In this document: positions 1 through 64,000 of the stretch, in pieces
Numbering within the stretch: the stretch's first letter is position 1
How the letters are laid out: the number at the start of each line of letters is the position of its first letter
Assembly (NCBI RefSeq): GCF_021631985.1
Contig: NZ_CP070225.1
Coordinates: forward strand, 9,796,001 to 9,860,000
Source of the DNA: Sandaracinus amylolyticus
Lineage (GTDB): Bacteria > Myxococcota_A > Polyangia > Polyangiales > Sandaracinaceae
DNA length: 64,000 nucleotides
Reading direction: 5' to 3'
Translations under genes and position numbers: made by a program
Notes under the pieces: generated by a model
The model's database searches: none
The model's input: the letters and a program-made list of their open reading frames with translations, nothing else
What the model was told of the DNA's origin: nothing

Positions 1-73
1 GGTGAAGCAGCGAGTGTTGATGCTCGACGCCACGCAGCGCGACGCGCTGGTCGCCTTCCTCCGGTCGCTCTGA
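1..73 (+). CDS. C-terminal end of a truncated gene, possibly cytochrome c-like
   Basis: Only the last 23 codons lie in the window, read from base 2 to a TGA at 71-73; the rest lies upstream. The tail DATQRDALVAFLRSL resembles the closing helix of cytochrome c or di-haem oxidoreductase proteins, which often end with a Leu-rich segment of this kind. No haem motif is visible here, so the family is only a suggestion. The gene converges on the next one, with a strong hairpin between and across the two ends. Confidence 0.55.
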   Translation, partial: VKQRVLMLDATQRDALVAFLRSL

Positions 74-80
74 GCTCGAC

Positions 81-114
81 TCGGCTTCGTCGGTCTAGAG
101 ATCGACGAAGCCGA
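81..114. terminator. Perfect 12 bp inverted repeat between convergent genes
   Basis: TCGGCTTCGTCG at 81-92 is the exact reverse complement of CGACGAAGCCGA at 103-114, with a 10-base loop. It lies 8 bases after the stop at 71-73 and overlaps the last codons of the minus-strand gene ending at 95. A bidirectional terminator is plausible. No T-tract follows on either strand. Confidence 0.5.
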
Positions 115-1051
115 TCACTCTCAGTCCACCGCGCCCGCCGCCGCGAATCGAGTCCACCTGTTGGATGATCGTCGAGCCGCCGCCGAACAGCTCGATCTGC
201 AGCTCGCGAATCGGCTCCCATCCCCAGACGCCGTCCACCGAGATCGGGAACACGTCTCCGCCGGGCCAGATCGACGAGATGCTCACGTCGGCGCGCGCTC
301 CCCACCGCATCTGGAGCGCCGCCGATCCGAGGAAGAGCTGCGCTGCGAGCCCGCCGGTCAGTCCTTCTTGATTGCCGAGCCAGGTCGCGATCCACGCCTG
401 TCCGAGCCGGATTCCGAGCCCGCCCGACACCACCAGCGCGGCATCACCGGCGAACGGATCACTGCGCAGCTCGAATGCCGCGCTCGCTCGCCATCCACCG
501 CCTCCGGTGCGCGGAAACCACAGCGCGTCATCGGCCGGTCCCATCAAGAGCGCAGTGCGCATCGAGAGGTCCAATTGCGCCGGAGTCGCGCCCTCGGCAG
601 TGGGCGTCATCCACGCGATCGAGGCCTCTCCGCGCCACTCGCCGCACGGCGAGTGCATCACCACGCCGACGTCGATCGCCGGCGCGCGCAGGATGTCGGC
701 GTTCGGCCCGAACGACGCGCCCGCCGCGATACCCGCCGAGAGCGCGACGAGCGGCGTGATCGGCAATGCCCCGCGCACCTGCGCGCGCAGCGCGCCGATC
801 GGACCGACGCCGACACGTCCCTCGAGCTCGAGCGAGATGTTGCGCGCGGGATCGCCGAGCCCTGCGAAATACCCCGCGGGCACCGGGCTCCCCGGCCGCG
901 CACCGGTCGCGACGCAGGTGCGCCCCACGCCGCGCGACGCCTCGGTCGTCCCGCGATCGACGGCCAGCGCGTCGTCGTCGTCGTTCTCGATCTGCGCGCG
1001 CGCCGGGATCGACACCAGCGAGAGCGCGATTGCGATCATCCAGACACGCAT
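95..1051 (-). CDS. Secreted hypothetical protein, possible outer-membrane beta-barrel
   Basis: 318 aa. The N-terminus MRVWMIAIALSLVSIPARAQ is a clear Sec signal peptide with a signal peptidase I site after ARA. The mature part has an acidic stretch (residues 22-27), then Gly-rich segments with alternating hydrophobic residues, including several ending in paired aromatic or aliphatic residues, as in small beta-barrels. I do not recognise a family. The ATG overlaps the TGA of the upstream dipeptidase gene by one base (TGATG), which implies translational coupling and a shared envelope location. The upstream extension of this reading frame is antisense-type noise. Confidence 0.8.
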   Translation of the reverse strand: MRVWMIAIALSLVSIPARAQIENDDDDALAVDRGTTEASRGVGRTCVATGARPGSPVPAGYFAGLGDPARNISLELEGRVGVGPIGALRAQVRGALPITPLVALSAGIAAGASFGPNADILRAPAIDVGVVMHSPCGEWRGEASIAWMTPTAEGATPAQLDLSMRTALLMGPADDALWFPRTGGGGWRASAAFELRSDPFAGDAALVVSGGLGIRLGQAWIATWLGNQEGLTGGLAAQLFLGSAALQMRWGARADVSISSIWPGGDVFPISVDGVWGWEPIRELQIELFGGGSTIIQQVDSIRGGGRGGLRVIGFVDL

Positions 1052-3756
1052 CACGGCGTCCCTCCGCGGCGCGCGGGATCGGTGCGCTCCCAGACCCGGA
1101 GAATCCCTTCGGCCGAGAGCAGCAGTGAGTCGACCACCGCCGTGCGCTGCGCCTCGGGCAGATCGTCGCTCTCCGCGATCGTCGCGATCACGTCGGCGAG
1201 CTGCCCGTACGAAGCGAGACCGCGCTCGTCGAGGCGCACCGTGCGCGGGCCTCCGTCGATCGTGAGCGGTCCGATCGAAGGCGTGCTGCACCCGTGCGCG
1301 CCGTACTCGAAGGTGCTCGGCGAGCGGCGTGTGATCGGGAACTGCGGCGCGAGCCCGTTCATGTCGGTGCCGAACCCGATCGCGCCGCGGCGCCCGTCGA
1401 AGATGCGATCCATCAGCCCCGCGTAGTCCTCGGCCCACGCGACCACCGGATCCTGCACGACCTCGATGCGCGCCTCGTCGATCGAGAACGACACGCGCGC
1501 ATCCGGGTCGTGGGTGACCAGCGCGAGATCGAGCCCGCAGAGCGCACTCGGCGCGACGTCGGCGGGCAGCGTGACGAAGCGATCGAAGCGATTCCCGCCG
1601 CTCCACGTGCCGCGGAAGCTCATCGTGACCCACTCGCCCTCGCACCCGCTCGTCGGGAACGACGGCGCTGCCGGACACGTGCCGTCGCTCGCGCGCAGTC
1701 GCGGTCGCGCGCACAGCTCGCTGCCATAACGATCGAGCGCCGCGCCGAGCAGCGTGTTCGAGCCTCCCGGGCTCGCGATCACGCCGATGCGCACCAGCTT
1801 GCGCCCGTCGTCGAAGCTCGGCGCGTCGTCGCCGCTGCGGAACAGATCGAGCCCACCGCGCGAGCTGCCGAGCTGGGCGAGCGCACCACCGTTGTCGCGC
1901 GCCGCGACCACCCAGGTCGCTCCGTCGATCGTGATCGTCGCGCTGGTCGGCGACCACGCGCTGCCATCGGGCAGGCCACCGCACGATGCCCCGACGAGCC
2001 GGATCGACACCCGCTCGATCTGCGCGCGCGTGAACGCCGGCGTGGAGCTCCCGGCCGCGCACTCGGTGATCGTGTCGCCCTCGAGCACCGCGGGCAGGGG
2101 ATCGAGCGTCGCGCTGCACGAGCTCGACGTGCACGTCATCTCGGTGCGCACGATCACCGGCGCATCGTCGGGGGTCGCGCCCGCGAGCTGCATCTCGAGC
2201 ACGTGCGATCCGCCGCCGTCCACCGCGCCTTCCACGACCACGTCGACGCGCGTGATCGGATCGGCGCTCGAGCCCGAGATCGTCGTCCACCCGCTCGCGC
2301 ACGTCGCATCACCGTCCGCGATGCACGCGGTGCGGCTCGCGCCGGTGAACGTCGCGATCGGTCCACCGCGCACCGCGAGCACGGTCTCGGGCGCGAGCGC
2401 GCCGCCGCTCCCGAGCCCGACCACGCCGCCCGCCTGCGCGATCCACCGCGCCTGATCGGCCGCGAGATCACGCTCCGATCCCGTCGGTCCGTCGTCGGGC
2501 GCGATCCCTCCGTGCGACGCGATCAGCGGATACGGGCCGCCGGCCGCCGCCTCGGCGAGCGCGATCGCGTCGGTCGTCGCCGCGACGCCCATGTGCGAGA
2601 CGTCGACGATCAATCGACGATCGAAGAGCTGCTGGACGAACGTGCGCCCGACCTCGGTGAGCCCCATTCGATTCTGGTGCCCGAGCAATCGATATCCGAG
2701 CGCGCTCGGTCCCGCGCCGGTGCAGAAGCACTGATTGTCGTACTCGAGCGCGTCCGCCCAGGGCAGCGGCACCGACCCGAGCGCGAAGAGGAGCGGCGGC
2801 GACATCGTGCCCGGCAATTGCGGCCACCCGAGCCGCGACGTGTATCGCGACGTGTGCTCGACCTCGATGAACGAGAGCGCCGGTCGGCCGAACATCGTGC
2901 TCATCAGCGCGGTCGCGGAATTGAAGATGTCGCCGTTGGCCGCAGTGCCCCCGTGATCGTTGTCGATCAGGTGGATCGGAATCACGTGGGCCACGCCGAA
3001 TCGATCGATCAGCGCGTCGACGTCCTCGATCGTCAGCGCGTCCATCTCCAGCGAGAGCACGACCGCGAGCTTTCCCTCGCCGATGATCCGCCGTGCCTCC
3101 TCGGGCGAGCGCGCGATCTCCATCCAGTCCGACTGCTCGTCGACGATGCTCTCGATGCGCTCGAGCTGACGCGTCGCGCTGTCTCGCTCGCGCGCGCGAT
3201 TGGGCACGATCACCTCGGGAAATGAGGGCCCGGCGAGCAGCTGGGTGAGGACCTGGGAGTCGGTCACGCTCGCGAAGAGCACGCGCAGGCCGCCCTCGTA
3301 GGCGCGGCGGATCGCGTTCACCGGCATCTGCTGGTGCAGCACGTCACTGCCGCTCGGCCAACCTTCGATCGGTGGGCCACCTTCTCCCGCGATCGGCGGA
3401 TGGGGGTAGTCGGACTGCAGATTGAGCAGGGGAAGGATCTGCGAGTGGGCAGTCCGCTCGATCGGAGATCCGGTGCGGACGACGTGAGTCTCGACGGGGC
3501 AGGGTGGCAGTGAGGGAATCGAGGTCGCCGAGACTGGCGCGCTCGACTGCGCATGTCCCCAGACCAGCTGACCCTCGAATGCCTCTTCGATCCCCGGATG
3601 GGTATGGAGATCGGCAAAGCCCCACACCGCCGGCGCGCCATCGATCGTCACCGTCGGCGTGCACGGTGGGAGTGGAGGCACCTCGGGTGGAGCGCTCGAG
3701 CAGCCCGCCGTCGTCGCCAGTGCGAGGACGAGCATGTCGCGAATCTGCCAATGCAC
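1051..3756 (-). CDS. Lipoprotein peptidase M19 (membrane dipeptidase)-like metallohydrolase with large insertions
   Basis: 901 aa from GTG 3756; ATG 3735 is a possible shorter start. The N-terminus has the lipobox ATTAGC, so the protein is probably envelope-anchored. Amidohydrolase-fold metal-site motifs are spread over the chain: H51-T-H53, E237 in LSLEMDAL, H388 in VDVSHM, H415 in IASHGG and D798 in GTDMNG. This order matches M19 dipeptidases. Two differences stand out: the first motif is HxH rather than the HxD of renal dipeptidase, and about 380 residues separate H415 from D798, where M19 enzymes have about 70. The inserted part reads as beta-sandwich-like, with Cys pairs. The substrate is unknown; a dipeptide or related amide is likely. 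The stop overlaps the start of the next gene. Confidence 0.75.
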   Translation of the reverse strand: MHWQIRDMLVLALATTAGCSSAPPEVPPLPPCTPTVTIDGAPAVWGFADLHTHPGIEEAFEGQLVWGHAQSSAPVSATSIPSLPPCPVETHVVRTGSPIERTAHSQILPLLNLQSDYPHPPIAGEGGPPIEGWPSGSDVLHQQMPVNAIRRAYEGGLRVLFASVTDSQVLTQLLAGPSFPEVIVPNRARERDSATRQLERIESIVDEQSDWMEIARSPEEARRIIGEGKLAVVLSLEMDALTIEDVDALIDRFGVAHVIPIHLIDNDHGGTAANGDIFNSATALMSTMFGRPALSFIEVEHTSRYTSRLGWPQLPGTMSPPLLFALGSVPLPWADALEYDNQCFCTGAGPSALGYRLLGHQNRMGLTEVGRTFVQQLFDRRLIVDVSHMGVAATTDAIALAEAAAGGPYPLIASHGGIAPDDGPTGSERDLAADQARWIAQAGGVVGLGSGGALAPETVLAVRGGPIATFTGASRTACIADGDATCASGWTTISGSSADPITRVDVVVEGAVDGGGSHVLEMQLAGATPDDAPVIVRTEMTCTSSSCSATLDPLPAVLEGDTITECAAGSSTPAFTRAQIERVSIRLVGASCGGLPDGSAWSPTSATITIDGATWVVAARDNGGALAQLGSSRGGLDLFRSGDDAPSFDDGRKLVRIGVIASPGGSNTLLGAALDRYGSELCARPRLRASDGTCPAAPSFPTSGCEGEWVTMSFRGTWSGGNRFDRFVTLPADVAPSALCGLDLALVTHDPDARVSFSIDEARIEVVQDPVVAWAEDYAGLMDRIFDGRRGAIGFGTDMNGLAPQFPITRRSPSTFEYGAHGCSTPSIGPLTIDGGPRTVRLDERGLASYGQLADVIATIAESDDLPEAQRTAVVDSLLLSAEGILRVWERTDPARRGGTP

Positions 3757-3775
3757 GAGCGCGAGTGTACGATGC

Positions 3776-4405
3776 GTGACCGTGCGCTCGAAAATAACGC
3801 TCACTGCATTCGTGCTCACGACTCTCGTGCTCGCGCGACCAGCCCGAGCCGAGGACACCGAGGCGGAGATTGCACGCGGTGATCACGTGCTCGACGAGGA
3901 CGAGGTCGATCGCGCGGGCATCGTGCGGGTGGGCCTCGGGATCGGCGGACAGCCCGCGGCGGGCGAGGTCGGCGCCATCGTGCACGCCGACGTCGGTGGC
4001 CGTCCGATGCTCGGCGGGCTGATCGTCACGCTCTCGAGCACGCTCTACGCGAACCCGTCCGCGCTGGTGTGGACGACCGGCTTCTCCGCGGAGCTCGACG
4101 TCACGTACGTGATCGAGACCGCGTTCTACACGCGCCGCGAGGTGAACGCCGAGCGCCTCGTGCAGCTCTCGCTGGGCGGGCGCATCGGCCTCTCGTACGG
4201 TCGCGACGCGCAGCCGATCCCGTTCGATCTCGGCGAGCGCGTCTACGAAGTGCTGCGCCCCGAGTGGAGCTTCTACGCGGAGGGCCGCATCCGCGTCGCG
4301 CCGGGCTGGTACCTCACCGCGCGCCCGATGCTCGACGTGCCCACGGACTTCGGCGACATCGCGCGATGGAGCGTCACGATCGGCGGCGCGTACGCGTGGC
4401 GCTGA
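3776..4405 (+). CDS. Secreted hypothetical protein
   Basis: 209 aa from GTG 3776; GTG 3782 is equally possible. MTVRSKITLTAFVLTTLVLA followed by RPARA is a good Sec signal peptide with cleavage at ARA/E. The mature protein starts with acidic residues. It then shows alternating beta-strand-like segments (GGLIVTLSSTLYANP, FSAELDVTYVIETAFY, WSFYAEGRIRVAPGWYLTARP), suggesting a small outer-membrane barrel or periplasmic beta protein. No family is recognised. It diverges from the dipeptidase gene with only about 20 bases between the start codons, so the promoters must overlap coding or start regions. Confidence 0.72.
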   Translation: MTVRSKITLTAFVLTTLVLARPARAEDTEAEIARGDHVLDEDEVDRAGIVRVGLGIGGQPAAGEVGAIVHADVGGRPMLGGLIVTLSSTLYANPSALVWTTGFSAELDVTYVIETAFYTRREVNAERLVQLSLGGRIGLSYGRDAQPIPFDLGERVYEVLRPEWSFYAEGRIRVAPGWYLTARPMLDVPTDFGDIARWSVTIGGAYAWR

Positions 4406-4472
4406 TCCGCGCGCGCACACGCAAGGGGGCGTAGGGGCCCCCGCGCAGCGCGGAGCGGCCAGGGGGTCGAGA

Positions 4473-4489
4473 GGGGAGCGGAGCTCCCC
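4473..4489. terminator. Hairpin between convergent genes
   Basis: GGGGAGC (4473-4479) and GCTCCCC (4483-4489) form a 7 bp stem with a GGA loop in the 91-base gap between the stops at 4405 and 4497. A second G/C run (AGGGGGC...GGGGCCCCC) lies just upstream. No T-tract follows, so this is a structural candidate only. Confidence 0.35.
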
Positions 4490-4496
4490 CGGGAAA

Positions 4497-6731
4497 TCAG
4501 TGACCGCCCACGAGGCCCGCCGCTGCGAGCATCGCGAAGAGGGCCGCCGCGAGCGACTCGCCGGCCACCGCACCCGACGCGAGCGGGATGATGTAGCGCT
4601 CGCCGGTCTCCTTGCCGAAGCGCATCCACAGCTCCGCGATCACCGCGCCGATGAAGAACGAGAGCGCGTTCGCGAAGGGCACGACGAACGCGAGCCCGAG
4701 GCCCATCGACGAGGGCATCCACTTCTTGATGTTCTTGGGCGCGAGGCCTTCCGCGAGCGCGAGCACGATGCCGACGAGACCGCCGATCACGATCGCGAGG
4801 CGCGCGCTCTCGGGGATCGTCTCGACGCCGCGCGAGAGCGCCTGCGCCACCGCGTACCACATCGTCGTCGCGGGCGAGTTGAACGCCTCGAGGTGCTCGC
4901 GGTCCGGCACCAGGACGAACCACGCGGGCACCACCGCGATCACGCCGAAGAACACGCCGAAGAACTGCGCGAGGAACTGCTTGCGCGGGTTCGCGCCGAG
5001 CAGATAGCCGCTCTTCAGGTCGGTCAGCAGGTCCGCGCTCGAGCCCGCCGCGCCCGCGGTGATGCCCGCGGTCATCAGGTTCACCGTCGTGTTCGCGGGC
5101 GCGAGCACCGCGTAGGTGAACTGCGTGATCTTGCCCATCGCGCCGATCGGCGTGGTGTCGGTCTCACCGGTCGCGCGGCACGCGACGAGCGCGAGCACGA
5201 ACGAGAGCACCACGCTGAGCACGCCGAGCCACGGCGCGATGCCGAACGAGAGCCAGCACAGCAGCGTCAGGCCGATCGTCACCGGGATGCCGCCGATCAG
5301 CAGCCAGCTCGCGGGCACCTCGAGGCGCTCGATCGGATCGCTGCTCGCGCCGTCCTTCTTCTTCCCGAGGTTGCGGATCGCGCGGAGGATCGTGCGGTAG
5401 CCCAGCGCGAACGACGTGAGGCCCGACGCGACGAGCAGCGCGGTGCCGAGCCAGAGCGACCAGCGCGTCACGCGGATCATCGCGATGATCGGGCGCTCGT
5501 GGAGCTCGCTCGCGCCGGGCGCGATCACCGTCCACCCGACCATCGGCGCGCCGTCGGCGGCGACCGCAGGCTCGCCGATGCGGATGCGATCCGCGGGCAC
5601 GCCACGCTCGACGAGCGCGTCGCGCAGGTGCTCGGCGCGCGCGGTCGCGATCGCCGCAGTGCCGCCCGCCGACTGGTTCGCCATGCCGGTGAGCTGGATC
5701 GCCTCGATCGCGCTGCTCGACGCGAGCGTCTCGCTCGCCGTCGCCGCGGCCTCGTCGTACTGCGCGCCCTCGAGCTCGGTCGAGCCCGGCCCGAACTCGA
5801 CGCCCGGATTGCTCGCGACCTCCATGTGACCGAAGAAGCGCTTCGGCGCCTCGACCCAGTCCTCCATGCCCATCGTCGCCGGCGCGAGCGCGACGTAGTT
5901 GATCAGCGATCCGACGAGCATCCACGTCGAGACGCGCAGACCGACGATCATGCCCGCCGCGATCAGCAGCAGGCTCGGCTCGAACCACATGCCGAGCGTC
6001 TTGCCGGTGAGCACCGTGCTGCGCGCGCCGACGATCGGGAAGTTCAGGAAGATCTGCTCGGGCATGTACCCGAACGAGCGCACCAGCGCGACGACGATGC
6101 CGACCGCGAGCGCGCCGATCAGCGCGCGCGCCTTGAGCATCGACTCGCGACCCGCGGCGTAGAGCGAGCGCAGCGTCTCCGCGGCCGCGATGCCGCTCGG
6201 GAAGGGCAGCTGCTCGCTGTTGATCATCTGCCGCTTCATCGGGATCGCGAGGAAGACCCCGAGCAGCGCGGTGAGCAGCACCCAGATCGCGACCGGGAAC
6301 CAGTGCATCTGCTGACCGGTGATCAGCAGCAGCGCGCCGACCGCGGTGGCGAGCGTGCCGCCGGTCGAGTAGCCCGCCGCCGACGCGGTGGACTGCATGC
6401 AGTTGTTCTCGAGGATCGTCATCTTCGTCTTCGCGAGTCGAAGCGAGACGAAGGAGTTCCAGATCGCGTAGCTCAGCACGCACGCGGTGATCGCGACGCC
6501 GAACGCCCAGCCGAGCTTGAGCGTCGTGTAGAGGTTCGAGACGCTCATCGCCGCGCCGAGCAGACCACCCATCACGACCGCGCGGATCGTGAGCTGCGGG
6601 ACGTCGTCACCGCGGTAGTAGTGCTTCACCCATGCGGCGTCGCGCTCTTCCTCGGGGAGCTGCGAGAGGTCGGGAAGACCCTCGGGCGTGGCGGACGCGG
6701 CAGTGCTCTCGGAGGCGGCGGGTGCGGACAT
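4497..6731 (-). CDS. OPT-family oligopeptide/metal-chelate transporter with inserted OmpA-like domain
   Basis: 744 aa. The start at ATG 6731 is preceded by AGAAGG at good spacing; a longer frame upstream lacks support. Many hydrophobic helices and the N-terminal GGLLGAAMSVSNLYTTLKLGW match the OPT (oligopeptide transporter) superfamily, which moves peptides or metal chelates across the inner membrane. At about residues 308-400 a hydrophilic block interrupts the helices. It has the pattern VEFGPGSTELEG, then IQLTGMANQSAGG, then ARAEHLRDALVERGVPADRI, which is the OmpA C-terminal (peptidoglycan-associating) consensus in order. The Asp that normally contacts peptidoglycan in GHTD is not conserved (GMAN). 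The protein is standalone, with no operon partner. Confidence 0.85.
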   Translation of the reverse strand: MSAPAASESTAASATPEGLPDLSQLPEEERDAAWVKHYYRGDDVPQLTIRAVVMGGLLGAAMSVSNLYTTLKLGWAFGVAITACVLSYAIWNSFVSLRLAKTKMTILENNCMQSTASAAGYSTGGTLATAVGALLLITGQQMHWFPVAIWVLLTALLGVFLAIPMKRQMINSEQLPFPSGIAAAETLRSLYAAGRESMLKARALIGALAVGIVVALVRSFGYMPEQIFLNFPIVGARSTVLTGKTLGMWFEPSLLLIAAGMIVGLRVSTWMLVGSLINYVALAPATMGMEDWVEAPKRFFGHMEVASNPGVEFGPGSTELEGAQYDEAAATASETLASSSAIEAIQLTGMANQSAGGTAAIATARAEHLRDALVERGVPADRIRIGEPAVAADGAPMVGWTVIAPGASELHERPIIAMIRVTRWSLWLGTALLVASGLTSFALGYRTILRAIRNLGKKKDGASSDPIERLEVPASWLLIGGIPVTIGLTLLCWLSFGIAPWLGVLSVVLSFVLALVACRATGETDTTPIGAMGKITQFTYAVLAPANTTVNLMTAGITAGAAGSSADLLTDLKSGYLLGANPRKQFLAQFFGVFFGVIAVVPAWFVLVPDREHLEAFNSPATTMWYAVAQALSRGVETIPESARLAIVIGGLVGIVLALAEGLAPKNIKKWMPSSMGLGLAFVVPFANALSFFIGAVIAELWMRFGKETGERYIIPLASGAVAGESLAAALFAMLAAAGLVGGH

Positions 6732-6816
6732 GCGCTGGTACCTTCTGGCCCCAAAATCGATTGGGAGGCGGGCACCATCGCACTGGACCGCCGCGAGCTT
6801 CAAGCGGATCGACTCG

Positions 6817-7398
6817 ATGACACGACGCACGTTCGACGAGGGCTATTACCGGCGCTTCTATCTGGATCGCAAAAGGCGCGTGGCGTCGCGAGAAGACACG
6901 GAAAAGCTCGTGGAATTCGTCGCTGCGTACCTGCGTCTGCTCGACGTGCGTGTGCGCACGGTGCTCGATCTCGGGTGCGGTCTCGGGTGGTGGAGAGACC
7001 CCGTGCTGCGCTGTTTTCCTGGTGCGACCTGGACGGGAGTCGAGGTGAGCGAGCACCTCTGCGACACGCTCGGTTGGAGCCGAGGATCGGTCGTCGATTG
7101 GAAGGGCGAGCCCGCGGACCTCGTGGTGTGTCAGGGCGTCCTGCAGTACCTCGACGACCGCGAGGTGACGCGTGCGCTCGCGAACCTGAAGCGCCACGCG
7201 ACGAAGGCGATCTATCTCGAGGCGGTCACGCGCGAGGACTGGAGCAAGACGGTCGATCGCGCGCGCAGCGATCACGACGTCGCGCTGCGATCGGCCGAGG
7301 TCTACAAGCGCGCATTGTCGACGCGCTTCGTGCACGCGGGCGGCGGGCTCTGGCTGCGCAAGAGCGAAGCGACGCTGTTCGCGCTCGAGCGCGCGTGA
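6817..7398 (+). CDS. Class I SAM-dependent methyltransferase-like protein
   Basis: 193 aa from ATG 6817; in-frame ATGs at 6730 and 6688 would overlap the divergent OPT gene. VRTVLDLGCGLGWWRDPVL (about residues 45-63) is the Rossmann motif I of SAM-dependent methyltransferases. FPGATWTGVEVSE supplies the acidic residue at the end of strand 2, and ADLVVCQGVLQYLDD supplies motif IV and the following helix. The length is short for the class but complete for a minimal fold. The substrate cannot be predicted. It converges on the next gene with three bases between the stop codons. Confidence 0.75.
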   Translation: MTRRTFDEGYYRRFYLDRKRRVASREDTEKLVEFVAAYLRLLDVRVRTVLDLGCGLGWWRDPVLRCFPGATWTGVEVSEHLCDTLGWSRGSVVDWKGEPADLVVCQGVLQYLDDREVTRALANLKRHATKAIYLEAVTREDWSKTVDRARSDHDVALRSAEVYKRALSTRFVHAGGGLWLRKSEATLFALERA

Positions 7399-7401
7399 GG
7401 A

Positions 7402-8418
7402 TCACTGCGGCCTGATCTCGACGCCGAGCACCAGCACGCCGAGCGCGCCGGCGATGCCCGCGAGGGTCTCGCCGGTCGGCGCGAGGGTGCCGCGCACCGG
7501 CACCGCGATCCATCCGAGCTCGACGCCGACGTGCAGATACGCGGAGCCGACGACGTGCAGCGAGAGGTGCGCCGCGCTGATCACCGCGAGCGTGCCGCCG
7601 GCGATCGTCTCCGCGCTCGCGCCGGATGATGCGCGCCCCTCGAGGATCGCGGCACCACCGCGCGCGCCCACGCCGAAGTCCGCGTGATCGAGCCCGAAGG
7701 GAAGCCGCAACGCGAGGAGCGCGCCGACCCATGCGGTGGTGACCGCGACCGAGCCGAGCGCGCCCGCTTCCACGCGGCCGTGCTCGGCGCGCGCGTCGAG
7801 CACCAGCGCGAGCGGCGCGAAGAGCTCGATGTCGACCGCGAGCCCACCGCCGCCCGCGGCGTGCAGCGGCTCGCCCGAGAGGCGCAGCGCACCGAGCACC
7901 TGCACTCCGACCGGGCCTGCGGTGATCGGCTCGGGGGTCGGGGTCTCGAGATCGCCGGGCGAGGTCTCGTCGACGAGGCGATCGCGCGCGGCGTCGAGCG
8001 CCGCGGCGCGTGCTTCTTCGCTGCCCTCGGGCGAGGGGCGCATCCCGTCGAGCTCTGCGTCGTGGCGCATGCCGAGCTCGACCCACGCCGCGCCGAGGAG
8101 CTCGGCGATCGCGAGCGCGACGAGGCGCGCGCGCACCGCGGCAGGCGCGCTCGCGAGATCGAACGTGCGCTGCAGGCGCTTGCGCGTGAGGCCGTCGTCG
8201 ACGTCGACCGAGACCGACGTGCCCTCGCACGAGACGCGCGCGCGGGTCGTCGACTCGAGGTCCGAGGGCGCGAGCTCCGCGTCGTCGCCGAGCTCGATCG
8301 CGAGCACGTGCGCGGTGAGCTCTGCGTCGAGCTCCGTGCACGAGGGATCGATCGCGATCGCGACGCGTGGTCGGTCCTGCGCGCTCGCCATCGCGGGCGC
8401 GAGCAGCAGGGCGCTCAA
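7402..8418 (-). CDS. Secreted hypothetical protein of the ECF/FecR operon; start codon uncertain
   Basis: About 338 aa if TTG 8418 is the start. The residues before the cleavage site, in-frame DALLLSALLLAPAMASAQ, make a convincing signal peptide. However, no ATG or GTG exists in this frame between the end of the FecR gene and that segment. A single extra base just after the GTGA at 8459-8456 would create a GTG start with the charged n-region TRRW in frame, so a small deletion or sequence error is possible. The mature part begins RPRVAIAIDPSCTELDAEL; no family is recognised. It is last in an operon with the sigma factor and FecR genes, so it may be an effector of, or sensor for, that unit. Confidence 0.65.
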   Translation of the reverse strand: MSALLLAPAMASAQDRPRVAIAIDPSCTELDAELTAHVLAIELGDDAELAPSDLESTTRARVSCEGTSVSVDVDDGLTRKRLQRTFDLASAPAAVRARLVALAIAELLGAAWVELGMRHDAELDGMRPSPEGSEEARAAALDAARDRLVDETSPGDLETPTPEPITAGPVGVQVLGALRLSGEPLHAAGGGGLAVDIELFAPLALVLDARAEHGRVEAGALGSVAVTTAWVGALLALRLPFGLDHADFGVGARGGAAILEGRASSGASAETIAGGTLAVISAAHLSLHVVGSAYLHVGVELGWIAVPVRGTLAPTGETLAGIAGALGVLVLGVEIRPQ

Positions 8419-8455
8419 CAGCAGCGCGTCGATCGCGGCCCAGCGCCGCGTGCGA

Positions 8456-9727
8456 TCACTCGAGACCGCCGAGGCGGCGCACGGCGTCGGTGCGGAGATC
8501 CTCGGGATACAGGCGAAGATAGTCGAGAGCGCGCGCGCGTGCTCGATCGTGCAGCCCGGCGCGGTGACAGGACTCGACCTCGCGGGCGAGCGCGTCCTGC
8601 GCGAGGGTCCCCTCGGGGGCGAGCCGGCGCGTCTCGGCGAACGCGTCCGCGGCCTCGGCGGGACGACCGAGCTGCTGGAGCAAGACGCGACCGAGGGTGA
8701 ACGCGACGACCGGTGCACGGGCATCGTCGCGACCGACGTCGAGCGCGCGACGCAGGTACGCGAGCGCCTCCGCGGGGTGCCCCGAGAGGCGCGCGCAGTC
8801 GGCGGCGAGGATCAGCGTGTCGACGTCGTCGCCGCGCAGGACGGTGGGATCGAGGAGCAGCAGCGCGTAGCCCTCGTCGTAGCGGCCGTGCTCGGCGTGG
8901 GCACGCCACGCGGGCCGGGTGTCGGGCTCGGGCGCGACGGGCGCCTCGTCCGGGACGACCTCGGGCTCCACCGGAGCGGGCTCGACGGCGCGCGCGCGGG
9001 GCTCGCGGTGATCGCGCGCGCGCGGCGCGGTCTCGCGCACGACCACGTCGGGCGTGGCCGGGTCGGGCGTGGTCGTGTCGGGCGGCGTGACCGTCTGCCG
9101 CGCGACGAACGCCGGCGTGATCGCCGGGGTCGGCTGGAGCTCCGCGGTCGGCTCGGTGGGGAACGCGCCGCGCTCGCCGGCGGCGAGCTCGACGCGCGCG
9201 CCGGGCTCCCACTCGACGCGCACGCGACCCTGATCGACCTGGACCGCTGCGCCGCTTCCCTCGCGTCGCACCGTGAACACGGTGCCGATCACCGACACCG
9301 CGACCGTGCCCGCGCGCACCCGGAACACGCGCGGAAGCCCCGGCGTGACCTCGAAGCGCGCTGCACCGCGCACCAGCACGAGCTCGATCTCGCCGGGCGT
9401 CATCCGGCCCACGAAGACCTCGCTGTCGGCGTCGAGCGGCGTGACGATCGATCCGTCCGCGAGCCGCAGGACGCTCGGCGTGACGGCGGCGGACACCTCG
9501 GGGTCGGGCGTGCCGTCGGGCGCGGTCGCGATCGGACGCGCCAGGAACGCGATCGCGGTCATCGCCGCGATCGCGATCGCCGATCCGACGGTGCGCTGCA
9601 CCACGCGACGGCGTCCGCGCGCCGCGGCCCGCTGTGCGGCGCGGCTCGCGCGCGCGCGATCCCAGTCCGGCGCGACGTGCTCGCGCACGTCGGCGATGGC
9701 CTCTCGGAGACGGTTGCCTTTACTCAT
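8456..9727 (-). CDS. FecR-domain anti-sigma/transducer with C-terminal TPR-like region
   Basis: 423 aa, with ATG 9727 overlapping the sigma factor stop by 8 bases. A basic cytoplasmic head (1-44) is followed by one membrane helix (about 46-64). A FecR domain lies at about 80-195, with the hallmark run RGAARFEVTPGLPRVFRV and then VSVIGTVFTV. After a Pro/Thr/Glu-rich linker, residues about 290-423 form helical repeats with TPR-like spacing (GHPAEALAYLRRAL, GRPAEAADAFAETRRLAP). In known systems FecR proteins bind and control the partner ECF sigma factor in response to an envelope signal. The TPR-like tail suggests a protein partner in the periplasm. The head is short and I do not see a classic zinc anti-sigma motif. 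Confidence 0.85.
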   Translation of the reverse strand: MSKGNRLREAIADVREHVAPDWDRARASRAAQRAAARGRRRVVQRTVGSAIAIAAMTAIAFLARPIATAPDGTPDPEVSAAVTPSVLRLADGSIVTPLDADSEVFVGRMTPGEIELVLVRGAARFEVTPGLPRVFRVRAGTVAVSVIGTVFTVRREGSGAAVQVDQGRVRVEWEPGARVELAAGERGAFPTEPTAELQPTPAITPAFVARQTVTPPDTTTPDPATPDVVVRETAPRARDHREPRARAVEPAPVEPEVVPDEAPVAPEPDTRPAWRAHAEHGRYDEGYALLLLDPTVLRGDDVDTLILAADCARLSGHPAEALAYLRRALDVGRDDARAPVVAFTLGRVLLQQLGRPAEAADAFAETRRLAPEGTLAQDALAREVESCHRAGLHDRARARALDYLRLYPEDLRTDAVRRLGGLE

Positions 9728-10313
9728 CGGCGAGCTCCGCTTCCAGGACTGCGTGTGCCGCGGCGATGCGTCTCTTCACCGTCGCGAGCGAGCACTCGCA
9801 CGCGAGCGCGACCCGCTCGAGGGGCTCGCCCTCGAGATAACGAAGCGTCCATGCGAGCCGTTCTTCCGTGGGCAGCGACCCGAGCACTCGATAGAGGTCG
9901 GCGATGCGCGTGCGCTGCTCCGGCGAGGCGCGCTCGTCCGCGAGCGCTGCCTGATCGAGCTCCTCGTTCAATCCGAAGATCGTGAGCGCGTAGCGCTTGC
10001 GCAGCACGAGGCGCGCCTTGCGCACCGTCAGCGTCGCGAGCCACGCGCGCGCCGAGTCGGGATCACGGAGGCGATCGATGCCGCGCACCGCGTCGAGGAA
10101 GACGTCTTGCACGAGGTCGTCGAGCTCCGGGCTGCGACCGAGGATGCGCATGCCGACGCGCAGCACGTAGCCACCGTGCAGCCGGAACGCCGAGTCGAGA
10201 TCGATCGGCGCGCGGACGCCCGATCGCTCGGCGTCGTCGCCGCCCGGCTCGTCCCCTTCGTCGTCGGGGGGCGAGTCGACCAGCCGCAGGTGTGCCCGCG
10301 CGTCGGAGCTCAT
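9720..10313 (-). CDS. ECF-type RNA polymerase sigma factor
   Basis: 197 aa. Region 2 is present (LHGGYVLRVGMRILGRSPELDDLVQDVFLDA, with the typical DLVQDVF core). So is region 4, a C-terminal helix-turn-helix (PLERVALACECSLATVKRRI). No region 3 domain is seen, as expected for ECF factors. The N-terminal 40 residues are acidic and likely disordered. The gene leads an operon with FecR and a secreted protein, the standard arrangement in which FecR controls the sigma factor. Its start region carries a ~36 bp motif that recurs in front of the divergent lipoprotein gene, so autoregulation and control of the neighbours are likely. Confidence 0.9.
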   Translation of the reverse strand: MSSDARAHLRLVDSPPDDEGDEPGGDDAERSGVRAPIDLDSAFRLHGGYVLRVGMRILGRSPELDDLVQDVFLDAVRGIDRLRDPDSARAWLATLTVRKARLVLRKRYALTIFGLNEELDQAALADERASPEQRTRIADLYRVLGSLPTEERLAWTLRYLEGEPLERVALACECSLATVKRRIAAAHAVLEAELADE

Positions 10314-10316
10314 GCC

Positions 10317-10353
10317 GGGTGTGTGTGATGGCGAGGGGCGAATGGCTCACGCG
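10317..10353 (-). promoter_or_regulatory. Conserved motif before the sigma factor gene
   Basis: Read on the minus strand, GCGTGAGCCATTCGC is followed by a partly conserved stretch ending TCACACA-CC, about 5-40 bases before ATG 10313. The same order of blocks occurs at 10470-10506 in the other orientation, facing the lipoprotein gene. The 16 bp core at 10338-10353 (GCGAATGGCTCACGCG on the plus strand) is an exact inverted copy of 10470-10485. It could be a -10/start-site region, an operator, or a transcribed leader element. Confidence 0.6.
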
Positions 10354-10469
10354 ATCGACGCCGATCCGTCCGATCGACGTGTCGGCATTGTGAGGAATCG
10401 GACGTGCGCCGCGCCGTGGCCGGCACTCCGCCGCACCCGCCCCGATGCTCGTGAACGAAAAGCGACGAG

Positions 10470-10506
10470 CGCGTGAGCCATTCGCAATTCGTTTTCACAC
10501 AACCCC
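10470..10506 (+). promoter_or_regulatory. Conserved motif before the lipoprotein cluster
   Basis: The plus strand carries CGCGTGAGCCATTCGC (10470-10485), then TTCG, TCACACA and a C run. It is the same arrangement as in front of the sigma factor gene. It ends about 22 bases before ATG 10528, and GAGGAG in between gives a ribosome binding site. Sharing of this element by both divergent transcripts suggests common control, most simply by the sigma factor encoded next door. Confidence 0.6.
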
Positions 10507-10527
10507 CGCCGAGGAGACGACCGCTCC

Positions 10528-13500
10528 ATGCGATCCCGATCCGGCCCGCGCATCATCGTCCTGCTCGCGCTGGCGCTCGCCGCCTGCGACGGCACGCGCG
10601 AGCCCGTCCTTCGGGTCGACGCCGGGCCCGACGCGCCACCCGACGAGCAACGCCCGTACGTCGTGAGCACGTCGCCCGAGAGCGGCGCCGTCGACGTGCC
10701 GCCCGACGAGTGGATCGACGTCACGTTCAGCGAGCCGATCGCCGAGGGCGGCGGCGTGACCGTGACCGCCGACGGCACCGCGGTGGCGCTCGAGCCGCTG
10801 CACTGGGACGACGCGCGACGCGTCCTCTCGATCGAGCCGGTCGAGCCTCTTCCCTCGCGCGCGAGGGTGCAGGTGCGCATCGCCGACGACTTCACCGATC
10901 GCGCGGGCAACTCGCTGCGCGAGCCGGCGCTCGTGGTCTTCGAGGTGGGCGACGCCGCGGCGCCGCGCGTGCTCACGAGCGAGCCGGTCGTCGGCGAGAC
11001 CGGCGTGTCGGCGCGCCTCGACGCGATCGAGGTGCGCTTCGACGAGCCGATGGACGCGCGCGCGGGCACCGCGCGCCTCGAGGGGCCCGGCGTCGCGCGC
11101 GTCGTCGAGCAGCGCTGGGTCGAGGGCGCGCTCCTGCGCGTGTCGATCGAGGGGCTCTCGCACCAGAGCACGTATCGCCTCGTGCTCGACGGCTTCACCG
11201 ACGCCGCGGGCCGCCCGCTCGATACCAGCGCGTACCTCGACGAGGGCGCGATCACGTTCGCGACCGGCCCCGACGCCGACGCGCCGCGCGTGATCGACGC
11301 GAACCCTGCCGAAGGGCAGGTCAACGTCGCGACGCTCACGCGCGAGATCACCGTCGTCTTCGACGAGCCGATGGACGTGACGCGTCGCGCGGCGCGCCTC
11401 GACGGGCCGAGCGCGGAGATGTGGCTCACCGGCGCGTGGTCCGAGGACGCGCGCACCATCACGTTCGGCGCCGCGGGGCACCTCGCGCCCTCGGGCGCGC
11501 ACGCGCTCGATCTCACCGCGCTCCGCGACGTCGCGGGCAATGCGATCGACCCGGTGACGTACCTCGAGGACGGCGCGCTCGACTTCGCGACCGGCGCCGA
11601 CGGACGCCCGCCGGCCGTGGTGTCGTCGACGCCCGTCGAGGGCGCGCGGAACGTGCGTGCGTCGATCGAGGAGCTGGTCGTGCGCTTCGACCGCGCGATG
11701 GATCGCGACGCGACCGCGACGGTGCGCATCGACGACGGCGTCGCGCCCTTCGACGTGCCGGCGCGCTGGAACCTCGCGGGCACCGAGCTCTCCCTCGACG
11801 TCCGCGCGCGACTCTTCGCGGAGCGCGCGCATCGCGTCGATCTGCGGGCGCAGCGTGATCTCTTCGGCAACGCGCTCGACGTCGCGGGCGTCTATCTCGG
11901 CGGCGACGGCGAGCTCGACTTCGTCACGGCGAGCGGCACCGGCGAGTCGTGCACCGACGCGCTCTCGATCGCGTCGGGCACGCCGGTCGCGGGCGGCGGT
12001 CACGAGTGGCGGCTCGCGCCGCGCGCGGTGACCTCGCGCGAGGGAGAAGGCGCGGGCGCGCAGTGCGCGGCGCGGCCGGAGTGGATCTCGCCCGACGCGG
12101 TGGTCCGCGTGGTGAAGACGACGCCCGCGGCGTCGCAGGGCGGCACCTACCTGCACGTGACCGCGACCAGCGCGGCGTCGCGTCTCGTGGTGCTCGAGGT
12201 GCGCTCGTCGTGCGAGCCCTCGCGCGACGTGCTCGACCCCGCGCGGCTCGACTGCCCCGGCGAGCGCGCGACGTGGGAGTCGTGGCTCGACGTCGGCCCC
12301 GGCGAGTACTTCGTGTGGGTCGCGACCGCCGCAGCGGGGACGCTCGCGGCGTTCGAGGGCGCGACGATCCGCGTCGACGAGGTCGCGACGATGCCCGAGG
12401 GCGAGTCGTGCGCCGATCCCTACGACGCGAGCTCCGCGATCCACTCGACGGGCGCGGGCGGCGAGCACGTCTACACGATCCCCGCGGGCGTCGGGCGCGC
12501 GTCGGATCGCACCGTCGTCGCCTACGACGGCGCAGGCACGATGCTGTGCGACCCCGAGCGCCTCCAGGGCGGCGACGTCGTCGTCGCGCTGTCGAAGACG
12601 TCGCCCACGAGCGTGCTCTCGGCGGTGGTCACGGCGACGAGCGAGGTCGACGTGCAGCTGCTCGATCGCTGCGACCCGCGCGCGTCGGGCGCGCGCTCGC
12701 TCGCATGTGCAGCGGACGTGACGGGATCGCGGCGCGCGGAGCTCACCGCACACGGCGCGGCGGGCACCTACTACGCGTGGATCGCCTCGGCGCGACCCTA
12801 CCTCGGGATCGGCGGCGCGACGCTCCGCGTGCGCGAGATCGAGCCGCAGGCGGGTGACGACTGCGCGCACGCGATCCCGATCGCATCGAGCGGCACGACG
12901 ACGATCACCGCGACGCGCCCCGAGCGCCTCGACGTGCCCGGCTGCTTCCCCACGAGCGGCGGCGTCACCTGGTACCGCTTCACCGCGGCCGAGGCCGCGA
13001 CCGTGATCGACGCGAGCGGCCCCGGCGCCATCGCGGTGGTCGCGCCCGGCTCGTTCGAGACGCGCTCGTGCACGAGCGACACGTCGGGCCCCGCGCTCGG
13101 CGCGTTCGCGGCGCCGGGCAGCGAGGTGTGCATCGCCGTGTCGAGCAGCGCGGGGATCGGCTCGCTCACGCTGACGCCGGTTCCCTACGCCGGCGTGATG
13201 GGAGGCGTGACGCCGCTCGGGATCGCGCCGCCTGCGCGCGCCACCGGCGGCGTCGAGACGATGGAGTCCGAGCTGTGGATCGCGGTCACGCCGACGACGA
13301 TCCACGCCGCGGTGCAGTGGCCGTCGCGCATCCTCTCGGTGCCGCGCAGCGGTCACGTGCGCGCGGACTCGCACGAGGTCGAGCCCTTCGAGATGGGCTA
13401 CTCGGGCGTCGCGGTCGGCGAGGCGCTCTTCAGCCTCGACGACGCGGGCTTCTACGACATCGGTCTCGGCACGCTCGTCGGGCCCGCCGATCACACGCGG

Positions 13501-14136
13501 CTCTATCGCTTGGTCACGCCCAGCGGCGCGTTCACGACGAACGAGCCGTTCGACTGGGACGGCGCGGCGCGGCTCGGCAGCCAGGTGTACCGCTCGGTCG
13601 CGTACGACGGCGCGGATCTGTGGCTGCTCGTCGACTCGCCGGCGGCGTTCGGCGGCGGCGGATCGGCGGGCGTCGTCACGCTGCACCGCGCGAGCCCGAG
13701 CGCGCCGGGCGTGTCGCGAATCGCGGGCGAGATCCCGGCGATGGAGCGCGCGATCGCGACGGCCGTCGACGCGACGTACGTGTACCTGCTCGGCCGCGTC
13801 GCGGGCGTGGGCGGCGTCTATCGCGTGCGGCGCGACGCGCTCGCGGGCGATCCGATCCCGGAGCTGGTCGCGCGCGCGAACGTGCCCGAGACGATGGCGC
13901 GCGGATCGATCGCGCTCGACTCGATCGGCGCGGCCCAGGTCCTCTACTTCCGCGACGCGCAGGGCGACGTGCGTGTCGTGACGGGGCTCGGCACGAGCAC
14001 GCCGATCGACCTCGGCGTCGTGAGCCCGCTGGGCGACGCCGACGATCACCAGCTCACGTACGACGCGCTCTCGGACTCGATCTTCCTGTTCGAGTCCGAG
14101 ACCGACGCGCGCGGGAATTTCGTCCGTTTGGACTGA
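10528..14136 (+). CDS. Large lipoprotein with four Big_5 Ig-like domains
   Basis: 1202 aa; ATG with GAGGAG upstream. Lipobox LALAAC with lipidated C20; position +2 is Asp, which in enterobacteria would retain the protein at the inner membrane. Four tandem Ig-like modules (about 43-145, 146-250, 251-359, 360-470) share the Big_5 pattern VVSTSPxxGAxDV...VxFxEPMD...DxxGN. Three Cys-bearing modules follow, starting near residues 471, 627 and 776. The last contains TWYRFTA, a pattern seen in PPC-like beta-sandwich domains. The C-terminal ~330 residues repeat AVDATYVYLLGR-type strands, like a beta-propeller. It is first of six same-strand lipoprotein genes. The role is unknown; surface adhesion or binding is inferred from the domains. 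Confidence 0.85.
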   Translation: MRSRSGPRIIVLLALALAACDGTREPVLRVDAGPDAPPDEQRPYVVSTSPESGAVDVPPDEWIDVTFSEPIAEGGGVTVTADGTAVALEPLHWDDARRVLSIEPVEPLPSRARVQVRIADDFTDRAGNSLREPALVVFEVGDAAAPRVLTSEPVVGETGVSARLDAIEVRFDEPMDARAGTARLEGPGVARVVEQRWVEGALLRVSIEGLSHQSTYRLVLDGFTDAAGRPLDTSAYLDEGAITFATGPDADAPRVIDANPAEGQVNVATLTREITVVFDEPMDVTRRAARLDGPSAEMWLTGAWSEDARTITFGAAGHLAPSGAHALDLTALRDVAGNAIDPVTYLEDGALDFATGADGRPPAVVSSTPVEGARNVRASIEELVVRFDRAMDRDATATVRIDDGVAPFDVPARWNLAGTELSLDVRARLFAERAHRVDLRAQRDLFGNALDVAGVYLGGDGELDFVTASGTGESCTDALSIASGTPVAGGGHEWRLAPRAVTSREGEGAGAQCAARPEWISPDAVVRVVKTTPAASQGGTYLHVTATSAASRLVVLEVRSSCEPSRDVLDPARLDCPGERATWESWLDVGPGEYFVWVATAAAGTLAAFEGATIRVDEVATMPEGESCADPYDASSAIHSTGAGGEHVYTIPAGVGRASDRTVVAYDGAGTMLCDPERLQGGDVVVALSKTSPTSVLSAVVTATSEVDVQLLDRCDPRASGARSLACAADVTGSRRAELTAHGAAGTYYAWIASARPYLGIGGATLRVREIEPQAGDDCAHAIPIASSGTTTITATRPERLDVPGCFPTSGGVTWYRFTAAEAATVIDASGPGAIAVVAPGSFETRSCTSDTSGPALGAFAAPGSEVCIAVSSSAGIGSLTLTPVPYAGVMGGVTPLGIAPPARATGGVETMESELWIAVTPTTIHAAVQWPSRILSVPRSGHVRADSHEVEPFEMGYSGVAVGEALFSLDDAGFYDIGLGTLVGPADHTRLYRLVTPSGAFTTNEPFDWDGAARLGSQVYRSVAYDGADLWLLVDSPAAFGGGGSAGVVTLHRASPSAPGVSRIAGEIPAMERAIATAVDATYVYLLGRVAGVGGVYRVRRDALAGDPIPELVARANVPETMARGSIALDSIGAAQVLYFRDAQGDVRVVTGLGTSTPIDLGVVSPLGDADDHQLTYDALSDSIFLFESETDARGNFVRLD

Positions 14137-14146
14137 GGGGAGCAGG

Positions 14147-17100
14147 ATGTACAGACACGTTCGCTCATGGGTGGGGTGGTGCGCGGCGATCCTCGTGATC
14201 GCAGCACCGGGCTGCGGCGACGACGACACGAGCACGGGCGACGACGACGCGTCGGTCCCGGGCGACACCGTCGCGCCGAGCGTGGTCTCGGTCACGCCGA
14301 GCCACGGAGCGACGGGGGTCGCACCGGACGCGACGCTGCGGGTGACCTTCTCGGAGCCGATGGATCCCGCGGCCGGCACGCTCGAGGTGCGCAGCGGCGA
14401 GACGATGCTGACGCTCGGCGCGCGCTCGTGGAACGAGGACGGCACCGAGCTCTCGATCCGCACCGCGATGCCGATGCCGAGCGGCGCGACGAGGTTCGCG
14501 GTGGAGGCGGACTTCGAGGACCTCGCGGGCAACACGCTCGAGGAGGGCGGCGAGGTGCAGTTCGAGGTGCTCGACCTCGTGGCGCCGCAGATCGTGTCGA
14601 CCACGCCCGCCGAGGGCGCGACGGTCTCGGTCGCGACCGCGGAGATCGTGTTCGTGCTCAGCGAGAGCGTGCGCGGTGATCTGCCGACGCTGACGATCAC
14701 CGGCGCGGGCTCGCCCGTGCTCGGCACGCCGGCGTGGAGCGACGCGCACACGCTGCGCGTGCCGGTGAGCGGGCTCGCGCACGAGGGCGAGTACCGCGTG
14801 ACGATCGCGGGCGTGCGCGACATCGCGGGCAACGCGCTCGACACGAGCGCGCTCGGCGACGAAGGCGCGCTCGACTTCACGGCGGACGACGACGTCGCGC
14901 CGGTCGTGACCGACTCGAATCCGTCGGACGCTCAGGTCGACGTCGCGTGGGACGTGCTCACGCAGGTCGTGGTGCTCTTCTCGGAGCCGATGGACGCGAC
15001 CGCGGGCACCGCGACGCTCACGGTGTCGGGCGCGGCGACGACGCTCACCGGCAGCTGGGACATGGGCGGCCGCCGCCTCCTGCTCGACGTCACCGATCGC
15101 CTCGAGAACATCACCGTGCACCGCGTCGCGCTCGACGGCTACCGCGACGTCGCGGGCAACGCGCTCGACGGCACCGTGCTGCTCACCGACGGTGCGATCG
15201 ACTTCACCACCGGCGATCTCTACAAGCCGTACGTCGTCTCGAGCACGCCCGCCGAGGGCGCGACCGACGTCGCGCCGTCGACGACGGCGGCACCGCTCGA
15301 GATCACGATCACGTTCAGCGAGGCGATGGACACCTCGCGCACCGAGGTGACGATCGTCGGCGACGGCGCGTCGATCACCGCGGCCGGCACGTGGTCGGTG
15401 GCGGGCACGTCGCTCACGATCCCGGTGGGCGCGCGCCTCAACGCGGGCGCGAGCTACTCGATCGATCTCACCGCGTTCCGCGACGCGACCGGCACGCTCT
15501 TCGACGCGGCGCACGAAGGCCTCGGCGGCGACGGCGAGCTCGACTTCGCGCTGCGCGCGCCGACCGGTGAGCGCTGCGGTGACGCGCTGACGAACGAGCA
15601 GGCCGTCGAGATCGACGGCGCGCGCGAGTGGCAGATCGCGGCGGGCGGCGTGACCACCGACGACGGCGCGGTGACGTGCATCCCCGTGGCCGCGACGCTC
15701 CCCGACGGCGTGATCCGCTATCGCAAGACCACGCCGAGCCTCTCGGCGGGCGGCACCGCGCTGCACATCACGCTGCGCAACGGGTTCAACTTCGAGGTGA
15801 CGAGAGACACCTGCGAGCTGCCCGCCGCCGATCCTTCGGATCAGCTGCGCTGCTCGTACATGAACGCCGACAACACCGGCCTCGTCGAGACGTGGCTCGA
15901 TGTCGGCCCCGGCGACTACTACGTCTGGGTCAGCAACTTCGAGACGTTCAACCAGACGACGGTGCGCATCGCCGAAGAAGCGATGCCGCGCGACGGCGAG
16001 AGCTGCATCGCGCCCTACGACGGAGCGACCGACGCGGCGATCTACACCGCGCCGACGAGCCCCGACGGCGACCACGTCTGGACGATCACCACGGGCACGA
16101 TCCACGGCATGGAGCGCACCGTCACGCCGACCGGCCCCGGGCCGCTCTCGTGCGATCCGACCGTGCCGCTCGGCCACGACGCGGTGATCGCGTTCGACAA
16201 GACGAGCGACGCGAGCCTCGTGACCGTCAGCGTCGTGCCCTTCGGCCGCGCGTCGCCGTTCGGGGCGCCCGCGCCGCACGTCGACGTGGAGATCTCGCGC
16301 GGCGGATGTGATCCCACGACCGCGGGCCGCGACGTCGAGGTGTGCGCGACCCGTCTCACCGGTCCCGGCGGCGGCGCGAGCTTCACGATCGACGGTCCCG
16401 CGGGTCGCCTCGACACGTGGATCACCGCGCCGCAGCAGCCGGCGCCCCCGAACGGTCTGATCACCGCATTCGTTCCGTTCCCCGGCGCGACGGTGCGCAT
16501 CTCGGAGTTCACGCCGGGCCTCGGCGACACCTGCGCGAACGCGATCCCGCTGAGCCCCGGCGCGAACACGGTCGCGCCCGATCGCACCCACCGCGCGTAC
16601 GCGCCGGCGTGCATGCCGACCGGCGCGCTCACCTGGTACCGCTACACGCCGACGCGCAACTTCGCGATCATCCGCACCGACACCGCGACGCGCGGCGCGG
16701 TCGTGAGCGCGGCGAGCGCGGGCACGATCAACTGCGGCGACAACCTCGCGAACGGCGTCGGCGCCGCGACGACGGTCGGCCAGGACGTGTGCATCGCGGT
16801 GGCGTCGGGCACTGGCGCGACGTCGCTGTCGATCCAGGAGCTCGACTTCGGCGGCGTGCGCGGCGTGCCGACGAATCTCGGGATCACGTTCCCCGCGACC
16901 GCGCCCGAGTCGATCGGGTTCTCGGGCCCGCGCTGGATCACCACGACGCCGACGCACATCGCGGTCGGGCTCAATCAGCGGGTCATCGCGACCGCGCCCC
17001 TCGCCGGCGGCGCGGACTTCACGCTCTCGACGCTCGCCGGCACGACGCGCCAGTTCGGCCTCGGAGCGCACTTCGACGGCACGTCGATCATCGCGACGAT

Positions 17101-17770
17101 GTCGGGCAGCAGCGCGACCGATCCGCGCGTCGCGCGCGTCGCCGACGGGATGGGCGCCGCGTCCACGACCGACCCCGCCTCCTTCGTCGACATGCCGCCG
17201 GCGTCCACCGGGTACGCCGCGAAAGCGATCAACGCGATCGCGCGCGACGGTGACAACGTGATCGTCGCGACCGCGCGCGCGTTCTCCTCGCCCCCGTCGA
17301 CGCAGTTCTATTCGATCCCGATCGCGGGCGGCGCCGCGACGCTGCTCGGGGAGAACACCACGTTCGACGGCGTCGCCGGCCTCGCGGTCGACGCGACCTA
17401 CTTCTACATGACGACGATGGTCGGCTCGACGCGCGGGCTCTTCCGCCTGCCGCGCGCCGCCCTCGCGAACCCGTCGACGCCCCCCGAGCTCCTCGCCGCG
17501 GTGACCGTCGACTTCAGCAACCAGCCGGTCTACCTCGACCCCGCGAACGACGCGCTCTACTTCCGCGCGACGGCCATCACCATCACGAGCTCGAGCTCCG
17601 AGGTGTGGCTCGTCATCGATCCCGATGGCGTGACGCCCACGTTCGCCGGACCGATCTGGCGCACCACCATCGGCGCCGGGCTGGGCTTCGATCCGAGCGG
17701 CCCTTCGCTCTTCGTGATCGACGCATCCGCCGGCACTCAGTCCGCCGCGCGCTGGCTCCGGCTCGACTGA
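14147..17770 (+). CDS. Large Big_5 Ig-like lipoprotein, paralogue of both neighbours
   Basis: 1207 aa, starting 10 bases after the previous stop; GGGGAGCAGG precedes the ATG. Lipobox IAAPGC (C23) is followed by an Asp-rich linker. Four Big_5-type Ig domains occupy about 43-471, the fourth with the STPAEGATDVAPSTTAAPL signature. Cys-containing beta modules (GERCGDALTN, GESCIAPYDGA, GDTCANAIPL) and TWYRYTPTRNFAI follow, then a propeller-like C-terminus ending ARWLRLD. The architecture equals that of the previous gene. The central DNA (about 14600-15560) is nearly identical to 18233-19193 in the next gene. Probable surface protein, co-transcribed with its neighbours. Confidence 0.85.
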   Translation: MYRHVRSWVGWCAAILVIAAPGCGDDDTSTGDDDASVPGDTVAPSVVSVTPSHGATGVAPDATLRVTFSEPMDPAAGTLEVRSGETMLTLGARSWNEDGTELSIRTAMPMPSGATRFAVEADFEDLAGNTLEEGGEVQFEVLDLVAPQIVSTTPAEGATVSVATAEIVFVLSESVRGDLPTLTITGAGSPVLGTPAWSDAHTLRVPVSGLAHEGEYRVTIAGVRDIAGNALDTSALGDEGALDFTADDDVAPVVTDSNPSDAQVDVAWDVLTQVVVLFSEPMDATAGTATLTVSGAATTLTGSWDMGGRRLLLDVTDRLENITVHRVALDGYRDVAGNALDGTVLLTDGAIDFTTGDLYKPYVVSSTPAEGATDVAPSTTAAPLEITITFSEAMDTSRTEVTIVGDGASITAAGTWSVAGTSLTIPVGARLNAGASYSIDLTAFRDATGTLFDAAHEGLGGDGELDFALRAPTGERCGDALTNEQAVEIDGAREWQIAAGGVTTDDGAVTCIPVAATLPDGVIRYRKTTPSLSAGGTALHITLRNGFNFEVTRDTCELPAADPSDQLRCSYMNADNTGLVETWLDVGPGDYYVWVSNFETFNQTTVRIAEEAMPRDGESCIAPYDGATDAAIYTAPTSPDGDHVWTITTGTIHGMERTVTPTGPGPLSCDPTVPLGHDAVIAFDKTSDASLVTVSVVPFGRASPFGAPAPHVDVEISRGGCDPTTAGRDVEVCATRLTGPGGGASFTIDGPAGRLDTWITAPQQPAPPNGLITAFVPFPGATVRISEFTPGLGDTCANAIPLSPGANTVAPDRTHRAYAPACMPTGALTWYRYTPTRNFAIIRTDTATRGAVVSAASAGTINCGDNLANGVGAATTVGQDVCIAVASGTGATSLSIQELDFGGVRGVPTNLGITFPATAPESIGFSGPRWITTTPTHIAVGLNQRVIATAPLAGGADFTLSTLAGTTRQFGLGAHFDGTSIIATMSGSSATDPRVARVADGMGAASTTDPASFVDMPPASTGYAAKAINAIARDGDNVIVATARAFSSPPSTQFYSIPIAGGAATLLGENTTFDGVAGLAVDATYFYMTTMVGSTRGLFRLPRAALANPSTPPELLAAVTVDFSNQPVYLDPANDALYFRATAITITSSSSEVWLVIDPDGVTPTFAGPIWRTTIGAGLGFDPSGPSLFVIDASAGTQSAARWLRLD

Positions 17771-17800
17771 GCCGAACTCGTTCCCCGGAGGAGGAGCTCG

Positions 17801-20800
17801 ATGGCTCGATCCGCACGCCCGTCGATGTTTCCGTGCTCGCTCGCGCTCGCGCTGGCCGCATCCGGCTGTGCGGGCGACGACGAGCCGCCCTCCGGTGACA
17901 CCACTCCGCCGTCGGTCGTCGACGTCGCGCCGCCCGATGGGGCGACCGGCGTCGCGCCCGACGCGATGATCCGCGTGCGCTTCTCGGAGGCGATGGATCG
18001 CGACTCCGGCGCGCTCGTGGTGCGCAGCGGAGGCATCGATCTCGCGCTCGCCGCCCCTTCGTGGAACGCGGCGAGCACGGAGCTCTCGGTGCGTCCCGCT
18101 GCGCCGCTGCCGAGCGGCGCGGTTGCGGTGATCGTCGACGACGACTTCACCGACGTCGCCGGCAACCCGCTCGCGATGCCGGTGCAGGTCGCATTCGAAA
18201 TCCTCGATCTCGCGCCGCCCGAGATCGTCTCGACCACGCCCGCCGAGGGCGCGACGGTCTCGGTCGGTACGAGCGAGATCGTGTTCGTGCTCAGCGAGAG
18301 CGTGCGCGGCGATCTCCCGACGCTGACGATCACCGGCGAGGGCTCGCCGGCGCTCGGCACGCCGGTGTGGAGCGACGCGCGCACGCTGCGCGTGCCGGTG
18401 AGCGGCCTCGCGCACCAGGGTGAGTACCGCGTGACGATCGCGGGCGTGCGCGACCTCGCGGGCAACGCGCTCGACACGAGCGCGCTCGGCGCGGAAGGCG
18501 CGCTCGACTTCACGGCGAACGACGACGTCGCGCCGGTCGTGACCGACTCGAGCCCGTCCGAAGGTCAGCTCGACGTCGCGTGGGACGCGCTCACGCAGGT
18601 CGTGGTGCTCTTCTCGGAGCCGATGGACCAGAGCGCGGGCACCGCGACGCTCACGGTCTCGGGCGCGGCGACGGCGCTCACCGGCAGCTGGGACATGGGC
18701 GGCCGGCGCCTGCTGCTCGACGTCACCGATCGCCTCGAGAACATCACCGCGCACCGCGTCGCGCTCGACGGCTATCGCGACGTCGCGGGCAACGCGCTCG
18801 ACGGCACCGTGCTGCTCGTCGACGGCGCGATCGACTTCACCACCGGCGATCTCTACGCGCCTCACGTCGTCTCGAGCACGCCCGCCGAGGGTGCGACCGA
18901 CGTCGCCCCCTCGACCACCGCCGCACCGCTCGAGATCACGATCACGTTCAGCGAGGCGATGGACACGTCGACCTCGGAGATCACGATCGCCGGCGACGGC
19001 GCGTCGATCACCGCGGCCGGCACGTGGTCGATCGCGGGCACGTCGCTGACCGTTCCGGTCGGCGCGCGCCTCAACGCGGGCGCGAGCTACACGATCGATC
19101 TCACCGGCTTCCGCGACGCGACCGGCACGCCGCTCGACGCGTCGCACGAACGGCTCGGCGGCGACGGTGAGCTCGACTTCGCGCTGCGCGCGCCGACCGG
19201 CGAGCGCTGCGGCGATGCGCTCACCAACGCGCAGGGCGTCGAGATCGACGGCGCGCTCGAGTGGCTCGTCGCGAACGAGGGCGTGATCGCCGACGACGGC
19301 GCGATCACCTGCATGACGACCGAGCTCACGCTGCCCGACGGCGTGATCCGCTATCGCAAGACCACGCCGAGCCTCTCGGCGGGCGGCACCGCGCTCCACA
19401 TCACGGTGCGCGGCTACGCGAGCTTCGAGGTCACCGCCGACACGTGCGAGCTCCCTGCCGCCGCGGGACCGCTGCGCTGCTCGTACGCGAACCCCGGGCC
19501 CGCAGGCGACACCGAGACGTGGCTCGATGTCGGTCCCGGCGACTACTACGTCTGGGTCAACAACTTCGAGAGCTTCTACGAGACGACCGTCCGCATCGGC
19601 GAGGACGCCGATCCCCGCGACGGCGAGAGCTGCCTCGCGCCCTACGACGCCACGAGCGACGCGACGATCTACACGCCGCCCGCGAGCACCGACGGCGAGC
19701 ACGTGTGGATCGTCTCCGAGGGCGCGATCACGGGCATGGAGCGCACGGTCACGCCGAGCGGTGCGCTCTCCTGCGATCCGACGACGCCGCTCGGACACGA
19801 CATGGTCGTCGCGTTCGACAAGGCGCGCGCCGACAGCCTCGTCACGATCGACGTCGTCCCGTTCGGCAATCCGTCGCCCTTCGGGCCGACCGCGCACATC
19901 GACGTCGAGGTCGCGCGCGGCGGATGCGATCCGACCATCGCGGGTCGCACCGTCGAAGCATGCGAGACGCGCCTCTCGCCCGAGTCCGGCGGCACCACGA
20001 TCACGATCGACGGCCCCGCGGGTCGTCTCGACACGTGGCTCGTCGCGCCGCAGCAGGCTTCGGGACCGGGCGGGCTCATCGACGGATTCGTGCCGTTCCC
20101 CGGCGCGACGGTGCGTGTCTCCGAATTCACGCCGGGCCTCGGCGACAGCTGCGCGAACGCGATCCCGCTGAGCCTCGGCTCGAACAACGTCACGCCCGAT
20201 CGCACCCACCGCGCGTACGCGCCCTCGTGCCTGCGCCAGGGCGGGCTCACCTGGTATCGCTACACGCCGACGCGCAACTTCGCGATCATCCGCACCAACG
20301 CATCGACCGCGGGCGCGGTCGTCGCGGCCGACGGCGCGGAGCTCGGGTGCGACGCCGATCTCGGCGAGGGCATCGCCGCCGCGACGACGGCGGGCCAGGA
20401 CGTGTGCATCGCGGTGCAGTCGAGCGCGGCGGTCACCTCGCTGACCATCGGCGAGCTCGACTTCGGCGGCGTGCGCGGTGTCGAGACCGATCTCGGCGTG
20501 CGCTTCCCCGCGACCGGCGCCGAGAACGTCGGCCTCTACAACGTGCACTGGTTCGTGACCACGCCGAGCCACCTCGTCGCCGGCCTCGACGGCGAGCAGA
20601 TCCTCGCGGTGCCGCGCGCCGGTGGGGCCGACTTCTCGGTGAGCGTCGCGGGCCTCTCTCCGCGCGCGCTCTCGTTCGACGCGATCGTCGACGGCTCGCG
20701 CATCCTCGGCACGGTCACCGGCAGCGATCCGATGGAAGCGCGCGTCGCGAACGTGGCGAGCGCGACGGGCGTCGCGGCGACGGCACCGGCGTTCCTCGAC

Positions 20801-21376
20801 ACACCGCCCGCGCCGTCGGGCTACGTCGAGGAGAGCCTCGGCGCGATGGCGCGCGACGGCGCGAACGTGATCGTCGCGACGATGCGCAGCTGGTCCGAGA
20901 CGCCGGTGCTCACCTTCTACTCGATCCCGCTCGCGGGCGGCCCTGCGACGCGGCTCGGGCAGAGCACGCTGCTCAACGGCGCCGGCGGCCTCGCGGTCGA
21001 CGCGACGTACTTCTATCTCACGTCGCAGATCGGCTTCGATCGCGGCCTCTATCGCCTGCGCCGCGATGCCCTCGGGTCGGCGCCCGAGCTGCTCGTCGCG
21101 GCGCCGGTCGACGGGGCCTCGTCGCCGGTGTTCCTCGATCCCGCGAACGACGCGCTCTACTTCCGCGCGACCGAGCTCGCGTTCACCGGTCCGAGCACCG
21201 CGCACGTGTGGCTCGTGCTCGACCCCGACGGCGCCACCGGACCGCGCTTCGCGGGACCGATCTGGCGCACCAGCGCGGGCCAGGGGATGGCGTTCGACCC
21301 CGCTGGTCCTTCGCTCTTCGTCATCGACGTGTCGAGCGGCCGCAACGAGACGGCGCGCTGGCTCCGTCTCGACTGA
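17801..21376 (+). CDS. Large Big_5 Ig-like lipoprotein, close tandem copy of the preceding gene
   Basis: 1191 aa; a strong GGAGGAGG ribosome binding site precedes ATG 17801. Lipobox AASGC (C23), then an acidic linker and four Big_5 Ig-like domains (about 33-470). The same Cys-bearing modules (GERCGDALTN, GESCLAPYDAT, GDSCANAIPL) and the C-terminal segment ending ARWLRLD follow. Domains 2-4 match the preceding paralogue almost residue for residue, while the N-terminal domain and parts of the C-terminal half differ more. This fits tandem duplication followed by divergence or gene conversion. No catalytic motif is seen; a binding or structural role at the cell surface is inferred. Confidence 0.85.
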   Translation: MARSARPSMFPCSLALALAASGCAGDDEPPSGDTTPPSVVDVAPPDGATGVAPDAMIRVRFSEAMDRDSGALVVRSGGIDLALAAPSWNAASTELSVRPAAPLPSGAVAVIVDDDFTDVAGNPLAMPVQVAFEILDLAPPEIVSTTPAEGATVSVGTSEIVFVLSESVRGDLPTLTITGEGSPALGTPVWSDARTLRVPVSGLAHQGEYRVTIAGVRDLAGNALDTSALGAEGALDFTANDDVAPVVTDSSPSEGQLDVAWDALTQVVVLFSEPMDQSAGTATLTVSGAATALTGSWDMGGRRLLLDVTDRLENITAHRVALDGYRDVAGNALDGTVLLVDGAIDFTTGDLYAPHVVSSTPAEGATDVAPSTTAAPLEITITFSEAMDTSTSEITIAGDGASITAAGTWSIAGTSLTVPVGARLNAGASYTIDLTGFRDATGTPLDASHERLGGDGELDFALRAPTGERCGDALTNAQGVEIDGALEWLVANEGVIADDGAITCMTTELTLPDGVIRYRKTTPSLSAGGTALHITVRGYASFEVTADTCELPAAAGPLRCSYANPGPAGDTETWLDVGPGDYYVWVNNFESFYETTVRIGEDADPRDGESCLAPYDATSDATIYTPPASTDGEHVWIVSEGAITGMERTVTPSGALSCDPTTPLGHDMVVAFDKARADSLVTIDVVPFGNPSPFGPTAHIDVEVARGGCDPTIAGRTVEACETRLSPESGGTTITIDGPAGRLDTWLVAPQQASGPGGLIDGFVPFPGATVRVSEFTPGLGDSCANAIPLSLGSNNVTPDRTHRAYAPSCLRQGGLTWYRYTPTRNFAIIRTNASTAGAVVAADGAELGCDADLGEGIAAATTAGQDVCIAVQSSAAVTSLTIGELDFGGVRGVETDLGVRFPATGAENVGLYNVHWFVTTPSHLVAGLDGEQILAVPRAGGADFSVSVAGLSPRALSFDAIVDGSRILGTVTGSDPMEARVANVASATGVAATAPAFLDTPPAPSGYVEESLGAMARDGANVIVATMRSWSETPVLTFYSIPLAGGPATRLGQSTLLNGAGGLAVDATYFYLTSQIGFDRGLYRLRRDALGSAPELLVAAPVDGASSPVFLDPANDALYFRATELAFTGPSTAHVWLVLDPDGATGPRFAGPIWRTSAGQGMAFDPAGPSLFVIDVSSGRNETARWLRLD

Positions 21377-21410
21377 ACGCATCGAACCGCACTCCTTCGC
21401 GACGACGACC

Positions 21411-23573
21411 ATGCGCAGCATCCACATCGCACTCGTGATCTCCCTCCTCGCGCTGATCGGCGGTTGCACCGTCGGCGAGCCGAGCGACCCCGATGCCGGC
21501 GGCCAGGCCGACGCGACGAGCACCGGCGACGCCGGCGCGCCCGACGCGGCGCGCGTGGAGTGCGGCTCGCGCGGCGACACCGTCGGCGAGGCGTGCGGCT
21601 CGTCGACCGAGTGCGACGACGGCTGCTTCTGCAACGGCATCGAGCAGTGCGTCTCGGGCGCGTGCGTGCGTCGCGACGCGCCGTGCGTCGACGAGCTCGA
21701 CTGCACCGGCGACCTCTGCGACGAGGACACCGACACCTGCGATCCCGCGCCCGACGATGCCGCGTGCGCCGACACGGACATGTGCAACGGCGCCGAGGTC
21801 TGCGTGCCCGGCGTCGGCTGCGTGCCCGGCCCGCGCCTCGTCTGCAACGACGACGACCCGTGCACGATCGGCACCTGCGATCCCGAGACCGGCTGCGCGT
21901 ACATCGCGCGCGATCTCGACGGCGACGGCCACGCCGACGATCGCTGCGGCGGCGACGACTGCAACGACGACCCGTCGATCGGCGCGACGGTGCACCCCGG
22001 CGGCACCGAGGTCTGCGACAACGGCCTCGACGACGACTGCAACCGCGTCACCGACTACTACGAGCTCGCGTGCCGCGCGACGAACGACGACTGCGCCCGC
22101 GCCGAGATGCTCCCCGGGCCCGGCACCTACGTCCGCACCACGCGCGGCGCGACGAACCACTACCCGCTGAGCTGCTTCGCGGGCGGCATCGACACCGTCT
22201 TCCGCTTCCATCTCGACGAGCCGCGCGACGTGTCGGCGTCGCTGCGCATCGAGACGAGCGGCACCGGCGCGCTCGCGATCCGCGCCGCCGATCGATGCGC
22301 CGACGGCCCCGACGTCGCATGCGGCAACGCGGTCGCGACGCGCGCGCTGCCCGCCGGAGATCACGTCCTCGTGGTGCGCACCAGCTCGGCGGTGACGTTC
22401 ACGCTCTCGCTCTCGTTCGATGCGCCGAGCGCCGAGGAGGACACCGACGTGTGCGGCCCCGCGACCGTCGACATCTCGGGCGGCGGCGTGTTCACCGGGC
22501 TCTTCGCCGAGGTCGAGGACGACTACGAGGTCGCGTGCAACGGCGGCGCGCCCACCCGCGACGCCGCGTATCGCATGGTGCTGACCGAGCCCTCCGACGT
22601 GCAGCTGAGCGCGAGCACCAGCACCGGCGCGCCGGTGACGACGTACCTCACGCTCACGCGCGACTGCGACAACGAGCTCGGCGCGATCGGCTGCGCGACC
22701 AGCGGCTCGCCGCAGCTCTTCCGCCAGTCGCTGCCCGCCGGCACGTACTACGTGCTGATCGAGTCCGCGAGCGCGACCGCGCTCACCTGGCGCCTCGAGG
22801 CGACGATCACGCCGGCCGCGGTCCGCGAGCCCGGCGATGCGTGCACCGCGCCGCTCGACGTCACGAACCGCAGCGCGACCGTGCCGATCTCCGAGCTCTC
22901 GCTCGACACCGGCACCGGCTGCGGCGGAGACACCGCAGCGTTCCGCGACGCGACGTTCTCGTTCACCACCACCGAGGTGCAGGACGTCATCCTGACGACC
23001 GAGACCGGCGGCCCGCACTACGCGTCGCTCTCGCCGCTCTGCGGCGACCGCGCGGCCGAGACGTTCTGCTCGAGCGGCTCGCCGCGCGTCACCCAGCGCC
23101 TGCTGCGCGTGCCCGCGGGCACGCACTACGTGACGGTCGCGACGACGCAGCTCACGGGCGACGTGACCGCCTCGGCGATGCTCGCGCCGCCCACGTTCCC
23201 GCCGGCGAACGACGAGTGCGGCGGCGCGATCGACCTCACCGACTCGGTGCTCTCGCGCGGCGATCTCACGGCCGCGTCGGACGACGTGCTCTCGTGCGGC
23301 GGCAACGGCGCGGTCGAGACCGTGCATCGCCTCGTGCTCACCCAGGAGCGCGCCGTGACGTTCGTCGCGCGCCGCAGCGGCAGCACCGAGCCGCTCGCGA
23401 TCGGCGTGCGCGAGGCGGGCACCTGCACGGTGCGCTCCTCGGACGCGCCTTGTGGCTTCGGCATGCCCGCGGTCATCAGCACGACGCTGCGCGCGGGCAC
23501 CTACTTCGTCGTCGTCGAGGCCCCGACCGCGCCCGGACCCTATTCGTTGATCGCCTACCTCGCCGAGCCCTGA
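21411..23573 (+). CDS. Lipoprotein with Cys-rich region, MopE-like metal motif and four PPC-like modules
   Basis: 720 aa. Lipobox ALIGGC (C19). Residues about 45-165 are dense in Cys with many CDD or DxC steps (ECDDGCFCNG, CTGDLCDEDTDTC). Residues about 170-215 match the MopE/putative metal-binding repeat found in many myxobacterial surface proteins: DGDGHADDRCGGDDCNDDP, HPGGTEVCD, then GLDDDCN. The remainder holds four modules starting with NDDCARAEML, EEDTDVCGPA, GDACTAPLDV and NDECGGAIDL. They resemble the PPC-type beta-sandwiches of the genes upstream. Probably surface-exposed, perhaps copper- or calcium-binding. The intergenic distance of 34 bases fits co-transcription. Confidence 0.8.
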   Translation: MRSIHIALVISLLALIGGCTVGEPSDPDAGGQADATSTGDAGAPDAARVECGSRGDTVGEACGSSTECDDGCFCNGIEQCVSGACVRRDAPCVDELDCTGDLCDEDTDTCDPAPDDAACADTDMCNGAEVCVPGVGCVPGPRLVCNDDDPCTIGTCDPETGCAYIARDLDGDGHADDRCGGDDCNDDPSIGATVHPGGTEVCDNGLDDDCNRVTDYYELACRATNDDCARAEMLPGPGTYVRTTRGATNHYPLSCFAGGIDTVFRFHLDEPRDVSASLRIETSGTGALAIRAADRCADGPDVACGNAVATRALPAGDHVLVVRTSSAVTFTLSLSFDAPSAEEDTDVCGPATVDISGGGVFTGLFAEVEDDYEVACNGGAPTRDAAYRMVLTEPSDVQLSASTSTGAPVTTYLTLTRDCDNELGAIGCATSGSPQLFRQSLPAGTYYVLIESASATALTWRLEATITPAAVREPGDACTAPLDVTNRSATVPISELSLDTGTGCGGDTAAFRDATFSFTTTEVQDVILTTETGGPHYASLSPLCGDRAAETFCSSGSPRVTQRLLRVPAGTHYVTVATTQLTGDVTASAMLAPPTFPPANDECGGAIDLTDSVLSRGDLTAASDDVLSCGGNGAVETVHRLVLTQERAVTFVARRSGSTEPLAIGVREAGTCTVRSSDAPCGFGMPAVISTTLRAGTYFVVVEAPTAPGPYSLIAYLAEP

Positions 23574-23584
23574 AGAGCCCGACC

Positions 23585-25567
23585 ATGATCACGCGCACCA
23601 AGCCCTTCCGCGCCACGCTGCTCGCGCTGCTCCTCGCGCTCGCCGGCTGCTCCGGCGATCCCGGTCCCTCGGGCCCGCTCGGCGAGATCGACTCCGACGG
23701 CGACACGATCTCCGACGCCGACGAGCTGGCGGCGGAGCGCCTCGACACCGATCACGACGGCGTGCTCGACGCGAGCGATCCCGACTCCGACGGAGACGGC
23801 GTGCTCGATCGCGACGAGGCCGGCGACGACGAGCTCGCGTCGGCGCCGATCGACTCCGACGGCGACGGCCTGCCCGACGTGCGCGACACCGACTCCGACG
23901 CGAACGGCCGCTCCGACGGCGCCGACGGAACCGAGGACGGCGACGGCGACGGATTCGCCGACTTCGCCGATCCCGACGACGACGACGACGGCCTCACCGA
24001 CGCGGCCGAGCTCGGCGACAGCGCCGCGTTCCCGAGCGACACCGACGGCGACGGCGCGCCCGACTTCCGCGACCCCGACAGCGACGACGACACGATCCGC
24101 GACGGCGACGAAGGCACCGGCGACACCGACGGCGACGGCACCCTCGATCGCTTCGACGACGACTCGGACGGAGACGGACGCCCCGACTCGCTCGAGGCGG
24201 GCGACGCCGATCTCGCGACGCGACCCATCGACACCGACGAGGACGGAGTCTCCGACTTCCGCGATCGCGACGCCGACGGCGACGGCCTGCCCGACGCGCA
24301 CGAGGTCTCCGAGGGCAGCGATCCGCTCGACCCCGACAGCGACGACGACGGCGTGGGCGATCTCGTCGAGTCCGCCGCGGGCACCGATCCCAACGACGCC
24401 GGCATCAGCCCGCTCACGCGCGGCGACTTCGTGTTCATCGTGCCCTACCGCGACGAGGCCGAGCCGCGTCGCGACACGCTCGAGCTGCGCACGAGCTTCC
24501 AGTACGCCGACGTCTACTTCCTCTTCGACACCACGGGCTCGATGGTCGAGGAGCTCGAGGCGATGCGCTCGGCGACGGTCGACGTGCTCGACGAGCTCAC
24601 CTGCATCGACAGCGGCACGCCGTGCGTCGGCGACCCCGAGTGCGGCGCCGGCCAGGTGTGCAGCGTCGACGGCACCTGCGTCAGCGACCCGCGCGTCAGC
24701 GGATGCATCGCGAGCCTGCACAGCGGCGTCGGCGTGTACGCGGGCACCCCGAGCAGCTATCGTAACGTCGTGTCACTGCAGGGGAATTCGTCGATGACCG
24801 AGCGCGGCATCCCGCCCGAGGCGGGCGGCAACGGCGGCGCGGAGTCGCTCTTCGAGAGCGTCGCGTGCGTCGCCGATCCGGCGGTGTGCCTCAACGCGAT
24901 GTGCGCGGCGAGCGGCATCGGGTGCCCGGGCTTCCGCGGCGAGTCGATCCGCGTGCTCGTCACGATCACCGACGAGACGAACCAGTGCACCACCGGGTGC
25001 ACGGTGAACACCGCGATGGGCGCGGGCATGCTGCTGCGCGACCACGGCATCCTCTTCGTCGCGATCGACGCCGACGTGATGGCGTCGCCCGAGCTCGACC
25101 TCAAGGCGATCGGCCGCGCCGCGAACTCGCTCGACGCGAGCGGTCGTCCCTACTACGCGCGCGGCTCGTCGGCCGCGGTCGCGAGCGCGGTCACGCAGAC
25201 CATCCGCGACATCGCGTTCGCGCGCCCGATCTTCGTGACGATCACCGCCGAGGACGAGGCGGGCGACGACGGCGACGCACGCCAGTTCGTCGATCGCCTC
25301 GAGGTGAACAACACCGCGAGCGGTCGCTGCGCGAACACGCTCTCCACCGCCGACAGCGACGGCGACGGCTTCCACGACTCGTACCCCACCGTGATCCCCG
25401 GCCGCGAGCTGTGCTGGGACGTCGTCGTGCGCGACAACGTCACGCAGCGCCCGACCGATCGCCCGCAGGTGTTCCGCGCCCGCGCGGTCGTGCGTGGCGA
25501 CGACGCCGTGCTCGACGCACGCAACATCTACTTCATCGTCCCGCCCGTCGTGGATCGGCCCATCTGA
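23585..25567 (+). CDS. Lipoprotein with thrombospondin-3-like Ca-binding repeats and a VWA-like domain
   Basis: 660 aa. Lipobox LALAGC (C22). Residues about 35-265 consist of Asp-rich repeats of the type DSDGDGxxDxxE, DxDxDGxxD and DPDSDDDG, as in thrombospondin type 3 calcium-binding repeats. A VWA-like domain starts near 310 with [10 protein letters not shown], the DxTGS form of the MIDAS metal site, and continues with [11 protein letters not shown]. It is interrupted by a Cys-rich insertion ([19 protein letters not shown]). The C-terminal ~120 residues form a beta-rich domain ending [10 protein letters not shown]. The stop overlaps the next start (TGATG). Probably a calcium-stabilised surface protein that binds a ligand through the MIDAS site. 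Confidence 0.82.
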
Positions 25568-27327
25568 TGCGCACGCTTCGCTGCACCCTGCTCGTCGCGC
25601 TCGCGCTGCTCGGCGCCTGCACCACGCGCACGAACCATCACGACGACGCGGGCTCGACGATGCCGGTCGACGCGCGTCCCGGCGCGCCGGGTGACGCCGA
25701 CGGCGACGGAATCCCCGACGCCGTCGAGGGCGAGGGCGATCCCGACGACGACGGCCTTCCCAACTCGCGCGACGACGACAGCGACGGCGACGGCATCCCC
25801 GACGCCGACGAGGCCGGCCCCTCGCCGATGTGGCCCACGGATCACGACGACGACGGCGAGCCCGACTTCCTCGATCGCGACTCCGACGACGACACGATCT
25901 CCGATCGCGACGAGGGCTCGGCCGACACCGACGACGACGGCGAGCTCGATCGCCACGACCTCGACTCCGACGGCGACGGGCGCAGCGATCGCGACGAGGC
26001 GGGCGACGCCGATCTCGAGACGCGCCCGGTCGACACCGACGGCGACGGCCCGCCCGACGCGCGCGATCCCGACAGCGACGGCGATGGCCTCGCGGACTCG
26101 GCCGAGCCCGGCGCGGGCTCCGATCCCATCGACGCCGACAGCGACGACGACGGCGCGAGCGATCTCGTCGAGCACGCCGCGGGCACCGATCCGCGCGACG
26201 CCGCGGACAACCCCGAGGCGCGCGGTGACTTCGTGTTCGTCGTCCCCTTCGTCGGCGAGCCGGTGCCTGCGCAGCGCACGCTCGACTTCGCGACCGACAT
26301 CCGCAAGGCCGACGTCTACTTCCTGATCGACACCACCGGCTCGATGGGCGTGCCGATCGACAACGTGCGCACGAGCCTCTCGACGCCGACGGTCGGCATC
26401 ATCGATCGCGTGCGCGCGACGATCCCCGAGGCGTGGTTCGGCGTCGGTCAGGTCAAGGACTACGACGACCCGTTCGTCTACCGGAACGAGACCGACATCA
26501 CGTCGGACGCGGCGCGCGCGCAGCTCGGCGTCAACGCGCTCTCTCCGAGCGGTGGCGGTGACGGGCCCGAGGGTCAGGTGCCTTCGCTCTACGCGGTCGC
26601 GACCGGCAACGAGATCCTGAAGACGCCGGCGCGCACCGACTGCCCGGCGCGCACGTTCGGATGGCCGTGCTTCCGCGAGGACGCGGTGCCGATCGTCGTG
26701 CTGGTGACCGACGTCGCGTTCCACAACGGGCCCGACGGCTCGCACGGCTACCCCGGTTACACCACGTACCGGCCGATGCGCGAGGCGATCGTGCGCCGTC
26801 GCATCCGCGTGATCGGCGTCGCGATCGCGGAGGACGCGATCGAGCACCTCGAGGCGATCGCGCTCGACTCGGGCGCGATCGACGCAGCGAACGTCCCGCT
26901 CGTGAGCCGCGCGTTCGACGGCAACGTCGACGGCGTGGTCGTCGAGCAGATCGACACGCTCGCCGAGGCGTCGCGCTTCGACATCTCGGCCGAGCTCCGC
27001 GACGATGCCGCCGACGCGATCGACGCGCGCATCTTCGTGGATCGCCTCGAGGCGCGCACCGCCGGCGACGAGGCGCGCGGCTGCGTCGCGCTCGCGGCGG
27101 TCGACACCGACGCCGACGGCTTCGCGGACATGTTCCCGCGCGTCGGCAGCCGTCGTCGTGTCTGCTTCGATCTGGTCGCGCGCGCGAACACGACGGTGCC
27201 CGCGACCCGCGAGCCCCAGCTCTACGGCGCCACGGTGCGCGTCCTCGGCGATGCGTACGCCGAGCTCGACACGCGCCGTGTGTTCTTCCTCGTGCCGCCG
27301 GAGATCCCCGACCCGGGGCTGGAGTGA
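25567..27327 (+). CDS. Lipoprotein with thrombospondin-3-like repeats and a VWA-like domain, paralogue of the preceding gene
   Basis: 586 aa. ATG shares its A with the preceding TGA. Lipobox ALLGAC (C18). Asp-rich TSP3-like repeats occupy about 40-215. The VWA-like part begins near 250 with [11 protein letters not shown], with later motifs VLVTDVAFH and [12 protein letters not shown]. Its C-terminus ends [11 protein letters not shown], parallel to [10 protein letters not shown] of the neighbour. It lacks the Cys-rich insertion of the neighbour, so the VWA core is clearer here. Translational coupling and shared architecture suggest the two act as a pair, perhaps as a heterodimer. It ends the six-gene lipoprotein cluster; its stop abuts the stop of a convergent gene at a shared TGATCA. 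Confidence 0.82.
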
Positions 27328-27975
27328 TCACAGCTCGAGCTCGCGTCGGCCGTCCATCCGACACGACGCGTGCTCGACGCGCTCGGTCGCGCGCCATCCA
27401 TCGCCGCGTCGCTGCGCCTGCGACTCGCACACCGCGCGGCGCATGAGATCGCACGGGCTCGCGCCGCGCGGCATCACGCGCGCGGGGCGCGGGCACGCAC
27501 CTTCGCTCGAGAGCAGCGCGAGATCGCCACGACCGTCGGCATCGAGATCGACCGACGTCCGGCGCCCCGCCGCGTGATCGATCTCGCTCGTCACGATGAC
27601 CGGCGTCGCCGCGCCCTCGGCGAGCCCGCACGCCGCGACCGGCGCGACGTGGTGCTCGAAATCGTGGCGCGGCGCGCGCGAGGGCGGCGCGTCGAAGCGC
27701 ACGAGCGCATAGGCGGTCGGCGCCCCGCACCACTCGCAGTCGTCGGCGACGCGCACGACCTGATCGATGCGCGCCGTGCCCACGAGACCGTCGGCGTCGA
27801 TCACCGCGCAGCGCTCTCCCGCTCGCGGCGCGCGGAACCCGCCGACGTCGATCGCGATCGTGCCCGCGCCGAGCCCCGCGACGTCGCCGCGCACCGGGAA
27901 GAGACGCGCCCCGCGCTGCGCTTCGGTCGCCGACGTCACGACGAAGAGCGCGACGATCAGCGCGACGCGGCGCAC
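27328..27975 (-). CDS. Secreted hypothetical protein
   Basis: 215 aa from GTG 27975. RRVALIVALFVVTSATEAQ is a standard signal peptide; the longer reading frame upstream crosses another gene and is not used. The mature part has paired Cys (DCEWCGAP, CDLMRRAVCES) and an Asp-rich element VDLDADGRGDLALL of the kind seen in FG-GAP/EF-hand-like loops. No family is recognised. The gene follows a frameshifted zinc-ribbon gene on the same strand and ends head-on with the lipoprotein cluster, with no base between the two stop codons. Confidence 0.7.
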   Translation of the reverse strand: MRRVALIVALFVVTSATEAQRGARLFPVRGDVAGLGAGTIAIDVGGFRAPRAGERCAVIDADGLVGTARIDQVVRVADDCEWCGAPTAYALVRFDAPPSRAPRHDFEHHVAPVAACGLAEGAATPVIVTSEIDHAAGRRTSVDLDADGRGDLALLSSEGACPRPARVMPRGASPCDLMRRAVCESQAQRRGDGWRATERVEHASCRMDGRRELEL

Positions 27976-28048
27976 TCGGTCCAGCGGGAGTGCTCGCTCG
28001 CGCAGGGCCCGTGGCCCTGAGCGGGCGCGCCGATCTTCGGACACTTTC

Positions 28049-28401
28049 TCAGTACCCCCAGCGCCGCCGGCGACGCTCCACGTCCTCCATCGCGCGCGCG
28101 CCCTCCTGTGCGGCCTGGAGCACGTCGGCGACGAACACGTCGAAGAGCCCGCGCGAGCTCTCGCGCTGTGCCTGCGCGATCGCCTCGGCTCGCCGATCGA
28201 CCTTCGGCGGCGCGGAGAGCGCGCGCCGGACGAGGTCTCGACGGTCTCGTCCTCGCGATCGAGCGCGGCGAGCGCGGCGCCTTCCCCGTGATCGAGGAAG
28301 AACCCGGTGCAGCGCGGGCAGTAGTCGATCTCGATCGCGCTCTCGCCGAACGTGCGCCGCATCGCCTGGAACGGGATCTGGCACTTCGGACAAGCACGCA
28401 T
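28049..28401 (-). pseudogene. Zinc-ribbon (zf-TFIIB type) protein gene with apparent 1-base frameshift
   Basis: From ATG 28401 the frame reads MRACPKCQIPFQAMRRTFGE and then IEIDYCPRCTGFFLDHGE, the CxxC...CPxC pattern of TFIIB-like zinc-ribbon proteins, up to DREDETVE. It then loses coding character. A second frame starting LVRRALSAPPKVDRRAEA and continuing through QESSRGLFDVF-like helices to ERRRRRWGY and a stop at 28049 looks like the natural C-terminus. Adding one base near 28236-28240 joins them into a 117-aa protein. Either a recent mutation or a sequence error explains this. The function of this small family is unknown; it may bind nucleic acid or protein. Confidence 0.65.
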
Positions 28402-28434
28402 GACGAAGAGCGTAGACCGGTCCGACAACGCACC

Positions 28435-28446
28435 GCGAGCGCTCGC
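28435..28446. repeat. 12 bp perfect palindrome
   Basis: GCGAGCGCTCGC lies in the 57-base gap between the zinc-ribbon start and the next upstream gene on the same strand. It could be part of an operator, but palindromes of this composition are easy to obtain by chance at this GC content. Confidence 0.25.
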
Positions 28447-28458
28447 TTCCTGCGCTCC

Positions 28459-29088
28459 TCACTCGAGCTCGTCCTCGAACCACTCTCCGTCGCGCACACC
28501 GACGCGGATGCGCCCGAGGTCCGTCTCCAGCTCGAGCTCGCACGGCTGCGGCTCGGTCGCGTCGATCATCGCCACGAACGCGTTCACGCTCGCCGCCACG
28601 CGCTCCTGCGCATCGCTCGCCAGCGGCGCGCCTTGCTCGTCGATGAGCTGCGCGCCCACCGCGGGTCCGCTGCCCGCGCTGTACGCGCTCAGCACGTGGC
28701 CGGTGTCGCGATCGCGCAGCACGTACACGAAGCCGTCGCGCTGCACCTCGGGCGGCGGCCCGTAGTGCGTCCACAGCCGGCACAGCCAGTTGCCGAGCGA
28801 CATGCGCGCTGCGCCGCGCCCTGCGCGCAGGTCCTCGAGGCTCGCCCAGCCACGCGCCCTCGTCGTGCTCCGACCGAGCGCCGGATCGACGAGCTCGAAG
28901 CGCGACGGCGGCGGCACGTCACCTCCGCCCTCGCCCATGCGCTCCGCGACGCCGCGCGCCGGATCTTCGAGCGCGTGACCGCCCGCGCTCTCTGCCCTCG
29001 AAGCGCGATCGCGATCCTCCTCTTCGTCGCGGCCGCACTCGCAGCCCGAGACGAAGACGAGGATCCCGATCAGGAAGGTCGCACGCAT
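28459..29088 (-). CDS. Hypothetical lipoprotein
   Basis: 209 aa. MRATFLIGILVFVSGCECG gives a lipobox with C16, and an acidic linker follows. The body contains RMSLGNWLCRLWTHYGPPP and ends in an acidic DGEWFEDELE. Segments such as GFVYVLRDRDTGHVLSAYSAGSGPAV look like beta strands. No family is recognised. It sits between the larger carboxypeptidase-regulatory-like lipoprotein and the zinc-ribbon gene, all on the minus strand, so a loose operon is possible. Confidence 0.7.
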   Translation of the reverse strand: MRATFLIGILVFVSGCECGRDEEEDRDRASRAESAGGHALEDPARGVAERMGEGGGDVPPPSRFELVDPALGRSTTRARGWASLEDLRAGRGAARMSLGNWLCRLWTHYGPPPEVQRDGFVYVLRDRDTGHVLSAYSAGSGPAVGAQLIDEQGAPLASDAQERVAASVNAFVAMIDATEPQPCELELETDLGRIRVGVRDGEWFEDELE

Positions 29089-29116
29089 CGCGCGGAGGAT
29101 ACCGCGCGTCCCGTGC

Positions 29117-30532
29117 TCAAGGCTGATAGACGAACACGCCGCGCAGGTCCTCGGTCGCGCTGATCAGCACGCGCTCACCGCGATCGTCCGACCAGCTCCA
29201 CGCGCGGAACTGATAGATCATCCCGGCCTCGAGCTCCGCGCCGCTCCACGTGTAGCTCACGGTCTCGCTGCCGGTGACGCGCGGCACGTCGACGTTCTCG
29301 TGCACGAGGTTGCCGAACGCGTCGTACACGCGCACTTCGTAGCCCGCTTCCGACGAGTCGTCGGCCCACGTGAAGGTCGGCTGCGCGCTGGTCACGGTGT
29401 CGATCGTCTCCGCGCCGGGCGACACGACCGCGAGCGCCTCGGTGACCTTGAAGCCCTCGCCGAGATCGACGGTGCCCGCGTTCGGCGCGACCTCGAAGTG
29501 CACGATCTCGGTGCCGCCGATGCTGGTGTCGGGATCGCGCACCAGGCCGTCGTTCTCGAACGCCGCGAGCGCCACGTAGAGCCCGGGCGCGACGCCCTCG
29601 ATGCTGAACCCGCCGCTCACCGGCGCGACGCGGAGGCCCGGAGGTGCCTCACCACGCGCGGTGTTCTCGACGAACGTCGACTCGGGCACGAGGATGACGC
29701 TCGTCGTCGCTCCGCCGGGCGCGTTGACGATCTGCACCGTGCCGGTGACCGTCGAGAGCCCGTCGGTGCTCGCGCTCAGGACGACGCCCGTCGTCTCCGG
29801 CCCGACCACCGAGACCTCGACCGGCGTCACCGCGAGGCCCTGTCGATACCCCGCGATCGTCGTGGTGCTCGTCGGCACGTCGAAGAGCACGAACGCGCCT
29901 TCCTTGTCGGTGATCGCGCTCGCGACCGCGCGGCCGCTCTGCTCCGCGACGACGAGCACGCCTGCCGAGAGCTCGTGATCGATCACGCCGACCACGTCCG
30001 CGACGCCCGACGCCACGTCGTCGCGCGCGATCAGCGCGATGTCGGTCGCGGCGTTCATCACGACGAGGTCGTCGTCGGCCGTCGCGACCGCGGTCGCGAG
30101 ATCGACCGGGATCGCGGTGCGCGGCGCGGTCGGGTACGACTGATAGCCCGCCGCGTCGGCGCGCAGCGTGATCGCGTCGGTCACCGGCACGCCGTCGGCG
30201 TCGCGACGCGACGGGACGGGCAGCGAGTACATGCCGTCGGTCGCGCTCTCGACGACGGTCGAGCGCGCCGCACCGTTGGCGTCGAACGCGACGACGCGTG
30301 CGCCCGCGATGCCCTCGTCGGTGCCCATGTCGAGCACGCGGCCGCGGACGATCACGGGCGCGAAGCACGCAGGCTCACCGTCCAGCACCTCTTCGCACAC
30401 GAAGCCGTCGTCGCAGCCCTCGGCGCTCCCGGGCGTACACGCCTCGGACTCGTCGTCGCCGCAGCCCGCGACCGTCGTCAGCGCGAGCGCGATCGCGAGG
30501 ATGGAGAGAAGGGACGAGTTGCGATCGGACAT
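29117..30532 (-). CDS. Lipoprotein with carboxypeptidase-regulatory-like/Ig-like repeats
   Basis: 471 aa; GGAGGTGGC lies directly before ATG 30532. Lipobox TVAGC (C24). A short Cys-rich part (ACTPGSAEGCDDGFVCEE) is followed by modules beginning VIVRGRVLDMGTDEGIAGARVVAFDANG. This is the CarboxypepD_reg-like beta-sandwich pattern. Further modules (VTGTVQIVNAPGGATTSVIL, PTFTWADDSSEAGYEVRVYDA) resemble Ig/fibronectin type III folds. Such proteins are usually surface-exposed. No enzyme motif is seen. It lies upstream of, and possibly co-transcribed with, the lipoprotein gene 28 bases downstream. Confidence 0.78.
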   Translation of the reverse strand: MSDRNSSLLSILAIALALTTVAGCGDDESEACTPGSAEGCDDGFVCEEVLDGEPACFAPVIVRGRVLDMGTDEGIAGARVVAFDANGAARSTVVESATDGMYSLPVPSRRDADGVPVTDAITLRADAAGYQSYPTAPRTAIPVDLATAVATADDDLVVMNAATDIALIARDDVASGVADVVGVIDHELSAGVLVVAEQSGRAVASAITDKEGAFVLFDVPTSTTTIAGYRQGLAVTPVEVSVVGPETTGVVLSASTDGLSTVTGTVQIVNAPGGATTSVILVPESTFVENTARGEAPPGLRVAPVSGGFSIEGVAPGLYVALAAFENDGLVRDPDTSIGGTEIVHFEVAPNAGTVDLGEGFKVTEALAVVSPGAETIDTVTSAQPTFTWADDSSEAGYEVRVYDAFGNLVHENVDVPRVTGSETVSYTWSGAELEAGMIYQFRAWSWSDDRGERVLISATEDLRGVFVYQP

Positions 30533-30609
30533 GCCACCTCCACCGGCGGTCTTGCAGCCGGTCGGACGGTGGATGACCAGACGTCGCCGATCGCTTCACG
30601 CGCGGGGTG

Positions 30610-30631
30610 AGCCCGTGTGCGGACACGGGCT
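30610..30631. terminator. Perfect 9 bp stem after the pirin gene
   Basis: AGCCCGTGT (30610-30618) pairs with ACACGGGCT (30623-30631) around a GCGG loop. It starts 8 bases after the pirin stop on the minus strand and about 80 bases before the next gene start. It is either a terminator for pirin or a leader hairpin for the lipoprotein gene. There is no T-tract. Confidence 0.45.
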
Positions 30632-30638
30632 GCTCCCT

Positions 30639-31532
30639 TCACTCCACGATGCGGGTCTCGGGCTTGATCGAGCCCATGCGGCCCGACTGGTAGTCGAGGA
30701 TCGCCTGCTTGATCTCGCCCGGCGCGTTCATGACGAAGGGCCCGTACCACGCGACCGGCTCACGGATGGGAGCACCGCTCAGCAGCAGCACCTCCATCGG
30801 CTCGCTCGCATCGCTCGGCACCGCGAGCTCGACCGCGTCACCGCTCGCATCGAGCACCGCGAGACGTCGCGCTTCGATCGCCGCGCCACCCACCGTGCCC
30901 GCGCCGCGGAACACGTACGCGCCCGCCGCGTGCGTCGCGTCGATGGGCTGCACCACGCGACCACCGGGCGCGATCGTGAAGTGCAGGTACGTGATCGGGA
31001 CGTGGGTCTCGATCACCGCGCTCGCGCCGAGCGCGCTGCCCGCGACGACGCGCACCTTCACCTTGCCGTCCTCGCTCGTCGCCTCGGGGATGCGGTGCAC
31101 GTCCTGGTAGCGCGGCGCCGTCATCTTCAGGCGACGCGGCAGGTTCACCCAGATCTGGAAGCCATGGACGCGGCCACCGCGCTCGCGGATCGCGCGCGAC
31201 GGCATCTCGGAGTGCACCACGCCGGAGCCCGCGGTCATCCACTGCACCGAGCCCGCGGAGAGCTTGCCGGAGAAGCCCGCCGAGTCCTCGTGCTCGACCT
31301 CGCCCTCGAGGATGTACGAGATGGTCTCGAACCCGCGGTGCGGATGATCGGGCGCGCCGACGGCCTCACCGGGCGCGTAGTCCACCGGCCCCATCTCGTC
31401 GATCATCAGGAACGGATCGAGCGTCTCGAGCGCCTCGGTCGGGAAGGGCCGATGCACCACGAACCCCGCGCCCTCGACGGTGCGCTGCGCGGGCACGATG
31501 TTCGTCACGGAACGGAGCGTCGTCGTCGTCAT
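30639..31532 (-). CDS. Pirin family protein
   Basis: 297 aa, the usual pirin length. The N-terminal cupin carries the pirin metal-site signature DHPHRGFET (H63, H65) and later GSGVVHSEMP (H107, E109), which together bind the metal ion. The C-terminal cupin follows from about residue 170 (THVPITYLHFTIAPGG) and ends with the typical AILDYQSGRMG. Pirins are non-haem iron cupins; bacterial members include quercetinase-like enzymes and redox sensors. The role here is not indicated by neighbours. ATG 31532 is the start. Confidence 0.93.
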   Translation of the reverse strand: MTTTTLRSVTNIVPAQRTVEGAGFVVHRPFPTEALETLDPFLMIDEMGPVDYAPGEAVGAPDHPHRGFETISYILEGEVEHEDSAGFSGKLSAGSVQWMTAGSGVVHSEMPSRAIRERGGRVHGFQIWVNLPRRLKMTAPRYQDVHRIPEATSEDGKVKVRVVAGSALGASAVIETHVPITYLHFTIAPGGRVVQPIDATHAAGAYVFRGAGTVGGAAIEARRLAVLDASGDAVELAVPSDASEPMEVLLLSGAPIREPVAWYGPFVMNAPGEIKQAILDYQSGRMGSIKPETRIVE

Positions 31533-31835
31533 GACGCCTCACGCTAGCCACGCCACGACATCGATGGAAGTGATGGATCCACGATGGGTCCCATCGACGC
31601 AATCGATGAGCAACCGCGCGCTGCAATCCATCTCCACACGTCGCACCAGCACGTCGGGGTCCCCAAAATCCCGCGCGAAGCGCGCACACGCGCGCAGCGC
31701 GGTGCGACACGCGAGCGTCCGGACCGCGGCGAAGCGCGGACCGGTCGCGAGCCATCGACCCCCCAGCCAGCGAGTCGGCAGAACCGCGGTACCGGGCAGA
31801 CCCACCCCCCGCGCCTCTCGCCGAAGCGCCAACGA
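31533..31835. other. 303-base intergenic stretch with hairpin and dispersed box
   Basis: No credible gene; the ORFs here have no recognisable protein character. It contains the pirin upstream region, a hairpin with one A-A mismatch at 31719-31744 (CCGGACCGCG paired with CGCGGACCGG around GCGAAG), and a 26-base box at 31799-31824. The box recurs at 46662-46688 after another minus-strand gene. Confidence 0.55.
31799..31824 (-). repeat. Dispersed 26 bp box, copy 1
   Basis: On the plus strand it starts GACCCACC, then CCCCGCGCCTCTCGCCGA. Copy 2 at 46662-46688 has the same bases plus one extra A after GACCCACC. Each lies 5-12 bases downstream of the stop of a minus-strand gene, which points to a 3' untranslated or terminator-associated element. 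Confidence 0.5.
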
Positions 31836-32444
31836 TCAGAAGGCGATCGCGCCCCCCCCGATGATGTTGATCCACGAGTTGCTCCCGAACGACAGGAAGC
31901 TCCCGCGCACGAAGAGCTCGATCCGCTCCACGAACAAGAAGCGCAGATCCGCGTCCGCGGAGAAGTCGAACCACTCGCCCGCCGAGCCGAACACCGCACC
32001 GAGCTGCAGCGTGATCGCGCCCTGGCAGCGCACGACCGTGTCCTCGCAGAACCACGCGTATCCACCGACGCGCGCGCCGACCTGGTAGATCTGCCCGCCG
32101 GTCGTGAACATCTGTGCCGCGCCGATGCCGAACGACACGAACTCGAGCGGCGGCGGCATCCACTCGAGCTCTTCGGTCACTCGCCCGTAGACCGGCTCGG
32201 ACGCCGCGACCGGCCCCGACGTCTGCAGGCCCACGCCGCCGCCCACGCGCAGGCGGAATTCGGGGAGCGTGAGCGTCGGGACCATCTCCTCTTCGAGCTC
32301 TTCGATCGACGGCTCGGGGTCGGGCGAGGTCGTGGTGGGCGGGGGCACGACCTCGGCATCGTCGTCCTGCGCGCGCACGAGCGCGGGGCTCGTCGCGATC
32401 ATCGCGAAGAGGAGGGCTGGGACGACGATCCGTCCGGCAATCAT
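31836..32444 (-). CDS. Secreted hypothetical protein, probable small outer-membrane beta-barrel
   Basis: 202 aa from ATG 32444; the longer frame upstream is noise. MIAGRIVVPALLFAMIATSP followed by ALVRAQ is a signal peptide with an ARAQ-like cleavage site. After an acidic linker (SIEELEEEMV), alternating segments (FRLRVGGGVGLQT, GGQIYQVGARVGGYAWF, ITLQLGAVFG, ADLRFLFVERIELFVRGSFL) read like a small beta-barrel that ends GGGAIAF. The C-terminal Phe is typical of outer-membrane proteins recognised by the BAM machinery. No family is recognised. Confidence 0.72.
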   Translation of the reverse strand: MIAGRIVVPALLFAMIATSPALVRAQDDDAEVVPPPTTTSPDPEPSIEELEEEMVPTLTLPEFRLRVGGGVGLQTSGPVAASEPVYGRVTEELEWMPPPLEFVSFGIGAAQMFTTGGQIYQVGARVGGYAWFCEDTVVRCQGAITLQLGAVFGSAGEWFDFSADADLRFLFVERIELFVRGSFLSFGSNSWINIIGGGAIAF

Positions 32445-32566
32445 GGGCGCGAGCGTGTCCGAAGGTGGACGACGCGACCAGCGGATTCGTGGCGGATCCG
32501 TGGCGGCGCGGAGGAGAAGGTGCGCGCGACGGAATCGCGGCGCGAGGGGCCACGTAGAGCACCTCG

Positions 32567-33667
32567 ATGCGCAGGATCGGCATGGTGCTCGTGATCGTCG
32601 CGCTCGCGGCGGTGGTCCCGCGCGTGTGGCTGGGACGCGAGCCGGGGCGCCTCTACGACGGAGATCGCGCGACCCAGGACGCGCTCGCGCGCGAGGTGAT
32701 CGCGTACGCCCTGCGCGACGTGGACGAGGGCGCGTTCCACACCGGCAGCGCGCTCTTCGACGGTGAGTGGGCGTTCGGCACGCACCAGATGACGCTGCTC
32801 GCGCTCGGGCAGATCGTGCTCGAGCACCCCGAGCTCCGCGATGCGTACCTGCCGGCGATGCGCCGCGCCGCGGATCGTCTCGTCGACGCGAGCACGCTGC
32901 GCTTCGCGGCGTCGCGCTGGGGCGAAGATCCGATCGCCGCGCTCGATGGCGAGCACGGTCACGCGTACCTCGGATACGCCGCGCTCGCGCTCGGCATGCT
33001 GCGCGCGGTCGATCCCGAGACGCCGCACGCGGCGCTCCACGATCGCATCGAGGCCGCGCTCGCGCGTCGCCTCGCGCGCGCGCCGCACGCGCTGATCGAG
33101 ACCTATCCAGGCGAGAGCTATCCGCCCGACGTGCTCGCGGTCGCGGGCTCGCTGGGGCTGCACCAGCGCGTGACCGGCGCCGATCATCGCGCGCTGCTCG
33201 AGGTGTGGTCGCGCGCCTTCCGCGCGCGATGGATCGATGCGTCGGGCTACCTCGTGCAAGCGGGTGATGCGCGCACCGGGCAGGCGCGCGATGCGCCGCG
33301 CGGATCGGGCACCGCGATGGGCGCCTACTTCGCGTCGTTCGTCGATCGCGACATCGCGCGCACGCTCGACGAGGGGCTCGCGCGACGTGGGCACGCGACG
33401 TTCCTCGGCTTCGGCGGCGTGCGCGAGGGCACGGCGGGCGACATCGACTCGGGGCCGGTGTTGCTCGGCATCGGCGTGTCGGCGACCGGCTTCGCGCTCG
33501 CATCGGCGCGCATCCACGGCGATCGTGATCGTTACGTCGAGCTCGCCCGCACCGCGTGGCTCTTCGGGGTGCCGGTCGATCGCGAAGGTGGAGGACGGCG
33601 CTTCGTCGCGGGCGGTCCGCTCGGCAACGCCCTCCTGCTCGCGATGCTCACCGCGAGGGCCTCGTGA
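32567..33667 (+). CDS. Hypothetical membrane-anchored alpha/alpha-barrel-like protein
   Basis: 366 aa. MRRIGMVLVIVALAAVVPRVW is an uncleaved anchor or signal sequence. The rest is Ala/Leu/Arg-rich helices. Motifs such as GEWAFGTHQMTLLALGQI, GEHGHAYLGYAALALGMLR, PRGSGTAMGAYFASF and the C-terminal GGPLGNALLLAMLTA recall proteins with an (alpha/alpha)6 barrel, but no catalytic residues can be assigned. It overlaps the next small gene by GTGA, so the two are coupled. No SD is obvious; ATG 32567 is chosen because it gives the anchor. Confidence 0.65.
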   Translation: MRRIGMVLVIVALAAVVPRVWLGREPGRLYDGDRATQDALAREVIAYALRDVDEGAFHTGSALFDGEWAFGTHQMTLLALGQIVLEHPELRDAYLPAMRRAADRLVDASTLRFAASRWGEDPIAALDGEHGHAYLGYAALALGMLRAVDPETPHAALHDRIEAALARRLARAPHALIETYPGESYPPDVLAVAGSLGLHQRVTGADHRALLEVWSRAFRARWIDASGYLVQAGDARTGQARDAPRGSGTAMGAYFASFVDRDIARTLDEGLARRGHATFLGFGGVREGTAGDIDSGPVLLGIGVSATGFALASARIHGDRDRYVELARTAWLFGVPVDREGGGRRFVAGGPLGNALLLAMLTARAS

Positions 33668-33981
33668 AGCGCGTGCTGGTCGGGATCGCGCTGCTCGCGA
33701 TCACCCACGAAGCGCTGGCGATCGCGCTCGATCGTGCCGATCTGATCGAGCGCCTGCTCTCGCCGAGCGCCGACGCGCTGATCGCGATCCCGTTCGCGCT
33801 CGCGCTCTACGCGATCCGCCTCTTGCTCTTGTTCGTCGCGCCGGGCCTGGTGGTGATCGCGCTCACGGCGCGGGCGTGGTCGACTCGCTCGCGGCCGGCT
33901 GCTCGAGGTGGTCCAGCAGCGGCAGCGCGTGACGCAGGTACGGCCACCACCACGAATGCGTCCAGTACGCGCCGAGGATGA
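33664..33981 (+). CDS. Small membrane protein coupled to the preceding gene
   Basis: 105 aa from GTG 33664, which overlaps the preceding TGA. The first 65 residues contain two hydrophobic segments (LVGIALLAITHEALAIAL and LLLLFVAPGLVVIALTA). The last ~40 residues (from WSTRSRPAARGGPAAAARD) are low in complexity. They are encoded by the 119 bases that also code, on the other strand, for the end of the convergent EF-hand protein gene. The natural protein may once have ended near 33865. Function unknown; probably a partner of the upstream product. Confidence 0.6.
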   Translation: MKRVLVGIALLAITHEALAIALDRADLIERLLSPSADALIAIPFALALYAIRLLLLFVAPGLVVIALTARAWSTRSRPAARGGPAAAARDAGTATTTNASSTRRG

Positions 33982-36106
33982 CCAGCACCAGCGCCGCGAC
34001 CGCGACGCGCCCTCGCGTGCTGCTCGTGTCGTCCTCCGAGCGCGCGAGCACCGGCACGAGATCGCTGCGATCGATGCGCGAGCCCTCGGGGCGCGGCGGC
34101 TTCCGCGTGAAGAAGAGGCCGAGCCGGCGCGTGAGCATCAGTCGATCGTTGAGCGCCCATCCCGCGCCCTCGAGGAGGATCGCGAGGTTGCGCTTGCGCA
34201 GCTTGAGCCAGCCGAGGAACGCCGATGGCACCATCACGATCGCGGCGATCGCGATCGCGGCGCGCACCACGTCGACGAGGCTCATGCCCTGGAGCTGGTT
34301 CATCATGAACGCAGCCGACGAGCCCACCGCCGCGAGCGCGAGGCCGCCCGACGCGATCACGCCACCGAGCGCGCCCGCGCCCGCTCCCGGAGCCGCCGGC
34401 GCCGCCGCAGGCGCCGCAGCCGGCGCAGCCGCCGGAGGAGGCGCCGCGGCCGCCGCGTCGTGACGCGCGCGCTCTTCGCGCACTCGCGCCTCGGTGCTCG
34501 TGATCGTCGACTCCATCGCCGCGTCGCCGGTCTTGCCGAGCTCCTCGAGCTTGCCCGACACGAACCGCCCGACCCGCGCGAACGGCGCGATCGCGGCCTC
34601 CCACAGCGAGACGGGCTGGGGGACGATCTGCACCACGCTCGCGTCGAGCTCGATGTCGTCGGGATCGCGGAACACGCCGCGCTTGCCCACCGTGATCCCC
34701 GCCGAGGTGCCCGCCGTGACCGGCACCGCGACCTCGAACGGCGGCTTGCCCGCGGGCTCGATCTTCACGTACGCGACGAACGTGTTCGAGCTCTCGGCGA
34801 GCGCCGCGTGCGCGCCGCGATCGGGCACCTCGACCGCGAGCGCGAAGTGTCGTCCCCCGAGCGTCAGCGTGCCGCGCTGGAAGAGCGCCGAGCGCTTGTG
34901 GTCGAAGAGCTCGGGCATCGCGATGAAGTTGTTCGCGAAGCGCAGGATCCAGCGCTGGTGGAGGATCAGCTTCTCGAGCGACGCGATCGCCTCGAGCGTC
35001 GGCTTGTGCGCGAGGTCCTTCGCGATCGCCTCGCCGATCGCGTCGAGCTGCGCGCCGGTGATCTCGCGCAGCTTCGCGCCGAGCCCGACCACACGATCCT
35101 TCTCGCCCTCTTCGATCCACGCGAGGATCGCGTCGGACTTCGCGCGCAGATCGCGCCACGCGCCCTCGGGCAGCACCTCCGCCTCGCCGAGCACCGGTGC
35201 CACGACCTCGCGCCGGAACGTGTCGATCGCCTCGTACGCCGGGCCGCGCACCACCTCGGCGAAGCGCAACGTTCCGTCGGCGCGCGGCGGTGCGATCGGC
35301 AGCGCGCGCGCCGCCTTCGCGAGCGCTTCGCGATCACCGAGCGCACCACGCACGTGATCGGCGGGCAGGCGCAGCTGCTCACCCGCCTCGGGCTGCGCCG
35401 CGACGAGGCGGCACTGCACGAAGTACTCGTCGAGCGCGTCACGCGCGGCGCGCGTCGCCTTCGCGCGGGCGATGCTCGGCTCGCCCCACACCATCACCGC
35501 GCCCTCCACGTCGAGCCGCGCGAGCCCGGTGTCGCGGCGCTTGCGGAAGACCTCGAGCGTCGCCGCGTCGAGACCCTTCTTGCCCGCGAGGTTCTCCTTC
35601 GGATCGAGCACCGAGAGGATCGTGCGCACCGCATCCGCCGCGCCGGCGTCGGAGATCGTCTCGGGCGCGACGATGCCGTCGCCGTTGATGCCGCTCGCGC
35701 GCAGCGCCTTCGCGCTCTCGCGCACCTGAGCGAGCGAGATCGACTTCTTCTTCTCGGCGGACGTCGCCTCGAGGATCGTCTCGGCGGCGCGCCGCATCGA
35801 CGCGCCCTGCTTCGAGAGCGAGGAGAGCTCGAGCACGTCGCTCGCCTCGTCGATGCCGCGGTGCTCCTCGAGCATCTCCGCGGTCCACTTCACCGCGAAG
35901 CGCAGGTCGTCGCTCACGATGCGCCCGTTGCCGTCACGATCGAGCGCGTCGAGGAACGCGGCGTCGCACGCGAGCCCCTTCCGTGGGCACGCGGTCGCGA
36001 CCCAGAGCGCGTCGTGGAGCTGGATCGCCTGGAGGAGATCGGCGAACGAGCGGATCTCCACCTGGAGCGACCCACCGTACCGGCGGAAGACGAGGCTGGA
36101 CGACAT
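33863..36106 (-). CDS. Large EF-hand-containing membrane protein of unknown function
   Basis: 747 aa. Residues about 52-64 (DRDGNGRIVSDDL) match the calcium loop of an EF-hand, with ligands at positions 1, 3, 5 and 12 largely present. A second loop-like segment, NGDGIVAPETI, is near 145. The middle is a long soluble region without a recognised domain. A Pro/Ala-rich linker (AAAAAPPPAAAPAAAPA) precedes two membrane segments near the C-terminus (RAAIAIAAIVMVPSAFLGWL and VAVAALVLVILGAYW). This suggests a cytoplasmic or periplasmic sensor body tethered by a C-terminal hairpin. No neighbour explains it. The 3' end overlaps the convergent small gene by 119 bases. Confidence 0.72.
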   Translation of the reverse strand: MSSSLVFRRYGGSLQVEIRSFADLLQAIQLHDALWVATACPRKGLACDAAFLDALDRDGNGRIVSDDLRFAVKWTAEMLEEHRGIDEASDVLELSSLSKQGASMRRAAETILEATSAEKKKSISLAQVRESAKALRASGINGDGIVAPETISDAGAADAVRTILSVLDPKENLAGKKGLDAATLEVFRKRRDTGLARLDVEGAVMVWGEPSIARAKATRAARDALDEYFVQCRLVAAQPEAGEQLRLPADHVRGALGDREALAKAARALPIAPPRADGTLRFAEVVRGPAYEAIDTFRREVVAPVLGEAEVLPEGAWRDLRAKSDAILAWIEEGEKDRVVGLGAKLREITGAQLDAIGEAIAKDLAHKPTLEAIASLEKLILHQRWILRFANNFIAMPELFDHKRSALFQRGTLTLGGRHFALAVEVPDRGAHAALAESSNTFVAYVKIEPAGKPPFEVAVPVTAGTSAGITVGKRGVFRDPDDIELDASVVQIVPQPVSLWEAAIAPFARVGRFVSGKLEELGKTGDAAMESTITSTEARVREERARHDAAAAAPPPAAAPAAAPAAAPAAPGAGAGALGGVIASGGLALAAVGSSAAFMMNQLQGMSLVDVVRAAIAIAAIVMVPSAFLGWLKLRKRNLAILLEGAGWALNDRLMLTRRLGLFFTRKPPRPEGSRIDRSDLVPVLARSEDDTSSTRGRVAVAALVLVILGAYWTHSWWWPYLRHALPLLDHLEQPAASESTTPAP

Positions 36107-36199
36107 GACGGGCCGAAGGGTGCCCTACTCACGCGGTGCGACCAACCTCGTCGTTCGTCGAGGGCGCCCGGCGCGTAGTTCGACGGCGCGGAGTGACGC

Positions 36200-36523
36200 T
36201 CAGCGCTCGAGCACGAGCCCGGCCTCTTCCCAGTCCTTCTTGCCGCCCGCGTAGACGCGCACGTCCGGGTAGCCCAGCTGCGCCAGCGCGGCCGCTGCGA
36301 CGTGCGAATTGCGGCAGGTCTCGCTCGCGCAGTAGACGACGATCGTCACCTCGCGCTCGGGGACCACGCTCGCGGCGAGCTCGACCGCGCGATCGTGAGG
36401 GAAGTGCCGCGCGCCGGGCAGATGGCCCGCGGTGAAGGAACGCTCGGGCAGCGCCTCGAGCAGGACGACGGGCGTCCCGCGCGCGATCAGGGTGGTGAGC
36501 TCCTGGCGATCGATGGGGTTCAT
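36200..36523 (-). CDS. Single-domain rhodanese-like sulfurtransferase
   Basis: 107 aa. GHLPGARHFPH (about 33-43) is the CDC25/rhodanese substrate-side motif. IVVYCASETCRNSHVAA carries the active-site Cys (C65) and the loop Arg. The length fits a single-domain rhodanese such as GlpE or PspE, which moves sulfane sulfur or acts in thiol protection. AGGAGAACAG is a good ribosome binding site before ATG 36523. It is 21 bases after the DoxX gene and so forms an operon with it. The site overlaps a palindrome that matches the one before the LysR gene. Confidence 0.88.
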   Translation of the reverse strand: MNPIDRQELTTLIARGTPVVLLEALPERSFTAGHLPGARHFPHDRAVELAASVVPEREVTIVVYCASETCRNSHVAAAALAQLGYPDVRVYAGGKKDWEEAGLVLER

Positions 36524-36524
36524 C

Positions 36525-36543
36525 TGTTCTCCTGGGGTGAACG
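36525..36543. promoter_or_regulatory. Second copy of the LysR-type operator candidate
   Basis: TGTTCTCCTGGGGTGAACG matches 17 of 19 positions of the reverse complement of the perfect palindrome at 37099-37117. The T-N11-A spacing of LysR boxes is kept. It lies between the DoxX stop and the rhodanese start and overlaps the rhodanese ribosome binding site. It could be an internal operator or a second recruiting site. Confidence 0.45.
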
Positions 36544-36544
36544 A

Positions 36545-37024
36545 TCAGGTCGTGGCGAGCGCGTCGCGCTCGGTGCGCGTCGCGAGGCGGCGCAGCAGCC
36601 AGGTGTCGAGCGCGTGGCGCCCGCCGCCCGCGATCACGATCGGCAGCGCGAGGCCGAGCGCGAGCAGGTGGTACTCGAAGCCCTCGCCGCCCTGGCTGCC
36701 GAACCAGTTCATGAAGAAGCCGTGCGAGAGGTGCGCGGTGAGCGCCGCGCCGATCATCACGACCGCGATGCCGAGCGCGCTCGCGCGGCTGAGCAGCCCG
36801 AGCACCAGGAAGAGCGCGCCGAACGACTCGATCAGGATCACCAGCAGCGCGATCGGCGCCGGGATCCCCATGTCGGTCAGGTGCGCCATCGTCGCGGAGA
36901 CGCCGTGGCCCCCGAACCATCCGAGCAGCTTCTGGGCGCCGTGCGGGATCATCACCGCGCCGAGCAGCACGCGCTGCGCGAACAGGATCGTGTCGTTGGT
37001 GTCGGTGCGGAGCAGTCGTTCCAT
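36545..37024 (-). CDS. DoxX family membrane protein
   Basis: 159 aa from ATG 37024; a strong GAGGAGGT lies 6 bases before it, so the longer ATG at 37045 is rejected. Four hydrophobic segments and the phrases FAQRVLLGAVMIPHGAQKLLGWFGG and GFEYHLLALGLALPIVIAGGG are typical of the DoxX/DoxD membrane family. Family members work with thiol or sulfur redox partners and oxidative-stress proteins. The downstream rhodanese and divergent LysR gene support a role in sulfur or oxidative stress. Confidence 0.9.
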   Translation of the reverse strand: MERLLRTDTNDTILFAQRVLLGAVMIPHGAQKLLGWFGGHGVSATMAHLTDMGIPAPIALLVILIESFGALFLVLGLLSRASALGIAVVMIGAALTAHLSHGFFMNWFGSQGGEGFEYHLLALGLALPIVIAGGGRHALDTWLLRRLATRTERDALATT

Positions 37025-37098
37025 CGTGACCTCCTCGGTACGCACCGAGTCATGGCCCTCGCGACGACCTCGGGTTAGACCGAGCGCGGCGCATTCAG

Positions 37099-37117
37099 TG
37101 TTCTCCCCAGGAGAACA
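37099..37117. promoter_or_regulatory. Palindromic operator candidate in the LysR/DoxX divergent promoter
   Basis: TGTTCTCCCCAGGAGAACA contains the 8 bp inverted repeats TGTTCTCC and GGAGAACA around CCA. It includes T-N11-A (TCTCCCCAGGAGA), the LysR-type consensus. It is 15 bases before the LysR GTG and about 75 bases before the DoxX start. The LysR protein very likely binds here to control itself and the operon. Confidence 0.65.
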
Positions 37118-37131
37118 ATCGAGGAGGCCGC

Positions 37132-38094
37132 GTGTCGTTCGATCTCGATCGTCTGTCCTCGCTCGCGCTCTTCGCGCGGGTGGTGCAGCTCCGCTCGTTC
37201 ACCGCGGCCGCGGAGCAGTCGGGCATCGCGAAGTCCGCGGTCAGCGCGCGCATCTCGGAGCTCGAGCGGCGGCTCGGGGTGCAGCTCCTGCGGCGCTCCA
37301 CGCGCAAGCTCGCGCTCACCGACGAGGGCGTGCGCTTCTACGAGCACTGCGCGCGCGTGCTCGAGTCCGCCGACGCGGCCGAGGCATCGGTCGCCGCGGC
37401 GAGCGCGGACCTACGAGGCACGCTGCGGGTGAGCGCGCCGATCGCGTTCGCGCAGATGCACCTCGCGGGCGTGCTCTCGGACTTCCTCGCGAGGCATCCC
37501 GAGCTCGAGATCGAGCTGAGCGCGGACGATCGCTTCGTCGACGTGGTCGAGGGCGGCTTCGACGTGGTGGTGCGGATCGGACGCCTCGAGCCGAGCGGGC
37601 TCGTCGCGCGCCGCCTCGCGTCGGATCGGCTCGTGGTGTGCGGCTCGCCCGCGTACCTCGCGCGCGTCGGCACCCCCGAGTCGCCCGCCGATCTCGTGCA
37701 CCACAACTGCCTGCACTACGCGCTGGTGTCGCAGCGCGGCGAGTGGCGCTTCCGCGGCGACGACGGCAGCGCGCTGACGATCCCGGTGCGCGGCAACCTC
37801 ACGACGACCTCGGGCAGCGTGCTGCGCGAGGCCGCGATCGCCGGGCTCGGGCTCGCGGTGCTGCCGTCGTTCATGGTCGCGCGCGACGTCGCGGAGGGTC
37901 GTCTCGAGCTCGTGCTCGAGGGACGTCGTCGTGCCGAGATCGGCGTGTTCGCGATCACCGCGGGACGGCAGCTCCCGGCGCGCACCCGAGCGCTGGTCGA
38001 GCACCTGGCGCGCGCGTTCGCCGACGCGCCGTGGGCCGTCGATCGAGGGCGGGCGCGAGCGCGCGGCGTCGGCAAGACTCGCTCGCATGGATGA
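37132..38094 (+). CDS. LysR family transcriptional regulator
   Basis: 320 aa from GTG 37132, with GAGGAGG 4 bases before it. The N-terminal winged helix-turn-helix is clear: LSSLALFARVVQLRSFTAAAEQSGIAKSAVSARISELERRLGVQLL, then RRSTRKLALTDEG. An effector-binding LysR substrate domain follows (about 90-300, starting LRGTLRVSAPIAFAQMHLAGVL). It is transcribed away from the DoxX/rhodanese operon, the usual LysR layout, with a palindrome between. It overlaps the next gene by 8 bases. Confidence 0.93.
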   Translation: MSFDLDRLSSLALFARVVQLRSFTAAAEQSGIAKSAVSARISELERRLGVQLLRRSTRKLALTDEGVRFYEHCARVLESADAAEASVAAASADLRGTLRVSAPIAFAQMHLAGVLSDFLARHPELEIELSADDRFVDVVEGGFDVVVRIGRLEPSGLVARRLASDRLVVCGSPAYLARVGTPESPADLVHHNCLHYALVSQRGEWRFRGDDGSALTIPVRGNLTTTSGSVLREAAIAGLGLAVLPSFMVARDVAEGRLELVLEGRRRAEIGVFAITAGRQLPARTRALVEHLARAFADAPWAVDRGRARARGVGKTRSHG

Positions 38095-38689
38095 GCGTGC
38101 GCGAGAGGTCCTCGACTTCTGGTTCGCGCCGGAGCAGGAGCGCCGGTGGTTCGACGCCGGACCGGAATTCGATCGCGAGGTGCAGGCCCGCTTCGGGGCG
38201 CTGGTCGAGTCGGCGATCCGCGGGGAGCTCGACGCGTGGGCGCGCTCGCCACACGAGCGGCTCGCGCTGGTGGTCCTGCTCGATCAGCTCGCGCGCAACG
38301 TGCACCGCGGTGACGCGCGCATGTACGCGGGGGATCGCAAGGCGCAGGAGCTCGCGCTCGACGCGTTCGAGCGAGGGATCGATCGCGAGCTCGCGTGGAT
38401 CGAGCGCGTGTTCCTCTCGATGCCGCTGATGCACTCGGAGGACCTCGCGCTGCACGAGCGGCTCGTGGAGATCCTCCGGGTGCTCGACGCCGAGTGCCCG
38501 AGCGATCAGCGCGAGATGCAGGCGGCGCACGCGGGGCAGGGCGCGAAGTACTTCGAGGTGATCCGGCGCTTCGGGCGCTTCCCGCACCGCAATCCGATCC
38601 TCGGTCGCGCGTCGACGCCCGAAGAAGAAACGCTGGTGCGCGAGTGGGCGGCGCACGGATGGGTGCCCGTCGAGCCGAAGCGAGGCTAG
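38087..38689 (+). CDS. DUF924 family protein
   Basis: 200 aa. It matches the DUF924 pattern along its whole length: VLDFWFAPEQERRWFDAGPEFD, then GELDAWARSPHERLALVVLLDQLARN, FLSMPLMHSEDLALHERLVE and GRFPHRNPILGRASTPEE. Members occur widely in bacteria and plants; the biochemical role is unknown. ATG 38087 overlaps the LysR stop by 8 bases, so it could be coupled to that regulator. It lies in frame with good coding character. Confidence 0.85.
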   Translation: MDERAREVLDFWFAPEQERRWFDAGPEFDREVQARFGALVESAIRGELDAWARSPHERLALVVLLDQLARNVHRGDARMYAGDRKAQELALDAFERGIDRELAWIERVFLSMPLMHSEDLALHERLVEILRVLDAECPSDQREMQAAHAGQGAKYFEVIRRFGRFPHRNPILGRASTPEEETLVREWAAHGWVPVEPKRG

Positions 38690-38743
38690 AACCAGCGTCA
38701 GTCGATGGACGGGCGCGCCGACGGGGCGCGCCTCGGAGGACGA

Positions 38744-39205
38744 ATGGAAGACGAGCGCACGCCGACGTTGTGGAAGGGCGACGGCTGGACGGCGAAGGTG
38801 ATCAAGAACGAGGACGACGACGGCTGGGCCGTCGCGATGACCTGCGACGGTCAGAGCGAGCCCGCGCTCGTCGGGCCGTGGACGATGGGCCGCGACAAGA
38901 AGAACCCGAAGCCGCTCGACGCGAACGCGTTCGCGACGCTGGTGAAGACGGCGAGCGAGGTGCTGATGCGCCACGAGCAGCAGCGCCGCGCGCTCCTGCA
39001 CCGCAGCGTGCGCGCGGCGGGGCCCGACGGCGAGATGAGGCGGGTCGACCTCGACATCGTGCCCGACGAGGACGATCCCCACGCGTTCCTGACGGTGTTC
39101 GGCGACGCGGACGAGGTCCTGTCGAAGAAGCGCGTGGCCCCGACGTTCAAGCTGACGGCCGAGAGCGCGCGCAAGTGGCTCGTGGAGATCGCGGCCGAGG
39201 TGTGA
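38744..39205 (+). CDS. Hypothetical protein
   Basis: 153 aa from ATG 38744, with GGAGGA as the ribosome binding site. The protein is polar with a central basic patch (GRDKKNPKPLDANAF) and a helical region (LVKTASEVLMRHEQQRRALLHR), then mixed strands. No signal peptide, membrane segment or recognised domain is present. It is followed at 30 bases by the GreA/GreB-like gene on the same strand; a two-gene operon is plausible. Confidence 0.7.
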   Translation: MEDERTPTLWKGDGWTAKVIKNEDDDGWAVAMTCDGQSEPALVGPWTMGRDKKNPKPLDANAFATLVKTASEVLMRHEQQRRALLHRSVRAAGPDGEMRRVDLDIVPDEDDPHAFLTVFGDADEVLSKKRVAPTFKLTAESARKWLVEIAAEV

Positions 39206-39234
39206 TCGCGGGGGCGCGGCCTCATGATCGAACG

Positions 39235-39681
39235 ATGTCGAAGGCCTTCCTGCCCGAGGACACCGCGGTCGACACCGGGCCCGTGCTCCCGCCGCGCCCC
39301 GCGACGCCGCTGCCGATCACGCCCGACGGCCATCGCCGGCTGCTCGAGGAGCGCGCTGCGCTGACGCCCGGGGACGAGGCGACGAAGACGCGCGCGCTGC
39401 TGCTCGATCGCATCCTCGCGAGCGTCGACGTGGTGCCCGCCGCGCTGCTCGACGGCGGCGCGGGGTTCGGGTGCGCGATCGACGTGCGCGACGAGCGCGG
39501 CGCGCGTCGCACCTACGTGCTGGTGGGGCCGGACGAGGTCGATCCCGCCGCGGGGCGCATCACCGCGGAGTCGCCGATCGGGCGGCGTCTGCTGCGCGCG
39601 AAGGCGGGCGACGTGATCGAGCTCGAGCGCGCCGGGAAGAGCGAGGAGCTCGAGGTGATCGCGGTGCGCGTCGGCGGGTGA
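39235..39681 (+). CDS. GreA/GreB-type elongation-factor C-terminal domain protein
   Basis: 148 aa. The last half carries the GreA/GreB C-terminal fold: TYVLVGPDEVDPAAGRITAESPIGRRLLRAKAGDVIEL and ending EVIAVRVGG. The N-terminal part contains PLPITPDGHRRLLEERAAL and ATKTRALLLDRIL, which resembles part of the coiled-coil of Gre factors but is far shorter. It therefore fits the family of Gre-like proteins that bind RNA polymerase without a full transcript-cleavage arm. Its stop and the convergent gene stop share TGATCA with no gap. Confidence 0.78.
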   Translation: MSKAFLPEDTAVDTGPVLPPRPATPLPITPDGHRRLLEERAALTPGDEATKTRALLLDRILASVDVVPAALLDGGAGFGCAIDVRDERGARRTYVLVGPDEVDPAAGRITAESPIGRRLLRAKAGDVIELERAGKSEELEVIAVRVGG

Positions 39682-39963
39682 TCACGCCTTCCGCAGTCGC
39701 TGCACCGTCATGCCGCGGTGGGGCGCGAGCTCGTCCACCCCGAGGCCGTGGGCGCGCGCCCGTTCCGCGACCCACGTGGGATCGAGGCGCAGCTCGTGAT
39801 GGCTGCCGACGCGCATCGTGGTGCGTCCGCCCGCGTGCTCGTGCAGCACGTCCCACACCCGCTGGTCCGTCTCGTCGATCGGCGCGCGCCGGCAATGCCT
39901 CCCCCGCCCGGGAGGCGCGAGCGGGCACGTCGTCGCGATATGCTCGACCTCGCGTGCGTGCAT
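39682..39963 (-). CDS. Small hypothetical protein
   Basis: 93 aa if ATG 39963 is used; the coding signal is strongest from about residue 28 (IDETDQRVWDVLHEHAGG) to the end. The tail RVGSHHELRLDPTWVAERARAHGL looks like a natural globular fragment. The N-terminal part is poorly supported, and an internal start is possible. The stop abuts the GreA/GreB-like gene. It could also be the remnant of a larger gene. Confidence 0.4.
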   Translation of the reverse strand: MHAREVEHIATTCPLAPPGRGRHCRRAPIDETDQRVWDVLHEHAGGRTTMRVGSHHELRLDPTWVAERARAHGLGVDELAPHRGMTVQRLRKA

Positions 39964-40916
39964 CGCTGTGGTCGGCGTGCGTCGTGCTGGCGCTGGGCTG
40001 TGGCCCGAGCGAGGCGGACACCCGCCTGCTCGTGGTCGTCGCGAGCGACCTCGGGGCGCCTCCGATCACACGGTTGATCGCGCGCACCCTCGACGCCGAG
40101 GACGAGCCGATCGATCGAGCGGTGATCGCGGTCGGCGCGGACGCAGGCGGGCATGCGTTGCCGCTCTCGTTCGTCGTCGTGCCGCGCGACCCCGACGTGC
40201 CGGTGCGCATCGAGGTCGAGGCGACCGATGCGGACGGCGCGAGCCTCGTGCTGCGCCGCGTGCGCGCGACCGTGCCGCGCGGGACCACCCGCGTGGTGCA
40301 CGTGCTGCTCGAGGGCTGCTGCAGCGCTCGGGGCTGCGACGGCGGTCTCACGTGCGTCGGCGGGGACTGCGTGCCGGAGGACGTCGAGGCGCTGCCGCTC
40401 ACCGACGACGCGCGGGGCGCCGAGCTCGCGTTCGACGCGTCGTTCCCCACGTGCGAGCAGAGCGACGGGGGCTCCGACGGCGGCACCCCGATGGACGCGA
40501 CGACGCCGATCGATGCGCGTCCCACCCCGACCTGCCCGGGCGAGACGTGCACCTGCGCGAGCACCTGTCAGTGCGAGGATCGCGGGACCTGCACCTGGAC
40601 CGGCGACACCGGCACGCTCGAGTGCGGTCAGGAGTCGCGCTGCACCGCGGACGCCGGCGACTCGACCGCGGTGCGCTGCAATCGCTCGACGCTCTGCACG
40701 ATCACGCTCGGCCAGAGCAGCAACACGCACTGCGATCGCGCCACCTGCGTGATCGAGGTGGGCTCGAGCTCGAACGTGACCTGCGCCGATCGCTCCACCT
40801 GCACCATCACCTGCCGCGACACGTGCAACGTCGACTGTCGCGGCGCGACGCACTGCAGCCTGCGCTGCGGTGACGCCGCAGCGAACGACGTCACCGACAC
40901 CGCGCAGTGCCCGTGA
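39954..40916 (+). CDS. Cys-rich repetitive lipoprotein
   Basis: 320 aa from GTG 39954 (RASLWSACVVLALGCG), with lipobox LALGC. Residues about 15-150 are a beta-rich domain. A CxxRGCDGGLTC-type Cys cluster follows at about 120-135, then a low-complexity Pro/Thr/Asp linker. The C-terminal ~140 residues repeat short Cys-containing turns (CTITLGQSSNTHCDRATC, CVIEVGSSSNVTCADRSTC, CTITCRDTCNVDC). This periodicity suggests a disulfide-stapled beta-solenoid on the cell surface. No enzyme motif is seen. It ends 4 bases before the convergent DUF1206 gene. Confidence 0.75.
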   Translation: MRASLWSACVVLALGCGPSEADTRLLVVVASDLGAPPITRLIARTLDAEDEPIDRAVIAVGADAGGHALPLSFVVVPRDPDVPVRIEVEATDADGASLVLRRVRATVPRGTTRVVHVLLEGCCSARGCDGGLTCVGGDCVPEDVEALPLTDDARGAELAFDASFPTCEQSDGGSDGGTPMDATTPIDARPTPTCPGETCTCASTCQCEDRGTCTWTGDTGTLECGQESRCTADAGDSTAVRCNRSTLCTITLGQSSNTHCDRATCVIEVGSSSNVTCADRSTCTITCRDTCNVDCRGATHCSLRCGDAAANDVTDTAQCP

Positions 40917-40920
40917 GCGC

Positions 40921-41763
40921 TCACGCGCGCGTCGGGATTCGCCGGTAGCGCGCCTCGACCATCTGGAACACGCCGTACGCGACGAGCCCCACCGCGACGA
41001 CGATCAGCAGGATCGCGCCGTACGGCTGCTGCGCGATGTCGCGCAGCGCGCCGCCCAGGCCCTCCGCCTCGCCGGGCCGTGCATTGAGCCCGGCCTCGAC
41101 GATCCCCGCGCCGACGATCACGAGCACCACGCCGCGCGCGAAGAGCCCGATGCGACCGGCGCGGATCGACCAGCGCCGCTCGGTCGGCGTCATCTGCGTG
41201 ATCTTGAGATGACGCGTGAAGTCGATCGTCCACGCCCGGTAGATCTCGTAGAGCGCGAACAAGATCACCGCCGCACCCGCGGCCACGACCAGCACCGGGC
41301 CCGCGTCCCACGAGAGCACCTCGCCGACCCACGACTCGGAGCCACCCTCGCGCGGAGCCCGTCCCGCGAACGCCATCTGCAACGCCGCCACACCGAGCGC
41401 TGCGTGCAGGACACCGCTGACGCCCCAGCCGATGCGCTTCGCGACGCCCTTTCCTCCCTCGAGCGCAGCGCGCTCGGGGTCGAGGATCGCCTGCACGAGA
41501 CGCCAGGCCGCGTACGCGAAGAGGCCGATGCCGACGATGGTCAAGAGCACTTGACCAAACGGCTGCTCGCCGATCGTGCGCACCGCGGTCTCCGGACCGC
41601 CGATCTCTCCGGCGCCGCTGCCGGCGCCCGTCACCGCCAGGATCGCGAGGACCCCGATCAGCACGTAGACGACGCCTTTGGTCAGGTAGCCCGTACGCGC
41701 CATCGGCTCGACCCAGCCGCGGCGCGCGACGGCCCCTCGCGCGTCGGTATGCGTGATCGCCAT
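40921..41763 (-). CDS. DUF1206 family integral membrane protein
   Basis: 280 aa from ATG 41763 (MAITHTDARG); the longer frame is rejected. Three similar membrane repeats are visible, each with a Gly-rich helix pair, for example RTGYLTKGVVYVLIGVLAIL, KRIGWGVSGVLHAALGVAAL and RAGRIGLFARGVVLVIVGAG. This is the DUF1206 triplicate architecture. The family occurs in actinobacteria and myxobacteria without known function. It is divergent from the Ser/Thr kinase gene, with 243 bases between. Confidence 0.88.
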   Translation of the reverse strand: MAITHTDARGAVARRGWVEPMARTGYLTKGVVYVLIGVLAILAVTGAGSGAGEIGGPETAVRTIGEQPFGQVLLTIVGIGLFAYAAWRLVQAILDPERAALEGGKGVAKRIGWGVSGVLHAALGVAALQMAFAGRAPREGGSESWVGEVLSWDAGPVLVVAAGAAVILFALYEIYRAWTIDFTRHLKITQMTPTERRWSIRAGRIGLFARGVVLVIVGAGIVEAGLNARPGEAEGLGGALRDIAQQPYGAILLIVVAVGLVAYGVFQMVEARYRRIPTRA

Positions 41764-42006
41764 ACTGGTTTTCTGCCTCGCGGACTGATCGCCGCGAAGT
41801 CTCCTCCTGCGCCGATGGAGAGCACGCGGCGTTCCGCTCACGCCGCGGCGCGGCATCGCGCTCGCCGGTGCGTCGCGAAAGGTCACGATCGGCCTCGCGG
41901 CCGTCGCATCTCGCCACGATCTCGCGATCGAAGAAATGCGCGGCCGTGATGCACCGTCTCCATTCGCATCGACACGCTGCTACAACACGGCCGGGGACTC
42001 TCGCGT

Positions 42007-43779
42007 ATGCAGCGGACCGAAGAGCCTCGTTCCGATGAGGAACGTGTGACTCCTGCCGACGCGCAGGACGCAGACGGCGCGCGATCGCGCGAAGCGCTCG
42101 CGCCGACGCTCGCCGCGCCCACGCCGACGCCGGCCTCGGTCTCGCGTCCGAGCACCGCGCCCGACGACACGCTCCCGCCGGGGGAGATCCTCGGCGCGCG
42201 GTATCGCATCGTCGAGCTCGTCGGGCGCGGCGGGCAGGGCGACGTCTATCGCGCGGACGATCTCGAGGTCGAGGGACACGTCGTCGCGCTCAAGCTGATG
42301 CACCACGCGGCGCGCAGCGACGAGGAGAAGGCGAGCGCGATGCGCGAGCTGCGCATGCTCGCGGCGGTGAGCCACCCGACGATCGTGCAGTTCAAGGACT
42401 CGGGCTGGTACGGCGCGCGGCTGTGGTTCGTGATGCCGTGGCTCGAGGGGCGCACGCTCGAGCAGGCGGGTCGCATCTCGCGCGCCGAGGCGCGCCGCGT
42501 GTTCGAGAGCGTCGCGGCGGGTGTCGCGGCGCTGCACGCGAAGGGGATGCGCCACCAGGACATCAAGCCGAGCAACATCTTCCTCGCGCGCATCGACGGG
42601 TTCGACGACGCGATGCCGGTGCTGCTCGATCTCGGCGTCGCGGCGCGCGGTGACGACGCGCCGATCGCGGGCTCGCCCGACTACTTCGCGCCCGAGGTCG
42701 CGGCGATGTGGCCGACCGGCGGCGACGCGGTGATCGGCCCCGAGGCGGACGTGTACGCGATCGCGCTCGCGCTGCGGAACTCGCTCGACCCCGACACCGC
42801 GCCGACGCTCGATGCGTTCTCGCGCGAGTCGCTCGATCAGCGCGCGAAGGAGCCGGTGGCGCCTCCCTCGACGCGCGAGCTCGCGTACCTCGAGCCGAGC
42901 TTCGAGCGCTGGCTCGCGATCGAGCCCGAGCGTCGACCCACCGCGGCCACGCTGATGCGCGAGCTCGCGGTGCTCACCGCGCCCGAGGATCGCGCCGCGG
43001 AGCGCGCGCGCACGATCCGCCGGATCGCGCCGTGGGCCGTGGGCCTCGTGCTGACGATCGGATGGTTCGCGTGGTGGGGCCACGGCGAGCTGCTCGCGCA
43101 CGAGAAGGCCGCGGCGCGCGCGGCCGAGGACGAGCGCGAGGCCGAGCTGCGGGCGCACCGTGCGTCGGAGGAAGCGGAGCTCGCGCGCGACGCGGCGCGC
43201 GACGCGCTCGAGCGCGCCGCATCGAGCGAAGAAGAAGCGGACGATCGCGAGCGCCAGGCGCGTGCCGCGATGGCGCGGGTGCGCGCCGCGCAGCGCGCGC
43301 TCGATCGCGCGCAGGGTGATCGTGCGCGGCTCGGCGACGCGATCGAGGAGATGCAGCGCGCGCTCACCGGGGCGGAGGCGGCGCGCGAGCAGGAGCGACG
43401 CGCGCGCGAGACCGAGCGCGCGGAGTCGGAGCGTGCGCTGCGTGCGGCGCGCGAGGGCTTCGAGCGAGAGCGCCGCGAGCTCACCGATCAGCGCGATCGC
43501 GCGCTGGTCGCGATCACCGAGAGCGAGGTGCGCGGCCGGACGCTCGAGCAGCGCACCCAGCAGGCCGAGGCGCTCGCGGCGCAGGCCCAGATGCGCGCGC
43601 AGCAGGCCGAGGCGCGCGCGAGCGAGCTCGAAGGACGGCTCGAAGATCTCGAGGCGCGCCTTCGTCGCGCCGAGCGCGCGGCTGCAGGCGCAGGCGGTGG
43701 CGGCACCGAGCCCCCGGGCGAAGCGATGCAGGCGCCGACCGATCTCGGAGCAGAGCCCACGCTCGATCTCCCGCGCTGA
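42007..43779 (+). CDS. Ser/Thr protein kinase with one membrane segment and long coiled coil
   Basis: 590 aa. Kinase domain at about 58-325: Gly loop GRGGQGDVY, Lys K96 in VVALKLM, catalytic HQDIKPSN (D185), metal motif DLGVA (D208 in place of DFG), and PDYFAPEV as the APE equivalent. The residue before catalytic Asp is Gln, not Arg, so this is a non-RD kinase; activation-loop phosphorylation may not be needed. A single membrane helix lies at about 339-358 and puts the C-terminus outside. Residues about 370-560 are almost continuous heptads rich in Ala, Glu and Arg, forming a long coiled coil. A hybrid histidine kinase gene follows at 68 bases. Confidence 0.88.
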   Translation: MQRTEEPRSDEERVTPADAQDADGARSREALAPTLAAPTPTPASVSRPSTAPDDTLPPGEILGARYRIVELVGRGGQGDVYRADDLEVEGHVVALKLMHHAARSDEEKASAMRELRMLAAVSHPTIVQFKDSGWYGARLWFVMPWLEGRTLEQAGRISRAEARRVFESVAAGVAALHAKGMRHQDIKPSNIFLARIDGFDDAMPVLLDLGVAARGDDAPIAGSPDYFAPEVAAMWPTGGDAVIGPEADVYAIALALRNSLDPDTAPTLDAFSRESLDQRAKEPVAPPSTRELAYLEPSFERWLAIEPERRPTAATLMRELAVLTAPEDRAAERARTIRRIAPWAVGLVLTIGWFAWWGHGELLAHEKAAARAAEDEREAELRAHRASEEAELARDAARDALERAASSEEEADDRERQARAAMARVRAAQRALDRAQGDRARLGDAIEEMQRALTGAEAAREQERRARETERAESERALRAAREGFERERRELTDQRDRALVAITESEVRGRTLEQRTQQAEALAAQAQMRAQQAEARASELEGRLEDLEARLRRAERAAAGAGGGGTEPPGEAMQAPTDLGAEPTLDLPR

Positions 43780-43847
43780 TCGAGATCGGTCGCGCCGGGG
43801 GGTCTATCGACACCGACGACCCCCATGCGCGACACTGGATCTCGACT

Positions 43848-46403
43848 GTGGGTACAGGGGCTCACGACGCGAACGATGCCGATGCGCGAGGTGATCCCTC
43901 TCGCGAGGAGCGCAGCGCGCGTCGCGCACGCCTGCTCGTGATCACCGGCGCGGCGCTCGCGGTGTTCATCGCGGGCGAGGTCGCGCTCCTGCCCTACACG
44001 TTCCCGCTGCACGCGTTCGTCGACGTCGCGTGGACGCTCGCGGCGCTCTACACGACGCACCGCGCGGTGCGCACCGCCCGCAGCAAGCGGCGCTCGCACG
44101 AGGCACGACCGTGGTGGTGGTTCGCCGCGGGCACCGGCGCGTGGTTCGCCGGCATGCTGGTGTGGGACTGGTACGAGCTCGTCCAGCGCGTCGTCACGCC
44201 GTTCCCCACGCTCGCCGAGATCGGCTTCCTCGCGACCCCGATCTGCTGGGCCGCGGGGCTCTTCTCGATGCGCGGCGCCGCGCCCAGCGAGCACTTCACG
44301 TGGAAGCAGGTCGGCGAGCTCGGCGTGGTGCTCGCGACGCTCACGATCACGAGCGTGCTCGTGCTCTACGCGCCCGCCGCAGATCACGATGCGCCGCCGC
44401 TCTTCCTCGCGACCGCGCTCGCCTATCCGGTGCTGCACCTCGGCGCGTTCGTGTTCGGTCTGATCGGGCTCTCGCGCCAGCCGAGCGGCGTGCGCCGGCG
44501 CATCTACGCGCTGCTGCTCGCGGCGGTCGCGATGCTCTGCGGCGTCACCACGTTCTACTCGGTCTCGCTGCTGACGCGCAGCTACGAGGCGGGCGACGCG
44601 CTCGACGTGTTCTGGCTCGGCGCGTTCGCGTGCGTGGTGTGGGCCGCGTCGGAGGACGAGTGGCGCACGCTCGGCGAGGAGCGCGTCGACGAGCGGGTGC
44701 GCCCCGGTGATCTCGCGGTGGTGCCCTTCGCGGTGCTCGCGATCGCGCTCTCGATCGGGCTCTTCCGCGATCGGTGGAGGCCGGAGCTCGCGCCGGTCTA
44801 CATGATCGGCGGCGTGTGCTTCGCGATCGCGATCGCGATGCGCGAGTGGGGCGCGCACCGCATCGAGCGTGCGCTGCGCGACGACGCGCGCGGTGAAGGG
44901 GAGCGTCACCGCCGCCTGGTCGACAGCGCGCCGCTCGGGATCGGTCGTGTCGATGCGGCGGGGCGCGTGGTGGAGTCGAACGCGCGCTTCGACGCGCTGC
45001 TCGGCGAGCGCAGCCGCTTGCTCGGCAGCAGCGACTGGGAGGGCATCGGGATCGCGCCGCTGGTGCGGCGCGCGCTCGAGACGCGATCGCGCGTGGTGAC
45101 CGACACGCCGCTCTTGCTCGGCGGCGCATCGCTGCGGGTCTCGGTGTCGCCCGACGACGACGGAGAGCGCGGCGCGCTCGTGCTCATCGAGGACATGACC
45201 GAGTCCCAGCGCCTGCAGAGCGAGCTCCTGCAGTCGCAGAAGATGCAGGCGGTCGGCACGCTCGCGGGCGGCATCGCGCACGACTTCAACAACCTGCTCT
45301 CGGGGATGATCGCGAGCGTCACGCTGCTCAAGCGCCGCGCGACCGGCAACGACGCGTCGCTGCTCGATCACATGGAGCAGTCGATGTGGCGCGCGGCCGA
45401 GCTCACGCAGCGCCTGCTCGCGCTCTCGCGCCGTCGCGATCCGGTGCGCACGCTGGTCGACGTGGGCGCGGTGATCGAGCGCGTGGTCGCGCTGCTCTCG
45501 CGCAGCGTCGACGAGACCATCGCGGTGCGCGTGCAGCTGCCCTCGACGCGCGTGACGTTCCACGGCGACGGCGGACAGCTCGAGCAGGCGCTGCTGAACC
45601 TCGGCATCAACGCGCGCGACGCGATGCGCCCGCGCGGCGGCGACCTCGTGTACGCGCTCGCCATCGAGCAGAGCGGCGAGAGCCGCGTCGCGGTGATCCG
45701 CGTGACCGACAGCGGCGCGGGCATCCCGGTCGAGCTGCGGGAGCGCATCTTCGAGCCGTTCTTCACGACGAAGGAGCCCGGCGAGGGCACGGGGCTCGGG
45801 CTCGCGATGGTGTACGCGTTCGTGCAGGACCACGCGGGCAGCGTGGAGCTCGACTCCGAGGTGGGCCGCGGCACGACGTTCACGCTGCGCCTGCCCGCCA
45901 CCGAAGGCGGCGTGATCGCGACCGAGGTCGAGCGTCCGCGCGAGCTCCCGCGTGGCCGCGAGACGATCCTCGCGGTCGACGATCGCGAGGCCGCGCTCTT
46001 CGCGCTCGACACGATCCTCGCCGAGCTCGGCTACACCGTCGCGACCGCGGCGAACGGCGTCGAGGCGCTGGCGGAGATCGAGCGACGACGCGGCCTGATC
46101 GATCTCGTGATCACCGACGCGATGATGCGCCGCATGGGCGGCCGCGATCTCCTCACCGCGATGCGGCGCCGCGGCATCGATATCGAAGTGATCCTCGCGA
46201 CCGGCCACGACGCCGAGGCCCACCGAGGGACCGAAGGCTTCGCGGCAGTGCTGCGCAAGCCGTTCGATCCGGAGGAGACGGCGCGCGTCGTGCGCGAAGT
46301 GCTCGACGGCCGCAGGCGCGGCGAGCGCCTGCAGGTCCACAGCGAGCACGAGGTGACGAAGACCGAGATCGACGCCGCCGACGACCAAGCCGGCACCGGC
46401 TGA
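43848..46403 (+). CDS. Hybrid histidine kinase with multi-spanning sensor and receiver domain
   Basis: 851 aa from GTG 43848. Residues about 30-340 contain several membrane helices (at least eight) that form an integral-membrane sensor. A PAS-like domain follows (about 360-460). The dimerization/His box is GGIAHDFNNLLSGM with H478; the ATPase domain has the N box NLGINARDAM and G motifs GAGIP and GEGTGLGLAM. A receiver with phospho-acceptor D757 (DLVITDAMM) and Lys in VLRKPFD completes the chain. This type can relay phosphate internally; no separate HPt is present. It lies in an operon-like pair with the Ser/Thr kinase, suggesting cross-talk. Confidence 0.92.
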   Translation: MGTGAHDANDADARGDPSREERSARRARLLVITGAALAVFIAGEVALLPYTFPLHAFVDVAWTLAALYTTHRAVRTARSKRRSHEARPWWWFAAGTGAWFAGMLVWDWYELVQRVVTPFPTLAEIGFLATPICWAAGLFSMRGAAPSEHFTWKQVGELGVVLATLTITSVLVLYAPAADHDAPPLFLATALAYPVLHLGAFVFGLIGLSRQPSGVRRRIYALLLAAVAMLCGVTTFYSVSLLTRSYEAGDALDVFWLGAFACVVWAASEDEWRTLGEERVDERVRPGDLAVVPFAVLAIALSIGLFRDRWRPELAPVYMIGGVCFAIAIAMREWGAHRIERALRDDARGEGERHRRLVDSAPLGIGRVDAAGRVVESNARFDALLGERSRLLGSSDWEGIGIAPLVRRALETRSRVVTDTPLLLGGASLRVSVSPDDDGERGALVLIEDMTESQRLQSELLQSQKMQAVGTLAGGIAHDFNNLLSGMIASVTLLKRRATGNDASLLDHMEQSMWRAAELTQRLLALSRRRDPVRTLVDVGAVIERVVALLSRSVDETIAVRVQLPSTRVTFHGDGGQLEQALLNLGINARDAMRPRGGDLVYALAIEQSGESRVAVIRVTDSGAGIPVELRERIFEPFFTTKEPGEGTGLGLAMVYAFVQDHAGSVELDSEVGRGTTFTLRLPATEGGVIATEVERPRELPRGRETILAVDDREAALFALDTILAELGYTVATAANGVEALAEIERRRGLIDLVITDAMMRRMGGRDLLTAMRRRGIDIEVILATGHDAEAHRGTEGFAAVLRKPFDPEETARVVREVLDGRRRGERLQVHSEHEVTKTEIDAADDQAGTG

Positions 46404-46405
46404 CG

Positions 46406-46500
46406 CGGGCGGGGGCGAGGGCGAGGGCGGGGGCGAGGGCGGGTGCGAGGGCGAGGGCGGGTGCGAGGGCGAGGGCGGGTGCGAGGGCGAGGGCGAGTGC
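46406..46500. repeat. G-rich tandem repeat after the histidine kinase stop
   Basis: About 95 bases of GGGCGA-derived units with an 18-base period, GAGGGCGAGGGCGGGTGC, repeated about four times with small variation. It starts 3 bases after the stop of the histidine kinase gene. It is G-rich on the plus strand, so secondary structure is possible. No gene lies within it. Confidence 0.75.
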
Positions 46501-46563
46501 GGTCGGCACTCCGCCGCCGTCGTGCGACGGGGGCTCGCAGAGGCCGACCACAGGATGTTCGGA

Positions 46564-46599
46564 GCATCGCGGCAGAGCGCGAAGCGCGCGCCGCGATGC
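46564..46599. terminator. Long hairpin between convergent genes
   Basis: GCATCGCGGC (46564-46573) pairs with GCCGCGATGC (46590-46599). The interior also folds, GCGC-GAA-GCGC. It lies between the histidine kinase end and the MFS gene end, so it may terminate both. No T-tract. Confidence 0.5.
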
Positions 46600-46661
46600 G
46601 ACCACCGCTTCCCAACTCTCACTGCCTCTCGTACAGCAGCCCGGGAGCACACAGGGCGGCG

Positions 46662-46688
46662 GACCCACCACCCCGCGCCTCTCGCCGA
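46662..46688 (-). repeat. Dispersed 27 bp box, copy 2
   Basis: Matches 31799-31824 except for one inserted A after GACCCACC. It sits 5 bases downstream of the MFS stop on the minus strand. See copy 1 for the shared position relative to gene ends. Confidence 0.5.
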
Positions 46689-46693
46689 CCCGT

Positions 46694-47965
46694 TCACCGC
46701 TCCACGAAATCCAGCTCTTTCCCGTACGTCTCTTCGATCGCCAGCAGCGAGATCATCGAGACTGCGATCACCACCACACCCACGATCAGCGCCGCCGTCG
46801 GCTCCCCCACGCCCGCGCCTCCGAACACGTCGCGCAGCGCCAGGTACACCAGCGACACCGGCACCACCGAGCCGCGCACGAAGTTCGGCGCCGTCGTCGC
46901 CGCGGTCGCGCGCAGGTTCGTCCCGAACTGCTCCGCCGCGACCGTCACGAACACCGCCCAGTACCCGTTCGCGATCCCGACGATGAAGCACCCGAGATAG
47001 AACAGGTCCGTCGACCGCGATCCCAACGTGAAGTAGTACGCGAGCGCGACCACGTTCAGCCCGCAGAACACGAAGAGCGCGCGCTTGCGGCTCCGCATCA
47101 GCTGGCTCGCGAAGCCGCTCGCGAAGTCGCCGAGCGCGAGCCCGAGGTAACACCAGAAGAGGCCCCACGCGGGATCGGGCACCCGCTCCATCCCCATCGC
47201 GCGCCCGATCGAGTCGCCGAACATCACGAGGATCGCGATCGCGTACCAGATCGGCACGCCGACGAGCACGATGCCGACGTAGCGCCGCGCGCGATCACGG
47301 CTCGTGAAGAGCGCGAGGAAGTTCCCGCGCGACACGTCGCTCTTCGCCTTGATGCGCGCGAACATCCCCGACTCGAACACGCCGACGCGCAGCGCGAGCA
47401 GCGCGAGCCCCAGCACACCGCCGATCCAGTACGCGACGTACCAGGTCGCGATCTTCGACACGCCGACCGCGAGCAGCGCGCCGCAGATGCCCACGCCCGC
47501 GATGATCGTCGTCGCCCAGCCGCGCGTCTTCGCGGGCAAGAGCTCGGTCACCAGCGTCACGCCGGCGCCGAGCTCGCCCGCGAGCCCGATGCCCGCGACG
47601 AAGCGCAGGATCGCGTAGGTCGTCACGTCGGTCACGAACCCGTTCGCGATGTTGGCGACCGAGTACATGAGGATCGATCCGAAGAGCACCGACAGACGAC
47701 CGCGCTTGTCGCCGATCACGCCCCACACGACGCCGCCGATCAGCATCCCCGCCATCTGCACGTCGAGCAGCAGGTGACCGACGTTCGCGAGCTCGGCCTC
47801 GGGCACGCCGATCGCCTGGAGGCTCGGCCTCCGCACCACGCCGAAGAGGATCAGGTCGTAGATGTCGACCAGATAACCGAGCGCGGCGACGACCACCGCG
47901 AGCTTCGCGCTGCGCGACATCGCCTGGTCGTCGAGCGTGCCGGAGATCGAGACGGGAGCGGACAT
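46694..47965 (-). CDS. Major facilitator superfamily transporter
   Basis: 423 aa from ATG 47965 (MSAPVSISGTLDDQ); longer frame rejected. Twelve hydrophobic segments can be traced. The loop after TM2 has the MFS motif GDKRGRLSVLFGSILMYSVA, and later RFVAGIGLAGELGAGVTLVTELLP resembles the sugar/metabolite porter branch. Acidic and Arg residues in TM1 (GYLVDIYDLILFG) are typical of proton-coupled sugar or organic-acid symporters. Substrate not identified. It diverges from the PGRP amidase gene with 302 bases between. Confidence 0.85.
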   Translation of the reverse strand: MSAPVSISGTLDDQAMSRSAKLAVVVAALGYLVDIYDLILFGVVRRPSLQAIGVPEAELANVGHLLLDVQMAGMLIGGVVWGVIGDKRGRLSVLFGSILMYSVANIANGFVTDVTTYAILRFVAGIGLAGELGAGVTLVTELLPAKTRGWATTIIAGVGICGALLAVGVSKIATWYVAYWIGGVLGLALLALRVGVFESGMFARIKAKSDVSRGNFLALFTSRDRARRYVGIVLVGVPIWYAIAILVMFGDSIGRAMGMERVPDPAWGLFWCYLGLALGDFASGFASQLMRSRKRALFVFCGLNVVALAYYFTLGSRSTDLFYLGCFIVGIANGYWAVFVTVAAEQFGTNLRATAATTAPNFVRGSVVPVSLVYLALRDVFGGAGVGEPTAALIVGVVVIAVSMISLLAIEETYGKELDFVER

Positions 47966-48267
47966 GAGACCGCAACGTCTCAAAGCGACGCCGCGAACGC
48001 AACGCTCGTCGCGGTGGGGACCGGCGTCCCCGCAGCCCGGAACGCGAGGCCTCGGCGCGACTGCTGCCTCGAGTGAGCACTGTCCAGAACGCGGACGACG
48101 TGGCCGCTCCGGATAGCCGAGATCGTGCCGGACGGTCGCGCTCCTGCTGCCCGAAAAGCGAGCAGCGACGCGCACCTACACCTCGTTCGGCGCGGCACGA
48201 CGGGTGCAAAAGCACACGCCGGAAAGCGGCTCGCTCGGGACGCGCGACCCGCTCGCCAGGAGGCGTC
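47966..48267. other. 302-base divergent intergenic region
   Basis: No gene is seen. It holds the promoters of the MFS and amidase genes. A small hairpin, GGGGAC-CGGC-GTCCCC, is at 48016-48031. A short ORF in frame with the amidase starts at 48073, but the signal peptide and AGGAGG favour ATG 48268. No clear -35/-10 pair can be named. Confidence 0.5.
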
Positions 48268-49923
48268 ATGGACCGTTCGTTCTCCCGCGCGCTGCGCGGG
48301 CTCGCCCTCGTCTGCTCTCTGCTCTTCGCCACCACCGCGTGCGAGCAGCCAGCCGCGCACGACGAGGAGTCCGCCGACGACTACCCCGAGCTCGCGTTCG
48401 GGCACGACGAGATCATGGAGACGTGGTCGCTCGAGGGCGATCACTACGTCTCGCCGCAGCTCGATGCGCCGCTCGGCGCGACGCGCGTCGGCGTGATGCT
48501 CTCGACGATCGACGCCGCCTCCGAGATGCCCGAGCTCGAGGCGCGCGTCGCCGGCGAGGGCGAGTGGGTCGCGATCCAGAACACGTGGAGCGAAGAGGGC
48601 GTCCACGTCGGCACCGCCGATCTCCCGGGCGGCGGCACCGCGGTGCAGGTGCGCATCGAGGCCTCGCTCGTCGACGCGATCGCGAGCATCGCGTTCAACG
48701 CGGTCGTGCCCGCGGATCCGAACGTCACGCCCGACGACGAGCTCGGCCCCGAGGACGAGGCGCTCCCGCTCGTCGGCGACGAGCCCGCGGTCGGTCTCGC
48801 GACCGAGGATCTGCGCAGCGACCTCGCCGGCATCGGCGTCCGCTCGCGCGCGCAGTGGGGCGCACGCCGTGGTCGCTGCAGCGGTCGCGACGGCCGTCGT
48901 TATCGCTTCGCGATCCACCACACCGTCTCGCCGCAGACCGGCAACGTCGCGGCGATGGTGCGCGGCTTCCAGCGCTACCACATGGACAGCAACGGCTGGT
49001 GCGACATCGGGTACCACTTCCTGATCGGTCGCGACGGCACGATCTACGAGGGTCGTCCGCTCGAGCAGCTCGGCGCCCACGTCGGCGGCAACAACAGCGG
49101 CAACATCGGCATCGCGTTCGTCGGCTGCTTCGATGGCGTGTGCCCGCGCAGCTACGGCTCGCGCACGCCGAGCGACGCTGCGGTGCGCGCGGCGGGCCGC
49201 CTGATCCACAAGCTCTCGCGCATCTACGGCATCTCGGTCACCTCGCGGAACGTGCTCGGTCATCGCCAGCACAGCGGACAGACCACGTCGTGCCCGGGCT
49301 CGCAGCTCCTCGCGCGTCTCGACACGATCCGCTCGCTCGCGCGCTCCGGTGGTGGTGGCTCGTCGGGCGGCGACACGCGCCCGCCTCCGCTCACCACGCC
49401 GTCGACGGTCGCGGTGCGCTGGTCGCGCGGCTCGGATCGCACGTACACGTTCACCTCGACCGCGCCCGCGGCGGTGGTGCGCGTCGACTACTACGTCGAC
49501 GGCTGGCGCATCGGCACCGTGCGCCGCAGCGCGAGCAGTGATCTGCGCATCCGCTATCGCTTCAGCAGCGAGACCCGCAACCGTCGCTTCGAGGCGCGCG
49601 GCTACAACTCGAGCGGTGCGATCGTCGCGCGCGCGTACGGCCTCATCGAGCCGGTGCCGGCGACCGCGGTCTCGATCCGACAGACCGGTCACGCGACCTA
49701 CGAGTTCGGCGTCGAGCGTGCGCCGAGCGGCGTGCGCAGCATCGAGGTGCGCGTCGACGACGGCTTCCTCCTGCGCGACAGCGTGAGCGGCAACACGCGC
49801 AGCACGCGCCTCGCGGTGCGCTACCAGTTCCTCGGCCTCCGCACGCGGCCCTTCGAGATCCGCATGCTGGACGCCGGTGGTCGTGTGGTCCGCACCGAGC
49901 GTCGCACCTTCACGCTTCGTTGA
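48268..49923 (+). CDS. Lipoprotein N-acetylmuramoyl-L-alanine amidase (PGRP/amidase_2)
   Basis: 551 aa from ATG 48268 with AGGAGG upstream. Lipobox FATTAC gives an envelope-anchored protein. After a 150-residue N-terminal region, the PGRP/amidase_2 domain (about 190-350) begins IGVRSRAQWGARRGRC. Zinc ligands are H217 (IHHTVS), H332 (LGHRQHSG) and C342 (TSCPGS). The presence of the Cys ligand marks an active hydrolase rather than a binding-only PGRP. Beta-sandwich-like repeats fill the C-terminus (RRFEARGYNSSGAIVARAYG). It likely cuts the amide bond between MurNAc and the stem peptide, in self-remodelling or in predation, as in myxobacteria. Confidence 0.9.
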   Translation: MDRSFSRALRGLALVCSLLFATTACEQPAAHDEESADDYPELAFGHDEIMETWSLEGDHYVSPQLDAPLGATRVGVMLSTIDAASEMPELEARVAGEGEWVAIQNTWSEEGVHVGTADLPGGGTAVQVRIEASLVDAIASIAFNAVVPADPNVTPDDELGPEDEALPLVGDEPAVGLATEDLRSDLAGIGVRSRAQWGARRGRCSGRDGRRYRFAIHHTVSPQTGNVAAMVRGFQRYHMDSNGWCDIGYHFLIGRDGTIYEGRPLEQLGAHVGGNNSGNIGIAFVGCFDGVCPRSYGSRTPSDAAVRAAGRLIHKLSRIYGISVTSRNVLGHRQHSGQTTSCPGSQLLARLDTIRSLARSGGGGSSGGDTRPPPLTTPSTVAVRWSRGSDRTYTFTSTAPAAVVRVDYYVDGWRIGTVRRSASSDLRIRYRFSSETRNRRFEARGYNSSGAIVARAYGLIEPVPATAVSIRQTGHATYEFGVERAPSGVRSIEVRVDDGFLLRDSVSGNTRSTRLAVRYQFLGLRTRPFEIRMLDAGGRVVRTERRTFTLR

Positions 49924-50011
49924 TCGCGATCGCGAAGGGAACCCCTCGCGCGCGCCATTCATGGCAGAGCACGCTGCCGTGGATGGCGCTGCGCGCGCTC
50001 GTGGTGGAACG

Positions 50012-51526
50012 ATGAGGACTTCGATCTTCTGTGTGCTCGTGCTGGTCCTGGTGGCGTGCGGCGGAGACGACGACGCGCCGGGCGAGGGCGGAGGCTGCGA
50101 GACGTCGGAGCAGTGCGCGGACGGGCTGCTCTGCGTGCTCGGTGCGTGTCGCGAGGAGTGCACCGGCTACCGCGACTGTCCGATCGGCGCCGCGTGCCTC
50201 GAGGACGGCGAGGGCGTGCGCGGATGCCGGCTCCCCGAGGAGAACGAGTGCACCGAGGGCGCGTGCCCGGCGGGCACGACGTGCACGAACGGCGCGTGCA
50301 TCGCGTCGTGCACGAGCTCGGCGAGCTGCGGCGGGACCGAGTGCGTCGCGGGCGCGTGCGAGGACCCCGCGGTCACGCGCATCTACTGCGAGGACCTCGC
50401 GTACTGCGGCTCGGGGATCTGCGACTTCGGCGTGTGCGACGACGATCTCGCGATCGCGCCCGGTGCGATCACGACCTGCGCGCTGCGCGTGTCGGGTGAC
50501 GTCGACTGTGCGGGCAGCGATGCCGACGGGATGCTCGGCGACGGACCGACCGGGCCCGAAGAGGGCGGCGTCCGCGGGCTCTTGTTGCCGATCGTGCTCG
50601 ACGAGCCGGCGATGATGGTCGGCGTCGGCGCGCAGCACGCGTGCGTCGTGATGGACACGAGCGAGGTGCGCTGCTGGGGCCGCGGAGATCGCGGGCAGAC
50701 GGCGACGGCGGGGAGCGTCGATGCGCCGATGCTCGCGATCGACGCGCCCGCCGAGGAGGGCACGGAGATCGACGATCTCGCGATCGGCGCGCACCACGCG
50801 TGCGTGCACCGCGCGTCGGGCGCGATCGAGTGCTGGGGCAGCGACGAGGCCGGGCAGCTCGGCGATGCGACGGAGCACGCCGCGTGCGAAGCGGGCGTGC
50901 CGTGCAGCGCGACCCCGGTGGTCGTCGCCGGCCTCGAGGACGTCGTCGATCTCGACGCGGGCGATCACGCGACGTGCGCGCTGCGCGCCGATGGACGCGT
51001 GTCGTGCTGGGGACGCGCCGAGCTGCTCGGAGAGGCACCCGAGGGCACGAACAGCTGCACGATCGAGGGCGCCGCGACGACGTGCCGCACCACGCCGCTC
51101 GAGGTGCCGGGCATCGAGGGCGCCGAGGCGATCGCGGTCGGCGGATCGCACGCGTGCGCGATCGTGACCGACGGTGTCGTGACGTGCTGGGGCACGAACG
51201 ACGCGGGCCAGGCGGGCGAGACCGTCGCGCTGCCCTTCGCGGCGATCGCGATCGACGCGGGACGCGCGCACACCTGCGCGGTGCTCGCGGACGATCAGGT
51301 GTGGTGCTGGGGTGCGGCTCCGGTCGCGCAGGGCACGCCGCAGCCGGTCGAGGGCCTGCCCGCGGCGTTCGGGATCGCGAGCGGTCGTGATCACGCGTGC
51401 GCGCGCACCTTCGACGGTGAGACGTGGTGCTGGGGACGCAACGTCGAGGCGCAGCTCTCGCGCGAGACGTCGAGCGAGAGCGGCGAGCCCGGGCGCGCGC
51501 GAAGGAGCCCCGGCACCGGCGCGTGA
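50012..51526 (+). CDS. RCC1-repeat lipoprotein
   Basis: 504 aa from ATG 50012 (MRTSIFCVLVLVLVACGG) with lipobox. Residues about 25-150 contain short Cys-rich modules (CETSEQCADGLLCVLGACREEC, CPAGTTCTNGACIASC) common in myxobacterial surface proteins. From about 190 six RCC1-type repeats follow, each with a DHACxxxxDGxVxCWG core, for example HHACVHRASGAIECWG and SHACAIVTDGVVTCWG. Together they should fold as a beta-propeller. The role is probably protein binding. The natural end carries a disordered Ser/Arg-rich tail. Confidence 0.85.
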   Translation: MRTSIFCVLVLVLVACGGDDDAPGEGGGCETSEQCADGLLCVLGACREECTGYRDCPIGAACLEDGEGVRGCRLPEENECTEGACPAGTTCTNGACIASCTSSASCGGTECVAGACEDPAVTRIYCEDLAYCGSGICDFGVCDDDLAIAPGAITTCALRVSGDVDCAGSDADGMLGDGPTGPEEGGVRGLLLPIVLDEPAMMVGVGAQHACVVMDTSEVRCWGRGDRGQTATAGSVDAPMLAIDAPAEEGTEIDDLAIGAHHACVHRASGAIECWGSDEAGQLGDATEHAACEAGVPCSATPVVVAGLEDVVDLDAGDHATCALRADGRVSCWGRAELLGEAPEGTNSCTIEGAATTCRTTPLEVPGIEGAEAIAVGGSHACAIVTDGVVTCWGTNDAGQAGETVALPFAAIAIDAGRAHTCAVLADDQVWCWGAAPVAQGTPQPVEGLPAAFGIASGRDHACARTFDGETWCWGRNVEAQLSRETSSESGEPGRARRSPGTGA

Positions 51527-51571
51527 TGTGTCTGTTGACGCCGTCGCGCCCTCGGGCGACACAGCGTCATC

Positions 51572-53029
51572 GTGGGCGGGGGCGACACGAAGGGCAGGGC
51601 GCGTGTGATCGCGGGGGCGATCCTCGCGCCGCTCGCGTTCGTCGCGCTCTGGCTCGCGCCGCTCCCGCTCGAGCCCGCTGCGCATCGGCTCGTCGCGCTC
51701 TTCGCGGCGGTGCTGATCGCGTGGGTCACCGAGGTCGTCGCGGTCGCGGTGACCGCGCTGATGATCGGCCCGGCGCTCGTCGCGCTCGGCATCACCGACG
51801 CCGCGACCGCGTTCCGCTACTACGCCGATCCATTGCTCTTCCTCTTCGTCGGCGGGTTCATGCTCGCCGAGGCGATGCAGCGACACGGGCTCGATCGCCG
51901 CTTCGCGAGCGCGGTGGTCGCGCTGCCCTTCGTGCGGGGATCGGCGTTCCGCACGCGCGTCGCGATCATCGTCGCAGCCACGCTGGTCTCGATGTGGATC
52001 AGCAACACCGCGACCTGCGCGATGATGCTGCCGATCCTGCTCGGCCTGCCCGGCCTCGAGCGACCGGAGAGCCGCCACGAGAAGGATCCCGCGACCGGGC
52101 CGCTGCTCGCGCTCGCCTACGTGTGCTCGACCGCGGGGCTCGGCACGCTGATCGGCACACCACCGAACCTGATCACCACGCGCTTCCTCGAGGACGCCGG
52201 CGTGCGCATCGGCTTCCTCGAGTGGATGGCGCTCGGGGTGCCCGCGGCGATCGTGCTCTCGATCGTCGCGGCCGCGATCACGCTGCGTCGCGGCGACGCG
52301 CCGAGCGAGCGGGTCTCGGCACCATCGACCACGAGCGCGTGGACGCGCGGCGAGAAGGTCACCGCGCTCGCGTTCGGGCTCGCCGTGATCGGATGGACCG
52401 CGCCCGCGTTCTTCGAGGTCGCGGGCGCGTCGTTCGCCGATGCGATGAACGATGCGATGCACCCCGGCGCGGTCGCGGTGCTCGCGTGCTTGCCGCTCTT
52501 CCTGGTGCCCGATCCCGCGCGCAAGAACGAAGAAGGCGAGGTCCCGCCGGTGCTCCCCTGGAGCGCCGCGGTGCGCATCGACTGGGGCGTGATCCTGCTC
52601 TTCGGCGGCGGCATCTCGCTGGGCACGCAGCTCGAGCGCACCGGGCTCGCCGCGTCGATCGGGCGATGGGTCGTCGAGACGACGGGCGCGACCGACGTGT
52701 GGACGCTCTGCGCGGTCGCGTGCTTCGCGACCGTGGTGCTCAGCGAGGTCGCGTCGAACACCGCGGCCGCGAACATCCTCGTGCCGCTGGTGATCGCGAT
52801 CGCGCAGCAGCTCGGTGTCTCGCCGATCCCGCCCGCGCTCGCGGTGGGCGTCGGCGCGAGTGTCGGGTTCATGCTGCCGATCGCGACCGCGCCGAATGCG
52901 CTGGTCTACGCGACGGGGCGCGTGCCCCAGACCTCGATGATGCGCGCCGGGCTCGTGCTCGACGTCGCGTGCCTGGTGCTGGTGCTCGTGCTCCTGCGCC
53001 TGATCTGCCCGCTGATGGGCTGGAGCTAG
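51572..53029 (+). CDS. DASS-family (SLC13-type) sodium:dicarboxylate/sulfate symporter
   Basis: 485 aa. GTG 51572 is used; GTG 51605 is an alternative. The two SNT signature motifs that bind substrate and sodium are present: SMWISNTATC (S144-N145-T146) and SEVASNTAAAN (S395-N396-T397). GTPPNLI after the first motif is also diagnostic. About eleven membrane helices are expected. Transport of succinate, citrate or similar anions is the likely role. It ends 10 bases before the convergent gene; no regulator is adjacent. Confidence 0.9.
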   Translation: MGGGDTKGRARVIAGAILAPLAFVALWLAPLPLEPAAHRLVALFAAVLIAWVTEVVAVAVTALMIGPALVALGITDAATAFRYYADPLLFLFVGGFMLAEAMQRHGLDRRFASAVVALPFVRGSAFRTRVAIIVAATLVSMWISNTATCAMMLPILLGLPGLERPESRHEKDPATGPLLALAYVCSTAGLGTLIGTPPNLITTRFLEDAGVRIGFLEWMALGVPAAIVLSIVAAAITLRRGDAPSERVSAPSTTSAWTRGEKVTALAFGLAVIGWTAPAFFEVAGASFADAMNDAMHPGAVAVLACLPLFLVPDPARKNEEGEVPPVLPWSAAVRIDWGVILLFGGGISLGTQLERTGLAASIGRWVVETTGATDVWTLCAVACFATVVLSEVASNTAAANILVPLVIAIAQQLGVSPIPPALAVGVGASVGFMLPIATAPNALVYATGRVPQTSMMRAGLVLDVACLVLVLVLLRLICPLMGWS

Positions 53030-53039
53030 TGTCGCGTGC

Positions 53040-54398
53040 TCAGCGCCGGGCGTCGGACTCCGACAGACGCGCGATCTGATTCATCACGCGCAGGTGGATC
53101 GTGTGGATGAGCTGATCGGACCACCACGCCCAATACGGGCGCGGGAACACCTCGAGTCGGTACCAGGTGCGGCCCGACAGGCGCGTTCGACCACCCTCGA
53201 TCGGCTCGAGCACGAACTGGCCGCGCGTCGTCGCGAAGAACCCGTCGAGGTGCGGCGGACGCGGGCCGTCGAACGGCGTCATCTCGCGCATCGCGTCGGG
53301 CTGCTCGCGCACGTCGAACGAGAGCTCGCGCCCGGGGCGCCACACCGTGATCGGCTCGACGAACTCGCCTGTCGTGAACTGGCACCTTCGCACCGCGCCC
53401 ACGCCCTCACCTTCGATCACCGCGCCCGTCGGCGATGCCACGCCGAGCCGGAAGAGCAGCTCGGTCGGCGGCGGAAGATCTTCGAACGCGAGAACGCGAT
53501 TCCACACGACCTCGGGCGGTGCATCGATCTCGATGGTCGACGTCACGACGCGCTCCGACTCCGGCGGCAGCGGCGAGAGCAGCTCGCCCGCGAGCCAGAG
53601 CGGCAGGAGCGCCATCGCCGCGCCCGGCGCCTCGCGCGGCGCGCCCGCGAACGACACGATCACCGAGCCGATCGCGACGCCGACGAGACTGCCGAACACC
53701 GCGAGCGGCGAGGCCATCATCAGGCACACGAAGCCTTCGATCGCGAACGCGAGCATCGCCGCGAACGAGAGGCCGAGCGCGATGCCCGCGGCGAGGATCG
53801 CGAGACCGGCGCGCGGCGCGTGGAGGCGCGCGACCGTCAGCGTCGCGACGAACCCCGAGATCGTCGGCGCGCCGAGGAAGAGCGCTGCGCCGTACTCGCG
53901 GAAGAGCCCCACCGAGATCCCGACCATCGCGAGCGCCACCACCGCGCCGACGACCCCGCCGATCGCGACCGCGACGCCCGGACTGCGCGGAGGCGCGCCC
54001 GGAGGCGGCTCGCGGTATCCGGTCGGCCGTGGTGCGAGCGGCTTGCTCGGCACGGCCGCGATCGCGAGGAAGAAGATCAGGTTGGCGAACGGCGCGAAGA
54101 AGAGCCCGACGAGCCAGGAGGGCAGCCCCGCATCGACCAATCGCCGCGCGGTCAGCCACACACCGACTGCGATGAAGGGCAGTGCGACTGCCCACATCGC
54201 GAGCCAGTACGTCAGTCGACCGCCCGGCGAGAACAACGGCGCTTCCATCGGGCTCACGTAGAAGAGCACCGAGTACGGCTGTCCGAAGAGCCGCGACACC
54301 AGCGCATCGAGCCCGATCTTGATCGCGAAGAGCACGACTCCTGCGACGAGGAACGGACCGCGCGGAAGCGGCGCGTGACGATCGAAGAGCACCCCCAT
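53040..54398 (-). CDS. Membrane protein with DUF805-like N-terminus and C-terminal SRPBCC domain
   Basis: 452 aa from ATG 54398. The first ~120 residues resemble DUF805 membrane proteins (FSPGGRLTYWLAMWAVALPFIAVGVWLTARRLVDAGLPSWLVGL). A second hydrophobic block at about 140-290 has several helices. Residues about 290-450 form a START/SRPBCC-type domain (TSTIEIDAPPEVVWNRVLAFEDLPPP, TRLSGRTWYRLEVFP, ARYWAWW-like ending). Such a domain binds lipophilic ligands. The fusion suggests a lipid-handling membrane protein. No partner gene is indicated. Confidence 0.75.
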   Translation of the reverse strand: MGVLFDRHAPLPRGPFLVAGVVLFAIKIGLDALVSRLFGQPYSVLFYVSPMEAPLFSPGGRLTYWLAMWAVALPFIAVGVWLTARRLVDAGLPSWLVGLFFAPFANLIFFLAIAAVPSKPLAPRPTGYREPPPGAPPRSPGVAVAIGGVVGAVVALAMVGISVGLFREYGAALFLGAPTISGFVATLTVARLHAPRAGLAILAAGIALGLSFAAMLAFAIEGFVCLMMASPLAVFGSLVGVAIGSVIVSFAGAPREAPGAAMALLPLWLAGELLSPLPPESERVVTSTIEIDAPPEVVWNRVLAFEDLPPPTELLFRLGVASPTGAVIEGEGVGAVRRCQFTTGEFVEPITVWRPGRELSFDVREQPDAMREMTPFDGPRPPHLDGFFATTRGQFVLEPIEGGRTRLSGRTWYRLEVFPRPYWAWWSDQLIHTIHLRVMNQIARLSESDARR

Positions 54399-54494
54399 GC
54401 GCGCGATGGTACCGGGCGGTCGAGCCCGCGCGCGAATCAGGGAGAGCGGCGCGCGCTCGCGACGACCGGCACCAGCTCCTCCGCGCCGAGTCTC

Positions 54495-55286
54495 TCACCA
54501 GACCTGCACGGTCTCGGCGCGATCACCGAAGCGCACGACGAGCGCGGAGGGCACGAAGCTGCGGCCCTTGTACTGCGGCTCGACGATCAGCTGCGCGCTC
54601 TGACCGCCGCGCACGAGCTGCTCGATCTGCATCGTGATCTCGCGCATGCGCGCCGCGGCCTGCGGCGTGACGTACACGACGTTCTCGGGCATGCGCCCCA
54701 TGCCGGGCACCAGCTCCACCGCGACGAGCGCGCCGGTCTGCGCGACCTGCTCGGCAGCCGCGCGCGAGTCGACGTGATCCCAGGACGTTGCCTGTGCAGC
54801 CTGCGGCGGCACGTACGGCTGCGGCTGGTACGCAGGGACCATCCCCGCCATCAGCCCACCACGCCTCCGCATCGACCAGAACGAGTAGATGAAGATCGCC
54901 GGGATCGTGATGCAGGGCAGGAAATACCAGAGGTACGACGCGAGCCCGCCCGAGAGGCCGGCCGGTCGCGGCGTCGCGAGCGCCGGCATCGCGAGCGTCG
55001 GGTTGCTCCGCTGCTGCACCTGATAACGAACGTAGGGCAGCGTGTAGCCCGCGTAGTTCGCGTCGTCGGCGAACATCTCGCACTGGCTGCGCTCCGCGGA
55101 GCGCCGTCGCTGCGGGATCACCGAGCCGTGGATGCGCTCGTCGCCGCGGAACACGCCGCAGTCCGCGGGCCCGAGATCGGTGCAGAGCCGCGTCTCGAGA
55201 TCACCGCAGGGGTCGTAGATCAGCGAGCACCCCGAGAGCGACGAGACGAGGAGCGCGAGCGAGAAGCAACGAAGGGTGGTTGTCAT
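54495..55286 (-). CDS. Hypothetical lipoprotein with one membrane segment
   Basis: 263 aa. Lipobox LSGC (C20) in MTTTLRCFSLALLVSSLSGC. A Cys-containing region (CSLIYDPCGDLETRLCTDLGPADCGVF) follows, then a hydrophobic helix (YLWYFLPCITIPAIFIYSFW), a Pro/Gln-rich linker and a C-terminal mixed domain (ENVVYVTPQAAARMREITMQ, SALVVRFGDRAETVQVW). The combination of a lipid anchor and a separate membrane helix is unusual; the protein may span the inner membrane. No family is recognised. Confidence 0.65.
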   Translation of the reverse strand: MTTTLRCFSLALLVSSLSGCSLIYDPCGDLETRLCTDLGPADCGVFRGDERIHGSVIPQRRRSAERSQCEMFADDANYAGYTLPYVRYQVQQRSNPTLAMPALATPRPAGLSGGLASYLWYFLPCITIPAIFIYSFWSMRRRGGLMAGMVPAYQPQPYVPPQAAQATSWDHVDSRAAAEQVAQTGALVAVELVPGMGRMPENVVYVTPQAAARMREITMQIEQLVRGGQSAQLIVEPQYKGRSFVPSALVVRFGDRAETVQVW

Positions 55287-55329
55287 GCGCGCGCATCATG
55301 GCAGCGCCGGATGCAGCGTGCGACTTCTC

Positions 55330-56052
55330 TCACACGGGGACGAAGCTGCGCCCGCAGGACGAGCACACCCACGCACGATCGTGCGTGAGCCGATACCGCT
55401 CGTGGCGTGCGCCGCAGTGAGCGCACGCGCGTCCCGGTGGATCGAGCGTCAGCCACACCGCCTCGGACGTCCACGGCGCGGGCAGCGACCACGGACCTTC
55501 CTCGGGGATCGTGATCGGCGCGTCGAGAGCGCCTTCGCTGGGCAACGGTCGAAAGCGCGCTTCGACGCCGCGCTCGAGCGGGACGAGCCACACGAGCTCG
55601 TCCTTCGTCGCGCCGACCTTCCGGATCCACGGCACCGTGGGCCTCGCGCGCGCGACCATCGGCACCTCGAGGCGCGTGATCCCCGTCGCGCGCAGCCAGT
55701 CGCGCAGCACCGTCGGCGCGGTGTCCGGGAAATAGTGGTGACGGCGCGGGTCGCCGAGCGCGCGCAGCGCGATCGTCGCCGGTGAGAGCAACACGTCGCG
55801 CCCTGCCTCTCCGTGCGTCCGGAGAATCTGCGCCACTTTCCCGGCGTCGTGCTCGTGCTCGATGCGACCGTCCTCGCCGCGGAGGATCGATCGCATCGAG
55901 TCGAGCACGCGACATCCGCGGCACTCGCCGCTCGCGCACGTCGCGCACGAGCGAGCCCCACAGCGCGCGCACTCCGCGTCCGTCCTCGCGCCACCGTCGC
56001 GGCACCAGAGGCAGTGCGTCCGCGTCACGCCGTGGCCCCATCGCTCGTCCAT
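55330..56052 (-). CDS. Hypothetical protein with N- and C-terminal zinc-ribbon motifs
   Basis: 240 aa. ATG 56052 shares its A with the upstream TGA, so the genes are coupled. Residues about 15-55 hold several CxxC pairs (CLWCRDGG, CARCGARSCATC, CRGC), and the C-terminus has CAHCGARH...CSSCGRSF. Two zinc-binding modules thus flank a helical/beta middle section that includes HHYFPDTAPTVLRDWLRATG. Function unknown; such proteins often bind nucleic acid or act as adaptors. Co-transcribed with the next upstream gene. Confidence 0.7.
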   Translation of the reverse strand: MDERWGHGVTRTHCLWCRDGGARTDAECARCGARSCATCASGECRGCRVLDSMRSILRGEDGRIEHEHDAGKVAQILRTHGEAGRDVLLSPATIALRALGDPRRHHYFPDTAPTVLRDWLRATGITRLEVPMVARARPTVPWIRKVGATKDELVWLVPLERGVEARFRPLPSEGALDAPITIPEEGPWSLPAPWTSEAVWLTLDPPGRACAHCGARHERYRLTHDRAWVCSSCGRSFVPV

Positions 56053-56726
56053 CACGTCACGCCATCGTTCTGCACGCGCTCGCGCAGCGCCACGAGCAAG
56101 CGCTCGCGCGCGGCCCAGATCACGGCGACGTCGAGCTTCTTGCGCGTCTCGCGATCGAGATCGCGCCACCGCTCCCAGTCCTCCGCGCCCTCGCCGCTGC
56201 CCTCGCTGCGCGCGACGAGCCCGACCGCGTACGTCCAGAGCACGAGCTCGTCCTGGATCGATCCCGCGCGCGCCACGGCGCGAAGCACCTCGGGCGCGAC
56301 CTTCATGCCCTCGTCACGACACAGGCGGTGCAGCGCCTCGCGCGTCGCGCTGCCGCCGTGCCTCGCGCGCTTCGCCGCGCGCGGCCCCGCGTGACCCGGG
56401 CCACGACGCAGCTGCGCATCGACGACGCGCCCGTTCCACTCGAGGCGCTCGACGTGGAACGACGTGTGGAGGAACGAGCTCACGAGCGCCGCGAACGCCG
56501 CGCGATGCTCGGACGCGACCACGAGCTGGCGCGGCAGGCGCGGCTCGAGCTCGCGCAGCCAATCGGCACAGCGCGCGGGATGCGCGATCGCCGCCTCGGC
56601 CTCGCGCGAGAGCAGCGTCGGATCGTGCAGCGCCTCGGACGCGATCCAGATCCAGAGCTCGTAGGCGCGCGCGTGGAGCTCGAGGACACGCTCCATCCGC
56701 GCGCGATCGATGGTGCGGAGGGTCAT
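56052..56726 (-). CDS. Hypothetical protein
   Basis: 224 aa. Starts MTLRTIDRARMERVLELHAR. Mostly alpha-helical with a basic middle (GPRAAKRARHGG). No signal peptide or membrane segment. It is translationally coupled to the zinc-ribbon protein downstream, so the two products probably interact. A 14 bp palindrome lies about 65 bases upstream of its start and may control the pair. Confidence 0.7.
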   Translation of the reverse strand: MTLRTIDRARMERVLELHARAYELWIWIASEALHDPTLLSREAEAAIAHPARCADWLRELEPRLPRQLVVASEHRAAFAALVSSFLHTSFHVERLEWNGRVVDAQLRRGPGHAGPRAAKRARHGGSATREALHRLCRDEGMKVAPEVLRAVARAGSIQDELVLWTYAVGLVARSEGSGEGAEDWERWRDLDRETRKKLDVAVIWAARERLLVALRERVQNDGVT

Positions 56727-56788
56727 GACGCGCGCGCATTTCAGCGCCCGTGCCGCGCCCGATTCCCCATGCGATCGCGCCGGTCACT

Positions 56789-56802
56789 TATCGCGCGCGA
56801 TA
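56789..56802. promoter_or_regulatory. 14 bp perfect palindrome upstream of the coupled pair
   Basis: TATCGCGCGCGATA lies 63-76 bases upstream of the start at 56726 and is not inside a gene. CGCGATA occurs again at 56806-56812. Spacing and symmetry fit a repressor operator; the regulator is not known. Confidence 0.4.
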
Positions 56803-56838
56803 GGCCGCGATACACCCATCTCGCCCGACGGAACGACG

Positions 56839-56869
56839 ACGCCCGAGCTCTCGTCGAGCGCCCGGGCGT
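56839..56869. terminator. Hairpin downstream of the small basic gene
   Basis: ACGCCCG (56839-56845) and CGGGCGT (56863-56869) with an inner GCTC/GAGC stem (56847-56850, 56856-56859) form a nested hairpin. It starts 25 bases after the small gene on the minus strand. No T-tract follows. Confidence 0.35.
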
Positions 56870-56893
56870 GCGTGCGGTGGATTCGAAATTTCT

Positions 56894-57010
56894 TCAGCCC
56901 TTCGCGCCGGCCGCCTTGGCGGCGGCCTGCTTCTCGCGCCACCGCGCGAGCTTCTTACGACGACGGGCCTTCTGCTTCTTACGGGTGGGGGAGTCCTGCG
57001 GTGCCGACAT
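56894..57010 (-). CDS. Very small basic protein
   Basis: 38 aa from ATG 57010: it begins MSAPQDSPTRKKQKARRR and continues with a Lys/Arg-rich helix ending AKAAGAKG. Over a third of the residues are Lys or Arg. No SD is clear. Size and charge recall small ribosome- or nucleic-acid-binding proteins, but I do not recognise a family. It is in an otherwise empty stretch between the hypothetical gene and acs, with a hairpin after it, so it is more likely real than a chance ORF. Confidence 0.45.
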   Translation of the reverse strand: MSAPQDSPTRKKQKARRRKKLARWREKQAAAKAAGAKG

Positions 57011-57117
57011 GGGGGCGATCGATATCACGGTTTTCGGCGGCGTCACTGGTGCGCGGCGCGGACGCGCCACGATCTCGGCGCTGATCGCAGCCGCATGCTC
57101 TCCCACCAGCCGCCGCG

Positions 57118-59067
<1,950 letters not shown>

Positions 59068-59274
59068 CCCCTGGCCTCCATGTCGATGTCGGATCGAGGA
59101 GTCTTCCACGGGACGCAGGATGCTGGAACCCCGCACCGCCCGAGATTCGCGTGGAATCGCGGCGATGTCGCGAGTCGCGACGATCCCGTGTGCGATCGTC
59201 TCGATTCGAGTCATCTCGTCGTCGGAACCGAGCGCGCGCGTGCGGTGTCCGAGCACTCCGACCAGGAGGCTCCC

Positions 59275-59622
59275 ATGCTCGAAGCGTTCCGGCTCGGTGG
59301 TTGGGGGATGTTCCCCACGCTCGTCTTCGGTCTGCTCGCGATCGCGGCGTCGCTTCGTTACGCGGTGCGTCCCGACTCCCGCTTCGTTCCACTGCTCGTC
59401 TCGAGCGCGCTGCTCACGCTCGCGGCGGGCTCGCTCGGGTTCGTCACCGGGCTCATCGCGACGTCGACGTACATCGCGGACGCGCCCGATCACCGGGTGT
59501 GGCTGATCGGGCTCGGCGAGTCGCTGCACAACCTCGCGCTCGCGCTGATCCTCGTGGGCTCCGGGCTCGTCGCGACGACGGTCGGCGCGCTGCGCGGGGT
59601 GAACGCATCGCGCGCGACCTGA
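59275..59622 (+). CDS. Small membrane protein
   Basis: 115 aa from ATG 59275, with AGGAGG before it. Three hydrophobic segments: [43 protein letters not shown] and [20 protein letters not shown]. The N-terminal [12 protein letters not shown] recalls the start of MotA/TolQ/ExbB-type proteins, but the length is too short for that family. Function unknown. Followed on the same strand by two hypothetical genes at 18 and 15 bases, so an operon is likely. Confidence 0.75.
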
Positions 59623-59640
59623 GGTTATGCTCGCGAGCCC

Positions 59641-60150
59641 GTGATCGATCTGCACGCGCTGCGCGAGAAGTATCGCGAGATGAAGAGACTGCGCGAGCAG
59701 CACGACGCAGGCTCGCCCGTCGATCCGCGCCCGGCGATGCGCGCGCTCGCGACGCGCTTCCCGGGCGCGCTGCGCGAGATCGACGAGCTCCCGATGGACG
59801 CCATCGACGCGCGCATCGCGTCGCTCGATCGTGCGCTCTCGGGCGCCGAGATCGAGCCGTGGATGCGCGCGCTCGCGCGCTATCACGCGTGGATGCGCCT
59901 CGCGCTGCGACTGCGACTCGCGTGTGCGAGCGAGCGGAGCGAGGCGCGTGCGCGAGAGTGGCTCGAGGGCGCGGCGCGCCCGCACGACGACGACGTCGAT
60001 CCGCGCGGGCTCGACGACGCGACGTTGCACGCGATCCTCCGCCCGCCCGAAGGACGCCTGCATCGCGTGGTGCTCGCGCGCGTCGCGCTCGAGCTCGGCG
60101 TCGACGCGCAGACGATCGACGGGTATCTGAAGGGCCCTCGTCGCCGCTGA
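59641..60150 (+). CDS. Hypothetical helical protein
   Basis: 169 aa from GTG 59641. Almost all helical and rich in Arg, Leu and Ala ([42 protein letters not shown]). No signal or membrane segment. The central region ends [22 protein letters not shown]. It lies between the small membrane protein and a lipoprotein gene in one direction. No family recognised. Confidence 0.65.
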
Positions 60151-60165
60151 TGGAACGCAGCTCGC

Positions 60166-60711
60166 ATGGCCGCGCGCACGATGACGACTGACACGATCCG
60201 CAACACGCTCGCGATGCTCGCGCTCGTGACGACGGGCTGCAGCAGCAGTGCGCCCGAGGTGTCGCTCGCCGAGCTCTGCGGCAGCCCCGATGCGTTCGCC
60301 GATCGCGACATCGCGATCGACGTGACGATCGATCCGAGCGCGCTGACGCTCTGGGAATCGACGCTCGTGGCGTGCTCCGAGAGCAGCCCGTGCTGCAACG
60401 CGGGGACGTACTTGTTCGAGCTGCCGTGCGCGAGCGACGTGCCGATCGTGATCGTTCCCGCAGGGCTCGCGAGCGACACCGACCCCGGACGTCTCGCGTG
60501 CAGGGGCGGAGCGCCGGGCGTGCTCCCCGCGGAGTGCGAGCCGACCACGTGCGGCACGGCCGAGGTGCGCGCGATCGAGCGCATCGAGGGACGCATCCGG
60601 CGCGGCATCGTGACCGCGCCGTTCGGCGAGCAGGTGCGCGAGCTGGTCGTCCACGCGTACAGCTGGGGCCCGATCGCCGACGCCGGCCCGCTGCCCGACG
60701 CCGCCCCCTGA
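60166..60711 (+). CDS. Hypothetical lipoprotein
   Basis: 181 aa from ATG 60166; ATG 60181 also gives a good signal. Lipobox LVTTGC, then a Ser-rich linker. The body has several Cys ([44 protein letters not shown]) that probably form disulfides. The pattern [23 protein letters not shown] recalls OB-like periplasmic domains. Its stop shares TGATCA with the convergent SDR gene. Confidence 0.7.
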
Positions 60712-61416
60712 TCACCAGGTCTCGACGTTCGGCCTCACGTCGAGCTCGAAGGTCCACGCCGAGCGCGGCTGCCGATGCAGCGTCCACATCGCCTCCGCGA
60801 CGTCGTCGGGCGCGAGGAACGCCTCCTGCGGCAGGTCGCTCCGCATCGCGCGGGTGCGCGGCAGATCGACCATGCCGTCGACGATCACCACCGCGACGTG
60901 GACGCCGCTCGGCCACAGCGTTCGCGCCATCGACTGTGCGAGGCTGCGCTGCGCCGCCTTCGCCTGCGCGAACGCCGCGAAGCGAGCGCCGCCGCGCAAC
61001 GACGCGGTCGCGCCGGTGACGAGGATCGTGCCGCGACCACGCGCCTTCATCGCGGGCGTCACCTCGCGCGACGCGTGGAAGAGCCCGAGCGTGTTGACCC
61101 TCCACGCCTGCTCGAGCTGCTCCGCGCTCACGTCCTCGAACGTGCCGAAGACGCCCGAGCCCGCGTTGTGGAGGAGCACCTCGGGCTCGCCCATCTCGCT
61201 GCGGATCTGCGCGAACGCGCTCGCGATGCTCGCTCCGTCGGACGCGTCGCACGCGAACGCGCGCGAGCCGGGGAGCTCGCCCGCGAGCGCGCGCGAGTGC
61301 TCGAGCCCGCGCGCGAGCAGCGCGACGGCGTATCCCTCGCGCGCGAAGCGCCGCGCCAGCGCGCCGCCGATCCCCGGGCCCACGCCGATCACCACGCACA
61401 CCGGTCTCGTCGTCAT
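60712..61416 (-). CDS. Short-chain dehydrogenase/reductase family protein
   Basis: 234 aa. NAD(P)-binding Gly motif IGVGPGIGGALA (residues 10-21) and LLHNAGSGVFG in the NNAG position. The active-site region reads VTGATASLRGGARFAAFAQAK. The Ser and Tyr of the usual triad are Ala/Thr and Phe (F149), while Lys (K153) is kept. This substitution also occurs in a subfamily with the text FAAFAxAK, so it is probably native. The cofactor is likely NADP or NAD; substrate unknown. Three REP-like elements lie just upstream. Confidence 0.85.
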   Translation of the reverse strand: MTTRPVCVVIGVGPGIGGALARRFAREGYAVALLARGLEHSRALAGELPGSRAFACDASDGASIASAFAQIRSEMGEPEVLLHNAGSGVFGTFEDVSAEQLEQAWRVNTLGLFHASREVTPAMKARGRGTILVTGATASLRGGARFAAFAQAKAAQRSLAQSMARTLWPSGVHVAVVIVDGMVDLPRTRAMRSDLPQEAFLAPDDVAEAMWTLHRQPRSAWTFELDVRPNVETW

Positions 61417-61426
61417 GCGAGGGAGC

Positions 61427-61457
61427 CTAGTACTGCTGCCCGGATGTTCGTTACGGG
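61427..61457 (+). repeat. 31 bp REP-like element, copy 1
   Basis: Starts CTAGTACTGCTGCCCGG and ends TTCGTTACGGG. The two halves CCCGG and the CGGG end can pair. It is oriented opposite to copies 2 and 3. See the findings for comparison. Confidence 0.7.
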
Positions 61458-61469
61458 ATCGATGTTCAG

Positions 61470-61500
61470 CCCGGAACGAACGGCCGGGCGGCAGTACTAG
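61470..61500 (-). repeat. 31 bp REP-like element, copy 2
   Basis: On the minus strand starts CTAGTACTGCCGCCCGG and ends GTTCGTTCCGGG. With copy 1 it also makes an inverted repeat over 61427-61500 with CTAGTACTG arms. Confidence 0.7.
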
Positions 61501-61506
61501 GAGAAA

Positions 61507-61537
61507 CCCGGAACGAAGTTCCGGGCAGAAGGACTAG
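61507..61537 (-). repeat. 31 bp REP-like element, copy 3
   Basis: On the minus strand starts CTAGTCCTTCTGCCCGG. The core CCCGGAAC-TTC-GTTCCGGG is a perfect 8 bp stem with a TTC loop. Same orientation as copy 2. Confidence 0.7.
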
Positions 61538-61586
61538 AGCCCCGAACGTCGTTGCGTCAGCCGTGCCCGCATCGCAAGGAAGCGCG

Positions 61587-62165
61587 ATGCGCTCCCTCGA
61601 TCTCGACGCGGCGTTCGCGTCGTTCCCGGTGCTCGAGACCGAACGGCTCGTGCTCCGCGCGGCGATGCCCAACGACGCGCTCGACCTCTATCGCATCCTC
61701 TCGGACCCACGCGTCACGCGGTACTTCGGCCGCCCGCCTTGGACGGCGCTCGCGCAGGCGGAAGAGCGCATCGCGGTGACCGACGCCGCGTTCCGCGAGC
61801 GCAAGGGCATCCGCTGGGTGCTCTCGCTGCGCGGCAATCCGCGCATGATCGGGAGCTGTGGGTTCTGGCGCATGGTGCCCGAGCACCTGCGCGCCGAGGT
61901 CGGCTACGAGCTCGATCCCGAGCAGTGGGGCCACGGCTACATGCCCGAAGCGCTGCGCGCGATCGTGGCATTCGGCTTCGACGTGCTGCGCCTCCACGCG
62001 GTCGAGGCGCACATCGATCCGGAGAATCGGAATTCCGCGCGCGTGCTCGAGAAGCTCGGCTTCGCGCAGGAGGCGTACTTCCGAGAGAGCTACTACGAAG
62101 CGCAGAACGATCGCTTCACCGACACCGCAGTGCTCACGGCGCTCCGCACCACTTGGCGGCGATGA
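61587..62165 (+). CDS. GNAT-family N-acetyltransferase (RimJ/RimL type)
   Basis: 192 aa from ATG 61587, AAGGA upstream; GTG 61563 is a weaker start. FPVLETERLVLRAAMPNDA is the typical beginning of RimJ/RimL-like acetyltransferases. The acetyl-CoA loop region reads VGYELDPEQWGHGYMPEALRAIVAFGFDVL and the end ENRNSARVLEKLGFAQEAYFRESY is characteristic. It could modify a ribosomal protein N-terminus or a small amine. No genetic partner. Confidence 0.9.
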   Translation: MRSLDLDAAFASFPVLETERLVLRAAMPNDALDLYRILSDPRVTRYFGRPPWTALAQAEERIAVTDAAFRERKGIRWVLSLRGNPRMIGSCGFWRMVPEHLRAEVGYELDPEQWGHGYMPEALRAIVAFGFDVLRLHAVEAHIDPENRNSARVLEKLGFAQEAYFRESYYEAQNDRFTDTAVLTALRTTWRR

Positions 62166-62188
62166 GGGGAATTCCTCTAAGGAGAGCA

Positions 62189-62289
62189 GGAAAGCAGGAG
62201 AGGAAGGCGGAGAAGCTCGCTACGGATTTCGTAACGCTACGGATTTCGTAGCGCTACGGATCTCGTAGCGCTCGAATCTCCTGCTTTCC
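62189..62289. repeat. Nested inverted repeat between convergent genes
   Basis: GGAAAGCAGGAGA (62189-62201) is the exact reverse complement of TCTCCTGCTTTCC (62277-62289). Further imperfect pairing extends outward (GGAGAGCAGG against GGGGAGCAGG). Between lie three 17-base tandem units. It separates the GNAT and oxidoreductase genes and likely acts as a transcription barrier, but its size suggests more. Confidence 0.7.
62218..62268. repeat. Three tandem 17 bp units
   Basis: CGCTACGGATTTCGTAA, CGCTACGGATTTCGTAG and CGCTACGGATCTCGTAG follow each other without gaps at 62218, 62235 and 62252. Each contains CTACG and CGTAG (or CGTAA) that can pair around a five-base loop. Placed inside the larger inverted repeat. 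Confidence 0.8.
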
Positions 62290-62323
62290 TTTCTTCCTGC
62301 TCCCCTCAGAAATTCTCTTGGTC

Positions 62324-63349
62324 TCAGAGCCCGATGTCGACGCGCCTTCCCGCTTCCGCGAGGGATCGCTGACCGGCCTCGAGCACGCGCACCACCGCGT
62401 GGCCGCTGCGGCCGCTCGCGAGGGGCGGGACGCGCGTGCGCACCGCGTCGAGGAACGCCTCGGTCTCGCGCCCCAGCGGCTCCGCCATCTTGAGCGCGGG
62501 CACCACGATGTCGCCGGTGCGGATGCGGACGCCCTGCTCGTACGTCAGCGCGGCGGGCGGCGGCTCCACGCCCTTGTCGAAGAGCGTGAGCTTCATGTCG
62601 GGCGACGCGTCGTCGAACACCGCCATCTTCTTGGTGCCCACCACGGTGAGCCGGCGCGTCTTGTGGGGATCGAGCCAGCTCACGTGCACGTGCGCGAGCT
62701 TGCCGCCGCGATAACGCACCGTCGCGAACACGACGTCCTCGATGCCGCGCTCCTTCTGGAGGAACACGCCGCCGCTCGCGCTCACGCTCTCGGGCTCGGC
62801 GTCGAGCAGGTACGCCGCGACGCTCAGATCGTGCGGCGCGAGCGACCACCACGCGTTCTCGTCGCGACGCACCACGCCGAGGTTCGTGCGCTGCGACGTG
62901 ACGTAGAGGACCTCGCCGAGCTCGCCGCTGTCGACGATCTGCTTCAAGCGCTCGACCGCCGGATGATAGAGCAGCAGGTGCCCGACCATCAGGATGCGCT
63001 CGCCGCGCTCCGCGAGCTCGCAGAGCTCGGCGCTCGTCGCCGCGCCGAGCGTGAGCGGCTTCTCGACGAGCACGTCGCGCCCGCGCTCGAGCGCCTTCTT
63101 CGCGAGGTCGTGGTGGGTCGGCGCGTCGGTCGCGATCACGATCGCGCGCACGCCCTCGTCGGCGAGCACGTCGTCGATCGACGTCGTGGTCTTCACGTCG
63201 GGCCACGCGCGCGTGACCGGGGCGAGCGCGGCCTCGCTGCGATCGCAGACCCAGCGCAACGACGCGCCGCGCTGCGACGCGAAGTTGCGCACGTGGTTCT
63301 TGCCCCAGCCGCCCGCGCCGACGACCGCTACGCCGATCGATTCCGTCAC
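62324..63349 (-). CDS. Gfo/Idh/MocA family oxidoreductase
   Basis: 341 aa from GTG 63349, which overlaps the thiolase TGA (GTGA). N-terminal Rossmann motif [18 protein letters not shown] (7-24), then the family motif [10 protein letters not shown] with the conserved EKP. A C-terminal alpha/beta domain follows. GFO/IDH/MocA enzymes act on sugars, inositols or related alcohols with NAD(P). Coupling to a thiolase is unusual, but the overlap may be only positional. Substrate unknown. Confidence 0.9.
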
Positions 63350-64000
63350 GCGCGCTCCAATACCACGGCGAGGCCCTGGCCGACGCCGATGCACAGCGTC
63401 GCGAGCCCGTAGCGCGCACCGCGCTTCTTCATCTCGTGCGCGAGCGTCACGACGATGCGCGCGCCGCTGCACCCGATCGGATGCCCGAGCGCGATCGCGC
63501 CGCCGTTCACGTTCACCTTCGCGGGGTCGAAGCCGAGCTCGCGGATGCACGCGAGCGACTGCGCCGCGAACGCCTCGTTGAGCTCGACGAGATCGATCTG
63601 ATCGGCGCGCAGGCCCGCCTTCGCGAGCACCTTCCGCGTCGCGGGGATCGGGCCGATGCCCATCACGTTCGGGTGCACGCCCGCGACCGCGCTCGCGACG
63701 ACGCGCGCGAGCGGCGTCGCACCGTTCGCCTTCGCCCACTTGCTCGACGCGAGCAGCACCGCGGCCGCGCCGTCGTTGAGCGGCGACGAGTTGCCCGCGG
63801 TGACGCTGCCGTCCTTCTTGAAGACCGGCTTGAGCTTCGAGAGCGCCTCGACGCTCGAGTCGGGCCGCACGCCCTCGTCGCGATCGACGATCGTGTCCGG
63901 CGCGCCCTTCTTGCCCGAGGGGATCGACACCGGCGCGATCTCGTCGGCGAAGCGGTTCGCCTCCCACGCGCGCGCCGCCTTGCGGTGCGACTCGACCGCG
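63346..64000 (-). CDS. Thiolase (acetyl-CoA acetyltransferase family), 5' part outside the window
   Basis: The frame reads through the window edge; about 217 codons are present. Thiolase motifs: [42 protein letters not shown] (with the catalytic His) and near the end [16 protein letters not shown] with the second catalytic Cys. The first active-site Cys lies upstream, outside the window. It forms or cleaves acetoacetyl-CoA or a 3-ketoacyl-CoA. Overlaps the following oxidoreductase by GTGA. Confidence 0.92.

Follow-up and report, generated by a model that had tools for sequence, protein, structure and literature searches.

IS630-family (Tc1/mariner) MITEs are described as short, non-coding elements with inverted repeats and a CTAG-like target, and an IS630-associated composite transposon was reported to prefer the TA in 5'-CTAG-3' (Tenzen and Ohtsubo 1991, as cited in PMC2170065). 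MITEPsy1 of Pseudomonas syringae is a 100 bp element with inverted repeats for which insertion at CTAG or YTAA is described (PMC3189936). The SMR elements of Haloquadratum are ~110 bp in size, carry prominent inverted repeats, lack a known transposase and insert into other elements according to PMC3119063. REPs and REPINs, which are associated with RAYTs, are described as extragenic hairpin units with a tetranucleotide, arranged in inverted pairs and supplying TAG stops (PMC3733652, PMC6006769, PMC8266576).

Here we analyzed an element in a window of 64,000 nt from the genome of Sandaracinus amylolyticus (the host) which resembles each of these systems in the features named. It differs from the IS630-family MITEs in that a parent IS with matching ends was not found within about 0.9 of the 10.96 Mb of the host genome, and in its 111-bp form, which combines a 74-nt hairpin with an additional end unit, one CTAG being common to both. 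In contrast to REP/REPIN sequences its CTAG is located 8 nt from the stem, the host carries no Y1 gene above the cut-off, the number of loci is 18 and the relatives are longer inverted-repeat elements. The Haloquadratum SMR elements are archaeal (PMC3119063), and MITEPsy1 has IS5-like ends (GGAAGG...) and an unrelated sequence (PMC3189936). No published description of such a miniature-element family in large myxobacterial genomes was found in our literature search.

Structure of the composite and its copies in the host

The preliminary description of this locus had recorded three related 31-nt units, two of them in one orientation and one in the opposite. Sequence inspection and a repeat search recovered exactly these units at 61427-61457 (unit 1, plus strand), 61470-61500 (unit 2, minus strand) and 61507-61537 (unit 3, minus strand). 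A second match was not obtained in the window, as had been claimed as well. The earlier reader overlooked that the units are one composite of 111 bp (61427..61537, plus strand, both CTAG included) which recurs as a whole, end to end; the window copy, which was itself used to build model R1, scores 123.5 bits against this model.

Units 1 and 2 form the 5' and the 3' arm of a 74-nt hairpin (61427-61500) which starts and ends with CTAG and has 31 facing positions with few mismatches and a 12-nt loop (ATCGATGTTCAG, 61458..61469, plus strand). The internal CTAG (61497-61500) lies at the end of unit 2. This CTAG-bounded hairpin is joined by the 6-nt linker GAGAAA (61501..61506, plus strand) to unit 3, which consists of a short hairpin (61507-61525) and a tail closing with the third CTAG at 61534, so that the composite is bordered by CTAG at both ends. 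Units 2 and 3 share 81% identity, and the inverted unit 1 is complementary to unit 2 by 88% (32 nt) and to unit 3 by 84% (31 nt). The distance of 8 nt between CTAG and hairpin stem was found at all three units.

The two neighbouring genes are divergent and 170 nt apart; the element takes up 111 nt of this interval and starts 10 nt upstream of the ATG of the first gene. These genes code for a short-chain dehydrogenase (SDR; 60712..61416, minus strand; PF00106, E 1.5e-34) and a GNAT acetyltransferase (61587..62165, plus strand; PF13302, E 3.2e-36), respectively. The element is short, has terminal inverted repeats and lacks coding capacity, as do MITEs, and according to crude gene calls it combines extragenic placement with foldable inverted pairs, as do REP/REPIN sequences. 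A group of three 21-nt repeats (CGCTACGGATTTCGTAGCGCT) with a spacing of 17 nt follows the GNAT gene at 62176-62310. They sit in a 27-nt inverted repeat of which 14 nt are perfect (AGGAAAGCAGGAGA/TCTCCTGCTTTCCT); the structure may be a further hairpin element or a terminator of large size.

A 201-bp stretch containing the composite matched other places in the genome with E values down to 1.8e-46, which is far beyond chance. The 11-mer CCCGGAACGAA occurred 20 times, compared to 0 occurrences of a control pattern, and five of the 20 were not copies of the element. Within the host genome (10.96 Mb, two contigs) 18 loci were counted, comprising 16 covariance-model matches (E <= 0.01) and the loci 9766323 and 5670582 identified by BLAST with the consensus. 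Seven of them are full length (892011, 1712260, 9857427, 10262936, 7526841, 900350 and 7349144). The 74-bp hairpin alone was found at 8721010 and 6613640, internally deleted copies at 5533432 and 1114262, single units at 5750317 and 9766323, and four weak fragments (E 1e-4 to 4e-3) at 4713624, 5181115, 2207279 and 10607331. The arm order is the same in the dispersed copies. The genome-wide count thus contradicts the case, named at the outset as fatal to a repeat family, that only the copies of the window exist; the loci are mostly intergenic. Their number, weak fragments included, is low compared to the hundreds of REPs in E. coli.

The hairpin structure was drawn up manually on the basis of the window copy and applied to an alignment of 12 full copies from three genomes, namely the host (7), the same-genus genome G001 (1) and genome G008 (4). 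Paired cells amounted to 91.1% compared to 82.1% in shuffles, with 0 of 500 shuffles as high, and slid structures reached 24-41%. Changes on both sides were present in 18 of 39 pairs, again with 0 of 500 shuffles as high. The clearest compensatory case is TACTGC..GCAGTA in the host, which corresponds to TACGTCG..CGACGTA in G008. Further pair types were not in excess in the 12-copy alignment (28 vs 27.9 in shuffles). These data show that something maintains the inverted repeats; the pairing does not say what.

Empty sites and relatives

The flanks of 11 host sites were joined without the element and compared with G001. Ten of the sites were located there, L020 being the missing one. At none of the ten was a recognisable element match present; the G001 matches lie elsewhere, and therefore none of these sites holds a recognisable copy. 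At five sites the junction was clean and contained just one tetranucleotide: GTAG at the site of the window copy, TTAG at L009, CTAA at L013 and CTGA at both L011 and L012. The junction at L016 was nearly clean (CTCAG), and L010 and L033 were ambiguous without a clean junction. At L018 G001 retains CTAGGACCTCG, which may be a remnant, and at L015 a different CTAG-bordered stretch is present. From the empty sites and the five single-tetranucleotide junctions it follows that the element is mobile and enters CTAG-like sites. We consider it very probable that it is a mobile, non-autonomous inverted-repeat element inserted at such sites.

Several copies are flanked by CTAG on both sides. At L011 and L012 CTAG is present on the unit-1 side and CTGA both on the unit-3 side and at the G001 site.

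A covariance-model search of 38 genomes, with the best 100 candidates scored per genome, revealed copies in the host, in G001 (3 loci) and in G008, as well as weak matches in G007, G009 and G018. The matches of G007 and G009 resemble a different hairpin and were set aside. For the G018 elements we considered that they form the end of a coding IS; their ORF lists show no common transposase-like frame. Among 183 genomes of the order, with the best 4 candidates scored per genome, a DNA match was present in at least 8 including the host. A pattern scan of named genomes yielded only the MAGs Prado145 (Myxococcota) and SSF7 (Sandaracinaceae).

The relatives in the order are palindromic inverted-repeat elements of 157-174 bp with CTAG ends. 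In G048, G052 and G053, which belong to another family, a 169-bp palindromic element has the end unit of the host element and a different core. With a threshold of E < 1e-20 it was found at 40 places or more in G052, at least 14 in G053 (two of which are pieces of one copy) and at least 7 in G048, with the best 40 candidates scored per genome. Directly before one element copy an array of CTAGCTAGCTAG was observed (L214 1242-1253) which resembles repeated insertion or excision scars.

A scan of the fetched loci additionally identified unrelated families of CTAG-bordered inverted repeats of 157-169 bp. Some of these families adjoin the first one with one CTAG in common at L041, L170, L182, L267, L273, L179 and L187; examples are the palindromic elements at L041 1347-1504 (158 bp) and L170 1336-1504 (169 bp). 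Abutting families with a common or touching CTAG were also present at L048 and L180 (L170 equals L218 and L182 equals L278). A 620-bp match in L060 was rejected as it represents a different type of long, exact inverted repeat, and a 250-bp match of a later scan was set aside as an element with an insert. In a 400-kb sample of the host and the window no CTAG-bordered inverted-repeat pair besides the element of the window was found.

Transposase and competing explanations

By the data at hand the element resembles a commonplace "parasite of a transposon" rather than a classic REP. The reading we favour, and regard as probable, is a non-autonomous MITE moved in trans by a DDE transposase that most likely belongs to the IS630/Tc1-mariner group. 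Acting by cut and paste, this enzyme would recognise the inverted-repeat ends of the element (CTAG-TAC..CTGCCCGG.. and the hairpin units, with a GTAC start), insert the element at the TA inside CTAG and duplicate this TA, so that each copy would be bordered by CTAG on both sides. The left TA (61428..61429) and the right TA (61535..61536) would then be the presumed target duplication and the element proper would span 61430..61534 (plus strand), as suggested by the conservation of the innermost base and the IS630 target rule in the literature.

Both the transposase family and a duplication of 2 bp (TA) rather than 4 bp (CTAG) are inferred. End conservation was determined for 73 left and 62 right ends by gap-free extrapolation, with palindromic copies in both lists. 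The innermost base of the end tetranucleotide was kept in 126 of 135 ends, which agrees with, rather than proves, an element that starts with the G next to TA. The TA positions (102 and 110) were not more conserved than the outermost base (111 of 135), and this speaks against a TA duplication. The CTAG/CTGA asymmetry of L011 and L012 also counts against the IS630 reading, as it needs extra changes under a plain duplication of TA or CTAG. With TA, an ancestral CTAA and one A-to-G change per lineage are required.

An 829-bp inverted-repeat element with CTAG ends in G152 encodes the N-terminus of an IS630-type transposase (NF033545, E 3.1e-14, 53.1 bits, below the cut-off of 100; HTH_29 and HTH_23 above the Pfam cut-offs). 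Its ends begin with CTAGTGCTGC compared to CTAGTACTGC in the element studied here, which is one difference in about ten bases. It was the sole CTAG-ended inverted-repeat element among the fetched loci in which transposase-like coding was seen. Two IS630 genes served as controls, for which only TA-flanked inverted repeats were sought. The Rhodococcus gene is located between two CTAG (1338 and 2472) that are part of an inverted repeat; its borders are uncertain because these ends lie within a longer inverted repeat. The locus of ISAzs14 contained no CTAG, and its best end candidate was ATAC/GTAT. The search of about 0.9 of 10.96 Mb of the host did not reveal an IS630 with matching ends. A DDE_3 (PF13358) gene remnant split over two frames is present on the second replicon C2 (L249 653-2166), and no CTAG-bordered matching ends were seen around it.

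Alternatively, a DDE transposase that duplicates 4 bp of target in the manner of IS5 (PyTAPu, mostly CTAG) could mobilise a MITE of the same kind. IS5 targets were given as CTAG in 15, CTAA in 3 and TTAG in 3 of 24 cases (PMC5493358), TTAG and CTAA are among the empty G001 sites, and the 100-bp Pseudomonas MITE is described to duplicate CTAG or YTAA (PMC3189936). Since the innermost end base behaves as borne by the element, and, in searches for Y1, Y2 and IS630-type transposases, the only one seen within a CTAG-ended inverted-repeat element is IS630-like, we hold this to be unlikely, though not negligible. A rolling-circle derivative (IS91/ISCR or Helitron-like) would account for a hairpin followed by CTAG, which resembles the 3' end of Helitrons (CTRR); the Helraiser element terminates with CTAG and has a 19-bp palindrome 11 nt upstream (PMC4778049). 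Y2 (IS91) is present in the host, with a Y2_Tnp gene on replicon C2, and in G008, G018 and G052. G001, G048 and G053 are without a Y2 match, no unit match better than E 0.05 was found at 20 Y2 loci, and both ends of the element are alike and inverted, unlike those of Helitrons. This origin is thus hardly credible. Nearly as hard to maintain is a non-selfish nature, by which a transcribed structured RNA or bidirectional terminator would have spread for its function at gene ends. Compensatory pairing and the frequent position between gene tails would fit. The pairing is equally explained by inverted-repeat ends, the window copy lies between divergent genes, the element is absent at the orthologous G001 sites and no Rfam family reached the gathering score in 61300-62400.

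The preliminary description had called the units a REP-like hairpin family and compared their CTAG ends to RAYT-type sites. The family stands insofar as dispersed, mostly intergenic hairpin repeats exist; an origin from REPs is not supported, and by the tests made the element is no REP. In detail this explanation assumes a doublet-plus-singlet family of REP/REPIN type, in which CTAG replaces GTAG and which was spread by a RAYT (Y1 HUH) now lost or too divergent. The anatomy, with a tetranucleotide 5' of every hairpin and paired inverted units, is in its favour, and so are the reports that the TnpA of Stenotrophomonas retains reduced cleavage of a CTAG-tagged REP (PMC8266576) and that structures found beside certain Y1 genes have other feet, e.g. 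CnGA (PMC6006769). At L011 and L012 the unequal tetranucleotides would be explained if only one of the two was supplied by the flank, and a one-sided HUH-like mechanism needs no extra change there. Furthermore, G008 and G152 carry both units and Y1 genes, with six Y1 matches each. However, published REPs have GTAG or GTGG at 0-2 nt from the hairpin foot, with atypical feet in some classes (PMC6006769), compared to 8 nt for CTAG here. The RAYT gene proposed as a check was not found either: no Y1_Tnp (PF01797) exceeded the cut-off in the host, G001, G018, G048, G052 and G053, and the E. coli control was positive. Matches below the threshold reached E 0.04 in G052 and G018, and the best in the host (E 0.81) lies in a frame judged non-coding. 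In G052 this result stands beside an abundance of the 169-bp element. At 35 Y1 loci of relatives (some overlapping, the six of G008 included) the unit gave no match below E 0.037, and no unit was seen at the six Y1 loci of G152. Taken together we regard the REP explanation as improbable. Close to a Y1 match in G152 tandem 14-nt repeats of CTAGGAAGCGTCGT were observed (L208 818-905).

CTAG scarcity and stop codons

CTAG occurs seven times in the window compared to 163 expected from base composition, with a ratio of 0.24 to the Markov expectation, and three of the seven belong to the element. In the 400-kb sample 33 CTAG were found, compared to 1026 (base composition) or 220 (Markov) expected. 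Copies moved by the proposed DDE transposase could land at gene ends and leave the stop codon of the neighbours intact, because CTAG is scarce and TAG stops account for part of the sites that remain.

A coding-like frame ended at the TAG of the terminal CTAG in 8 of 14 element loci (the four weak fragments of the 18 were left out), in three of them on both sides, compared to 9 of the 33 background CTAG sites of the 400-kb sample (Fisher p 0.095). The stringency of this test is low: of 2000 random positions, 642 satisfied its upstream part. It did not demonstrate a stop-codon preference beyond the availability of CTAG. That GTAG termini of REPs frequently supply TAG stops has already been published (PMC3733652), and this likeness is a further point on the side of the REP explanation.

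The element extends the repertoire of large myxobacterial genomes by a family of mobile miniature elements. It is also a caution that a single MITE may be mistaken for "three REP-like hairpins". We tentatively raise the possibility that the order carries a guild of unrelated palindromic elements (157-174 bp, besides the forms of 74 and 111 bp) which dock at scarce CTAG, stack end to end and settle at TAG stops without breaking genes. If this is true, the scarcity of CTAG would be an address for safe insertion. The placement at CTAG and stop codons is a checkable case of a transposon that reaches harmless sites via a scarce word.
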